A DNA stretch of 41,933 bases from an uncultured Candidatus Saccharibacteria bacterium. GTDB lineage: Bacteria > Patescibacteriota > Saccharimonadia > Saccharimonadales > Saccharimonadaceae. Numbering within the stretch: position 1 is the first letter of the stretch; the number at the start of each line of letters is the position of its first letter. Position numbers and translations under genes: made by a program. The notes under the pieces were generated by a model. It was given only the letters and a program-made list of their open reading frames with translations, did not search any database and had not been told where the DNA came from. Location of the stretch: NCBI GenBank assembly GCA_946414345.1, contig CAMKOB010000008.1, positions 1 through 41,933 on the forward strand. The letters are read 5' to 3'. This document shows positions 1-41,933 of this stretch, piece after piece.

Positions 1-328
1 CATTATAGTTTAATGCTACAAATGTAGTAATAAGGATTAAGGTCATAATACCAGTAATTCTAAGGATGGTATGTCCTTTAGAATAGATGGAAAATTTGTT
101 GGTCTTCTTAGACTTATGTTTCTTAACTAGACTAATTATTAAGGCTAGTAATACTAATACTACTACAGAAATGCCAATAATAGGAGCAATCATATTAGAA
201 GTATTATTTACTCCATCGTTATGTACAGTGCTGAATACGCCAGTATCTGGCACATTGGTGTCTGCATCGGTGTCTGGCACCACGGTTGGAGTAGCGTCAT
301 TGACGTTGATTAGTAGTTTAGAAGACAT
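1..328 (-). CDS. Surface protein, PDTG/two-TM family (partial; C-terminus off left edge)
   Basis: The first 109 codons of a minus-strand gene run off the left edge without a stop. The protein begins MSSKLLINVN, has a VVPDTD then NVPDTG tail (PDTG near residues 27-30), and a first membrane segment around 47-67. A basic cytoplasmic loop rich in K and H follows, then a second membrane segment around 88-105. The same plan opens the genes at 39096-41102, 25349-27592 and 21072-25049. The closest match is the 39096-41102 protein, including the NKFSI linker. An AAAGGA Shine-Dalgarno lies 5-6 nt before the ATG, and the family promoter and leader lie upstream. The exported part is outside the window, so its domains are unknown. 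Confidence 0.85.
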   Translation of the reverse strand, partial: MSSKLLINVNDATPTVVPDTDADTNVPDTGVFSTVHNDGVNNTSNMIAPIIGISVVVLVLLALIISLVKKHKSKKTNKFSIYSKGHTILRITGIMTLILITTFVALNYN

Positions 329-381
329 GTTTTATCCTTTTTGTGTTTGTTTATGACCTTGTTACGCTAATGATTATAACA
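329..381 (-). promoter_or_regulatory. Surface-gene promoter and conserved leader (copy 1)
   Basis: On the minus strand TATAAT (378 to 373) is followed by CATTAGCGTAAC, then AAGGTCATA, then a purine-rich tract ending in AAAGGA before the ATG at 328. The same arrangement occurs before 27592 and before the small ORF at 25180, so it looks like a shared family promoter and 5' UTR. Confidence 0.7.
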
Positions 382-443
382 AAATAGAAAAAATAGTCAA
401 GAACCAATCAAACAAACCCCAAAAATGACAAAATCCAAAATTA

Positions 444-458
444 TGTTATAATAATAGA
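444..458 (+). promoter_or_regulatory. Extended -10 promoter of truB, leaderless
   Basis: TG-T-TATAAT has its hexamer at 447-452. The A of the ATG is at 459, exactly 7 nt after the hexamer, where transcription is expected to start. There is no room for a Shine-Dalgarno. ATGACA at 425-430 could serve as a -35. Confidence 0.75.
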
Positions 459-1121
459 ATGGAAAATCAAATCATCTTAATCGATAAACCAGCCGGCATC
501 TCCAGCTTTGGTGTTGTTGCAAAGGTCCGTGGCTATCTCAAGGCTGCCTATGGTCACAAAATCAAGGTCGGCCACACCGGCACACTAGATCCTTTTGCCA
601 CCGGTCTTCTGATTCTTTTAACTGGCAAAATGACCAAAAAATCAAATGAATTCCTCAAAAAAGATAAGATCTACGAAGCCACGCTAAAGCTCGGCTACGC
701 CTCCACTACTGGCGACCCAGAAGGCGAAATTACAAAAGCTAGTGACGTTATTCCGTCAGCCGACAGTCTCCAAACAGCAATTTCGAGCTTCATTGGTGAA
801 ATTAACCAAAAAGTCCCAACATTCAGCGCCGTCAAAATCAACGGCGAACGCGCCTACAAACTTGCCCGCAAAGGAGTAGATTTCGAAACTCCCACTCGAA
901 AAGTCATCATTTATAGTATAAAAATCCTAAAATACAATTACCCGGAACTAACTATTCGTTGCCACGTATCAAGCGGCACTTACATCCGTACTCTCGCCAA
1001 AGACATAGGTGAAAAACTCGGCACCAGCGCCTACCTCACTGCTCTCCGACGTGTTCAAATCGCCGATTACAGCGTAAAGGACGCCCTCTCCTTGTCTTGT
1101 TTTGAAAGAACGACAAAGTAA
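459..1121 (+). CDS. truB: tRNA pseudouridine(55) synthase TruB
   Basis: TruB converts U55 of the tRNA T-loop to pseudouridine. The N-terminus reads ILIDKPAGISSF, followed by the catalytic block GHTGTLDPFATG, where D44 is the nucleophile position. Later come VPTFSAVKINGERAYKLAR and SSGTYIRTLAKDIG, all typical of the family. At 220 residues it is shorter than the roughly 300 of E. coli TruB and apparently lacks the C-terminal PUA-type extension, as in many short bacterial homologues. The ATG is fixed by the -10 box 7 nt upstream. It is divergent from the surface gene at 328. It is followed by a hairpin and the tRNA(CAU) trailer region, so it is probably monocistronic. Confidence 0.95.
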   Translation: MENQIILIDKPAGISSFGVVAKVRGYLKAAYGHKIKVGHTGTLDPFATGLLILLTGKMTKKSNEFLKKDKIYEATLKLGYASTTGDPEGEITKASDVIPSADSLQTAISSFIGEINQKVPTFSAVKINGERAYKLARKGVDFETPTRKVIIYSIKILKYNYPELTIRCHVSSGTYIRTLAKDIGEKLGTSAYLTALRRVQIADYSVKDALSLSCFERTTK

Positions 1122-1133
1122 AATGGTGGCAAT

Positions 1134-1158
1134 CTTTTAATCGCTCCGCGATTAAAAG
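1134..1158. repeat. Perfect 11-bp stem-loop after truB
   Basis: CTTTTAATCGC (1134-1144) and GCGATTAAAAG (1148-1158) are perfect inverted repeats with a TCC loop. It lies 13 nt after the truB stop, so a role as 3' end or terminator of truB is plausible. No clear T-run follows the stem on either strand. Confidence 0.6.
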
Positions 1159-1207
1159 CTGGTACCACTGCGGTTGCGAAGCTCCGGTGATTCTCAATTA
1201 GATAATT

Positions 1208-1315
1208 CCATTTGAGATTAAAAGCCACAAGATTGGTCTTTTCTTCTTGCGAAGCGCTATTACTGATAGAGCGAGCAAGAAAAAAGGCCGAGATTGCGGC
1301 TTTTAACTCAAATGG
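1208..1315. repeat. Long imperfect palindrome: inverted copy of the tRNA(CAU) trailer
   Basis: CCATTTGAGATTAAAAGCC at 1208-1226 faces GGCTTTTAACTCAAATGG at 1298-1315. Similarity continues inward through CTTTT-CTTCTTGC against the AAGAAAAAAG side. The right arm is the 3' end and terminator of the tRNA on the minus strand, so the left arm is an inverted copy of that trailer. A GGTACCAC piece at 1161-1168 matches the tRNA 3' end in the same inverted orientation. Confidence 0.6.
1280..1304 (-). terminator. Terminator of tRNA(CAU)
   Basis: Read on the minus strand, GCCG-CAATCT-CGGC is followed by CTTTTTT. It is preceded by AAAA, which can extend the stem around a bulged C. It begins 9 nt after the encoded CCA. 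Confidence 0.65.
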
Positions 1316-1389
1316 TGGTACCGGGTGGAATTGAACCACCGACCTCGGGCTTATGAGTCCCACGCTCTAACCAGCTGAGCTACGGTACC
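1313..1389 (-). tRNA. tRNA with CAU anticodon (elongator Met, or Ile2)
   Basis: The minus strand folds as a full cloverleaf. The acceptor is GGTACCG/CGGTACC, the D-arm GCTC-AGCTGGTTA-GAGC, the anticodon loop CTCATAA and the T-arm GGTGG-TTCAATT-CCACC. A73 and CCA are encoded. G1-C72 is paired, which argues against initiator tRNA. Telling Met from lysidine-modified Ile2 is not possible from this alone. Position 31-39 looks like an A-G mismatch. Confidence 0.93.
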
Positions 1390-1395
1390 ATTCTT

Positions 1396-1425
1396 TTATT
1401 ATATCATACATTCGTGATATAATAA
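1396..1425. promoter_or_regulatory. Divergent promoter pair inside an 11-bp palindrome
   Basis: TTATTATATCA (1396-1406) and TGATATAATAA (1415-1425) are exact inverted repeats with an 8-nt centre. Each arm carries TGa-TATAAT. The leftward one (1403 to 1398) starts the tRNA 9 nt downstream. The rightward one (1418-1423) ends 7 nt before the ATG of the pilin-like gene. Any -35 of one promoter would overlap the -10 of the other. Confidence 0.7.
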
Positions 1426-1429
1426 AGTC

Positions 1430-1819
1430 ATGAAGAAAAACGGCTTTACAATCCCAGAGATAAGCATCGTTGTCGTCGTAGCACTATTGCTTTTTACTCT
1501 CTTCTTTACCCAGTATCAAAATTTTGCAGCCATGCATCGCGACGAAGCCAGAAAAACCGCCATCAACACTATTTATTATGCTCTCGAGAATAATTTCAAA
1601 GAAAAAGGCTATTACCCAGAATCAATCTCCATTGCCAATCTTCCAGTAGTCGCAGAAAAGTTCTGGACCGATCCAGAAGGCTACGACTTCAATGCTCCAG
1701 AAAGCTCATACGTTTACCAACCGGCTAATTGCCATCAAGCTCGTTGTACTGAATACACTCTTCGCACTCGACTCGAAAAAGAAGATGATTATATTAAAAC
1801 TAACCCTTCAGTAGAATAG
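1430..1819 (+). CDS. Type IV pilin-like (class III signal) protein
   Basis: This 129-residue protein starts MKKNGFTIPEISIVVVVALLLF. That is a short basic leader, a G/F prepilin-peptidase site, Glu at +5 of the mature protein and a hydrophobic helix to about residue 27. Proline replaces the usual Leu-Ile before Glu (GFTIPE rather than GFTLIE). The globular part has two cysteines (CHQARC) that could form a short disulfide loop, and an N-terminal AxxxxAINTIYYALENNFKEKGYYP segment typical of pseudopilins. No pilus assembly genes are next to it, so it is an orphan here. It may be a minor pilin or pseudopilin used by machinery encoded elsewhere. The start is fixed by the -10 box 7 nt upstream. Confidence 0.8.
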   Translation: MKKNGFTIPEISIVVVVALLLFTLFFTQYQNFAAMHRDEARKTAINTIYYALENNFKEKGYYPESISIANLPVVAEKFWTDPEGYDFNAPESSYVYQPANCHQARCTEYTLRTRLEKEDDYIKTNPSVE

Positions 1820-1820
1820 T

Positions 1821-2405
1821 CTACTCTTGCGTTTTCTTACGCAAAGCTCTCTTCTTGGCCTCAGTAATCAAATCCGATACTTCTTTTAATTCATGTGGTT
1901 TAATATCTGAATATTCAAAAGTATAAGTCGTCTCATCGCCCACTGTGGACAAACGGAAAGTCCCAAAATTAAAGATTTTCTGCAAAATACCATTTTGGCT
2001 AAAGCTCGCATCTTCAATAGACGACAAATCAATCAAGTTAATTGACGTTGCAAATGGCGATTTCATCACCATCTGTATTGCATGTTTATTGGTAATAAAT
2101 AGACGATTTCCACGATACACCATTAACGCCACCAATCCAACCGATATCGCTACCGCTAACAACGTTACTAGCAAAATATACATAAAATTCCGCCCCATTT
2201 CATCAATTACATTCTGTCCAAGCACCACTAACAAAAAAGCCAACAAAACAAAGATTAATCCCGCCGCCACACCACCAAATATCATAGCAAGGCAAATCTT
2301 AGCCCTAGTAAAGGCAAATTCTACATATTCATCTTCATCAAGCCTTAAAAACGGAAAATCCTTTTTGCTCCGTTCATGTCTGATTTTGATTAAACCTTCG
2401 TCCAT
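1821..2405 (-). CDS. Membrane protein with PH-like (bPH_2) domain
   Basis: This 194-residue protein has a short cytoplasmic N-terminus. Two long hydrophobic helices follow, about residues 38-63 and 74-97. A C-terminal beta-rich region contains RLFITNKHAIQ and SINLIDLSSIEDASFSQNGILQKIFNFGTFRLSTVG. That pattern is typical of bacterial PH-like domains of the YdbS/YdbT type; assignment is from sequence pattern only. A basic tail (KKRALRKKTQE) ends it. AAGGAG lies 5-6 nt before the ATG. Its -10 (2434 to 2429) overlaps the ruvB stop codon. It ends two bases after the convergent pilin-like gene. Cellular role unknown. Confidence 0.7.
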   Translation of the reverse strand: MDEGLIKIRHERSKKDFPFLRLDEDEYVEFAFTRAKICLAMIFGGVAAGLIFVLLAFLLVVLGQNVIDEMGRNFMYILLVTLLAVAISVGLVALMVYRGNRLFITNKHAIQMVMKSPFATSINLIDLSSIEDASFSQNGILQKIFNFGTFRLSTVGDETTYTFEYSDIKPHELKEVSDLITEAKKRALRKKTQE

Positions 2406-2428
2406 TTAAACTCCTTTTTTCAATTATT

Positions 2429-2437
2429 ATTATACAT
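2429..2437 (-). promoter_or_regulatory. Promoter of the PH-like gene, overlapping the ruvB stop
   Basis: On the minus strand ATG-TATAAT ends at 2429. The ruvB stop TAA (2432 to 2430) lies inside the hexamer. A short leader of about 17 nt carrying AAGGAG follows. Confidence 0.6.
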
Positions 2438-3449
2438 TATTTTCTGGATTTTGCAAGTGCTTTCTACCCTTCTCCGTCACCACACGACCTTTTGGCGTTC
2501 GTGCGATTAAACCAAGCTGCAACAAATATGGTTCATAAAAATCCTCTATTGTTGTTGCTTCATCACCCGTAAGCGCCGCAATCGTAGTTAGGCCCACCGG
2601 TCGCTCGCCATAGTTTTCCCACATTAAACGGAGCATATTCCTATCCGCCGGATCTAATCCCAAATGATCAATTTCCATCAATGATAAAGCACTCGTAGCC
2701 ATCGCAGTGTCAATGATGCCATCACCATTCACATCTGCATAATCACGCACCCGTTTAAAAATACGGTTCGCAATTCTTGGTGTCAAACGCGATCGCGATG
2801 CCAATAGCTTGCATGCCTCCGGCTCAATTTTAGTTGTCAAAATCCCAGCTGTTCGATTCAAAATTTGTTCAATTTCTGGTTCCTTATAGTACTCCAAACG
2901 ATGAATAATACCAAATCTATCCCTCAAAGGCCCAGCAAGCGACCCCGTCCGCGTTGTTGCTCCAATTACCGTAAATCTCGGCAAATCCAACCGTACGCTC
3001 CGCGCCGCCGGCCCTTTACCAATCACGATATCAAGTTTATAATCCTCCATTGCAGAATACAATACTTCTTCCACCGTTCGACGCAATCGATGGATTTCAT
3101 CAATAAATAGTACATCACCATCCTTTAAATTCGTCAAAATCGATGCGAGATCCCCCGCTCGCTCAATTGCCGGACCAGAAGTCACCCGAAGAGACGCCCC
3201 AAGTTCATGTGCTATCACTCCAGCCATTGTAGTTTTACCAAGTCCCGGCGGACCATACAACAATACGTGATCCAAAGTTGAACCATCTGCTCGCTTCTTT
3301 ACTGCATCAATTGCTAATTTAATATTATTTTTCAGATGCTCTTGTCCAATATATTCGTCAAAAGTCGTCGGCCTAAGCGAAATTTCAATTCGCTCCTCCT
3401 CACTGTCATTTTGCGCCACAGTTGGCTCCACTAACCTCTCTATTGCCAT
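2430..3449 (-). CDS. ruvB: Holliday junction branch-migration ATPase RuvB
   Basis: RuvB is the hexameric AAA+ motor that drives Holliday junction branch migration with RuvA and hands products to RuvC. Walker A GPPGLGKT is at residues 66-73 and Walker B with DEIH at 117-120. The sensor block GATTRTGSLAGPLRDRFG is present, as are SRLTPRIANR and the C-terminal winged helix with EPYLLQLGLIARTPKGR. The 339 residues are normal. The family consensus SGPAIEKPGDLA is here SGPAIERAGDLA. The -10 TATAAT (3461 to 3456) ends 7 nt before the A of ATG, so it should have a leaderless mRNA. It follows the UvrD-like helicase on the same strand; ruvA and ruvC are not in the window. Confidence 0.97.
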   Translation of the reverse strand: MAIERLVEPTVAQNDSEEERIEISLRPTTFDEYIGQEHLKNNIKLAIDAVKKRADGSTLDHVLLYGPPGLGKTTMAGVIAHELGASLRVTSGPAIERAGDLASILTNLKDGDVLFIDEIHRLRRTVEEVLYSAMEDYKLDIVIGKGPAARSVRLDLPRFTVIGATTRTGSLAGPLRDRFGIIHRLEYYKEPEIEQILNRTAGILTTKIEPEACKLLASRSRLTPRIANRIFKRVRDYADVNGDGIIDTAMATSALSLMEIDHLGLDPADRNMLRLMWENYGERPVGLTTIAALTGDEATTIEDFYEPYLLQLGLIARTPKGRVVTEKGRKHLQNPENNV

Positions 3450-3455
3450 ATCATC

Positions 3456-3464
3456 ATTATATCA
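3456..3464 (-). promoter_or_regulatory. Leaderless promoter of ruvB
   Basis: TGa-TATAAT on the minus strand has its last base at 3456, and the ATG begins at 3449. The hexamer lies just after the UvrD-like stop at 3475. Confidence 0.7.
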
Positions 3465-3474
3465 CACGCCCAAG

Positions 3475-5499
3475 CTATTCAAAAACTGGCAGATCGTCCG
3501 GAAATGGGTCGATACTACTGTCAAAATCATCCTCACTAAAGTCTGTAAAGCCGTCACCATCATTGTCACGACGATTATTACCAAAGCTATCGTATCCACC
3601 CGATCCATATGGGTTATACCCAAGTTCTATCAAAAACCTCGACGGCATATTATAATTTCGACTACCAAAAGAATATCTACTGCCAGCATAAGTCAAAAAC
3701 AATCTCTGCATTGCGCGCGTCATTCCTACGTAAGCCAACCTTCGCTCCTCTTCTAACCCAGCCGTCTCCTCCGCAGCCCTAGCACTCGGGAATAACCCCT
3801 CTTCCATCCCCACCACAAATACTACTGGAAATTCCAAACCTTTAGCCGCATGCAAAGTCATCAATGTTACCGAATTCTTTCCGGACGCTTCATCCGCCGA
3901 TGACATCAAAGATGCATCCGCGAGAAAATCCTCCAAATTATCATACGCCTCAGCATTCGACTCTAAAACCTCCAAGTTACGCATTCTATCTTCAGTACTT
4001 GGTGTTCCATCATCTACTAATGTTCGAAAATCAAAATATGAAATCGCTTTTTTAATAATTTCACTTGGCGCCATTGTTAAGTTTATTAAACGATAAAAAC
4101 CCACCAAGCGCGCAAACGCCGTCCGCGCTTTTGCAGATTTTAGTACTTCCGACAAATCCGAATTTAGAAGCGGCGCATCACCTTCCACCGCATCCATCGC
4201 ATCCATTAATTTTGCCAACGATGCTTCGCCAAGTCCAGACAAAACATTCTTTGCTACACGTGCAAGGCTTACCTTATCACGACCACTCACTATTAACTTT
4301 AAAATTGCCAACACATCCTTCACCTCCTTACGATCATAAAACCTCACCCCACCAATAATTTTGTAAGGAATATGTAGATTGATAAACACTTTTTCAAACG
4401 CATATGACTGTGCGTTAGTACGATACAACACTGCAAAATCACTATAATCTGGATATTCAGCAGTCAGTTCGGTAATTTTTCGCGCCACAAATTCCGCCTC
4501 TTTGTTTTCATCCATCAAGGCTTCAATTTCGACCGGTTCACCATCACCTGCTGCCGTGAACAGTTTCTTATCCGTACGTGTTTTATTTTCTTTAATTACT
4601 TTTTGTGACGCCGCCAAGATGCAACCAGTCGAGCGATAGTTCTGTTCCAGCTTCACTACTTTTGCACCTGGAAAATCCTTCTCAAAGTTCAGAATATTTG
4701 TAAAATCCGCTCCACGCCACGAATAAATTGATTGCCAATCGTCTCCTACCACGCAAATATTACGTTTTTCATTTACTAAAAGTTTTACCAATTGATATTG
4801 AATTAAATTCGTATCCTGATACTCGTCTATCAAAATATGCGCAAACTTTTTTCGCCATTTTTCACGAACCTCTTTATTTTTAGCAAATAATTCCAAAGTT
4901 CTCAGCAGTAAATCGTCAAAATCCAGCGCACCAGCCTTACGTTTCTCCTCTTCGTAACCACGAAAGATATTCGCAATATCACGCTGGTTTGGGTACAAAG
5001 CACTCGCCGCATATTCCTCCGGCCCATTTCCCCGGTTTTTCTCACTCGATATAATTGACTGAATTGACTTCGGTTTCAAGGATTTATTTTCAGACAGATG
5101 TAAGCTCTTCATCACTCGCTTAATTAACGAAACTTGATCATCTGTATCATAAATCACAAAATCCCGCGTCAGCCCCGCTGCCTCCGCCTCAATTCTCAGA
5201 ATTTTCACACAAATCCCGTGAAACGTCCCCATATACGGCATAAAACTACGTGGAGGCTCAGGCGAATCCCCTCTCAACAGCCCCCACAATCTCCCGCGCA
5301 TTTCATTCGCTGCCTTATTCGTGAACGTTACCGCTAGTATCTGGTTCTCGCGAATCCCATGTGCGATTAAATTCGCAATCCTATGTGTCAAAGTCTTAGT
5401 TTTACCCGAGCCTGCCCCCGCCAAAATTAGTACTGGCCCCTCCAGGCATTCTACAGCCTCTTTTTGCTGCTCATTCAAGCCTTTAGTTATTTCGTCCAT
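3475..5499 (-). CDS. UvrD/PcrA-type superfamily 1 DNA helicase
   Basis: This is a 3'-5' SF1A helicase used in repair and replication-fork maintenance. Walker A GAGSGKTKTLTHR is at residues 28-40, followed by AVTFTNKAANEMR, GTFHGICVKILR, the DEYQDTN motif II and VVGDDWQSIYSWRGAD motif III. LEQNYRST, TLHAAKGLEFPVVFVVGMEEGLFP and EERRLAYVGMTRA complete the set. The 674 residues are slightly short for PcrA/UvrD. The last 50 residues form a low-complexity G/N/D-rich acidic tail, unlike the usual PcrA RNA-polymerase-binding domain. The ATG lies 7 nt after a TATAAT. It ends just upstream of the ruvB promoter. UvrD, PcrA and Rep cannot be told apart safely here. Confidence 0.93.
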   Translation of the reverse strand: MDEITKGLNEQQKEAVECLEGPVLILAGAGSGKTKTLTHRIANLIAHGIRENQILAVTFTNKAANEMRGRLWGLLRGDSPEPPRSFMPYMGTFHGICVKILRIEAEAAGLTRDFVIYDTDDQVSLIKRVMKSLHLSENKSLKPKSIQSIISSEKNRGNGPEEYAASALYPNQRDIANIFRGYEEEKRKAGALDFDDLLLRTLELFAKNKEVREKWRKKFAHILIDEYQDTNLIQYQLVKLLVNEKRNICVVGDDWQSIYSWRGADFTNILNFEKDFPGAKVVKLEQNYRSTGCILAASQKVIKENKTRTDKKLFTAAGDGEPVEIEALMDENKEAEFVARKITELTAEYPDYSDFAVLYRTNAQSYAFEKVFINLHIPYKIIGGVRFYDRKEVKDVLAILKLIVSGRDKVSLARVAKNVLSGLGEASLAKLMDAMDAVEGDAPLLNSDLSEVLKSAKARTAFARLVGFYRLINLTMAPSEIIKKAISYFDFRTLVDDGTPSTEDRMRNLEVLESNAEAYDNLEDFLADASLMSSADEASGKNSVTLMTLHAAKGLEFPVVFVVGMEEGLFPSARAAEETAGLEEERRLAYVGMTRAMQRLFLTYAGSRYSFGSRNYNMPSRFLIELGYNPYGSGGYDSFGNNRRDNDGDGFTDFSEDDFDSSIDPFPDDLPVFE

Positions 5500-5505
5500 T
5501 CTACT

Positions 5506-5514
5506 ATTATATAC
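5506..5514 (-). promoter_or_regulatory. Leaderless promoter of the UvrD-like gene, overlapping the MurA-fusion stop
   Basis: TATAAT runs 5511 to 5506 on the minus strand. The TAA stop of the upstream gene (5509 to 5507) lies inside it. The ATG begins at 5499, 7 nt downstream. Confidence 0.7.
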
Positions 5515-7057
5515 CAGTTAATGGCGAAATGTCCGCACCAAGATGCCTTAATCTTGCCGCAAAATCTTGATATCCGCGATTAATCGGATAAACATTGCGC
5601 AAAATCGAAGTTCCAGGCGCCGCCAACATCCCAATTAGCACTACCACCGCCGGGCGCAAAGCCTGCGGAGCCGTCAAATCCGCCGGTCGCCAATTAGTTG
5701 GTCCCTCAATGTAAAGCCTATGCGCATCAAGCAATTCCACTTTAGCATTCAAATTCGCCAGCTCAGTTGTATAAATCGCACGATTTTCGAACACCCAGTC
5801 GTGAATCATCGTCCGCCCTTTTGCTACCGCCGCAATCACCGAGAAAAACGGCAAATTGTCAATATTGAGTCCTGGAAATGGCATCGGATGAATCTTATCC
5901 TTTGGCGCCACTAGTTCAGATTTCATAATCTTCAAATCAATCAATCTCGTTCGTCCATTCGCTGACAAATACTCTGCCGATTTCTCATATTTAGCATTCA
6001 TTGACTTCAAAACTTCTAGCTCAATTTCCAAAAATTCAATTGGCGCCCTCTGAATCGTAATTTCCGAGTTTGTTACATACGCCGCCGCAATAAAGCTCAT
6101 TGCTTCAATCGGGTCTTCCGATACATCATATTCAACATCTTCATCAATTCGCGCCCGCCCTTTAACCGTCAAAGTCGTTGTGCCAATTCCACTAATTTTT
6201 ACACCCAACTTCTCCAAGAAGAAACACATATCTTGCACCATATAATTTGGTGAAGCACCCACAATTGTTGTTTTGCCCGGCGAAAGCGCCGCCGCCATCA
6301 ACACATTTTCTGTTACAGTGTCACCACGCTCAATCAATACGATATAACGATCATTATATTTATTTAGAGTATGCTGATTTACTGTCACATCGTAAAAACC
6401 GCTTCTGCATTGCGCATCAACATCCAAGCCAAATGATTCTAGTGCCTTAATGTGCGGTTCCACCGTTCTAGTTCCAAGTGAACAACCACCAGCATAAGGT
6501 AATTGAAAATGTTTATAGCGATGGAGTAATGGCCCTAAAAACATTATTATTGAACGTGTTTTTCGCGCCGCCTCGAGGTCCATCTCTTCAAGTTTCAATT
6601 CACGTGGTGATATAATTTCTAGGTCTCTATGACGGTTTGTCCAACGACATTTTACACCAATTGACTCCAAAACCTCCACAATTCTAAACACTTCTTCAAT
6701 TCGCGCAATACGATGAAAAGTAGTTTTCCCGGCATTTAGAAGCGATGCACAGAGTAACCCTACTGCCGCATTTTTTGACGTATTTACCGTAATTTCACCA
6801 GAAAGTTCCTTCCCTCCCCGAATCCGAAAACTCTGTTTTGCTGAGTCATTTATAGAGAGAATTTGACTCCCTAAAGCCTCCGAAAGCTTTTTTATCATTT
6901 CAAGCGATACATTTTGTCCGCCTTTTTCAATCCGATGAATCGCCGACTGACTCGTCCCCACCATCTCTGCAAGTTCGCCTTGCGTTAACCCCCTATCAGT
7001 CCTCATTTGTTCAATAGTTTCACCAATCACCTGATGATAAGTCTTCATTTTTTTCAT
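5507..7057 (-). CDS. XRE helix-turn-helix fused to a MurA-like enolpyruvyl transferase
   Basis: Residues 9-70 form an XRE DNA-binding domain (IGETIEQMRTDRGLTQGELAEMVGTSQSAIHRIEKG). From about residue 78 the protein is a full MurA fold. MurA transfers enolpyruvate from PEP to UDP-GlcNAc, the first committed step of peptidoglycan synthesis. Visible active-site elements are SKNAAV (K95, N96), TRSIIMFLGPL (R168 region), GGCSLGTRTVEPH with the PEP-binding cysteine C192, and PGLNIDNLP with an aspartate where the general base sits. The cysteine predicts fosfomycin sensitivity. Total 516 residues against about 420 for MurA. The start at 7057 rather than the upstream TTG is chosen because TATAAT ends exactly 7 nt before it. 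It is divergent from pgk. It could be an enzyme, a cell-wall-sensing regulator, or both. Confidence 0.87.
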   Translation of the reverse strand: MKKMKTYHQVIGETIEQMRTDRGLTQGELAEMVGTSQSAIHRIEKGGQNVSLEMIKKLSEALGSQILSINDSAKQSFRIRGGKELSGEITVNTSKNAAVGLLCASLLNAGKTTFHRIARIEEVFRIVEVLESIGVKCRWTNRHRDLEIISPRELKLEEMDLEAARKTRSIIMFLGPLLHRYKHFQLPYAGGCSLGTRTVEPHIKALESFGLDVDAQCRSGFYDVTVNQHTLNKYNDRYIVLIERGDTVTENVLMAAALSPGKTTIVGASPNYMVQDMCFFLEKLGVKISGIGTTTLTVKGRARIDEDVEYDVSEDPIEAMSFIAAAYVTNSEITIQRAPIEFLEIELEVLKSMNAKYEKSAEYLSANGRTRLIDLKIMKSELVAPKDKIHPMPFPGLNIDNLPFFSVIAAVAKGRTMIHDWVFENRAIYTTELANLNAKVELLDAHRLYIEGPTNWRPADLTAPQALRPAVVVLIGMLAAPGTSILRNVYPINRGYQDFAARLRHLGADISPLTGI

Positions 7058-7063
7058 AAGCAA

Positions 7064-7072
7064 ATTATATCA
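7064..7072 (-). promoter_or_regulatory. Leaderless promoter of the XRE-MurA gene
   Basis: TGa-TATAAT on the minus strand (hexamer 7069 to 7064) ends 7 nt before the ATG at 7057. It faces away from the pgk promoter 35 nt further on. Confidence 0.7.
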
Positions 7073-7101
7073 CGGGATGAATATTTTGTAAAGAATTTTT
7101 G

Positions 7102-7116
7102 TGATAAAATAAAGGT
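7102..7116 (+). promoter_or_regulatory. Leaderless promoter of pgk
   Basis: TGa-TAAAAT has its hexamer at 7105-7110, and the ATG begins at 7117, 7 nt downstream. There is no Shine-Dalgarno. Confidence 0.7.
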
Positions 7117-8169
7117 ATGAAAACTATTAAATCTATAGACGTCAAAGACAAAACAGTTCTAGTCCGCGTCGATTACAACGTTCCAGTCAAAAATAACAAA
7201 GTACTAAGCGACCTCCGCGTCAGAGCTAGCCTACCCACCATTAACTATCTATTAGAGCACGGCGCCAAAAGAGTTATTCTTATTTCTCATCTAGGCCGTC
7301 CAGAAGGAAAAATCAACCCCGAATACACCCTTTCACCAGTAGCGGACTGTCTACGCGCCCTTCTTCCAGACCAAACAATTGGTTTTTATTTTCCACCCAA
7401 GCCAGGAGAAACAGTTAAAATTCCCGATAACGTCAGAATTGCCCTCCTAGATAACCTACGCTTTAATCCTGGCGAAGAGAGCAATGACAAAAAATTTATC
7501 AAGGGTATTATCGATGGTGTTGGTGCCGAGATTTTTGTCCAAGATGGCTTTGCAGTAATTCATCGCGCCCATGCTTCTACCGACGCCGTCAAAGAGTATT
7601 TGCCAGTCTATGCCGGCTTATTGCTCGAAAAAGAAATAAATAACCTCGACTCCGTGCTCAACAATCCAGCTCGACCTTTAGTATTGATTATTGGTGGCTC
7701 CAAAGTCGAAGACAAAGAACCACTTATTAAAAAATTCACCAAACTCGCCGATCATATCTTGGTTGGTGGCAAAATTGCTGCTGATGGTTACCAAGCCAAC
7801 GATGAAAAAATCTACGTCGCCACTGATTTTGATGAAGATTCTACTGGCGCCAAGCTCGACATCGGCCCAATTTCTACCGCCAAATTTGCCAATTATATCA
7901 CCGACGCCAAAACCATCGTCTGGAACGGTCTTCTCGGCAAAGCCGAAGATCCAGCCTACGCCACTGCCTCCAATATCGTCGCAGATTTAATCGGTGAAAA
8001 AAATGACGCCACCACTATAATTTGTGGCGGCGACACCACTGGTTTTGTAGAAGAATTAATGAACAAGCATAAAAACCTCGAATATTCACTCATTTCCACT
8101 GGAGGAGGTGCCAGTCTTGAATACCTCCTCGGAAATCATCTCCCCGGCTTATCCGCTATCGAAGAATAG
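7117..8169 (+). CDS. pgk: Phosphoglycerate kinase, shortened
   Basis: This enzyme makes ATP and 3-phosphoglycerate from 1,3-bisphosphoglycerate in glycolysis. The substrate-side motifs RVDYNVPV, SHLGRPEG and LLDNLRFNPGEE are intact, as are QDGFAVIHRAHAST, GGSKVEDK, the nucleotide-domain WNGLLGKAE, CGGDTT and STGGGASLEYLLG. At 350 residues it is clearly shorter than the usual 390-415. Most of the missing length lies after HILVGGKIA, where the usual helix carrying MAYTFLKA and its connection are replaced by a short ADGYQANDEK loop. All recognised catalytic motifs survive, so it is probably active. Monocistronic, with a leaderless promoter. No other glycolytic gene is adjacent; pyk lies at 14213. 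Confidence 0.95.
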   Translation: MKTIKSIDVKDKTVLVRVDYNVPVKNNKVLSDLRVRASLPTINYLLEHGAKRVILISHLGRPEGKINPEYTLSPVADCLRALLPDQTIGFYFPPKPGETVKIPDNVRIALLDNLRFNPGEESNDKKFIKGIIDGVGAEIFVQDGFAVIHRAHASTDAVKEYLPVYAGLLLEKEINNLDSVLNNPARPLVLIIGGSKVEDKEPLIKKFTKLADHILVGGKIAADGYQANDEKIYVATDFDEDSTGAKLDIGPISTAKFANYITDAKTIVWNGLLGKAEDPAYATASNIVADLIGEKNDATTIICGGDTTGFVEELMNKHKNLEYSLISTGGGASLEYLLGNHLPGLSAIEE

Positions 8170-8178
8170 CTTTATATA

Positions 8179-9477
8179 TTAACTTTTTATTACTTCAAAC
8201 TGTATTATCGTCAGCGAACCCATATCATTCTGACCATCAATTCCATTACCGCCAATAGTAATCGTAGCATTATTCAAGTTAGACGGTACAGTATTCTTTC
8301 CTCTAATATACTTATTTTGATTATATCCCACCATCGAAGCATTGATAATCGGCTGTTTATTCCAGCCAGTTGGATCATAAGTAATAGTAATATCAAACGT
8401 TCTTTCACCAGTCAAGGCAGAAGAGCTAAGCGTTAGATAATAATTTGGCGTCAATTGCCCAGTACTACTACTTCTTGCACGGTTCTTATACACACCCACT
8501 CTTAAATATCCTCTATTATAGTCATACAAAGCAAAGCCATCATAATTGTTCCCATTCGGTTGCAAAGCCGTCAAGACAAATTTACCATTTTCATTAGATA
8601 AATCAGTTTTAAACACAATGTGTATAGTAAATGCCCTACCGTCAAACGCGATCACCCCAGTATCGATATTTTGGCCCGGCAAAACTTCCAAACCTCCGCT
8701 CGTACTATTAGTTGTATCAATCGAATATCCAGTCACCCGCCCATTTTCGTCAACATCCTGTACGCTTACGTTACCATATTGATCGGTCGTAGTTATCGTT
8801 TCCGATCCATCTGGATTTACAACGATAACAGTACCACCACTCTGCACTTCTGTAAATTGATAGTTCACCACACCGTTAGTTAAATCTTGGTAGTTACTCG
8901 CCACCGTACCACCAGAAATGATAGACGGATCGTAAGAATATTTAGCATAGAAACTCGCCGTCCCACCAGCCGCCACCGAACCAGTCATATCCACCACATT
9001 TGTAGTACTGAGCCCCAATGAAGTCGCTTCTGCGAGCGTTAATACCGACGGCACAATATACTGATTTGTATAAGTACCAAGCTGACTCGTTGGATCATAT
9101 AAAATGTCCGACAATTCATATGCGGTATTATTCTTATTCTTTACATCTATTTTATATATAATATACGAGTTGCCATCCGAACCAAGATGCACAGAGTTGG
9201 TTAGCAAGGTAGAATAATATGTCTTAATCGTCTGAGTAGAACCCGAACCATTCGTAGCCGCCACCGAAACATCAGTAATAAAAACGCCGCCCTGCGTATT
9301 AGCAACAATATCACCGCCAATTGTTAATTCAGAAGTAATACTCGCATAACCAATCCCCAGAAAAATCACTACGATTATAAACATCATCGCAAGCGGAGTT
9401 CGCACAAAATCAAACAAACCCCTCAATCGATAATTTGAAATCTTTGCTTTTTTAGCTCCAGTTTTCATCTTATTCAT
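8179..9477 (-). CDS. TasA-like exported protein with a C-terminal lectin-like domain
   Basis: Residues 1-27 are basic and 28-45 form a membrane helix. The helix ends in FLGIGYASITSELTIGG, the GYA-xIT-x-L-x-I-G signature seen in exported proteins processed by SipW-type signal peptidases (TasA/camelysin class). A beta-rich domain (about 55-200) and a linker rich in T, D and G follow. The C-terminal part (about 255-432), with FTIHIVFKTDLSN, FALYDYNRGYLRVGVY and ATITIGGNGIDG, resembles a concanavalin-A/LamG-like fold; this is inference. It is the last gene of the four-gene SipW operon, and its ATG overlaps the end of the preceding gene. A second in-frame ATG at 9468 is possible. Likely a surface fibre or adhesin subunit. 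Confidence 0.78.
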   Translation of the reverse strand: MNKMKTGAKKAKISNYRLRGLFDFVRTPLAMMFIIVVIFLGIGYASITSELTIGGDIVANTQGGVFITDVSVAATNGSGSTQTIKTYYSTLLTNSVHLGSDGNSYIIYKIDVKNKNNTAYELSDILYDPTSQLGTYTNQYIVPSVLTLAEATSLGLSTTNVVDMTGSVAAGGTASFYAKYSYDPSIISGGTVASNYQDLTNGVVNYQFTEVQSGGTVIVVNPDGSETITTTDQYGNVSVQDVDENGRVTGYSIDTTNSTSGGLEVLPGQNIDTGVIAFDGRAFTIHIVFKTDLSNENGKFVLTALQPNGNNYDGFALYDYNRGYLRVGVYKNRARSSSTGQLTPNYYLTLSSSALTGERTFDITITYDPTGWNKQPIINASMVGYNQNKYIRGKNTVPSNLNNATITIGGNGIDGQNDMGSLTIIQFEVIKS

Positions 9478-10516
9478 CTAAGTCTGTCACCTTAAAAGTA
9501 AACCGATACACCGTACTATTATCTTGAGTTGGAATCACAAACTCGGTCTGGCGCGGCTTTGTTTTTTGATGCATCAGCACTGGCGCCTGCAACGAATCCC
9601 TAATCTCAAACAAGTCTTCCAACGTTTCTACCTCTATCAAGCGCATCTTCCCAACCTTATATGGCTCTGAAACTGGTTGCAAGAAAGCAGAATAGGTTTT
9701 TTGAATTTTTTCTATTTCACGTTGATAATTTTGCAAAGGTGTTCTCGCCTTACGAATTCTACGCACAATATCAAAGAATTCAAACACTGCAATCACTAAG
9801 AATATTAGTGAGAAAATTAGATATGGCGTTTTATTTCCAGTCTGTTGTATTTTCAAGAAATCATTACTATAAAAATCATTACTATCAATACTTACTGCTA
9901 TAGTCTTCGTTGTCAAAGGAACCGAAAAGCTGATCCTCGCTATTTTATCGGTGTCCTTAATATTCAGATCAGTTTCTGTTGTGAGGTCCACATACATAGT
10001 GACCGTAAGTGTGCTTTCTGTCCCATCCAATTCGTATACATTGATAAATTTGTTGATTAGCTCATTATATCTAACATAATCAACATTTATTAATCTAAAT
10101 AATACTTTATCAAGCTCCAATTCCGTTTCAGGCACCAACTCTTCTTCATAATTATAAATCGTATTATGCGAAACTTTATCAAGCACATTTATTTCGGCAA
10201 TAACATTATATTTTCCTTTAAGGTTTACATCTTCAGTTGAAGCCTTAAAATCATATCTGAAATTCGCATCTATATGATCAATCAAACTTGCGATATACTC
10301 GTTACTTTTTTCTTCATATGTTTCACTAAAGAACTCATTTTCTTGCAAAATTACAGAAGTTGTTACATCACCAACCTCCGAATAGGTAATATTATAATCT
10401 CTAGCCAAGAAAATATACGCCGACAAGCTCCCAAGCATCAAAAGAATATCAAATACCAACAAAACAATCAGTTTTGGTACCAAATTTCCTTTCTTTTTTT
10501 GCTTCTTTTCTTTCAT
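9470..10516 (-). CDS. DUF5305-like membrane protein of the SipW operon
   Basis: This protein of about 348 residues has a basic start, a membrane helix (VPKLIVLLVFDILLMLGSLSAYIFLA) and an extracytoplasmic beta-rich region of about 200 residues. That region opens with ARDYNITYSEVGDVTTSVILQENEFF and includes EYIASLIDHIDANFRYDF. A second helix (YLIFSLIFLVIAVFEFFDIV) and a cytoplasmic tail complete it. The pattern is that of DUF5305-type proteins found beside SipW signal peptidases in Firmicutes; the match is from memory, not a search. The start is set at the ATG at 10516, which overlaps the stop of the signal peptidase (TAATG). ATGs up to 10552 lie further upstream in the same frame. Function unknown; perhaps a chaperone or assembly factor for the TasA-like substrates. 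Confidence 0.72.
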   Translation of the reverse strand: MKEKKQKKKGNLVPKLIVLLVFDILLMLGSLSAYIFLARDYNITYSEVGDVTTSVILQENEFFSETYEEKSNEYIASLIDHIDANFRYDFKASTEDVNLKGKYNVIAEINVLDKVSHNTIYNYEEELVPETELELDKVLFRLINVDYVRYNELINKFINVYELDGTESTLTVTMYVDLTTETDLNIKDTDKIARISFSVPLTTKTIAVSIDSNDFYSNDFLKIQQTGNKTPYLIFSLIFLVIAVFEFFDIVRRIRKARTPLQNYQREIEKIQKTYSAFLQPVSEPYKVGKMRLIEVETLEDLFEIRDSLQAPVLMHQKTKPRQTEFVIPTQDNSTVYRFTFKVTDLDE

Positions 10517-11658
10517 TAGTCGAATACTTCCTTTAGCCATAAGGTTGGCCAACCCACCGCCGGCACTTTAAACAGTACCTTTCCCATTAAATCACTTTTT
10601 GTTACATATCCTTCGTCTTCGCTTTCATTCATGTCACCTTTAGTGTAATATCTTTCTTCTCCAGCCACTGTGCTAATTTTAATTAACCGGTGAACAATTC
10701 TCTCATTGCGTCTGTTAAATACAACAATGTCACCTTCACGCAGTCTTTCGTCCGCACCAATTCTTTTCATCACCACCACATCGCCCGTGTCTATGGCACC
10801 AGACATCGAGCTCGAACCAATGACGATTGCCCCCACACTAAATTGGCACGAAACTACCATAATAAAACCCACCATTATTATGCACGCTATTGTTCCAAGT
10901 ATTCTCCCAAGCACTGTCCCACCCTTAGCCAGTGCTTTCTCGTCGTGCTTGACAAATGTCCTGTCTATTACCCAATACACAAATAGCGGCGCCATCATCC
11001 TACAAAAACTACTAAAGAAAGCATACACGTCAGGCAATACCGGAATAATGTATGCATATAGCGACGTAATCAAACGATAAGCGATAATTGAACCCGCGCC
11101 AAACCTTACACTTATAAAATTATATAGCAAGTTTGATGTCAGCGCTGCCCCAACTAGCCCAATTAAAAGCAATAGCTGTTCCAATTGCCTAGTATCATAA
11201 ACCGCCATATAAATAGCAACCTCTGATAGCACCCCTATCAAATAGGTCATTATCCGTGAATACTTCCCTTTAAAGCATAGCAACTTTGCTCTAATTATTT
11301 CAGTACTAATAATGGTTACACCAATCGGAAAGATAAAATTCTTTATGCTAAACCATCCAAATTTAACATCATTTACTGCGTAACCAGTATATGCACCTAA
11401 CGCATAGTAGAGCCCCACATACAGTAGGCCCAACACTATCATATATTTTAAAAGAACGCTTTTTTCGAGTGGCAATATCTTAAATGACTTCAAGAATATC
11501 ACCATCACTGCCGCAATCACTGCGGTAACACCAGCAAGTATAATTCGAAGAGGAAACCCCGTAAAGCCAGGCAGCTTCATCGCCGCCAAAACCATCAGCA
11601 ATGCAAGAAAAGCTACTCCTATCCCCTCAAAAAATTTCACTCTTCTGCTTGCTGGCAT
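10516..11658 (-). CDS. sipW: SipW-type signal peptidase I with an N-terminal multi-spanning domain
   Basis: The C-terminal part (about residues 255-380) is an ER/archaeal-type signal peptidase. It has a membrane helix, then GSSSMSGAIDTGDVVVMKR with the nucleophile near S284, GDIVVFNRRNERIVHRLIKI with His (about 323) in place of the lysine of ordinary bacterial LepB, and YYTKGDMNESED with the aspartate position. This Ser-His-Asp type removes signal peptides from TasA-like proteins in Bacillus. Unusually, the first 220 or so residues form about six membrane helices not found in B. subtilis SipW. AGAGGA precedes the ATG. It sits between two proteins with the expected substrate signature, which supports the assignment. 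Confidence 0.88.
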   Translation of the reverse strand: MPASRRVKFFEGIGVAFLALLMVLAAMKLPGFTGFPLRIILAGVTAVIAAVMVIFLKSFKILPLEKSVLLKYMIVLGLLYVGLYYALGAYTGYAVNDVKFGWFSIKNFIFPIGVTIISTEIIRAKLLCFKGKYSRIMTYLIGVLSEVAIYMAVYDTRQLEQLLLLIGLVGAALTSNLLYNFISVRFGAGSIIAYRLITSLYAYIIPVLPDVYAFFSSFCRMMAPLFVYWVIDRTFVKHDEKALAKGGTVLGRILGTIACIIMVGFIMVVSCQFSVGAIVIGSSSMSGAIDTGDVVVMKRIGADERLREGDIVVFNRRNERIVHRLIKISTVAGEERYYTKGDMNESEDEGYVTKSDLMGKVLFKVPAVGWPTLWLKEVFD

Positions 11659-11680
11659 TCTATCCTCTCGTTACATACCT

Positions 11681-12262
11681 TCAGTTGGTTGCAGTTGCTT
11701 GCAATGTACAAGTAATAGTAGTTGATACATCGGCATCAACCGGTAATTTTACCAATTTTACCGTTACAGTTTGGCTTGTAGATGGCGTTGCGCCACCAGC
11801 TTTAGTCAAAGTACTTGTCCCAAGCGTAGTAGTAATTTCAAAATATCCGCCAGTATCGGTTTGTGTACAACTTGGCGTACCGAGGCTAGCACCTAAATCA
11901 ACACTGGCATTCGTAATCGTATAAACCAAAGTAGCAGTTTCATTCATTTTCTTCATACCGGTAACCGTAAACGAAGCTGTTTTGGTTGGATAAGATGACG
12001 TAGTATCGGTCACAGTGCCAGTACCACCACTACTAATGCTATGATCCGTATTAGCAGTATAATTAATATTAAAAACTGTATCATCCGGCGTAGCCGTCGC
12101 TTGCGTCCCAGTACCACCAATTTGAAGGGTTGAGGTAATCGCAGCATAACCCACACCGAGAATCGCCACAATCGCTAGCGCAATAATCGCAATCAGACCT
12201 TGTTGGTCCTTCGTCGAGCGTTTTTTCGCCACCCTGGTTAATTTCGTTTTCTTTTGTGCCAT
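11681..12262 (-). CDS. Small TasA-like exported protein
   Basis: This 193-residue protein has a basic N-terminus (KKTKLTRVAKKRSTKDQQ), a membrane helix at about 22-40 and the signature LGVGYAAITSTLQIGGTGTQA, matching the large protein at 8179-9477. The exported part is rich in T, S and V, predicted beta, with two cysteines (PSCTQ and TITCTLQ) that could pair. It is the first gene of the operon and probably the main substrate of the signal peptidase 22 nt downstream. AAAGGA lies about 6 nt before the ATG. A fibre subunit role is inferred by analogy with TasA; no sequence identity with TasA is claimed. Confidence 0.8.
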   Translation of the reverse strand: MAQKKTKLTRVAKKRSTKDQQGLIAIIALAIVAILGVGYAAITSTLQIGGTGTQATATPDDTVFNINYTANTDHSISSGGTGTVTDTTSSYPTKTASFTVTGMKKMNETATLVYTITNASVDLGASLGTPSCTQTDTGGYFEITTTLGTSTLTKAGGATPSTSQTVTVKLVKLPVDADVSTTITCTLQATATN

Positions 12263-12309
12263 ATGAAATCCTTTCTAATTTAAAGAGATTAAGCTTTATT
12301 TATAAGCCG

Positions 12310-12318
12310 ATTATATAT
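12310..12318 (-). promoter_or_regulatory. Promoter of the SipW/TasA-like operon
   Basis: TATAAT (12315 to 12310, minus strand) is followed by a leader of about 40 nt ending in AGAAAGGA. Unlike most first genes nearby, this operon has a true leader and Shine-Dalgarno. Confidence 0.6.
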
Positions 12319-12409
12319 TTATTTCAATAAAAAATCAAGACTGACTGTAGGCAAAAAATACTTAAAAATCAAACAATAAAACACGCCCAAAAGAATCATC
12401 TTAATTTTA

Positions 12410-12425
12410 TGCTATAATCATTAGC
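12410..12425 (+). promoter_or_regulatory. Leaderless promoter of the first EamA gene
   Basis: TGC-TATAAT has its hexamer at 12413-12418, and the ATG begins at 12426, 8 nt after it. Confidence 0.7.
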
Positions 12426-13355
12426 ATGATATTACCTATCATCTTAAGCTTTATTGCAGCTGCCTTTTGGGCAACTGGTAACCATATTGATAAATATTTA
12501 ATTTCAAAAATAGTAAAAAAACACGACTATCGGGCATTAATTATTTTTTCAACAATTGTTGCTGGTAGTATTATGGCATTAATTTATCTATTCGTTTGTA
12601 ATTTCTGCATAGATTTTGATGTACCGAGTGTCCTAATTCTACTAATTAATTCAATTATTTATATAATACTCTTGATCCTGTATTTTAAAGCACTGAGCAG
12701 AGACGATACGACAGTAGTTGTAATTATGCTCCAACTTACACCAGTCTTTATAACGATAATTTCACCTTTTGTATTGCCAAATCAAAATATCAGCCCCACG
12801 CAATTAGCTGGCGGGCTTTTAATTATATTCGCTTCCATTTTTATAACGTACGAACCAAAAAGAAAAAAATACAGCAAGAAAAAAATAGGCACTCTTGCAA
12901 TCATGCTACTTGCAACGCTCGCCGAAGCAACCTGGTTCATCATAGAGAGACACATCAATCAAACACATGATTTTAATAAAACAATTTTTTGGTCAAACGC
13001 TATGCTACTTATAATCGGCGTTTTCTTATTATTATTTGTTAAATCGTATCGTAAATCCTTTTCAAAAATAGTCAAAGGAAGTGGTTTAAAAATAGTCAGC
13101 TTAAATCTGATAAATGAATTACTTAATTCTTTTAGTCTCACTTTTGTAACCTGTGCTGGAACCATGATACCAATCGCTTTGGTATCCTTCACTACACAAG
13201 GAATACAGCCGTTCGTAGCGATGTTAATAGGATTTGTGATTACAAAACTATTTCCAAAAATTGAAAAAGAAAAGATCACTAGAACCGACATCACCAAAAG
13301 AGTTATTGCTATAATTATTTGTATAATTGGACTTGGGTTTATCGAATTCGGATAA
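12426..13355 (+). CDS. EamA/DMT-family transporter
   Basis: This 309-residue protein has about ten hydrophobic helices in two halves, the drug/metabolite transporter plan. The first EamA repeat ends with IFASIFITYEPKRKK and the second with a C-terminal helix at 293-307. The segment LQLTPVFITIISPFVLPNQNISPTQLAGGLLIIFASI is the usual end of an EamA repeat. A paralogue of equal length lies at 30606-31520 (ILPIIYLIFGWLFFGDSISPTQLVAFAVI). Substrate unknown. It is monocistronic, with a leaderless promoter and a clear terminator immediately after the stop. Confidence 0.85.
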   Translation: MILPIILSFIAAAFWATGNHIDKYLISKIVKKHDYRALIIFSTIVAGSIMALIYLFVCNFCIDFDVPSVLILLINSIIYIILLILYFKALSRDDTTVVVIMLQLTPVFITIISPFVLPNQNISPTQLAGGLLIIFASIFITYEPKRKKYSKKKIGTLAIMLLATLAEATWFIIERHINQTHDFNKTIFWSNAMLLIIGVFLLLFVKSYRKSFSKIVKGSGLKIVSLNLINELLNSFSLTFVTCAGTMIPIALVSFTTQGIQPFVAMLIGFVITKLFPKIEKEKITRTDITKRVIAIIICIIGLGFIEFG

Positions 13356-13360
13356 AAAAC

Positions 13361-13382
13361 AAGTCCCTACGGGACTTCTTTT
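13361..13382 (+). terminator. Terminator of the EamA gene
   Basis: AAGTCCC-TAC-GGGACTT is followed by CTTTT. It starts 6 nt after the stop. It is also the distal copy of the tRNA-Glu trailer described below. Confidence 0.8.
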
Positions 13383-13387
13383 ATTTC

Positions 13388-13406
13388 TGGTGATCTCTGC
13401 GAGAGT
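13388..13406 (-). repeat. Partial duplicate of the tRNA-Glu 3' end
   Basis: These 19 bases are identical to 13517-13535, the 3' end of tRNA-Glu including CCA. Both copies are followed on the minus strand by a hairpin of the form AAG(T/A)CCC-GTA-GGG(A/T)CTT, so the repeat covers the tRNA 3' end plus its terminator, 129 nt apart and in the same orientation. The intervening bases contain GC-rich palindromic sequence and no gene. Confidence 0.8.
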
Positions 13407-13488
13407 TAGCCTCCGCTTCGCTTCGGCTATTCGCCTTCGGCGAGCGAACTCTGCTCGTTCGCCTCACGCAAAAATCAGAAAAATAAAT

Positions 13489-13515
13489 AAGACCCTACGG
13501 GTCTTCTTTATTTTT
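13489..13515 (-). terminator. Terminator of tRNA-Glu
   Basis: AAGACCC-GTA-GGGTCTT is followed on the minus strand by ATTTATTTTT. It lies about 11 nt beyond the encoded CCA. Confidence 0.75.
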
Positions 13516-13516
13516 C

Positions 13517-13591
13517 TGGTGATCTCTGCGAGAGTCGAACTCGCATTGACGGGATGAAAACCCGTTGTACTAACCGTTATACTAAGAGACC
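13517..13591 (-). tRNA. tRNA-Glu (UUC anticodon)
   Basis: The acceptor GGTCTCT/AGAGATC has one G-U pair. The anticodon stem-loop is ACGGG-TTTTCAT-CCCGT, giving TTC. The T-arm is TGCGAG-TTCGACT-CTCGCA. A73 and CCA are encoded. Confidence 0.95.
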
Positions 13592-13618
13592 AGTACAAAT
13601 TTATTATATCAAATTCCC

Positions 13619-14167
13619 CTAAAATATGCAAGCATATTTATATTCGACACGGTAGTCCGTTACACCAAACGGTTCTTCCGGATAAAAGTGCACATAAGTC
13701 TCGTCCGGATCGCAATATCGATATAATTCTGTCTCCGCGTCAGCATGTCGACGACCATCAAACAACATCAATTGCCTGAGTGACACATCAGAAAAACCAC
13801 CCTCGGCATATTTTTCCATCAGCTCGCCCACCTTCTTATTAGATGGAATATTATTTAAAATTTTCTCGTAATAATAATTCTCATAATAATCCGCCGCGAT
13901 TGATTCAATCTTCGATTCGATTATCCTTTCTGGGTTATGAAATGTTACTACTAAAACCGCCAGTATAACTGACATCATTGCAAGCACAATCACAGTCAAA
14001 ATCACTCCTCGCACCGTCAATACAAACTTCTGGTCTTTCTCTTTCATTCGCACGCACTTCGGCTCATTCATTTTTGCCCGACTTTCGTGAATCGAAGAAC
14101 TTGCAATTCGCACAGGCTTTTTTACAATTACATTTTTCTTTGCTTTTCTATTTTTGGTTTTACCCAT
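13619..14167 (-). CDS. Single-pass membrane protein of unknown function
   Basis: I do not recognise this 182-residue protein. The first 50 residues are very basic and likely cytoplasmic. One membrane helix follows (VRGVILTVIVLAMMSVILAVLVVTF, about 53-77). The external part is acidic and aromatic, with IESIAADYYENYYYEKILNNI and a C-terminal YRVEYKYACIF. A cluster around FDGRRHADAETELYRYCDPDE may be the conserved core. The TAAAAT box (14179 to 14174) ends 7 nt before its ATG, so it should be leaderless. It is divergent from pyk, with only 45 nt between the two starts. Confidence 0.7.
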   Translation of the reverse strand: MGKTKNRKAKKNVIVKKPVRIASSSIHESRAKMNEPKCVRMKEKDQKFVLTVRGVILTVIVLAMMSVILAVLVVTFHNPERIIESKIESIAADYYENYYYEKILNNIPSNKKVGELMEKYAEGGFSDVSLRQLMLFDGRRHADAETELYRYCDPDETYVHFYPEEPFGVTDYRVEYKYACIF

Positions 14168-14173
14168 GATCTC

Positions 14174-14182
14174 ATTTTAGCA
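14174..14182 (-). promoter_or_regulatory. Leaderless promoter of the unknown membrane gene
   Basis: TGC-TAAAAT on the minus strand has its last base at 14174, and the ATG begins at 14167. Confidence 0.65.
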
Positions 14183-14197
14183 TAAAAACTGTTTTTA

Positions 14198-14212
14198 TGA
14201 TAATATAAATAT
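14198..14212 (+). promoter_or_regulatory. Leaderless promoter of pyk
   Basis: TGa-TAATAT has its hexamer at 14201-14206, and the ATG begins at 14213, 7 nt downstream. Confidence 0.65.
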
Positions 14213-17637
<3,425 letters not shown>

Positions 17638-18363
17638 TTAGTCCTTTATTCTTAAAATCTTATGATAGTACAAATACAAGTACACCGCCACATAAATAGT
17701 CGAAAAGCAACCACACATAAAAATCGTTGCGCTCGTCACTGGCACATGTTGCCCAAGATTTCTAAGACCAAGTTCTATCAAAACTCCAATTCCTACCACC
17801 CCCACCCAAATCAAGGCCAAAACAAGAACCATCGTAATAAACCTAACGATAAAACCAATTCTTTCGCCCACCATCACTTCATGAATTAATTCTAAAGCCC
17901 TTAACGGATACATACCAGGCGCACTCACTGCCACCATTGCCATTAAAGTTCCAGATATCAAATACAACGATAGAGCACCCATTGCCAACGCAAACAATAC
18001 AAATAATGACCCGTAAAACATATCACCAAACAAATTTGTTTCCACAGCCGTCGAATAAGCAATTATTACAATCATAATCGGGATACACTGAATCGCTATA
18101 ACGACTAAAATTACCAAAGATGAAAAAAATGGCGTCATCGCGTTAAAAATACCATCACGAAATCTCACCGGCTTCTTTTTTAGAATTCTTCTCACGAAAA
18201 AAATCGACGTCAACCACAATACAATAATAAGGAACACATTAATAATCATTAATGATTCTTCATTCACGCCAATCGTTAACAATCCAATCGCAAATACCAA
18301 TAACAATAACGGCAAAAATAATTTCCAATTTTTAAACACTAAGCTAAAAGCTCTTTTTACCAT
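17638..18363 (-). CDS. Polytopic membrane protein of unknown function
   Basis: About 241 residues with roughly six membrane helices and short loops; no motif I can name. The N-terminus MVKRAFSLVFKNWKLFLPLLLLVFAIGLLTIG resembles poorly characterised DUF-type membrane proteins. The start at 18363 is preferred because GAAAGG lies about 7 nt upstream. The longer reading frame from 18390 would overlap the protease gene by 47 nt rather than 20. It sits between the HtpX-like protease and ligA in an operon that begins with lemA. Confidence 0.7.
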   Translation of the reverse strand: MVKRAFSLVFKNWKLFLPLLLLVFAIGLLTIGVNEESLMIINVFLIIVLWLTSIFFVRRILKKKPVRFRDGIFNAMTPFFSSLVILVVIAIQCIPIMIVIIAYSTAVETNLFGDMFYGSLFVLFALAMGALSLYLISGTLMAMVAVSAPGMYPLRALELIHEVMVGERIGFIVRFITMVLVLALIWVGVVGIGVLIELGLRNLGQHVPVTSATIFMCGCFSTIYVAVYLYLYYHKILRIKD

Positions 18364-19222
18364 TTTCAAGCCTTTCAATTCGTTTTTCAATCGGTGGATG
18401 CGTGCTTAACAAATTATTGAAAAAACCTTTTCTCAAAGGATTATTGATATACATCGAAGCCGCCGCCACATTCTGCGATTTCATTGGCTGCGTATGCGAC
18501 TGTAATTTCTTTAAAGCATCAATCATTCCTTCTGGATAACGTGTAATATTTACTGCTGAAGCATCAGCCAAGTACTCTCGCTGTCGCGACACAGCCATTT
18601 GTGCAATCGCCGCAAGAATTGGTGACAGAATCGCCGCCGCTAATATCAAAATATAGCCCATCGGACTACCCTCATTATCACGTCGCCGATTACCGTAATA
18701 CATCATTCGAAACGCAATATCTGAAATCAAACCCACCACACAAGTTAAACCAAACACAATCATCGAAACACGAATATCATAATTTTTAACGTGTGACATC
18801 TCGTGCGCCATCGCTGCCGTAAGCTCCTTGTCATCCATAATGTCAAGCAACCCAGTCGTCGCCGCCACAATTGCATGTTTTGGATCTCGCCCTGTTGCAA
18901 AAGCATTTGGCGCTGGATCCTGCACAATATAAACTTTCGGCATCGGCAAGCCCGTCGTAATCGACAAATTCTCTACGATATTATAAAATCTCGGATTGTC
19001 TTTTTTCTCAATTTCTTTCGCACCAACCATCACTGCCGCAATTGAACCTGATGCAAAATATTGAATTACAGCATAGACTATCGCAACAACGATAGTCCAC
19101 ACTGCAATCCACGGATCATTATAAGCCCAAGCAAAGGCCGCCGCAATCGCTGCAATCATCAAGACGAAGGCGATTATAATAATCACCGTTCGTCTTTTGT
19201 TTTCAGCGATTTGCTTGTACAT
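18344..19222 (-). CDS. htpX: HtpX-like M48 membrane metalloprotease
   Basis: This zinc protease is implicated in membrane-protein quality control. Two N-terminal helices (about 12-33 and 38-58) are followed by the zinc motif MAHEMSHVKNYD (H140, E141, H144), PAPNAFATGRDPKHAIVAATTGLLD before it, and a downstream glutamate in QREYLADASAVNITRYP. Two further helices lie between them. The 292 residues are normal. Its ATG overlaps the stop of lemA (TAATG), and the pair lemA-htpX is a common bacterial arrangement. Confidence 0.93.
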   Translation of the reverse strand: MYKQIAENKRRTVIIIIAFVLMIAAIAAAFAWAYNDPWIAVWTIVVAIVYAVIQYFASGSIAAVMVGAKEIEKKDNPRFYNIVENLSITTGLPMPKVYIVQDPAPNAFATGRDPKHAIVAATTGLLDIMDDKELTAAMAHEMSHVKNYDIRVSMIVFGLTCVVGLISDIAFRMMYYGNRRRDNEGSPMGYILILAAAILSPILAAIAQMAVSRQREYLADASAVNITRYPEGMIDALKKLQSHTQPMKSQNVAAASMYINNPLRKGFFNNLLSTHPPIEKRIERLENGKKSF

Positions 19223-19800
19223 TAGAATTTAACTTCTGGTGCTTTTTCAATTTTAGCTTTTTCAGCTTCCGCTACCTCAAAGTAGTCACGCTTCTTGAAA
19301 TGGCCAATGATTTTATTAATCAAATTAGTTGGAAATGTTTGAATCTTGGTGTTAAGTTCTTTCGCACCAGAGTTATAAAATCTACGTGCAGCCTGAATTT
19401 TATCTTCCACATCCTGTAACTGTTCTTGCAACTTCTTGAAGTTACCGTCAGCCTTTAATTCTGGATAAGCCTCAGCGATTGCAAAAATTTTGCCGAGTGC
19501 TGCTTGCATCTCATTTTCTGCCGCTGCAGCCGCTTTAACGGTTTTTGCGCCCATCACGGCAGAACGAGCTTCCGTCACCATTGCAAAGGTTTCTTTTTCA
19601 TGCTTTGCATAACCTTTTACGGTCTCAACCACATTCGGAATCAAATCCGCACGATATTTAAGTTGCACCGTGATATCACTCCAAGCCTCATTTACCCGTT
19701 CGTTTAAAGTGACCAACGAATTATAGGCACCGGCAAAAATCGAAACTAGTACGATTAATACCACCACTATAATAACAATTGTTAATATTACTGGACTCAT
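19222..19800 (-). CDS. lemA: LemA family protein
   Basis: One N-terminal membrane helix (VILTIVIIVVVLIVLVSIFAGAYNS) is followed by the LemA helical domain with LVTLNERVNEAWSDITVQLKYRADLIPNVVETVKGYAKHE. An EAYPELKADGNFKKLQEQLQDVEDKIQAARRFYN block follows. About 192 residues, normal for the family. Function is not well defined; the linkage to the M48 protease suggests envelope stress. ATG at 19800 is chosen because AAGGAG lies 5 nt upstream; a GTG two codons earlier is in frame. Promoter TATAAT runs 19834 to 19829. Confidence 0.93.
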   Translation of the reverse strand: MSPVILTIVIIVVVLIVLVSIFAGAYNSLVTLNERVNEAWSDITVQLKYRADLIPNVVETVKGYAKHEKETFAMVTEARSAVMGAKTVKAAAAAENEMQAALGKIFAIAEAYPELKADGNFKKLQEQLQDVEDKIQAARRFYNSGAKELNTKIQTFPTNLINKIIGHFKKRDYFEVAEAEKAKIEKAPEVKF

Positions 19801-19843
19801 TTCCACTCCTTATATTATTTATAATACCATTATAGCACAAATA

Positions 19844-20821
19844 TCATATGGCTGTCACGGCATTTGCGATTATGTATCCATAATACGCCGTAAAAACTAA
19901 TAACATGATAGCGCCCTCTTTTTTTGAAATTGGGCTTCCCTTTCTTGCCACAAACCAAAGCAATGCCGCACTCGCCACCATCATGACAACGTCAATCATA
20001 TTGAAGCTCTCTGGTTTAATGCCGCCAAAAATCGCCACCGGAAGCCCGAGCACAATACAAATGTTAAAAATGTTACTCCCAATAATGTTACCAACCAAAA
20101 GTTCATTCTCACCCCTCCTAGCTGCCGTAATTGTGGTAACAAGCTCCGGTAAACTAGTTCCAAATGCCACCACAGTAAGAGCAATCAGGCGATCCGAAAT
20201 ACCAATCACGCCAGCGATGGTTGAAGCGGAATTCACCACAAACTGGCTACCAGCTACCACGCCAACAAGACCTAGAATTACCAATAGAAACGACATTGGT
20301 AATTTATACTTTGGTTTCTCAACTTTTTTCTTCTCTTTGCGATTTTTACGTGTCATTGCGATAATATAATATAAGAAAATCGCAAAGAACAGAACGCAGA
20401 CCATCCCATCACTTCGAGTTATTAAGTTCTCTGTTGCACCAGAAAGCGCAGCGTCCAAAAATAGAAAAACCAAACCAAGAGAAGTCAGAAGAAGAAGTGG
20501 TAATTCCTTTGAAATTGTGTTTTTGTTAATCTTAATTGGGCTAATTAAGGCTGCAATACCAATTAAGAGTAAAATATTCAAAATATTACTCCCCATTACG
20601 TTACCAAGCAACATATCCGAATTACCACCCGCAAGTGAAGAAATAGAAACAGCTAGCTCCGGCGCACCAGTACCAAAAGCCACAATCGTCAAGCCAATCA
20701 ATTGCTTAGAAACTTTAAAATTAGATGCCACGCTTGATGCACCAGACACCAACCAATCAGCTCCTTTAATCAAAATCACAAACCCAAATAATAAAAGCAA
20801 AACTTGTAATACAATATCCAT
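19844..20821 (-). CDS. Na+/Ca2+ exchanger family (CaCA, YrbG-like)
   Basis: This 325-residue antiporter has about ten helices and both alpha repeats: VAFGTGAPELAVSISSLAGGNSDMLLGNVMGSNILNILLLIG and VAFGTSLPELVTTITAARRGENELLVGNIIGSNIFNICIVLG. The acidic residues in G-T-x-x-P-E-L are those that bind cation. A basic cytoplasmic loop (MTRKNRKEKKKVEKPK) separates the halves. It probably exports Ca2+ in exchange for Na+ (or K+). Promoter TATAAT (20855 to 20850) leaves a leader of about 22 nt with no strong Shine-Dalgarno. Confidence 0.92.
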   Translation of the reverse strand: MDIVLQVLLLLFGFVILIKGADWLVSGASSVASNFKVSKQLIGLTIVAFGTGAPELAVSISSLAGGNSDMLLGNVMGSNILNILLLIGIAALISPIKINKNTISKELPLLLLTSLGLVFLFLDAALSGATENLITRSDGMVCVLFFAIFLYYIIAMTRKNRKEKKKVEKPKYKLPMSFLLVILGLVGVVAGSQFVVNSASTIAGVIGISDRLIALTVVAFGTSLPELVTTITAARRGENELLVGNIIGSNIFNICIVLGLPVAIFGGIKPESFNMIDVVMMVASAALLWFVARKGSPISKKEGAIMLLVFTAYYGYIIANAVTAI

Positions 20822-20885
20822 TTTTTTGTTTTATTCCGTTTACGTTTATATTATATCACATTTTTACGCATAATTAACAATTTTG

Positions 20886-20894
20886 TGGTATAAT
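20886..20894 (+). promoter_or_regulatory. Promoter of tRNA-Gly
   Basis: TGG-TATAAT has its hexamer at 20889-20894. It lies 43 nt before the tRNA, so the precursor has a longer 5' leader than the other tRNAs in the window. Confidence 0.55.
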
Positions 20895-20937
20895 TAGAAC
20901 ATACTTTAATAGTGTTCCGTGTCGTATGGCACCACGT

Positions 20938-21014
20938 GCGAATGTAGCTCAGTTGTTTAGAGCGCTTCCTTGCCAAGGAAGAGGTCGAGAGTTAGAGTCT
21001 CTTCATTCGCACCA
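20938..21014 (+). tRNA. tRNA-Gly (GCC anticodon) with U19/A56
   Basis: The acceptor is GCGAATG/CATTCGC and the anticodon stem-loop CTTCC-TTGCCAA-GGAAG gives GCC. A73 and CCA are encoded. The D-loop reads AGTTGTTTA, so G18 is followed by U at 19. The T-loop reads TTAGAGT, with A instead of C at 56. The two changes would restore a Watson-Crick U19-A56 elbow pair. Confidence 0.93.
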
Positions 21015-21071
21015 TTTTTTGTTCAAAAAATGTTGAACAAACTTCAGAATATACGGCAGGCGCCAAAAATC

Positions 21072-24000
21072 CTACCGAGCTACACAACGCACAGAAAACC
21101 CAATACGACGATCGCCATTATATTGAGGGTCTGTGTAATTAGTATGATTGAAAAACAATCTATATATATAAATATTATCATGTACTACAGAAGACCAATA
21201 GTGACCATAGCGACCAACGCCATCAGACGACCCCCACCAATCTCCACTATAGACAAAATACGCAGGAGAATTCTGAATATTGCCAGAAGTACCACTAGTA
21301 AGACCAAGCGTCTCAACAAGATTGCTATAAGATTTATTGCCGCTACGAATTGGAAGTTGCCAACCGGCCGGGCAAATAGACTGACCAGTATCAGCTCCAT
21401 CCGTAATATAATTATCACTACTATTCATGGCAATAGCGGCCGTCCAGTTATAATAGTTTCCGATATGCATATGCCTATTATCACCGCAAACAGTAGTACC
21501 AGTTGTTATATCATAATAACCAAGCACACCATTCCAACATAAATCACCCGGATCATAAGACTGCGGTTCAGCCGTTGTATTATGCCAAGTCGTATCATTA
21601 GTAGCATAAGTAGCGACGCTTGGAGTCCAAGTTGAAGGAATATCAGTATTGGCAGAAGTATAATAGTCTGCCCGCGCCACAATGTCATGATCCAAATTTT
21701 GCGTCATCCAAACATTACCATCAGCAAGTTTAGAAATATAATAAGTCTTCTCATCACGATTATCTTTTAGTTGATATTGCCGACCCCTAGGCATAGAAGC
21801 CAACACGCCAGTTTTTTCCTCACTCGTAAGCGTCGCAAAATCCTGCATATAAGTAAGATCAGAAATACTTATGCTAGGTCCAGCTTCACCAGTACGAGCC
21901 ACGCACCGCACCGACCCTCCGGCGTAACGATGAAACTCAACGCCAACATCCATAGTACCACCACGGGTAAAGGAAAAACCCCAAGCACCAGAATCTCTAT
22001 AAATTGAGGATGGCCAATAGGACCCCGAGCTACCTGTACCAGTGGTTCCCAAGCCACCTGAAGCAATAGACCATGCCGGGTCCCAACCTCCACCATATAC
22101 AAAATACAGAGGCGCATTTTGGATATTGCCAGAAACACCACTGGTAAGATCATATTCCGTAACTAACCCATCATATGATCTGCTACCACTAAGAGCTGGC
22201 AATCTCCAACCAGCCGGACAGATAGACTGGTTCACATCGGTATGATTAGCGGTATAAGAACTGCTATCATTCATCGCTATTGCAGCTGTAAAATTATAAT
22301 AATTGCCAATATGGTAATGCTTTTCATTGCCACAGGCTCCAGCATAATCATCCAACGTCCCATAATAATCCGGCGAAATAGCACCATTCCAACAAAGATC
22401 TCCCGGGTCATAAGATTCCGGAGTCGAATCAGAGTGTTCCCAAGTACTATCACCCGTAGAATAGGTAGAACGCGCTGGCTTCCAAGTGGCCGTTTCATAT
22501 TGTTGAGTATTAGAATTATACCCAATATCAGTATTCTCGTTAGTATAAGTCTTTTGCGATCTTATATCTAAATCCAAATTCTGCGTCATCCACACCTCAT
22601 ACTCATCACCGAGTAAAATTTTCGTAATTGTATAGCTCTTTCCATCACGCCCATCCACAAGCGTATACTGTGTTTCCGGCGTCATTGAGCCAACAATCTG
22701 CTCGCTATTTGGTCCGGCAAAATCTTGCATACAAACAGCACCGCCAATCGTAGTTGCTCCTGGATTACAGTCAATAGCAATTTCCCACTGCGCATAAAGC
22801 GTAATTGTTTCGCCTGGCTGCACCAAATCTAAGACTATATCATCTGGCTGATACCACGTACCAGTACCGTCGGAGCGCGTATTCCAACCAATGAATTCAT
22901 AACCAGCATTAGTAAACTCATTAGAATAGATATTCGCATTCGTATGTGGTAATACCCGCTGATTGCTCATACTGCCATTCCCACCATTAGAATCGTAGCG
23001 GATACTGTAATCATTAAACAGATAAAGATCAATTGTTTTTCCGGCATATTCATCATAATAATAAACTATCGCGCTTTTTAATTCTTCTTCATCACGAAAC
23101 CATTTTCCACTTATCAAATAGCCATCGTCGTCAATTACATTGTACCAAATCCTTTTTGGTTGTACGGAACCATTATTTCCATACCCCACCGGTAAACTAT
23201 ATTCGCCAGACTTATTAGCAAACGAGCAAACCCGTTCGGGGATAGTATCTTCTTGTTCATCATCGTAGATTGGATATAATCTAGCATAAAAACCATAGTT
23301 ATAACCACTTACTGGCTCATCATAGCTTTCCATCATAAATGTCAATGTGTCACCATCAACAACAAATGTTTCCCTGCCAGAAATATTACTGCCAGTATCA
23401 GACTCTTCGTCCCAAGTTGTAATTTCGTAAATAGGCAGATTTAAAATTGGCCCGCCATCAAATTGACCTTCGAAAATGCCTATCCACGCCTCATCTGTTA
23501 AAGCATATTCAATCTCGATTTTAATTTTATCGGCTCTTGGGAGCGTAACGGATTGGGCATAGTATCCGACATATGGCTCCATCATGCCGCCTTCGTCATC
23601 CAAATTATCACTTTTAGCAAAATGGCAATATGCATCTTCGATTGTTTCTATATTACTTGGTTTTTGATAAAAAACTGGATAAACCTTGGCATAAAAACCA
23701 TAGTTATAACCTTCAATTGGCTCGCCATACGTCCAGTTAACAATAGTAATTGCATCACCAAGAACCATAAATGTCTGTGTATTTTTTTGAGATTCATATG
23801 TATATATTTGTTCATATTCACCATTGTAATACCAACCATCATAATCATATATGTCATCAACGGCACCAAATATAATATCCGTATAGGATTCTCCAGCAAA
23901 AGCATAATCTATTTCCACTCTTAAAGCATCAGCACCAGGAATACTGACAATTTTATTAACAGTTGGTAAATATCGGCCACTCTGAGAATCCCGTTCACTT

Positions 24001-25049
24001 ATTGGATAGGGACCACTCTGTGTCCCATCATCACGAATATTTGGCGTCTTCACGATTTCTGGTTGTTCTGTGGTATAAACTTTGGAACAGTTACCACCTA
24101 CATAAGCTAGTTCGCAAGATGTACCGTAAACCACAGTGTTTACATCCTTGGTCCCAGCCTGGTCAAAATAATATCCATTACCATGGAAGTTTACGGTTAC
24201 GTCACCGTCAGTCACGTGCGCCACAGCAATATAATTAATCGTTACGCCCTCATAAGTACCATAGTCTAAATCTGGAGTAACATAGGCTCCGTAATAAAGC
24301 GTAGTTTCATCATTAGCTTCTGTGGCATCAGAACCAGAGACCTTTACCACCATAGCATCTTTTTCTGCTGTTGGAAGCCCTCTAAATTTAATCTCATCCT
24401 GTGAGTTTGGTCGAGATAGAGCAATGCCCCAGGTATTGTCTGTGAGAGCTTGGGATTGGCTAGTCTCTAGCATGGTAATAGCATCGTTAGAATCATTAGT
24501 TAAATCTGCACTAGTACTATCTACATAGGCCATTAATGTATACCCAGTATCTGTAGCGGTAGTAACTTTTACTTTGCTCTCACCAACTCCAAATACCGCT
24601 TCGTCTTCCATTTCTATATCAATAGCAGTAATGTCCTCTGTGGTAACTGTAAGAGAAGGGCCATCTACGGCTTCTGCACTGGCCATACGTTGATTATCGT
24701 TAAACTTGAGAATACCAAAAACACTAACTAGGATAATGAAGGATAACCCAGCGAGTTTCGGAACTAAATACTTTTGAGCACCAAGCTTCATTGGTGCATA
24801 GCCACCAAAACCATTAATCGAACTTTGTTTCTTGCGCCGTCTAATTAACAGAACAATTATGGCAACAACAACCAACACTATTAAACCAATAGCAATAAAC
24901 AAGGCCGTATTATTATTAAAAGCCTCATCCAGCCATTTACCAATACTCAACATACCAGTATCCGGAGCTCCTGCATCAGGAACTCCGTCTGTGTCTGGCA
25001 CCACAATTTCACTAGGATCAATCAAGTTGACCAGCAACCTAGATGACAT
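21072..25049 (-). CDS. Giant surface protein: PDTG tail, two TM, CUB-like repeats, InlB repeat, two FISUMP domains
   Basis: This protein has 1325 residues. PDTG is at 29-32, TM1 at 49-69 with the basic tail RRRKKQ, and TM2 at 97-115. A beta-rich domain (about 130-320) opens with TVTTEDITAIDIEMEDEAVF and contains GYTLMAYVDS. Two similar beta repeats (about 365-475 and 505-620) carry [IL]P[GR]AD-x-[LI]-[RK]-[VI]-EI and GY-NYGFYA-[KR]-[VL]-YP, like degenerate CUB domains. Then comes an InlB/Listeria-Bacteroides repeat (690-765; YDSNGG, GYEFIGWNT, LYAQW). Two tandem FISUMP domains (785-1055 and 1055-1325) follow, each with VWMTQNLD, YDPGDLCWNG, HIGNYYN, SICPAGW-LP and SVRCVAR. AAGGA precedes the ATG, and a small ORF and the family promoter lie upstream. 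Likely a host-contact or adhesion protein. Confidence 0.88.
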   Translation of the reverse strand: MSSRLLVNLIDPSEIVVPDTDGVPDAGAPDTGMLSIGKWLDEAFNNNTALFIAIGLIVLVVVAIIVLLIRRRKKQSSINGFGGYAPMKLGAQKYLVPKLAGLSFIILVSVFGILKFNDNQRMASAEAVDGPSLTVTTEDITAIDIEMEDEAVFGVGESKVKVTTATDTGYTLMAYVDSTSADLTNDSNDAITMLETSQSQALTDNTWGIALSRPNSQDEIKFRGLPTAEKDAMVVKVSGSDATEANDETTLYYGAYVTPDLDYGTYEGVTINYIAVAHVTDGDVTVNFHGNGYYFDQAGTKDVNTVVYGTSCELAYVGGNCSKVYTTEQPEIVKTPNIRDDGTQSGPYPISERDSQSGRYLPTVNKIVSIPGADALRVEIDYAFAGESYTDIIFGAVDDIYDYDGWYYNGEYEQIYTYESQKNTQTFMVLGDAITIVNWTYGEPIEGYNYGFYAKVYPVFYQKPSNIETIEDAYCHFAKSDNLDDEGGMMEPYVGYYAQSVTLPRADKIKIEIEYALTDEAWIGIFEGQFDGGPILNLPIYEITTWDEESDTGSNISGRETFVVDGDTLTFMMESYDEPVSGYNYGFYARLYPIYDDEQEDTIPERVCSFANKSGEYSLPVGYGNNGSVQPKRIWYNVIDDDGYLISGKWFRDEEELKSAIVYYYDEYAGKTIDLYLFNDYSIRYDSNGGNGSMSNQRVLPHTNANIYSNEFTNAGYEFIGWNTRSDGTGTWYQPDDIVLDLVQPGETITLYAQWEIAIDCNPGATTIGGAVCMQDFAGPNSEQIVGSMTPETQYTLVDGRDGKSYTITKILLGDEYEVWMTQNLDLDIRSQKTYTNENTDIGYNSNTQQYETATWKPARSTYSTGDSTWEHSDSTPESYDPGDLCWNGAISPDYYGTLDDYAGACGNEKHYHIGNYYNFTAAIAMNDSSSYTANHTDVNQSICPAGWRLPALSGSRSYDGLVTEYDLTSGVSGNIQNAPLYFVYGGGWDPAWSIASGGLGTTGTGSSGSYWPSSIYRDSGAWGFSFTRGGTMDVGVEFHRYAGGSVRCVARTGEAGPSISISDLTYMQDFATLTSEEKTGVLASMPRGRQYQLKDNRDEKTYYISKLADGNVWMTQNLDHDIVARADYYTSANTDIPSTWTPSVATYATNDTTWHNTTAEPQSYDPGDLCWNGVLGYYDITTGTTVCGDNRHMHIGNYYNWTAAIAMNSSDNYITDGADTGQSICPAGWQLPIRSGNKSYSNLVETLGLTSGTSGNIQNSPAYFVYSGDWWGSSDGVGRYGHYWSSVVHDNIYIYRLFFNHTNYTDPQYNGDRRIGFSVRCVAR

Positions 25050-25102
25050 TTTAAGTTTCCTTCATTTTTATATTTATGTATAACCTTAGAAAAATGCCGC
25101 TC

Positions 25103-25180
25103 TTATGCCGCAAATCTGGATACTTCCCAGACAACATTCACGCGTGAGCGACTTTCTTCTGTTTGTATTCTTATTTTCAT
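25103..25180 (-). CDS. 25-residue upstream ORF (possible leader peptide)
   Basis: The ATG at 25180 has a strong GAAAAGGA Shine-Dalgarno 6-7 nt upstream, and the ORF ends at TAA (25103). The peptide starts MKIRIQTEES and ends VSRFAA; it is charged and has no hydrophobic signal. It lies between the family promoter (25268 to 25263) and the giant surface gene, whose ATG is 54 nt after its stop. I do not recognise the sequence. It may be a regulatory leader peptide, a remnant of another gene, or chance, although the good ribosome site favours translation. Confidence 0.5.
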   Translation of the reverse strand: MKIRIQTEESRSRVNVVWEVSRFAA

Positions 25181-25229
25181 TGTTTTTCCTTTTCTAACAC
25201 ATCAGCACACCTAAAATCCCAATGTCTTT

Positions 25230-25271
25230 TGTGTTTTTTTATATGACCTTTATATGCTTATGATTATAAAC
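25230..25271 (-). promoter_or_regulatory. Surface-gene promoter and conserved leader (copy 2)
   Basis: Minus-strand TATAAT (25268 to 25263) is followed by CATAAGCATATA and AAGGTCATA. It matches copies 1 and 3. A second, degenerate AAGGTTATA lies closer to the gene, before the ATG at 25049, so the leader looks partly duplicated around the 25-residue ORF. Confidence 0.65.
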
Positions 25272-25348
25272 AACATAAAATCAAATGTCAATAGGAAAAT
25301 CGAAAATTAAAATCTATTTTGATAAATATCTAATTCTTAACCAGCCAA

Positions 25349-27592
25349 TTAGTCACTCTCCCACTGCGCATAAAGTGTTAAAGTCTCACCCAAATGCCCT
25401 TCAGCGGAAATCGGATCATCCGGATAATACCAATCACCATTTCCATCTGGTCTCGTATTCCAGCCTACGAAAACATACCCATCCTTCTTAAGATAGTCGC
25501 TATTCCAAATGCTCCGATTACCATCGAACTCTCCAATCCATTGTCTATTCCAAACAGGTTCCCAATCATCATAACTTGGTACGCCACCATTGGCATCATA
25601 ATTTATGATACGATAACCAGCTGCGTAAATATCTACTATTCTTCCAGCATAATAATCAATACGCGCCATAATATAATCTAGCATTCTGAATTGGCCATAA
25701 AACATCCGAGGTTGCCCATAGTAATCTTCACCCTCAATTTCAACAATCAAATACCACTGTTTATCAGGGAACGGATAGTCATCCGGAACAACAAACTCTT
25801 CAAACGCCCCATCCTTTATGCCAAATGCACAATTCTGCGCTGGTACAGTACCCTCTTGTTCTTCATCGTAGGCAGGGTAAAGTTTTGCAAAAAACCCATA
25901 TCCATAGCCTTCTACTGGCTCGTCCCAGAATCCATAATCAAAAGTCACAGTGTCACCGTCGAAAAATAATTCCTTTGTACCAGATATGTTCTCATTGTAA
26001 GCATATAAGTCTTCCCAAGAATTCCAGTCGCCATGTTCAAAACCTTCAACTATCTCTATTTCCGCTTCTTCCGTCAATGCATAATCTATTTCAACCTTAA
26101 TATGTGTTGCGCCTGGTATCGTTATAGGCTTAGTAATCCAGTTTTCATATTCATACAATCCAGTCGCATTTCCGTCATCGTCAATATTTTTACTTTTTAC
26201 AATGTAACATAAAGTATCTTCTATGGTGTTTACACTTTCCGGCTGTTCATAATAGATTGGGTAAACTCTCGCATAGAAACCATAATCATAGTCCTCAATC
26301 GGTTCACTACTTGCCCAAAAAAGAATCGTCGCGGCATCAGAATCAAAAACAAAAGTTTCTTCTCCGGCAGCATAATCACCATAACCAGTATATATCTCTG
26401 CATCATACCGAAAGTCATTATAATCCAAAACTCCACGAGCCATATCTAAGCCCACCGAACCCTGTTGATCAGAAATAGCATAATTAACTTCGATTTTAAT
26501 CGCATCAGCGCCAGGAATGCTTATGGACTGATAAATTTCATCTATCGGATAGGCCCCGTCCTGTGTCCCGTCATCAAGAATATTTGACGTCTTTACAATG
26601 GTATGTGGCTGTTCAGTAGTGTAGACTTTGCGGCAATTTCCACCTACATAAAACATTTCACAAGATGTACCATAAACTACAGTATTGGTGTCCTTGGTTT
26701 TTGCCTCATCAAAATAAAATCCATTCCCATGAAACCTTAATGTGATATCATCAGTGTCTATCACATGCGCCACAGCAACATAATTAATAGTAACCCCATC
26801 ATAGGTACCATACTCTAAATCTGGAGTAACATAAGTTCCGTAATATAGTGTAGTTTCGTCATTGGCTTCTGTGGCATCAGACCCAGAAACTTTTACCACC
26901 ATAGCATCCTCTTCTGTGGTAGGGAGTCCTCTAAAGATAGTTTGTTCTTGACTTTCTGGTCTAGTTAAGGAGATACCCCAAGTATTGTCCGTAAGGGCTT
27001 GGGAATAGCTAGTTTCCAGCATCTCAATAACATCATCAGACTCCGTATTAGTGAGACTAGTGGTACTACTATCTACATAAGCCATCAAAGTGTATCCATT
27101 ATCAGTAGCAGTAGTAACGGTTACTTTTGTTTCACCCATGCCAAATACTGCCTCGTCTTCCACTTCTATATCAATAGCGGTAATGTCTTCCGTAGTAACA
27201 GTAAGTGTATTGTTAGCTGCTTCTACGTTGCTGGTCATATGCTTTTCGTTGTAGCTTAAGAAACCAAATGCAGCGATAAGAACCAATGTAAATAATCCTG
27301 CAAGTCTAGGAACTAAATGTCTTTTAGTATTAAGTGTCATACCATTATAAGAACCACCTAGTTTATTTACTAGCTTTTGTTTCTTATGTCTTTTGATTAG
27401 AAGAATAATGACTGTTACAATAGCAAGCAGTACCGCTAGGCTAATAACGGTAATTATTAATGCATTGCTATTTTGGACATTGTTAGTACCTTGCCCAATA
27501 CTAAAAATACCAGTATCTGGTGTACCGCCATCAGTGTCTGGTATCACTATGTCGCTTGGTTCAATTAGATTGACCATCAGCCGAGAAGACAT
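25349..27592 (-). CDS. Surface protein: PDTG tail, two TM, CUB-like repeats, terminal InlB repeat
   Basis: This 747-residue paralogue of the 21072-25049 protein has the same start (MSSRLMVNLIEPSDIVIPDTD). PDTG is at 25-28, TM1 about 44-66 followed by KRHKKQK, and TM2 about 95-113. The beta domain TVTTEDITAIDIEVEDEAVF is nearly identical. CEMFYVGGNCRKVYTTEQ gives two conserved cysteines. Two CUB-like repeats follow (SIPGADAIKIEVNYA and TIPGATHIKVEIDYA, each ending Y-YGF[YF]A). The protein ends with an InlB-type repeat (YDANGGVP, GYVFVGWNT, LYAQWESD). There is no FISUMP domain, so it stops where its neighbour continues. AAAGGA precedes the ATG, and it has its own family promoter, so it is not simply cotranscribed from upstream. 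Confidence 0.88.
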   Translation of the reverse strand: MSSRLMVNLIEPSDIVIPDTDGGTPDTGIFSIGQGTNNVQNSNALIITVISLAVLLAIVTVIILLIKRHKKQKLVNKLGGSYNGMTLNTKRHLVPRLAGLFTLVLIAAFGFLSYNEKHMTSNVEAANNTLTVTTEDITAIDIEVEDEAVFGMGETKVTVTTATDNGYTLMAYVDSSTTSLTNTESDDVIEMLETSYSQALTDNTWGISLTRPESQEQTIFRGLPTTEEDAMVVKVSGSDATEANDETTLYYGTYVTPDLEYGTYDGVTINYVAVAHVIDTDDITLRFHGNGFYFDEAKTKDTNTVVYGTSCEMFYVGGNCRKVYTTEQPHTIVKTSNILDDGTQDGAYPIDEIYQSISIPGADAIKIEVNYAISDQQGSVGLDMARGVLDYNDFRYDAEIYTGYGDYAAGEETFVFDSDAATILFWASSEPIEDYDYGFYARVYPIYYEQPESVNTIEDTLCYIVKSKNIDDDGNATGLYEYENWITKPITIPGATHIKVEIDYALTEEAEIEIVEGFEHGDWNSWEDLYAYNENISGTKELFFDGDTVTFDYGFWDEPVEGYGYGFFAKLYPAYDEEQEGTVPAQNCAFGIKDGAFEEFVVPDDYPFPDKQWYLIVEIEGEDYYGQPRMFYGQFRMLDYIMARIDYYAGRIVDIYAAGYRIINYDANGGVPSYDDWEPVWNRQWIGEFDGNRSIWNSDYLKKDGYVFVGWNTRPDGNGDWYYPDDPISAEGHLGETLTLYAQWESD

Positions 27593-27646
27593 ATTTTTGT
27601 TCCTTTTTTATGTTTGATATGACCTTATACGGTTATGATTATAATG
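27593..27646 (-). promoter_or_regulatory. Surface-gene promoter and conserved leader (copy 3)
   Basis: TATAAT (27643 to 27638, minus strand), then CATAACCGTAT, AAGGTCATA and AAAAAAGGA before the ATG at 27592. Confidence 0.65.
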
Positions 27647-27687
27647 GGAAAAATGGTGGGCGTCAATAGTTTTTTCATAAAAAAGTA

Positions 27688-27696
27688 TGCTATAAT
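27688..27696 (+). promoter_or_regulatory. Promoter of tRNA-Cys
   Basis: TGC-TATAAT has its hexamer at 27691-27696, 13 nt before the tRNA. Confidence 0.65.
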
Positions 27697-27708
27697 TAAA
27701 ATATATTT

Positions 27709-27782
27709 GGTGCTTTGGCGGAGTGGTTACGCAGCGGTCTGCAAAACCGCGTACACCGGTTCAATTCCGGTAGGCACCTCCA
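27709..27782 (+). tRNA. tRNA-Cys (GCA anticodon)
   Basis: The acceptor is GGTGCTT/AGGCACC, the anticodon arm GCGGT-CTGCAAA-ACCGC and the T-arm CCGG-TTCAATT-CCGG. U73, the usual Cys discriminator, and CCA are encoded. Confidence 0.95.
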
Positions 27783-27805
27783 AAAGAGCCTTAGGCTCTT
27801 TTTTC
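27782..27805 (+). terminator. Terminator of tRNA-Cys
   Basis: AAAAGAGCC-TTA-GGCTCTTTTTT is a 9-bp stem with a T-run, touching the encoded CCA. Confidence 0.85.
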
Positions 27806-27835
27806 GGCGCCTTCCGCGTCCCACGGGGCGGTATA

Positions 27836-27878
27836 GCACCTCCGCAAAAGAGCCTTAGGCTCTTTTTTCGGCGCCTTC
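27836..27878 (+). repeat. Duplicate of the tRNA-Cys 3' end and terminator
   Basis: GCACCTCC (27836-27843) repeats the tRNA 3' end at 27774-27781. After two extra bases, 34 nt at 27845-27878 are identical to 27781-27814, which include the whole terminator hairpin. The copy has the same orientation and lies 64 nt downstream. It ends a few bases before the stop of the convergent GT8 gene and may now act as a second terminator. Confidence 0.85.
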
Positions 27879-27883
27879 GTCTT

Positions 27884-28858
27884 TTATAGCTTAATCAACG
27901 GTTTCTTAGTCTCCGCCAACTTCGCACCCTTTTTAATCAACAAATCCACTTTCTCATGATCAGCATGTTGTTCTTTTGGCCCAAAAGCCTCCTGTTGTCT
28001 CCTCAGGTTACCATAAAACCCAGTTCCCTTAGCCGCTTCCCAAAACAGCTCTTCACACGGCACATTCTTATAATGCCACGGTTTATTAAACAAATTGAAA
28101 TGCACCAACTTTACATCAGGCGATAAATCCTTACTTGGTTCTGAGTTCCAACAAATATCAAGATGCATTATTTTTCCTCTCAATATTACATTCAAGTAAT
28201 CTTGATCGGGCGCCACTAAATCAGCATCATATTTCTGTATCAGTTCAATCATCGTCGACAAATACTTTAGCTTACGCATCCTTTTTAAATCCATCACCTG
28301 TACACCAGAGTTCACATATTCATCATGTGGCACACCCACCGCCTTATCAACATAATCACGAAATTCAGGTATTACAGAAACCTTTGGATCCACCGCCGCC
28401 GCAAGCGCATTCTCTCCTAAATCAATATCAAACAACTCCCCAATATCACCGCGCAAAATCGTATCGCTATCAATATACACTGCCTTCTTGTAAAGTGGAA
28501 ATAACCGCGGAATAAACGCCCGATAATAATATACTGCGGACGAGAAAAAATCCGCCGCCCCTTTTTGTCGTCGCGTACAATAAGTCACAATCGCGCGAAG
28601 ATACAAGCTATTCGTAATCTTCCTAAATTCAATCGCCATATTCTTTGTCACCAAACTACGCAGCCTTACTCGGTTTGCCCAACTCAACCCATCATGCAAA
28701 ATAATTACCCGATAATAACGCTTTTTGTTAGACGCTCGTTCCAATGAGTGGATCGCCGCCGCCGCATATGGCGCATATGCATTATTAATCGTAATAAAAA
28801 TCGGCACCACTTTCGTAAGTTTCTTTAAAGGAGGAATTCCAGTCGCAAAAATACTCAT
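27884..28858 (-). CDS. Family 8-type glycosyltransferase
   Basis: This 324-residue enzyme has the GT8 pattern: PIFITINNAYAPYAAAAIHSL at the sugar-nucleotide end, the metal-binding DxD in KKAVYIDSDTILRGDIGELF, NSGVQVMDLKRMR, APDQDYLNVIL, and HFNLFNKPWHY near the C-terminus. GT8 enzymes add glucose or galactose to lipopolysaccharide, teichoic acid or protein; the acceptor here is unknown. Its ATG overlaps the stop of the upstream acyltransferase (ATGA), so the two are cotranscribed and may work on the same glycolipid. Confidence 0.9.
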   Translation of the reverse strand: MSIFATGIPPLKKLTKVVPIFITINNAYAPYAAAAIHSLERASNKKRYYRVIILHDGLSWANRVRLRSLVTKNMAIEFRKITNSLYLRAIVTYCTRRQKGAADFFSSAVYYYRAFIPRLFPLYKKAVYIDSDTILRGDIGELFDIDLGENALAAAVDPKVSVIPEFRDYVDKAVGVPHDEYVNSGVQVMDLKRMRKLKYLSTMIELIQKYDADLVAPDQDYLNVILRGKIMHLDICWNSEPSKDLSPDVKLVHFNLFNKPWHYKNVPCEELFWEAAKGTGFYGNLRRQQEAFGPKEQHADHEKVDLLIKKGAKLAETKKPLIKL

Positions 28859-29685
28859 TTCTTCTCAGCCTTCTTTATATATTTAAAATATTCATAACTA
28901 CTATGCTTACTCATCTTAACCATACTATTATACGCCTCTTCCGCCAACTTCGCCCGATTTTCTTCATCTGATAACTTTTTATCCGGATAAAATGGCCCGT
29001 CTATATAAACCGTCATATCTGGTCTCGCCTGACCCACGACTTTAGATTTTTGATATGTTGTTGTCATTGTAAAAATCGGCAAATTATTTCTTACTGCATA
29101 TTTAAACGATTTGTCACCTGCCGGAAACTTCCGAATCCCAGTGTAATATGGCCATACATGCGCTTCAGGATAAATCACCAAACAGTTTTTTTGCGCCAAC
29201 CTTTTATCTACTGCCTCATTAAAAGCAATTTTCTCATCTTTTGACGAACCAAGCGGCAACGCCCCAATATAAGGCAAATATTTACCAATCCCAGGTATTT
29301 TCAAATTTACCGGCGACACAATCGTAAAAATCCGTCTATCCGCCACAAGTGCCGGCGAGAAAGCATCATGATACGGATTCGTATGATTCGCATAGACCAC
29401 ATACCCAGTGCCCTTAGCTTTTTTAAGCTTCTCTCGCCCCACTACTTTCATGTGCAAATACGATTTAGCATAATACCTTGCAAAAACCTTAAATCCACGA
29501 TACAACACCGAACCATACAATCTTTTAAATGGATTACGCGGAATGAATTGATAACCTTCCGGTAACCCAACCTTTTCCTTCCGCTCTTGTTCCTTTGTCT
29601 GAATCGGATCATCTTCTTCTGATTCATAATAAAAAACTCGCTCAACTTCCGGTAAATCCTTTTGAAATAACTCTGCTCTTGCCAT
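28855..29685 (-). CDS. PlsC-like 1-acylglycerol-3-phosphate acyltransferase
   Basis: About 276 residues. The acyltransferase motif is ANHTNPYHDAF, with H-x5-D spacing rather than the textbook H-x4-D. The later motif is IYPEAHVWPYYTGIRKFPAG. This combination fits a PlsC subfamily I recall from Firmicutes. It would acylate lysophosphatidate or another lipid acceptor. No long N-terminal membrane helix is present, so it may be peripheral. The start at 29685 is preferred over 29694 because the purine-rich AAAGTGGA lies too close to the first ATG. Promoter TATAAT (29720 to 29715) directly abuts the stop of the next gene. Confidence 0.85.
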   Translation of the reverse strand: MARAELFQKDLPEVERVFYYESEEDDPIQTKEQERKEKVGLPEGYQFIPRNPFKRLYGSVLYRGFKVFARYYAKSYLHMKVVGREKLKKAKGTGYVVYANHTNPYHDAFSPALVADRRIFTIVSPVNLKIPGIGKYLPYIGALPLGSSKDEKIAFNEAVDKRLAQKNCLVIYPEAHVWPYYTGIRKFPAGDKSFKYAVRNNLPIFTMTTTYQKSKVVGQARPDMTVYIDGPFYPDKKLSDEENRAKLAEEAYNSMVKMSKHSSYEYFKYIKKAEKK

Positions 29686-29714
29686 AATTAACATTCCACT
29701 TTATGTTAATACTT

Positions 29715-29723
29715 ATTATATCA
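29715..29723 (-). promoter_or_regulatory. Promoter of plsC-GT8, sharing the upstream stop codon
   Basis: The extended element TGA-TATAAT uses the TGA stop (29723 to 29721) of the preceding glycosyltransferase as its TGn motif. Confidence 0.6.
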
Positions 29724-30542
29724 TAAGTTATTTTTCAGCTTTTCGTACTCAGTAAAAATATCGTCATAGTCATCAATTTTCAAAACCTTATGCACTCGCT
29801 CAATATCAAACGGTTTCACCTTCTGCACATGAAAAAATGGCCAAAATTTAAAATTATTTGAAAAATGATGTAAAACCGTATCACTGCGCGGCCTTTCACC
29901 TTGTTCATTATATTTCCGCCCCACCAATTGTCTCTTTGAAATCGCTTTATTTAGAGCCGCTTGATCCGCCAGCATCATCCATCGTTTTTTGCACAGCGAA
30001 ACAGCTTTTTCAAACATTTCCGTCTTCCGACACTCCTTCAAATTAAATAACATCACGCCCGAATTCATATAATCAAAATTAAATAGCCCATGATAATGAT
30101 AAAAATTCTTCCCATAAATATCCAAGACTCCCGCCGCCTCAATTCCGTCTAAATCCATATTATAAAAATCACCTATATCGCCTCGACACATCACATCATA
30201 ATCTAAATACAAAACCCGTTCAGCTTGTTCAAGCTCCTTAAACTTGTCCATATAAAGCCGAAGCATTGAACATGGCGTAAAATACGACCCCATATTTTTC
30301 TTTGGCAAATTCTCTACAAACACATCCGTCGCATCAATCAGTGTGACCGAATTCCGGCCATCATACTTCTTCACCAACTTATTTAAAAACTCCGCCGTCT
30401 TTTTAGAAAAAGGCTTCACATTATCATATTTAATTGTCGCAATATAAATATTAAAAACCCCTCGCCCATTCATCATCAAAGACAAAATCGAAACCAGCAC
30501 CCCGCGACTAATTCCCTCGTCCCCACAATACAAAATATTCAT
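29721..30542 (-). CDS. Second family 8-type glycosyltransferase
   Basis: This 273-residue protein begins MNILYCGDEGISRGVLVSILSL. It carries SMLRLYMDKF, the DxD in RVLYLDYDVMCRGDIGDFY, MNSGVMLFNLKECR, LADQAALNKAI and a C-terminal HHFSNNFKFWP, the GT8 signature set. It is only distantly similar to the enzyme at 27884. The acceptor is unknown. The TATAAT box (30555 to 30550) ends 8 nt before the ATG, so it should be leaderless. Confidence 0.9.
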   Translation of the reverse strand: MNILYCGDEGISRGVLVSILSLMMNGRGVFNIYIATIKYDNVKPFSKKTAEFLNKLVKKYDGRNSVTLIDATDVFVENLPKKNMGSYFTPCSMLRLYMDKFKELEQAERVLYLDYDVMCRGDIGDFYNMDLDGIEAAGVLDIYGKNFYHYHGLFNFDYMNSGVMLFNLKECRKTEMFEKAVSLCKKRWMMLADQAALNKAISKRQLVGRKYNEQGERPRSDTVLHHFSNNFKFWPFFHVQKVKPFDIERVHKVLKIDDYDDIFTEYEKLKNNL

Positions 30543-30549
30543 AATTCAT

Positions 30550-30558
30550 ATTATATCA
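30550..30558 (-). promoter_or_regulatory. Leaderless promoter of the second GT8 gene
   Basis: TGa-TATAAT on the minus strand, last base 30550; ATG at 30542, 8 nt downstream. Confidence 0.65.
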
Positions 30559-30590
30559 AACCCTACACCACCACGCAAAAACACAAAATA

Positions 30591-30605
30591 TGCTAAAATA
30601 TAAGC
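30591..30605 (+). promoter_or_regulatory. Leaderless promoter of the second EamA gene
   Basis: TGC-TAAAAT has its hexamer at 30594-30599; ATG at 30606, 7 nt downstream. Confidence 0.7.
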
Positions 30606-31520
30606 ATGAGCTGGATAATTTTTGTAATTATTGCTGTAATTTTCACCGCAATTGTCATTTTTATCGATAATTATGTCTCAGATATATATTTCAAAGGCCG
30701 CGACGCCGCTTCACAAAAATGTTTCTTTATATTCAGCTATCTTATCGCCGGAATTATAACATTGATAATTACAGGCTTCAATTTTGAATTAATTGATTTT
30801 ATCATATTCTTTAGCTCTGGTGCCATTATCAGCTTTGCAAATATTTTTTATTACAGAGCACTCGAAATAGACAACACTGTGAACCTCGGCATCTTCATAC
30901 AGATATTACCAATTATTTACCTAATATTTGGTTGGTTATTCTTTGGGGATAGTATTTCCCCTACACAACTAGTTGCCTTCGCAGTCATCTTAGCTGCGCC
31001 AATCCTCATCGTTGCCACCACGCGCAAAAAAAGCCGCAAAGTCAAACTACGCGCCATATTCTTTACATTCTTATATGTAATGATCGGTGTTATCGGCAAC
31101 CTAATGTTTGTCAAATTCAACAGTGAAAATGTAGGCATCGTCACCGAAATCGCCCTAGTATTCTTAGGTAAAAGTATTGGTAATGCCATTATAATACTAG
31201 CAAAACCTCGCTGGCGACGACGCTTCCAAACCGTTGTAAAATCCAGTCGTAAAAAAGTCCTTATTCCATTAACAATAAGTTTTATTATGAATTTAGTCAA
31301 AGATTTTTCTTACCGTAGTGCTCTAGTTTTAGCCCCATCGGTTGCGCTCGCCTCCGCTGCCTCCGATTCCGCCGAACCAATAGTTATTTTCTTCATGGGA
31401 TTGTTACTCACACTAATTTGGCCAAAATTTGGTCGCGAAAAACTCAACCGTAAATCCGTCATCGTACATCTAGCCGCCACAGTTCTAGTTGTCGCCGGCA
31501 TCATTCTAATTCAATTATAA
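30606..31520 (+). CDS. EamA/DMT-family transporter (paralogue)
   Basis: This 304-residue protein has about ten helices and the same plan as the protein at 12426-13355. The first repeat ends with NLGIFIQILPIIYLIFGWLFFGDSISPTQLVAFAVILAAPILIVATTRKK. The second half contains a basic loop (KPRWRRRFQTVVKSSRKK) like the KSYRKSFSKIVKG loop of its paralogue. Substrate unknown. The stop overlaps the convergent RNase H gene by six bases. A leaderless promoter supports the start. Confidence 0.85.
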   Translation: MSWIIFVIIAVIFTAIVIFIDNYVSDIYFKGRDAASQKCFFIFSYLIAGIITLIITGFNFELIDFIIFFSSGAIISFANIFYYRALEIDNTVNLGIFIQILPIIYLIFGWLFFGDSISPTQLVAFAVILAAPILIVATTRKKSRKVKLRAIFFTFLYVMIGVIGNLMFVKFNSENVGIVTEIALVFLGKSIGNAIIILAKPRWRRRFQTVVKSSRKKVLIPLTISFIMNLVKDFSYRSALVLAPSVALASAASDSAEPIVIFFMGLLLTLIWPKFGREKLNRKSVIVHLAATVLVVAGIILIQL

Positions 31521-31943
31521 CTTTTCACCAAGCCTAGCGCGACCGGCCCATTCATCAGCCATTTCATTAAACTCAGTTCCCACATGCCCACGCGTCCAAA
31601 TTAGTTTAACCGGATTGTCGCGATACAACTTATATAATTCTTGTACGATATCTAAATTCTTAATTGGGCCGGTCTTCTTTTTCCAACCATCCCTTTCCCA
31701 ACCCGGTGCCCACTTCGTCAGCACATTCACCCAGAATTCCGAATCGGTATGAATCTCGCAACCATCATCCCCAGCGTACTTAATTGCCGAAATTAAAGCT
31801 GTTCCCTCCATCCGAATATTCGTCGTATTATCTTCACAACCAATTACTACCGGAGTACCGACATTATCGTTAACCTCGATTACTGCAAACCCTCCTAACC
31901 CCGGATTAGGTTCTGCACTTCCGTCTGTATATAATATCTTCAT
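31515..31943 (-). CDS. rnhA: Ribonuclease HI
   Basis: RNase HI removes RNA from RNA-DNA hybrids. In the 142-residue form starting at 31943, the catalytic residues are D7 in YTDGSAEPNPG, E46 in NIRMEGTALISAI, D67 in IHTDSEFW, and the last Asp in GHVGTEFNEMADEWA. The length is typical of the short family without a hybrid-binding domain. The ATG at 31943 is chosen because TAAAAT (31956 to 31951) ends 8 nt upstream; the earlier ATG at 31952 lies within that promoter. Confidence 0.93.
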   Translation of the reverse strand: MKILYTDGSAEPNPGLGGFAVIEVNDNVGTPVVIGCEDNTTNIRMEGTALISAIKYAGDDGCEIHTDSEFWVNVLTKWAPGWERDGWKKKTGPIKNLDIVQELYKLYRDNPVKLIWTRGHVGTEFNEMADEWAGRARLGEKL

Positions 31944-31950
31944 ATATCTC

Positions 31951-31959
31951 ATTTTATCA
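31951..31959 (-). promoter_or_regulatory. Leaderless promoter of rnhA
   Basis: TGa-TAAAAT on the minus strand, last base 31951; ATG at 31943, 8 nt downstream. Confidence 0.6.
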
Positions 31960-31986
31960 CATCAAGCCATCAACCATCAAAAACTA

Positions 31987-31995
31987 TGGTATAAT
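31987..31995 (+). promoter_or_regulatory. Promoter of tRNA-Leu
   Basis: TGG-TATAAT has its hexamer at 31990-31995, 15 nt before the tRNA. Confidence 0.6.
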
Positions 31996-32010
31996 AATAG
32001 TATAAATTGG

Positions 32011-32095
32011 GCCCCGGTGGCGGAATTGGTATACGCGTTCGACTTAAAATCGAATGGAGAAATCCATATGAGTTCAAGTCTCATCCGGGGCACCA
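32011..32095 (+). tRNA. tRNA-Leu (UAA anticodon)
   Basis: The acceptor is GCCCCGG/CCGGGGC and the anticodon arm TTCGA-CTTAAAA-TCGAA. The long variable arm is TGGA-GAAA-TCCA and the T-loop TTCAAGT. A73 and CCA are encoded. The extra arm marks class II. Confidence 0.95.
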
Positions 32096-32100
32096 AACGC

Positions 32101-32135
32101 AATAATCTTGACCGCACGTCAAGATTATTTTATAT
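32101..32135 (+). terminator. Terminator of tRNA-Leu
   Basis: AATAATCTTGAC (32101-32112) pairs with GTCAAGATTATT (32118-32129) across a five-base loop and is followed by TTATAT. Confidence 0.8.
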
Positions 32136-32167
32136 CACATAAACTAAATTCTAGCAAAAATTTATAG

Positions 32168-32179
32168 TATAATTTTACT
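32168..32179 (+). promoter_or_regulatory. Leaderless promoter of the acyltransferase operon
   Basis: TATAAT is at 32168-32173, and the ATG begins at 32180, 7 nt downstream. Confidence 0.65.
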
Positions 32180-34123
32180 ATGGGCGAAAAAACAAAAAGA
32201 AGACACATCGTAGGTCTAGACAGTTTGAAGTTAATCGCAATCATTATGATAGTGGTTTATCACTGTTTCCCAGGAGTCTTAACTGGTGGGTTCATCGCCG
32301 TAGAAATATTCTTTGCAATTTCAGGCTTTTTAATTGGGCAAAAACTACTTTCAGAATATAAAATCAAAAGGAACAAATTTGGCAGCCCGAAAGGATTCCT
32401 CAAATTCACAGTTGACAGAATAAAAAGGTTTTTACCGACCCTAATATTCTGTATAATTCTAACGTTGTCCCTAGCCTATTTCGCCGATCCAGATTTACTC
32501 ACCGCGGCACGCCCAAACACTCTTTCGGCAGTTACATTCTCAACCAACATTGTCTCAATCATTACTGGCAGCACCTACGAAAATTCATTAATTCCCAATT
32601 TATTTAATCCAACCTGGTTCTTGGCGCTTGAATTGCAAGTCTGTTTATTATTCTACTTAATATTCGCGATTTTCACCAAACTATCACCAATGAAGAATAA
32701 TAAAACAAACGGTTTCTATGTTAAATTTCTCATACTTTGCCTACTAATTGCCACAATATCATTTGGCTTAATGGCCATATATGGTGGCAGGTTCTCGCTA
32801 TTCGACCGCGCCTACTTTGGTACAGACTCACACATTGGAGCATTTTTCCTTGGCGCAGCGCTCGCAACATTTACAACAATGCACCAAATCAAACCAGCAA
32901 AAGAAAAAGGCCGAATCGGCTGGTTCGCAGTATTATTTATGAGTATAGCCGGAGTAGTAGCAATGGCACCATTCATCCATTACGATTCAGCGCTAGCATT
33001 CATAATGGCTCTTCCACTCACCGCGACGTTAAGCATAGTAATGATATTCACAGTATTAAAACTTCAGAAGCCAATCATCAACAAAACTCCAAAAATACTT
33101 ATTGTACCAGAATACCTTGGTAAACTTTCATTCGCAATCTATCTACTACACTGGGGACTTTACATTCTACTCCCAAGCTTATTGTCGTTTTGGCCACTAG
33201 AAGTTGCGCCATACATTGCAATTGCACTTAGTATCGGCCTAGCAATTCTACTCCAAAAAGTCATCACTCCATTTTCTAAAAAACATAAAATCATTTTTGC
33301 AATACTTCTAACATGTAGCACAATTCTCCCAATCATGTCACTCATCAAAGCTCCAGAAAAATCTTCAATCGAAGAAAACTTAGCAGAAGCAAAAATCGAG
33401 CTTGATGAAACCAATAGTCAAACCGAAGAAGCAGCCACAGCGATTATAGATTATACCGGAATGAAAGTACTAGCCAATCTCTTAAATGGTGAAGTAATGA
33501 AATTCTTTGATGGTGCTGAAAGTTTTGCAAAGCCATATCCAGTCATAACAACCACAGCCTGGTACGGTGGCGGAGTAACCGGAAGTTTATATGGAAGAGA
33601 TTATTATAGTACGCCAGACTATGGACGCGCCTCAGAACTTGCCTCAAAACGCGTAATGGTACTTGGCGATTCAGTAGTACTTGGCGCAACAGCCAACCTC
33701 TACAACACAGTACCAGGAGTATTCGTAGATGCCATGGGCTCACGCAACATGACAGATGCAATTAATTTACTAGCAGGGTATCGCGCAGCAAACGGTGGTT
33801 CCCTACCATATATTATTGTAATCGGGCTAGTCACCAACTATGTCAATTTTGGCACAGACACGCTCCAAGCAATCATGGACGCAGCAGGCCCCGGACATCA
33901 ATTCGTATTTATGACCGGCTATTGCGGCGACTATCCGCGTGATGCCCAAAACAATACAATTCGCTGGATGGCAAATAGTTACGGCAACGTGCATGTTGGA
34001 GATTGGGTATCAGTGGTAGTGCCCAATGTAGATTGGTATACTTATGCGGACCACACGCATCTTACACCTGCAGGTCGGCAGGCGTATGCAAATTTAGTTA
34101 ATCAGGTAGTAAGCGGACTATGA
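32180..34123 (+). CDS. Acyltransferase-3 membrane protein with a C-terminal SGNH domain (OatA-like)
   Basis: This 647-residue protein opens with GLDSLKLIAIIMIVVYHCFPG, the AT3 signature with the catalytic-type histidine. VEIFFAISGFLIGQ and about ten membrane helices to residue 390 follow. A linker rich in E, A and T leads to an external SGNH-type esterase/transferase. Its block I is VMVLGDSVVLG (about 490-500), the Asn-type block is VIGLVTNY, and the last block is DHTHLTPAG (about 623). This arrangement is that of OatA/OafA enzymes, which pass acetyl groups across the membrane to peptidoglycan or surface sugars. The stop overlaps the next ATG (ATGA), so the following coiled-coil gene is translationally coupled. 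The acceptor is inferred only. Confidence 0.9.
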   Translation: MGEKTKRRHIVGLDSLKLIAIIMIVVYHCFPGVLTGGFIAVEIFFAISGFLIGQKLLSEYKIKRNKFGSPKGFLKFTVDRIKRFLPTLIFCIILTLSLAYFADPDLLTAARPNTLSAVTFSTNIVSIITGSTYENSLIPNLFNPTWFLALELQVCLLFYLIFAIFTKLSPMKNNKTNGFYVKFLILCLLIATISFGLMAIYGGRFSLFDRAYFGTDSHIGAFFLGAALATFTTMHQIKPAKEKGRIGWFAVLFMSIAGVVAMAPFIHYDSALAFIMALPLTATLSIVMIFTVLKLQKPIINKTPKILIVPEYLGKLSFAIYLLHWGLYILLPSLLSFWPLEVAPYIAIALSIGLAILLQKVITPFSKKHKIIFAILLTCSTILPIMSLIKAPEKSSIEENLAEAKIELDETNSQTEEAATAIIDYTGMKVLANLLNGEVMKFFDGAESFAKPYPVITTTAWYGGGVTGSLYGRDYYSTPDYGRASELASKRVMVLGDSVVLGATANLYNTVPGVFVDAMGSRNMTDAINLLAGYRAANGGSLPYIIVIGLVTNYVNFGTDTLQAIMDAAGPGHQFVFMTGYCGDYPRDAQNNTIRWMANSYGNVHVGDWVSVVVPNVDWYTYADHTHLTPAGRQAYANLVNQVVSGL

Positions 34124-34848
34124 AAACTATCACAAAAATCTTAATTGGTACACTTTGTTGTGTAGCAATAACAAGCTTCGCACTATATGAAGCATATTCT
34201 ATTGTTAAAAAAGAGTATTTACGTCAAACAGAAATTGCAACAGCAGCACACGAAAGAATAAATTATAATTTGGACATGATTAAAATAGCCGTCATAACCG
34301 AAGACGTAGAAACCTACCAAAAAAATCTAGCCGAAATCAAAGAACAGACCAACATCATTACACCGCTCGGGCTTATTAAAAACGAGCAGGCAGATTTCTT
34401 GAACCAGCTCGAAGAGTACACTACACTTCTAGATAGCAAAGCCGAATTATTAACCGAAATGCAATCCGTAAAAACAAGCATCGCAACCGTAAAAGACAAA
34501 TTAAATGAAAATTACGGTGACAAAGATTCTATATCACGAGATAAATTAAAAGAGTCCAAAGACAAAGTGCTAGAATTCAAAATAAATAACAGCGGGTATA
34601 CCGAAGAAAAAATACTCGCAATCATTAACCAAGTTAATGGAGCCTTGGAAGGAATTTCCGAAAAAGCCTCGGCTCTCGCCGAATGTATCGACACCTGTTA
34701 TGCAGACCGAATCAGCGAAATCGACGATGAACTAGCAGACAAAATGAAAAGCTTCGCCGATGCAGTAGATGAACTAAATATTAGCCTCGAAAAAGAATTC
34801 AGTTTCGACAAAATGACAAGCATCAAAGAAAACAAAACCAACGGATAA
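34120..34848 (+). CDS. Membrane-anchored coiled-coil protein
   Basis: This 242-residue protein has an N-terminal signal anchor (ILIGTLCCVAITSFALYEAYSI, about 7-28). A long, charged helical region follows, with LNQLEEYTTLLDSKAELLTEMQSVKTSIATVKDKL suggesting coiled coil. It has two cysteines in ECIDTCY. I do not recognise a family. It is coupled by an ATGA overlap to the SGNH acyltransferase, which suggests a partner role at the cell surface. It converges on the trxB-like gene with two bases between. Confidence 0.7.
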   Translation: MKTITKILIGTLCCVAITSFALYEAYSIVKKEYLRQTEIATAAHERINYNLDMIKIAVITEDVETYQKNLAEIKEQTNIITPLGLIKNEQADFLNQLEEYTTLLDSKAELLTEMQSVKTSIATVKDKLNENYGDKDSISRDKLKESKDKVLEFKINNSGYTEEKILAIINQVNGALEGISEKASALAECIDTCYADRISEIDDELADKMKSFADAVDELNISLEKEFSFDKMTSIKENKTNG

Positions 34849-34850
34849 AA

Positions 34851-35624
34851 CTATCCCAAGTATCGTACAGCTTCCGTTGCCGCTACTGCGCCATCGGCCG
34901 CCGCTGTCACTAATTGCCTTACGGATTTCGTTCGGCAATCTCCTGCCACAAATATTCCAGGCTGCGAAGTATGACAGTTTTCATCCGCAACAACATAACC
35001 ATCCGAATCAAGCTTTATTAAATCATTTAAGAATGAAGTATTTGGTATCCGTCCAATAGCCACAAATACCGCCTCAGCATCCGCAGGAATTGGCTCATTA
35101 TGATGAATATTATATACCTTCGATGCAATATTCTCTAAATACGAAACCTCATACTTGGCAGTATTACCGCTCCCTACTACCACCACCGGCTTGCCTTTAT
35201 ACAAAGCTCCATCACAAGTTGCGCAATAAAACACTGGGCGGTTCCCCACCTCCGCCATTTTTTTCTCGGATAGTTTTCGTGGCCCCGTACCAGTTGCAAT
35301 TATCAAAGCATCGCACCGATAATCCGTTTCGTCAGTCTTGATCACGAACTCATATTCGCCCTCTTCATCATTCAAGATATCTTCTGCTACTTCATAAACC
35401 ACCGTTACACCGAGTTTCTTCACCTGCTCATCAACCTTCTTAGACAAATCCTCTCCGGATATCGCGAGCTCACCAGGCCAGTTTTCCACTCTCTGCGACT
35501 CAACGATTTGTCCACCCAAAACCTTACCTTCTATTATTAATACGGATTTACCGGCTCGTGCCGCATAAATCCCCGCTGTCATTCCAGCTATCCCCGCTCC
35601 TATGATAATAATATCTGCATTCAT
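34851..35624 (-). CDS. trxB: Thioredoxin reductase-like flavoprotein, shortened
   Basis: The FAD motif IIIIGAGIAGMTAGIYAARAGKSVLIIEG, the redox pair CATCDG (C134, C137) and the final FVAGDCRTKSVRQLVTAAADGAVAA are those of low-molecular-weight thioredoxin reductase. At 257 residues it is about 50-60 short of the usual 305-320. The gap lies in the pyridine-nucleotide domain: GSGNTAKYEVSYLENIASKVYNIHHNEP is followed directly by PADAEAVFVAIGR. The HRRxxxR stretch that selects NADPH and the strands after it are gone. It may use another donor or fold differently. The promoter TATAAT lies over the rnj stop, and the ATG is 7 nt downstream. Confidence 0.88.
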   Translation of the reverse strand: MNADIIIIGAGIAGMTAGIYAARAGKSVLIIEGKVLGGQIVESQRVENWPGELAISGEDLSKKVDEQVKKLGVTVVYEVAEDILNDEEGEYEFVIKTDETDYRCDALIIATGTGPRKLSEKKMAEVGNRPVFYCATCDGALYKGKPVVVVGSGNTAKYEVSYLENIASKVYNIHHNEPIPADAEAVFVAIGRIPNTSFLNDLIKLDSDGYVVADENCHTSQPGIFVAGDCRTKSVRQLVTAAADGAVAATEAVRYLG

Positions 35625-35630
35625 GATATT

Positions 35631-35636
35631 ATTATA
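35631..35636 (-). promoter_or_regulatory. Leaderless promoter of trxB-like gene, overlapping the rnj stop
   Basis: TATAAT (35636 to 35631) contains the TAA stop of RNase J (35634 to 35632). The ATG begins at 35624, 7 nt downstream. Confidence 0.7.
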
Positions 35637-37791
35637 CCTTATTAATCACCGGAATCACAATCGGCGTATGCCCTGTCGCATCAAACAATATGTGCGTAAT
35701 GTCAGTTTTAATTTCTTCCTTCAATACTTTCATTTCTGGATCAGTCGCAATTGACTTATCCGTCTTCTGACGCAGATAGTGACGAATTTTGCCTATTAGC
35801 TCTTCTGAATTGTCAAGATAGATAAATGCTCGCGATACCACATCTGGAGTTTTCATCAAATGCCCAGTCTTTTTATTTAAGGTTAAAATAATTACAAAAA
35901 TACCCTCACGCGAAATATGAATCCTATCTTTTACCACTGCTTCATGCACTGGCTGATCCGCATCGTCATACAATTTATTACCCACATAAATCCGTCCTGC
36001 TTTACGAATCTTTTTTTCCGGTGTAAGCTCCACGATATCGCCATCATCAAAAATCAAGATATTTTCGTGTGGAATTCCAATCACATTTTCTGCCATCTCA
36101 GCATTATGTTCAAGCATGTAAAATTCACCATGATATGGCAAATAATTCTTCGGGTGAATTCTCGTCACAAAATCTACATGATCCTCATAATAAGCATGCC
36201 CAGACAGATGCAAAGGTCCAATGTTAGTTAAATGAGTTCGGCCGTTTTGAATTACTTGTGCGCCTTCACGCAACAATCCATCAACAGTTGTCACAATATG
36301 TGGTTCATTTCCCGGAATTGGATTAGAAGAAAACACCACGGTATCAGTTGATTTAATCTTAATATATTTATGCGCACCTGTTACCATCCGGTTTAACACT
36401 GCGTTCAGTTCACCCTGTGAGCCAGTACACACAATACAAACCTTCTCATCTGGCAACTTTAATGTATCTTCCATCTTTACGATCGTATCTTTTGGTACCT
36501 TAATAGATTTCGAGCGAAGTGCCACTTCCACGTTATTAATCATCGAAAATCCCGAAAATGCCACTTTGCGACCACGTGCTGCCGCTTCTTTCAAAATTAA
36601 TTCAATTCTTGAAATTTGCGACGAAAAACATGAAATAATCACGCGCCCACCAGCATAATGATCCATCACGAGACCAAGATTCTCACCCACGTCATATTCC
36701 GAATGTGGATGATGGCCAGGAGAATCAATATTGGTTGATTCATTCAGCATCAAATCTACACCTTCTTTAGCGACTATTTCGTCAATCCGCTCGTAATCCG
36801 TCTGAATACCCATTGGCTTTTCTTCATGTCGCCAGTCACCAGAAAAGTAAATCACTCCGTTTGGTGTTCTTACCACAATTGCCGTACTACCCGGGATCGA
36901 ATGCAGTACATGGATAAACTCAACCGACAAATTTTCACTTACCTTAATTATTTCATGCTTCATCGGGTCAACTTTACAATAATTCATCTCCGGCACATCG
37001 TCTAGTTCAGACATCTGTTTCTGAATCATTCCAAGTGTAAACGCCGTCCCGTAAATAGGTGTCAAATGCGAAAACTTCGGCAACAAATGTCTACAAGCAC
37101 CAATATGATCAAGGTGTGCGTGCGTAAACAAAATCGCCTTGACTTTGTCCATATTGTCTTCAAGATATTTTATATCTGGAATTAAATAATTCACTCCAGG
37201 ATAATCACCACTTGCAAACAAAACGCCCATATCAATTACTATCATTTCAGATTTGTACTCCACGATAGTCATATTCTTACCAATTCCAAATTCACCCACA
37301 CCACCAATCGGGATAATTCGAACCGATTCTGGATCCGGCCTCATGTTTTTCAACTTAGCATTAGTGATCTGTTCACCACCATAGCCATTGTATCGTGTCT
37401 TATTGACTGGAATGCCAATAATATGCTGTGTCGCCTGTGCATTCACATCTGCTGACAGCATTCTCTGATGATGCACCATATCGCCTTTTTTGGCCGATAC
37501 TGACAAATTAACCTTACGTTTCTCTGCCTCAGCCTTAGCTTTAGCCTTCTTTGATGTAGCCGGAACCGTTGGCTGTTTAGCCTTTTTGGCCTTAGCGGCC
37601 ACAGTTTTCGTCGTTTTAGACACCCTAGCTTTAGTAGATTTCTTCACCAAAGCAGCATCCTTTCCCCCTTCTGCAAAATTCGAATTAAAATTTCGTTTCT
37701 GCGCTTCTTCAAATTGCCTTTTGATATCTGGCAATCTTTCTGCCCTTGATTTTAAGAGCCGGGCACGCCGCTCTTCTTCATTAATATTCAT
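35632..37791 (-). CDS. rnj: Ribonuclease J with a long lysine-rich N-terminal extension
   Basis: RNase J is a metallo-beta-lactamase-fold 5'-3' exo- and endoribonuclease. It has RIIPIGGVGEFGIGKNMTIVEYK, the metal motif FTHAHLDHIGA (around residue 223), FSGDWRH, ESTN, the beta-CASP part with CTGSQGELNAVLNRM, and a C-terminal domain with LSGHAYYEDH and YHGEFYMLEHNAE. The 719 residues exceed the usual 550-600. The excess is an N-terminal region of about 150 residues rich in K, A and R (KKSTKARVSKTTKT, KKAKAKAEAEKRK), probably disordered and RNA-binding. AAAGGA precedes the ATG. Promoter TATAAT (37835 to 37830) gives a short leader. It is divergent from nusA. Confidence 0.94.
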   Translation of the reverse strand: MNINEEERRARLLKSRAERLPDIKRQFEEAQKRNFNSNFAEGGKDAALVKKSTKARVSKTTKTVAAKAKKAKQPTVPATSKKAKAKAEAEKRKVNLSVSAKKGDMVHHQRMLSADVNAQATQHIIGIPVNKTRYNGYGGEQITNAKLKNMRPDPESVRIIPIGGVGEFGIGKNMTIVEYKSEMIVIDMGVLFASGDYPGVNYLIPDIKYLEDNMDKVKAILFTHAHLDHIGACRHLLPKFSHLTPIYGTAFTLGMIQKQMSELDDVPEMNYCKVDPMKHEIIKVSENLSVEFIHVLHSIPGSTAIVVRTPNGVIYFSGDWRHEEKPMGIQTDYERIDEIVAKEGVDLMLNESTNIDSPGHHPHSEYDVGENLGLVMDHYAGGRVIISCFSSQISRIELILKEAAARGRKVAFSGFSMINNVEVALRSKSIKVPKDTIVKMEDTLKLPDEKVCIVCTGSQGELNAVLNRMVTGAHKYIKIKSTDTVVFSSNPIPGNEPHIVTTVDGLLREGAQVIQNGRTHLTNIGPLHLSGHAYYEDHVDFVTRIHPKNYLPYHGEFYMLEHNAEMAENVIGIPHENILIFDDGDIVELTPEKKIRKAGRIYVGNKLYDDADQPVHEAVVKDRIHISREGIFVIILTLNKKTGHLMKTPDVVSRAFIYLDNSEELIGKIRHYLRQKTDKSIATDPEMKVLKEEIKTDITHILFDATGHTPIVIPVINKV

Positions 37792-37864
37792 AAGTTTCCT
37801 TTTTTATTACAAGTATAATCGTTATCTCTATTATACCAAATCTCTTGCATTTTTTCAAGTCCTT

Positions 37865-37873
37865 TGCTATAAT
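37865..37873 (+). promoter_or_regulatory. Promoter of nusA
   Basis: TGC-TATAAT has its hexamer at 37868-37873. Transcription should begin near 37880, leaving a leader of about 56 nt, unlike the leaderless genes. Confidence 0.65.
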
Positions 37874-37893
37874 AAGACCATACCAATTGACAG

Positions 37894-37920
37894 ACCGACC
37901 AGAAAATGGCCGGTTGTTTT
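37894..37920 (+). promoter_or_regulatory. Hairpin in the nusA leader (possible attenuator)
   Basis: ACCGACCA (37894-37901) pairs with TGGCCGGT (37907-37914), with one A-C mismatch and loop GAAAA, followed by TGTTTT. It resembles a weak intrinsic terminator 16 nt before the nusA Shine-Dalgarno and ATG. Confidence 0.45.
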
Positions 37921-37935
37921 AATAGAAAGGACCAA

Positions 37936-39051
37936 ATGGAAGGACTAGATCTAAAACAGATGTCTGCCATGGTAGACATTATTGCCGAAGAAAAAGGCTT
38001 ACCAAAAGAAACAGTACTAGGCGTAATTGAACAAGCTATTGCCGCCGCTTGGCGCAAAGATAACGGTGACCGCGACATGAATGTTCGCGCCTCGCTAAAC
38101 ACCAACACCGGCGAAGCTGATATTTTTGTCACTCGCGAAGTCATTGAAGATGGCCTAGCCTACAACCCAGCCACCGAAATACCTCTATCCGAAGCTGGCA
38201 AAAAATACAAAATTGGCGACACTTGCGAAGAAAAACACAAGGTCACCTCGTTCGGCCGTGTTGCCGCTCAAACTGCCAAGCAGGTCGTCATTCAACGCCT
38301 CCGCGAAGCCGAAAACGAAGCTGTGCTTGCCGAATATGAAGACAAAATCGGCACCATCGTTACCGGCACAATCTCTCGCGTTGAACCACGCATCGTACGC
38401 ATCGATCTTGGCCGCACCAACGGCATAATGCCAAAAAGCGAGCAAATTGATGGCGAATATTATACCGTCGGCAACCGCATTAAAGCCCTCGTCAAAAAAA
38501 TCGAACGCAGTGAGCGTGGCGCACAACTCGTTTTATCTCGTGGCTCTGCCGAATTTATTGAGTATCTGTTCCGCCAAGAAGTTCCAGAGATTGACAATGG
38601 CACCGTCCAAATCAAAGCTATTGCCCGCGAGTCCGGTCGCCGTACCAAAATCGCCGTTATTTCCAGTGTCCCGGGCGTCGACCCGGTCGGTACCTTTGTT
38701 GGCGGCCGTGGCATTCGCGTCAGCGCTGTTATGAACGAAATCGGCAACAAAGAGAAAATCGATGTTATCACTTGGAGCGACAACCCTTCTGAATTTATTC
38801 GTGAAGCTCTTTCTCCAGCTGAAATCAACAAAGTCGAGATTGACGGCAAAAAAGCCAAGGTTTATGTCAGCGAAGATCAACAATCTATCGCCATCGGTAA
38901 ACAGGGCCAAAACGTTCGCCTCGCTTCCAAGCTTACTGGTTACGAAATAGACATTGAGCTCATCAAAGCTCCAGCCAAAAAGAAGAAAAAGAACGTCGAA
39001 GACTCTCTTCTTTCCGCCCTTGAAGAATCCAGCGACGAATCCGAAGAGTAA
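37936..39051 (+). CDS. nusA: Transcription termination/antitermination factor NusA
   Basis: NusA binds RNA polymerase and modulates pausing, termination and antitermination. The N-terminal domain MEGLDLKQMSAMVDIIAEEKGLPKETVLGVIEQAIAAAWRK leads to the S1 domain (IGTIVTGTISRVEPRIVRIDLGRTNGIMP). KH1 (AIARESGRRTKIAVIS with DPVGTFVGGRGIRV) and KH2 (SIAIGKQGQNVRLASKLTGYEIDI) follow. A basic KKKKK stretch and an acidic tail end the 371-residue protein. It has no C-terminal acidic repeat domains of the E. coli type. ATG 37936 is chosen because GAAAGGA lies about 6 nt upstream; the in-frame ATG at 37906 is inside a hairpin and has no ribosome site. Confidence 0.96.
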   Translation: MEGLDLKQMSAMVDIIAEEKGLPKETVLGVIEQAIAAAWRKDNGDRDMNVRASLNTNTGEADIFVTREVIEDGLAYNPATEIPLSEAGKKYKIGDTCEEKHKVTSFGRVAAQTAKQVVIQRLREAENEAVLAEYEDKIGTIVTGTISRVEPRIVRIDLGRTNGIMPKSEQIDGEYYTVGNRIKALVKKIERSERGAQLVLSRGSAEFIEYLFRQEVPEIDNGTVQIKAIARESGRRTKIAVISSVPGVDPVGTFVGGRGIRVSAVMNEIGNKEKIDVITWSDNPSEFIREALSPAEINKVEIDGKKAKVYVSEDQQSIAIGKQGQNVRLASKLTGYEIDIELIKAPAKKKKKNVEDSLLSALEESSDESEE

Positions 39052-39070
39052 TACCAAACATAACCCCAAT

Positions 39071-39102
39071 AATAATAACGGCATCATTGCCGTTATTATT
39101 TT
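39071..39102. terminator. Shared terminator of nusA and the convergent surface gene
   Basis: AATAATAACGGC (39071-39082) pairs perfectly with GCCGTTATTATT (39089-39100), then TT. The stop codon of the minus-strand gene (39096-39098) is inside the stem, so both genes appear to use the same hairpin. Confidence 0.8.
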
Positions 39103-41102
39103 GCGCCACCAAAGACATCAACTGTCCCCCCACGAACAATGCCATAATTGTTTAATAGGAGAAACAAAATCCCATCCTCGCCCACAATATCACGATAAAC
39201 ATCATCGCTTTCCCCATCACCATCATAATCAAATGGTATATCCCAATTCCAATCGGGGGAAGGTTCTCTATAGGTGCCAGATTTATTGACCAATTTACAA
39301 GTTTGAGTCGGAATAGTACTCTCAGTTTCAGCATCATAAACTGGATAAACCTTAGCACTAAAACCATAATCATCAACATTGGCGCGAGAAAAGTAGCCAA
39401 AGAAATAAAAGGTTACGGTGTCACCATCAAAATTATATGTCTCTAAGCCAGCCTTATCTATATCAAAAGGACCAATTTCTATATACCTCGATGGCTCAGA
39501 AAACCCAAGCCAATTCCCCTCAATAATTGTGAGATTAAAATATCCGTCATCGCGAGATGGGGAATTATAAGTTATCTCCACTCTCAATCCATTGGCACCA
39601 GGAAACGTAATTGGCCTAATCATATCGAAATACACATCGTCTTCTTCCGCATCATCATATGCATCGTCTATATCAGCTAGACCACAGACAGTAGTTTCAA
39701 TAGTATTTATATCGGATGGTTTATTTATAAAGATAGGTGTAACTACATAATTAAAAGCACTATAATTCTCATTTTTTATAGGTATAGAAATAATTGTAAA
39801 TGCATCTCCATTAAGATAATACTCTCTGAGGCTATCTTCGGTTTCGTCTACCATATTAGGAGCGAAGACGCGAACGATCCAATCATTGAGATTTCCACCA
39901 GAGCTTTCAATTTCTTGCATTTTTGTTATCAAGCTAGTCATGGTCGGATAAGCGCCTTTAAGAATTACTGCATAAAAATGGTCCTCGCCACGATAGTCAA
40001 TTGCCACCTTTACACCATCAACCCCTTCATATGCGATTGGATTTAAAGAACCTTCAAGGTTTTCGAATTGTTCAAATGTCGGAAGGGTGCCAATGGCACC
40101 ATCTGCAGCATTGAGGGCCATTGATTCTCCAGCATACACCTTGCGACAGTTATCACCAATATAGGTCATGGAGCAATCCAGGCCATAAGTTACGGTATTA
40201 AACAACTCAAAATCGTAAGTATTAGGGTTGAAGACATTATACCTAACCGTAATTTCATCATCTGTAGTTGGACTGGTCACTGCTACATAATTCACCGTCG
40301 CACCAGTATAAGTGCCTTCTTCTAGGTCTGGAGTAACATAAGTAGCATAGTATAGCTCCGTAGTATCATTAGCGTTTGTTGCCGTAGAGCCAGTAACTTT
40401 AATCATCATAGCATCTTCCTTTTTGGTAGGAAGTCCATGAAATACTGGAGCATCTTGGTTTTCTGGTAGTGATAATGCTACTCCCCATGTGTTTTCCGTA
40501 AGTGGTTGCGAGTAGGATGATTCAAGTCCAGTAATTTTAGTAGTAGCATTAGTATTGGTTTCATTAGTAAGATCAGAAGTATTACTATCTACATAAGCCA
40601 TTAATGTATAACCATTGGTGGTTGCAGCATTTACCGTTACTGTGCTTTTGGTTGTAGCGAATACTGGCGTGTCATCTAGTGTTACATTGATATCAATATC
40701 TTCTGTAGTAATAGATAACTCTGTATTAGTGTTAGTATTAGTTCCAGTAGCATTTACATTATTATCTTGTTTCTCATTATATTTTATGAATACAAAAGTA
40801 GCTACTAGTATTAGTGCTAAAAGACCAGTAAATCTAAGTAATGCACCCTTTCCTGTATGAATTGAGAACTTATTATTCTTTTTATGTTTATGGTGCTTAA
40901 ATGCACTAATAACTAAGGCAACGAGCACTAATACTACTATGGAAACACTAATAATTGGTACTACCATATTATTAGTATTGCTTGCCATATCATTATGTGA
41001 AACACTAAACATGCCAGTGTCTGGAGTATCGGCACCAGGAACATCAGTGTCTGGCACTACAATTTCTGGGTATTTTACGTTTACTGAGAGTTTTGATGAC
41101 AT
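39096..41102 (-). CDS. Surface protein: PDTG tail, two TM, CUB-like repeats
   Basis: This 668-residue protein belongs to the same family as the partial gene at 1-328. PDTG is at 27-30, TM1 about 47-68 followed by KHHKHKKNNK, and TM2 about 88-107. The beta domain begins at ELSITTEDIDINVTLDDTPVF and has GYTLMAYVDSN and ELYYATYVTPDLEEGTYTGATVNYVAV. CSMTYIGDNCRKVY follows. One very divergent CUB-like repeat (EGVDGVKVAIDY) and one clearer (TFPGANGLRVEITY ending DDYGFSAKVYPVY) come next. It lacks both InlB and FISUMP modules. AGAAGG precedes the ATG. It lies 31 nt behind the FISUMP gene at 41134, so the two are probably one operon. Confidence 0.87.
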   Translation of the reverse strand: MSSKLSVNVKYPEIVVPDTDVPGADTPDTGMFSVSHNDMASNTNNMVVPIISVSIVVLVLVALVISAFKHHKHKKNNKFSIHTGKGALLRFTGLLALILVATFVFIKYNEKQDNNVNATGTNTNTNTELSITTEDIDINVTLDDTPVFATTKSTVTVNAATTNGYTLMAYVDSNTSDLTNETNTNATTKITGLESSYSQPLTENTWGVALSLPENQDAPVFHGLPTKKEDAMMIKVTGSTATNANDTTELYYATYVTPDLEEGTYTGATVNYVAVTSPTTDDEITVRYNVFNPNTYDFELFNTVTYGLDCSMTYIGDNCRKVYAGESMALNAADGAIGTLPTFEQFENLEGSLNPIAYEGVDGVKVAIDYRGEDHFYAVILKGAYPTMTSLITKMQEIESSGGNLNDWIVRVFAPNMVDETEDSLREYYLNGDAFTIISIPIKNENYSAFNYVVTPIFINKPSDINTIETTVCGLADIDDAYDDAEEDDVYFDMIRPITFPGANGLRVEITYNSPSRDDGYFNLTIIEGNWLGFSEPSRYIEIGPFDIDKAGLETYNFDGDTVTFYFFGYFSRANVDDYGFSAKVYPVYDAETESTIPTQTCKLVNKSGTYREPSPDWNWDIPFDYDGDGESDDVYRDIVGEDGILFLLLNNYGIVRGGTVDVFGGAK

Positions 41103-41133
41103 GGTTTCAACCTTCTACTGTTCAGTTTATCTT

Positions 41134-41933
41134 TTAATTCCATATGTTATTACCACCCCTCCAGGTATCCGCAACTGGACGAGCAATGCAACGAATCGAG
41201 CTACCATTGCTACGATTGCCATAATCATTAAACGAAGGATGATACACCTCGGTAACAATATGGCCTATAAGGACCTCGTCGCTCCCATCTTTTATAATGG
41301 GGGACCAAAAGTCACCACCTTGCCCGACATCAGCCAGGTAGCCAGCCCAGCCTCCAGTAGGTGCAAAATATAGTGGCTCATCCCATATTCTATACAGTTT
41401 ATTATCTATGCTTATTTCAGAAAACCACGAACCTTCAAACTTATAATACCACCAAAGTGAATAGAATGAATCCTCATTAAACAAACCTTCGTTAATCCAA
41501 CCTAGGAATCCCGCTCTAGGCAAAGTCCACCCAGCCGGGCAGATGGACTGCTCAAGTAATACACTATCATAATACTGGGAGCTATCGTTCATGGCTACCG
41601 CAGCAGTCCAGTTGTAGTAATTGCCTAAATGGTATTGTGGAATCCCAGTAGAAGATATATAGTCAGAATATGGATTGATGGACTCATCGCAATTTCGTGG
41701 TTTGTTGGTCGAATCCCAGTCGCAAGTATCAAAATATGAAAGCCAACTTAGGCCTTCGTCGTCATAAAGTCTTCTGCCATTCCAATATTTATCGCCTGGG
41801 TCATAAGATTCTGGATAAACAAAACCTCCTGGGTAATCTCCAATTGGCTGATCGAATAATCCCCACGTAGTTGTACCGGTAGCATAAGTAGAACGACTCG
41901 GTGTCCAAGAAGCGGCCTCGTACTGCTTAGTTT
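41134..41933 (-). CDS. FISUMP-domain surface protein (partial; N-terminus off right edge)
   Basis: An open frame enters from the right edge and ends at TAA (41136 to 41134). It reads TKQYEAASWTPSRSTYATGTTTWG at the edge, then PESYDPGDKYWNG, HLGNYYNWTAAVAMNDSS, QSICPAGWTLPRAG and SSIRCIAR before a short GGNNIWN tail. This is one complete or nearly complete FISUMP domain, close to the first domain of the 21072-25049 protein (QQYETATWKPARSTYSTGDSTWE). The upstream PDTG and membrane parts are presumably outside the window. It is first of a probable pair with 39096-41102. Confidence 0.85.
   Translation of the reverse strand, partial: TKQYEAASWTPSRSTYATGTTTWGLFDQPIGDYPGGFVYPESYDPGDKYWNGRRLYDDEGLSWLSYFDTCDWDSTNKPRNCDESINPYSDYISSTGIPQYHLGNYYNWTAAVAMNDSSQYYDSVLLEQSICPAGWTLPRAGFLGWINEGLFNEDSFYSLWWYYKFEGSWFSEISIDNKLYRIWDEPLYFAPTGGWAGYLADVGQGGDFWSPIIKDGSDEVLIGHIVTEVYHPSFNDYGNRSNGSSIRCIARPVADTWRGGNNIWN

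Follow-up and report, generated by a model that had tools for sequence, protein, structure and literature searches.

A putative donor-strand fibre cassette with a SipW-type peptidase and a DUF5305 protein, probably acquired horizontally by an uncultured Saccharibacterium

The window analysed here is a stretch of 41,933 nucleotides, contig 8 of an uncultured Candidatus Saccharibacteria bacterium whose genome measures 861 kb and is 98.8% complete. Positions 8179-12262 hold a cassette of four co-directional genes on the minus strand, running from a small secreted protein through a peptidase and a DUF5305 protein to a large secreted protein. Because the small-protein and peptidase genes are separated by a single 22-base gap and overlaps follow thereafter, we regard the cassette as one operon. 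Its features are the following:

12310..12338, minus strand: promoter-like sequence TTGATT-17-TATAAT upstream of the operon, recognised by a 10/12 consensus match only; the region has 22 such sites against 16 expected
11681..12262, minus strand: small secreted protein of 193 aa, candidate fibre subunit (open reading frame, alignment at A40, AbpX match, beta-sandwich model)
12104..12142, minus strand: mature residues 1-13 of the small subunit, AITSTLQIGGTGT, presumed to act as donor strand (by comparison with TasA 28-38)
10516..11658, minus strand: SipW-type signal peptidase of 380 aa, with an N-terminal multi-pass membrane domain of about 240 residues and a C-terminal S26B catalytic domain
9470..10552, minus strand: DUF5305 membrane protein of 360 aa (Pfam PF17231 over cut-off; hydropathy)
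8179..9477, minus strand: large secreted protein of 432 aa with the same signal, a fibre-like domain on the N-terminal side (residues 46 to about 235) and an exchangeable C-terminal module
8182..8730, minus strand: this C-terminal module, about 183-190 aa, which also occurs in further surface proteins of the genus (44% identity in genome G003)

A ribosome site (GAAAGG) precedes the small-protein start at 12262, and the ATG at 10516, which overlaps the peptidase stop, is likely the start of the DUF5305 gene. The converging pgk gene has its end about 10 bases downstream of the large gene. The six-frame translation of the window contains the motif GYA.IT..L.IGG at exactly two places, in the small and the large secreted protein (4e-7 occurrences expected from residue frequencies). 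Reading frames, motif count and family cut-offs thus agree with the preliminary description, which had seen here a two-substrate operon with a GYA-xIT-x-L-x-IGG signal, a SipW-type peptidase and a DUF5305 protein.

Elsewhere in the window (5507-7063, minus strand) a Cro/C1-type HTH (E=1e-14) precedes, in one fused protein, a complete EPSP/MurA-type enolpyruvyl transferase (E=1e-47). The fusion is conserved (L040:2112-3668) in the close congener Candidatus Saccharibacteria bacterium RGIG7166 (G247), which comes from water-buffalo abomasum. Near the cassette, at 21072-25049 and 25349-27592 on the minus strand, are two large probable surface proteins that contain Listeria-Bacteroides repeats (Flg_new); the one at 21072-25049 ends in Fib_succ_major.

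The peptidase scores 75.7 bits against TIGR02228 (cut-off 51.85). Its catalytic pair is Ser-His, without Lys and with a conserved Asp, the combination by which SipW and the S26B (ER-type) enzymes are recognised: Ser284, His323, Asp342 and Asp348 occupy conserved columns, and the Ser and His are invariant in 13 relatives. Of the solved structures, those of the ER signal peptidases SEC11A/C are closest (E=2e-20), which places the enzyme in the Ser-His class, as SipW, and bears out its earlier naming as SipW-type. Against the Bacillus SipW equivalog NF046067 it reaches 53.9 bits where the cut-off is 190; all 13 relatives match this model as well, the best with E 1e-16. The N-terminal membrane domain, with about six hydrophobic segments, matches no known family, and a single-protein search of the genome contigs with the window peptidase found no relative.

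For the DUF5305 protein, PF17231 gives 35.4 bits over residues 141-341 (gathering score 29), so that the DUF5305-like label proposed before is sustained by the family cut-off. Hydropathy indicates membrane segments at 29-47 and 245-263 that flank an outer domain, with a cytoplasmic tail. Comparison with the fibre subunits showed no similarity (hhalign 0.2%), and no solved relative was found; on these grounds a role as TapA-like subunit is ruled out by sequence. A literature search found no paper mentioning DUF5305.

The small secreted protein starts with a K/R-rich stretch followed by a hydrophobic segment (24-42). Cleavage is expected after A40 (GYA/AITSTLQIGG), a residue that is invariant in an alignment of 25 relatives. 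A profile of the Saccharibacterial small family matches AbpX (9sj2 and 9rhp, E=7.5e-6 and 4.5e-5) in the region beyond the signal, and a signal-free profile does so with E=0.001 and 0.009. The spacing P-G-x10-N-x-G is common to the small family and AbpX; the window protein itself has M-N at the position of its relatives' P-G. Given the AbpX match, a TasA/ABP-like fibre is better supported than it was from the first reading. AlphaFold models the mature protein as a beta-sandwich (pLDDT 82); its first 24 or so residues are unpaired in the monomer and coincide in position with the TasA donor strand (residues 28-38). Tandem small paralogues, four to seven copies upstream of the peptidase, are seen in Bacilli loci (L127, L130, L133, L136, L138), a pattern expected for fibre subunits.

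Comparison with the TasA/camelysin models PF12389 and NF046066 yields no match for the window protein. Among its relatives weak matches are found in 3 of 75 for PF12389 and in 2 of 25 for NF046066, with a best E of 0.0024 in either case. When the fold is compared (Foldseek/VIA), the top rows are generic Ig-like sandwiches (Z 6-7.5), and TasA, AbpA and AbpX are absent among the matches listed. The family also resembles DUF11/CARDB Ig-like domains with weak E. Pfam matches to PAD_N and Gp23 are at chance level and were rejected.

Substrate homology extends to the large protein. The profile of mature small proteins only and that of the large N-terminal domain align with an hhalign probability of 97.6-98.4% (E=3e-12 to 7e-15) over about 125 columns, the signal being excluded. 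Within the large proteins this domain is kept while the remainder is swapped: one set of 11 contains an RCC1 propeller in four cases and Hint in three, and 44 others contain fn3 in 18 and Hint in 7-8. In the Hint-type proteins (L008, L009, L041, L047, L049, L060-L063, L159, L160) the first Cys (CLIEGT) is retained, as is a G-H stretch further downstream; a fibre subunit may thus end in a domain capable of self-cleavage.

The C-terminal module of the window and G247 large proteins recurs elsewhere in surface proteins of this genus, which have an ordinary signal peptide and are accompanied by neither SipW nor DUF5305 in the loci read; several of them also have, as judged by eye, a Listeria-Bacteroides-type repeat. 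The window large protein therefore looks as if an acquired fibre domain had been joined to a native surface module. Among five loci of module-bearing surface proteins (L142, L144, L145, L146, L147) a cysteine-desulfurase-like gene adjoins in four, so the genus seems to have a chromosomal site at which such proteins recur. This module had been taken for a lectin-like domain, a view without sequence support: neither its sequence nor its 8-member profile matches Pfam or PDB sequences, and no family was detected. The model of the large protein is poor (pLDDT 54), and its fold search returns one low row (Z 4.7, NanB 39-164) on a stretch with pLDDT mostly below 50.

A search with a DUF5305 alignment yielded 79 named loci. 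The peptidase lies beside DUF5305 in 78 of these and the small subunit is present in 75, the exceptions beginning at a contig end. Conservation of the gene set across relatives, which was set beforehand as a test, thus holds: the small-SipW-DUF5305 core is complete in 75 loci and the remaining four are cut by contig ends. The large partner occurs in 51 of the 79. Hosts are ruminant and gut Saccharibacteria together with rumen and gut Bacilli, Erysipelotrichaceae, Tenericutes and Clostridia. Within the window genus the cassette is present in 7 of 174 genomes (one further match is a fragment), so this way of life does not depend on it; in the family, 41 of 246 genomes have it, and 16 of 61 genera. 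When 380 genomes were sampled across the phylum, four full-length matches came up, all in the window family, and one further match that is a 28-column fragment. A universal CPR attachment organelle is rejected because the full-length matches in this sample are confined to one family, and since its occurrence is patchy and shared with gut Bacilli, the cassette is not a general episymbiont device either. Two cassettes that differ from each other (L040, L041) are present in G247.

A tree of 91 peptidases scatters the Saccharibacterial rows over several groups among Bacillota. Their monophyly is rejected (AU p=0.00027), and the starred branches require three or more changes in the peptidase tree and likewise in the DUF5305 tree. 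Since the Saccharibacterial peptidases do not form one clade, transfer of the cassette between phyla is likely, as judged from these sequence trees. The window cassette sits on a long branch; its pairing with the Clostridiales locus L109 is unsure, long branches being in play.

Our preferred reading, to which we assign a probability of about 0.62, is that of a horizontally acquired fibre-assembly cassette that builds a donor-strand fibre, with the large protein displaying the swapped module. Operon, signals, peptidase class, substrate homology, gene order, module swapping, AbpX kinship and non-monophyly were computed directly; from them we infer cleavage after GYA, polymerisation, the donor-strand mechanism, the tip position of the large protein, the role of DUF5305 and attachment. 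The small protein would be secreted by Sec and held by its hydrophobic signal until the co-encoded Ser-His peptidase cuts it after GYA. This cut would free the N-terminal strand AITSTLQIGG, which could slot into the neighbouring subunit and complete its beta-sandwich, and repeated insertion would give a donor-strand fibre as in TasA and the archaeal bundling pili. An assembly platform or base anchor may be provided by the DUF5305 protein and its outer domain. As the large protein has the same strand and fibre domain, it would join the same fibre, probably at the tip, where it could display the lineage-exchanged C-terminal module (RCC1 propeller, fn3 with Hint, or the window module). The likely use of the fibre in the ruminant gut is to make contact with other cells or with surfaces.

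Taken further, the small-SipW-DUF5305-large genes might form a transferable cross-phylum display kit with a swapped payload (propeller, self-cleaving Hint or genus module) that has passed between gut Bacilli and the Saccharibacteria living next to them and serves partner choice. We offer this extension tentatively and would bet against it rather than for it.

Other explanations have to be weighed against the fibre. The two substrates could be separate membrane or wall surface proteins that share signal and peptidase and do not polymerise, the Ig-like domain being a mere spacer. The generic Ig-like domains among the fold matches and the weak resemblance to DUF11/CARDB domains would fit such proteins, and the fibre itself is deduced from sequence and model. 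Against this speak the significant AbpX match, the tandem small paralogues, the unpaired N-terminal strand of the model and a dedicated peptidase in every untruncated locus, and we consider non-polymerising substrates unlikely. Confusion with type IV pilin-like or sortase-anchored proteins is very improbable. The substrates do have a hydrophobic N-terminal segment behind a basic head, and Saccharibacteria rely on type IV pili (PMC12206443), but the substrate sequences contain neither a prepilin-type site nor an LPXTG tail, the conserved motif follows the hydrophobic stretch instead of preceding it, and a Ser-His peptidase always adjoins.

If a fibre is formed, its purpose may differ from host attachment. 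It could act as a biofilm-matrix fibre, the role of TasA, and serve aggregation with gut Bacilli that bear the same kit; if the fibre interfaces are shared, even mixed fibres are conceivable. Occurrence of the cassette in rumen and gut Bacilli and Clostridia is in line with this, and joint filaments of TasA homologues between species have been suggested (PMC10151520). Yet the lineage-specific C-terminal modules of the large protein resemble an adhesin more than a matrix scaffold, and small subunits elsewhere are mostly only 15-30% identical to that of the window. A matrix function is rather unlikely in our view, and we keep to the fibre with a displayed module as the preferred reading.

Beyond type IV pili (PMC12206443), the way in which episymbiotic Saccharibacteria recognise and hold their partners is largely open. 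If our reading is right, a further type of fibre exists here, whose tip module can be exchanged and which came from gut Bacilli or is shared with them. It would be a directly testable recognition device and a route of cell adhesion not described for Saccharibacteria. It would also extend TasA/archaeal-bundling-type fibres to a further bacterial phylum and hand DUF5305 a concrete, testable role. Our literature search found no paper joining Saccharibacteria with SipW. New here are the DUF5305-linked cassette, the membrane-extended peptidase, the modular display subunit and the spread between Bacillota and Saccharibacteria.

Among known systems, the Bacillus operons tapA-sipW-tasA and sipW-calY are alike in having a dedicated Ser-His peptidase of SipW type and co-encoded beta-rich secreted subunits, a major and a second one, that are cut near a hydrophobic segment. 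Bacillus SipW is about 190 aa long, whereas the cassette peptidase has the additional N-terminal membrane domain; moreover, the cassette includes a DUF5305 partner and, in place of TapA, a large two-domain display protein. As the cut-offs of the respective models are not reached, we do not class the cassette as TasA or Bacillus SipW. The initial comparison with Bacillus therefore stands in part: the peptidase type and a kinship to fibre subunits, by way of AbpX, are retained, but the nearest solved relative is an archaeal bundling pilin and not TasA. The accompanying view of the Bacillus fibres as amyloid has to be replaced, since the TasA fibres of B. subtilis have been solved as donor-strand polymers instead of classical amyloid, with residues 28-38 at the mature N-terminus as donor strand (PMC9674648).

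A separate SipW system is present in the same genus, where short SipW genes are paired with camelysin-type 'SYFTDSD' proteins (G012, G026, G048, G054; L004-L007). These pairs also combine a SipW-like peptidase with a small secreted substrate; their peptidases, however, measure 189-260 aa, the substrate signal is another one and DUF5305 is absent from the loci of about 3.4 kb that were read. Type IV pili of Saccharibacteria are comparable as surface filaments with a C-terminal beta-propeller in an adhesin candidate, namely PilX2 of the Saccharibacterium TM7x (PMC12206443), but their machinery is unrelated and they are nearly universal in the phylum, whereas the cassette is patchy. The archaeal bundling pili (AbpA in Pyrobaculum, AbpX in Pyrodictium) belong to another domain of life and the cassette, known from genes alone, differs from them by its operon with DUF5305 and a modular large protein. 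Nonetheless, ABP and ABPx are donor-strand fibres (PMC11952670), and the small-family profile matches AbpX over most of the domain.
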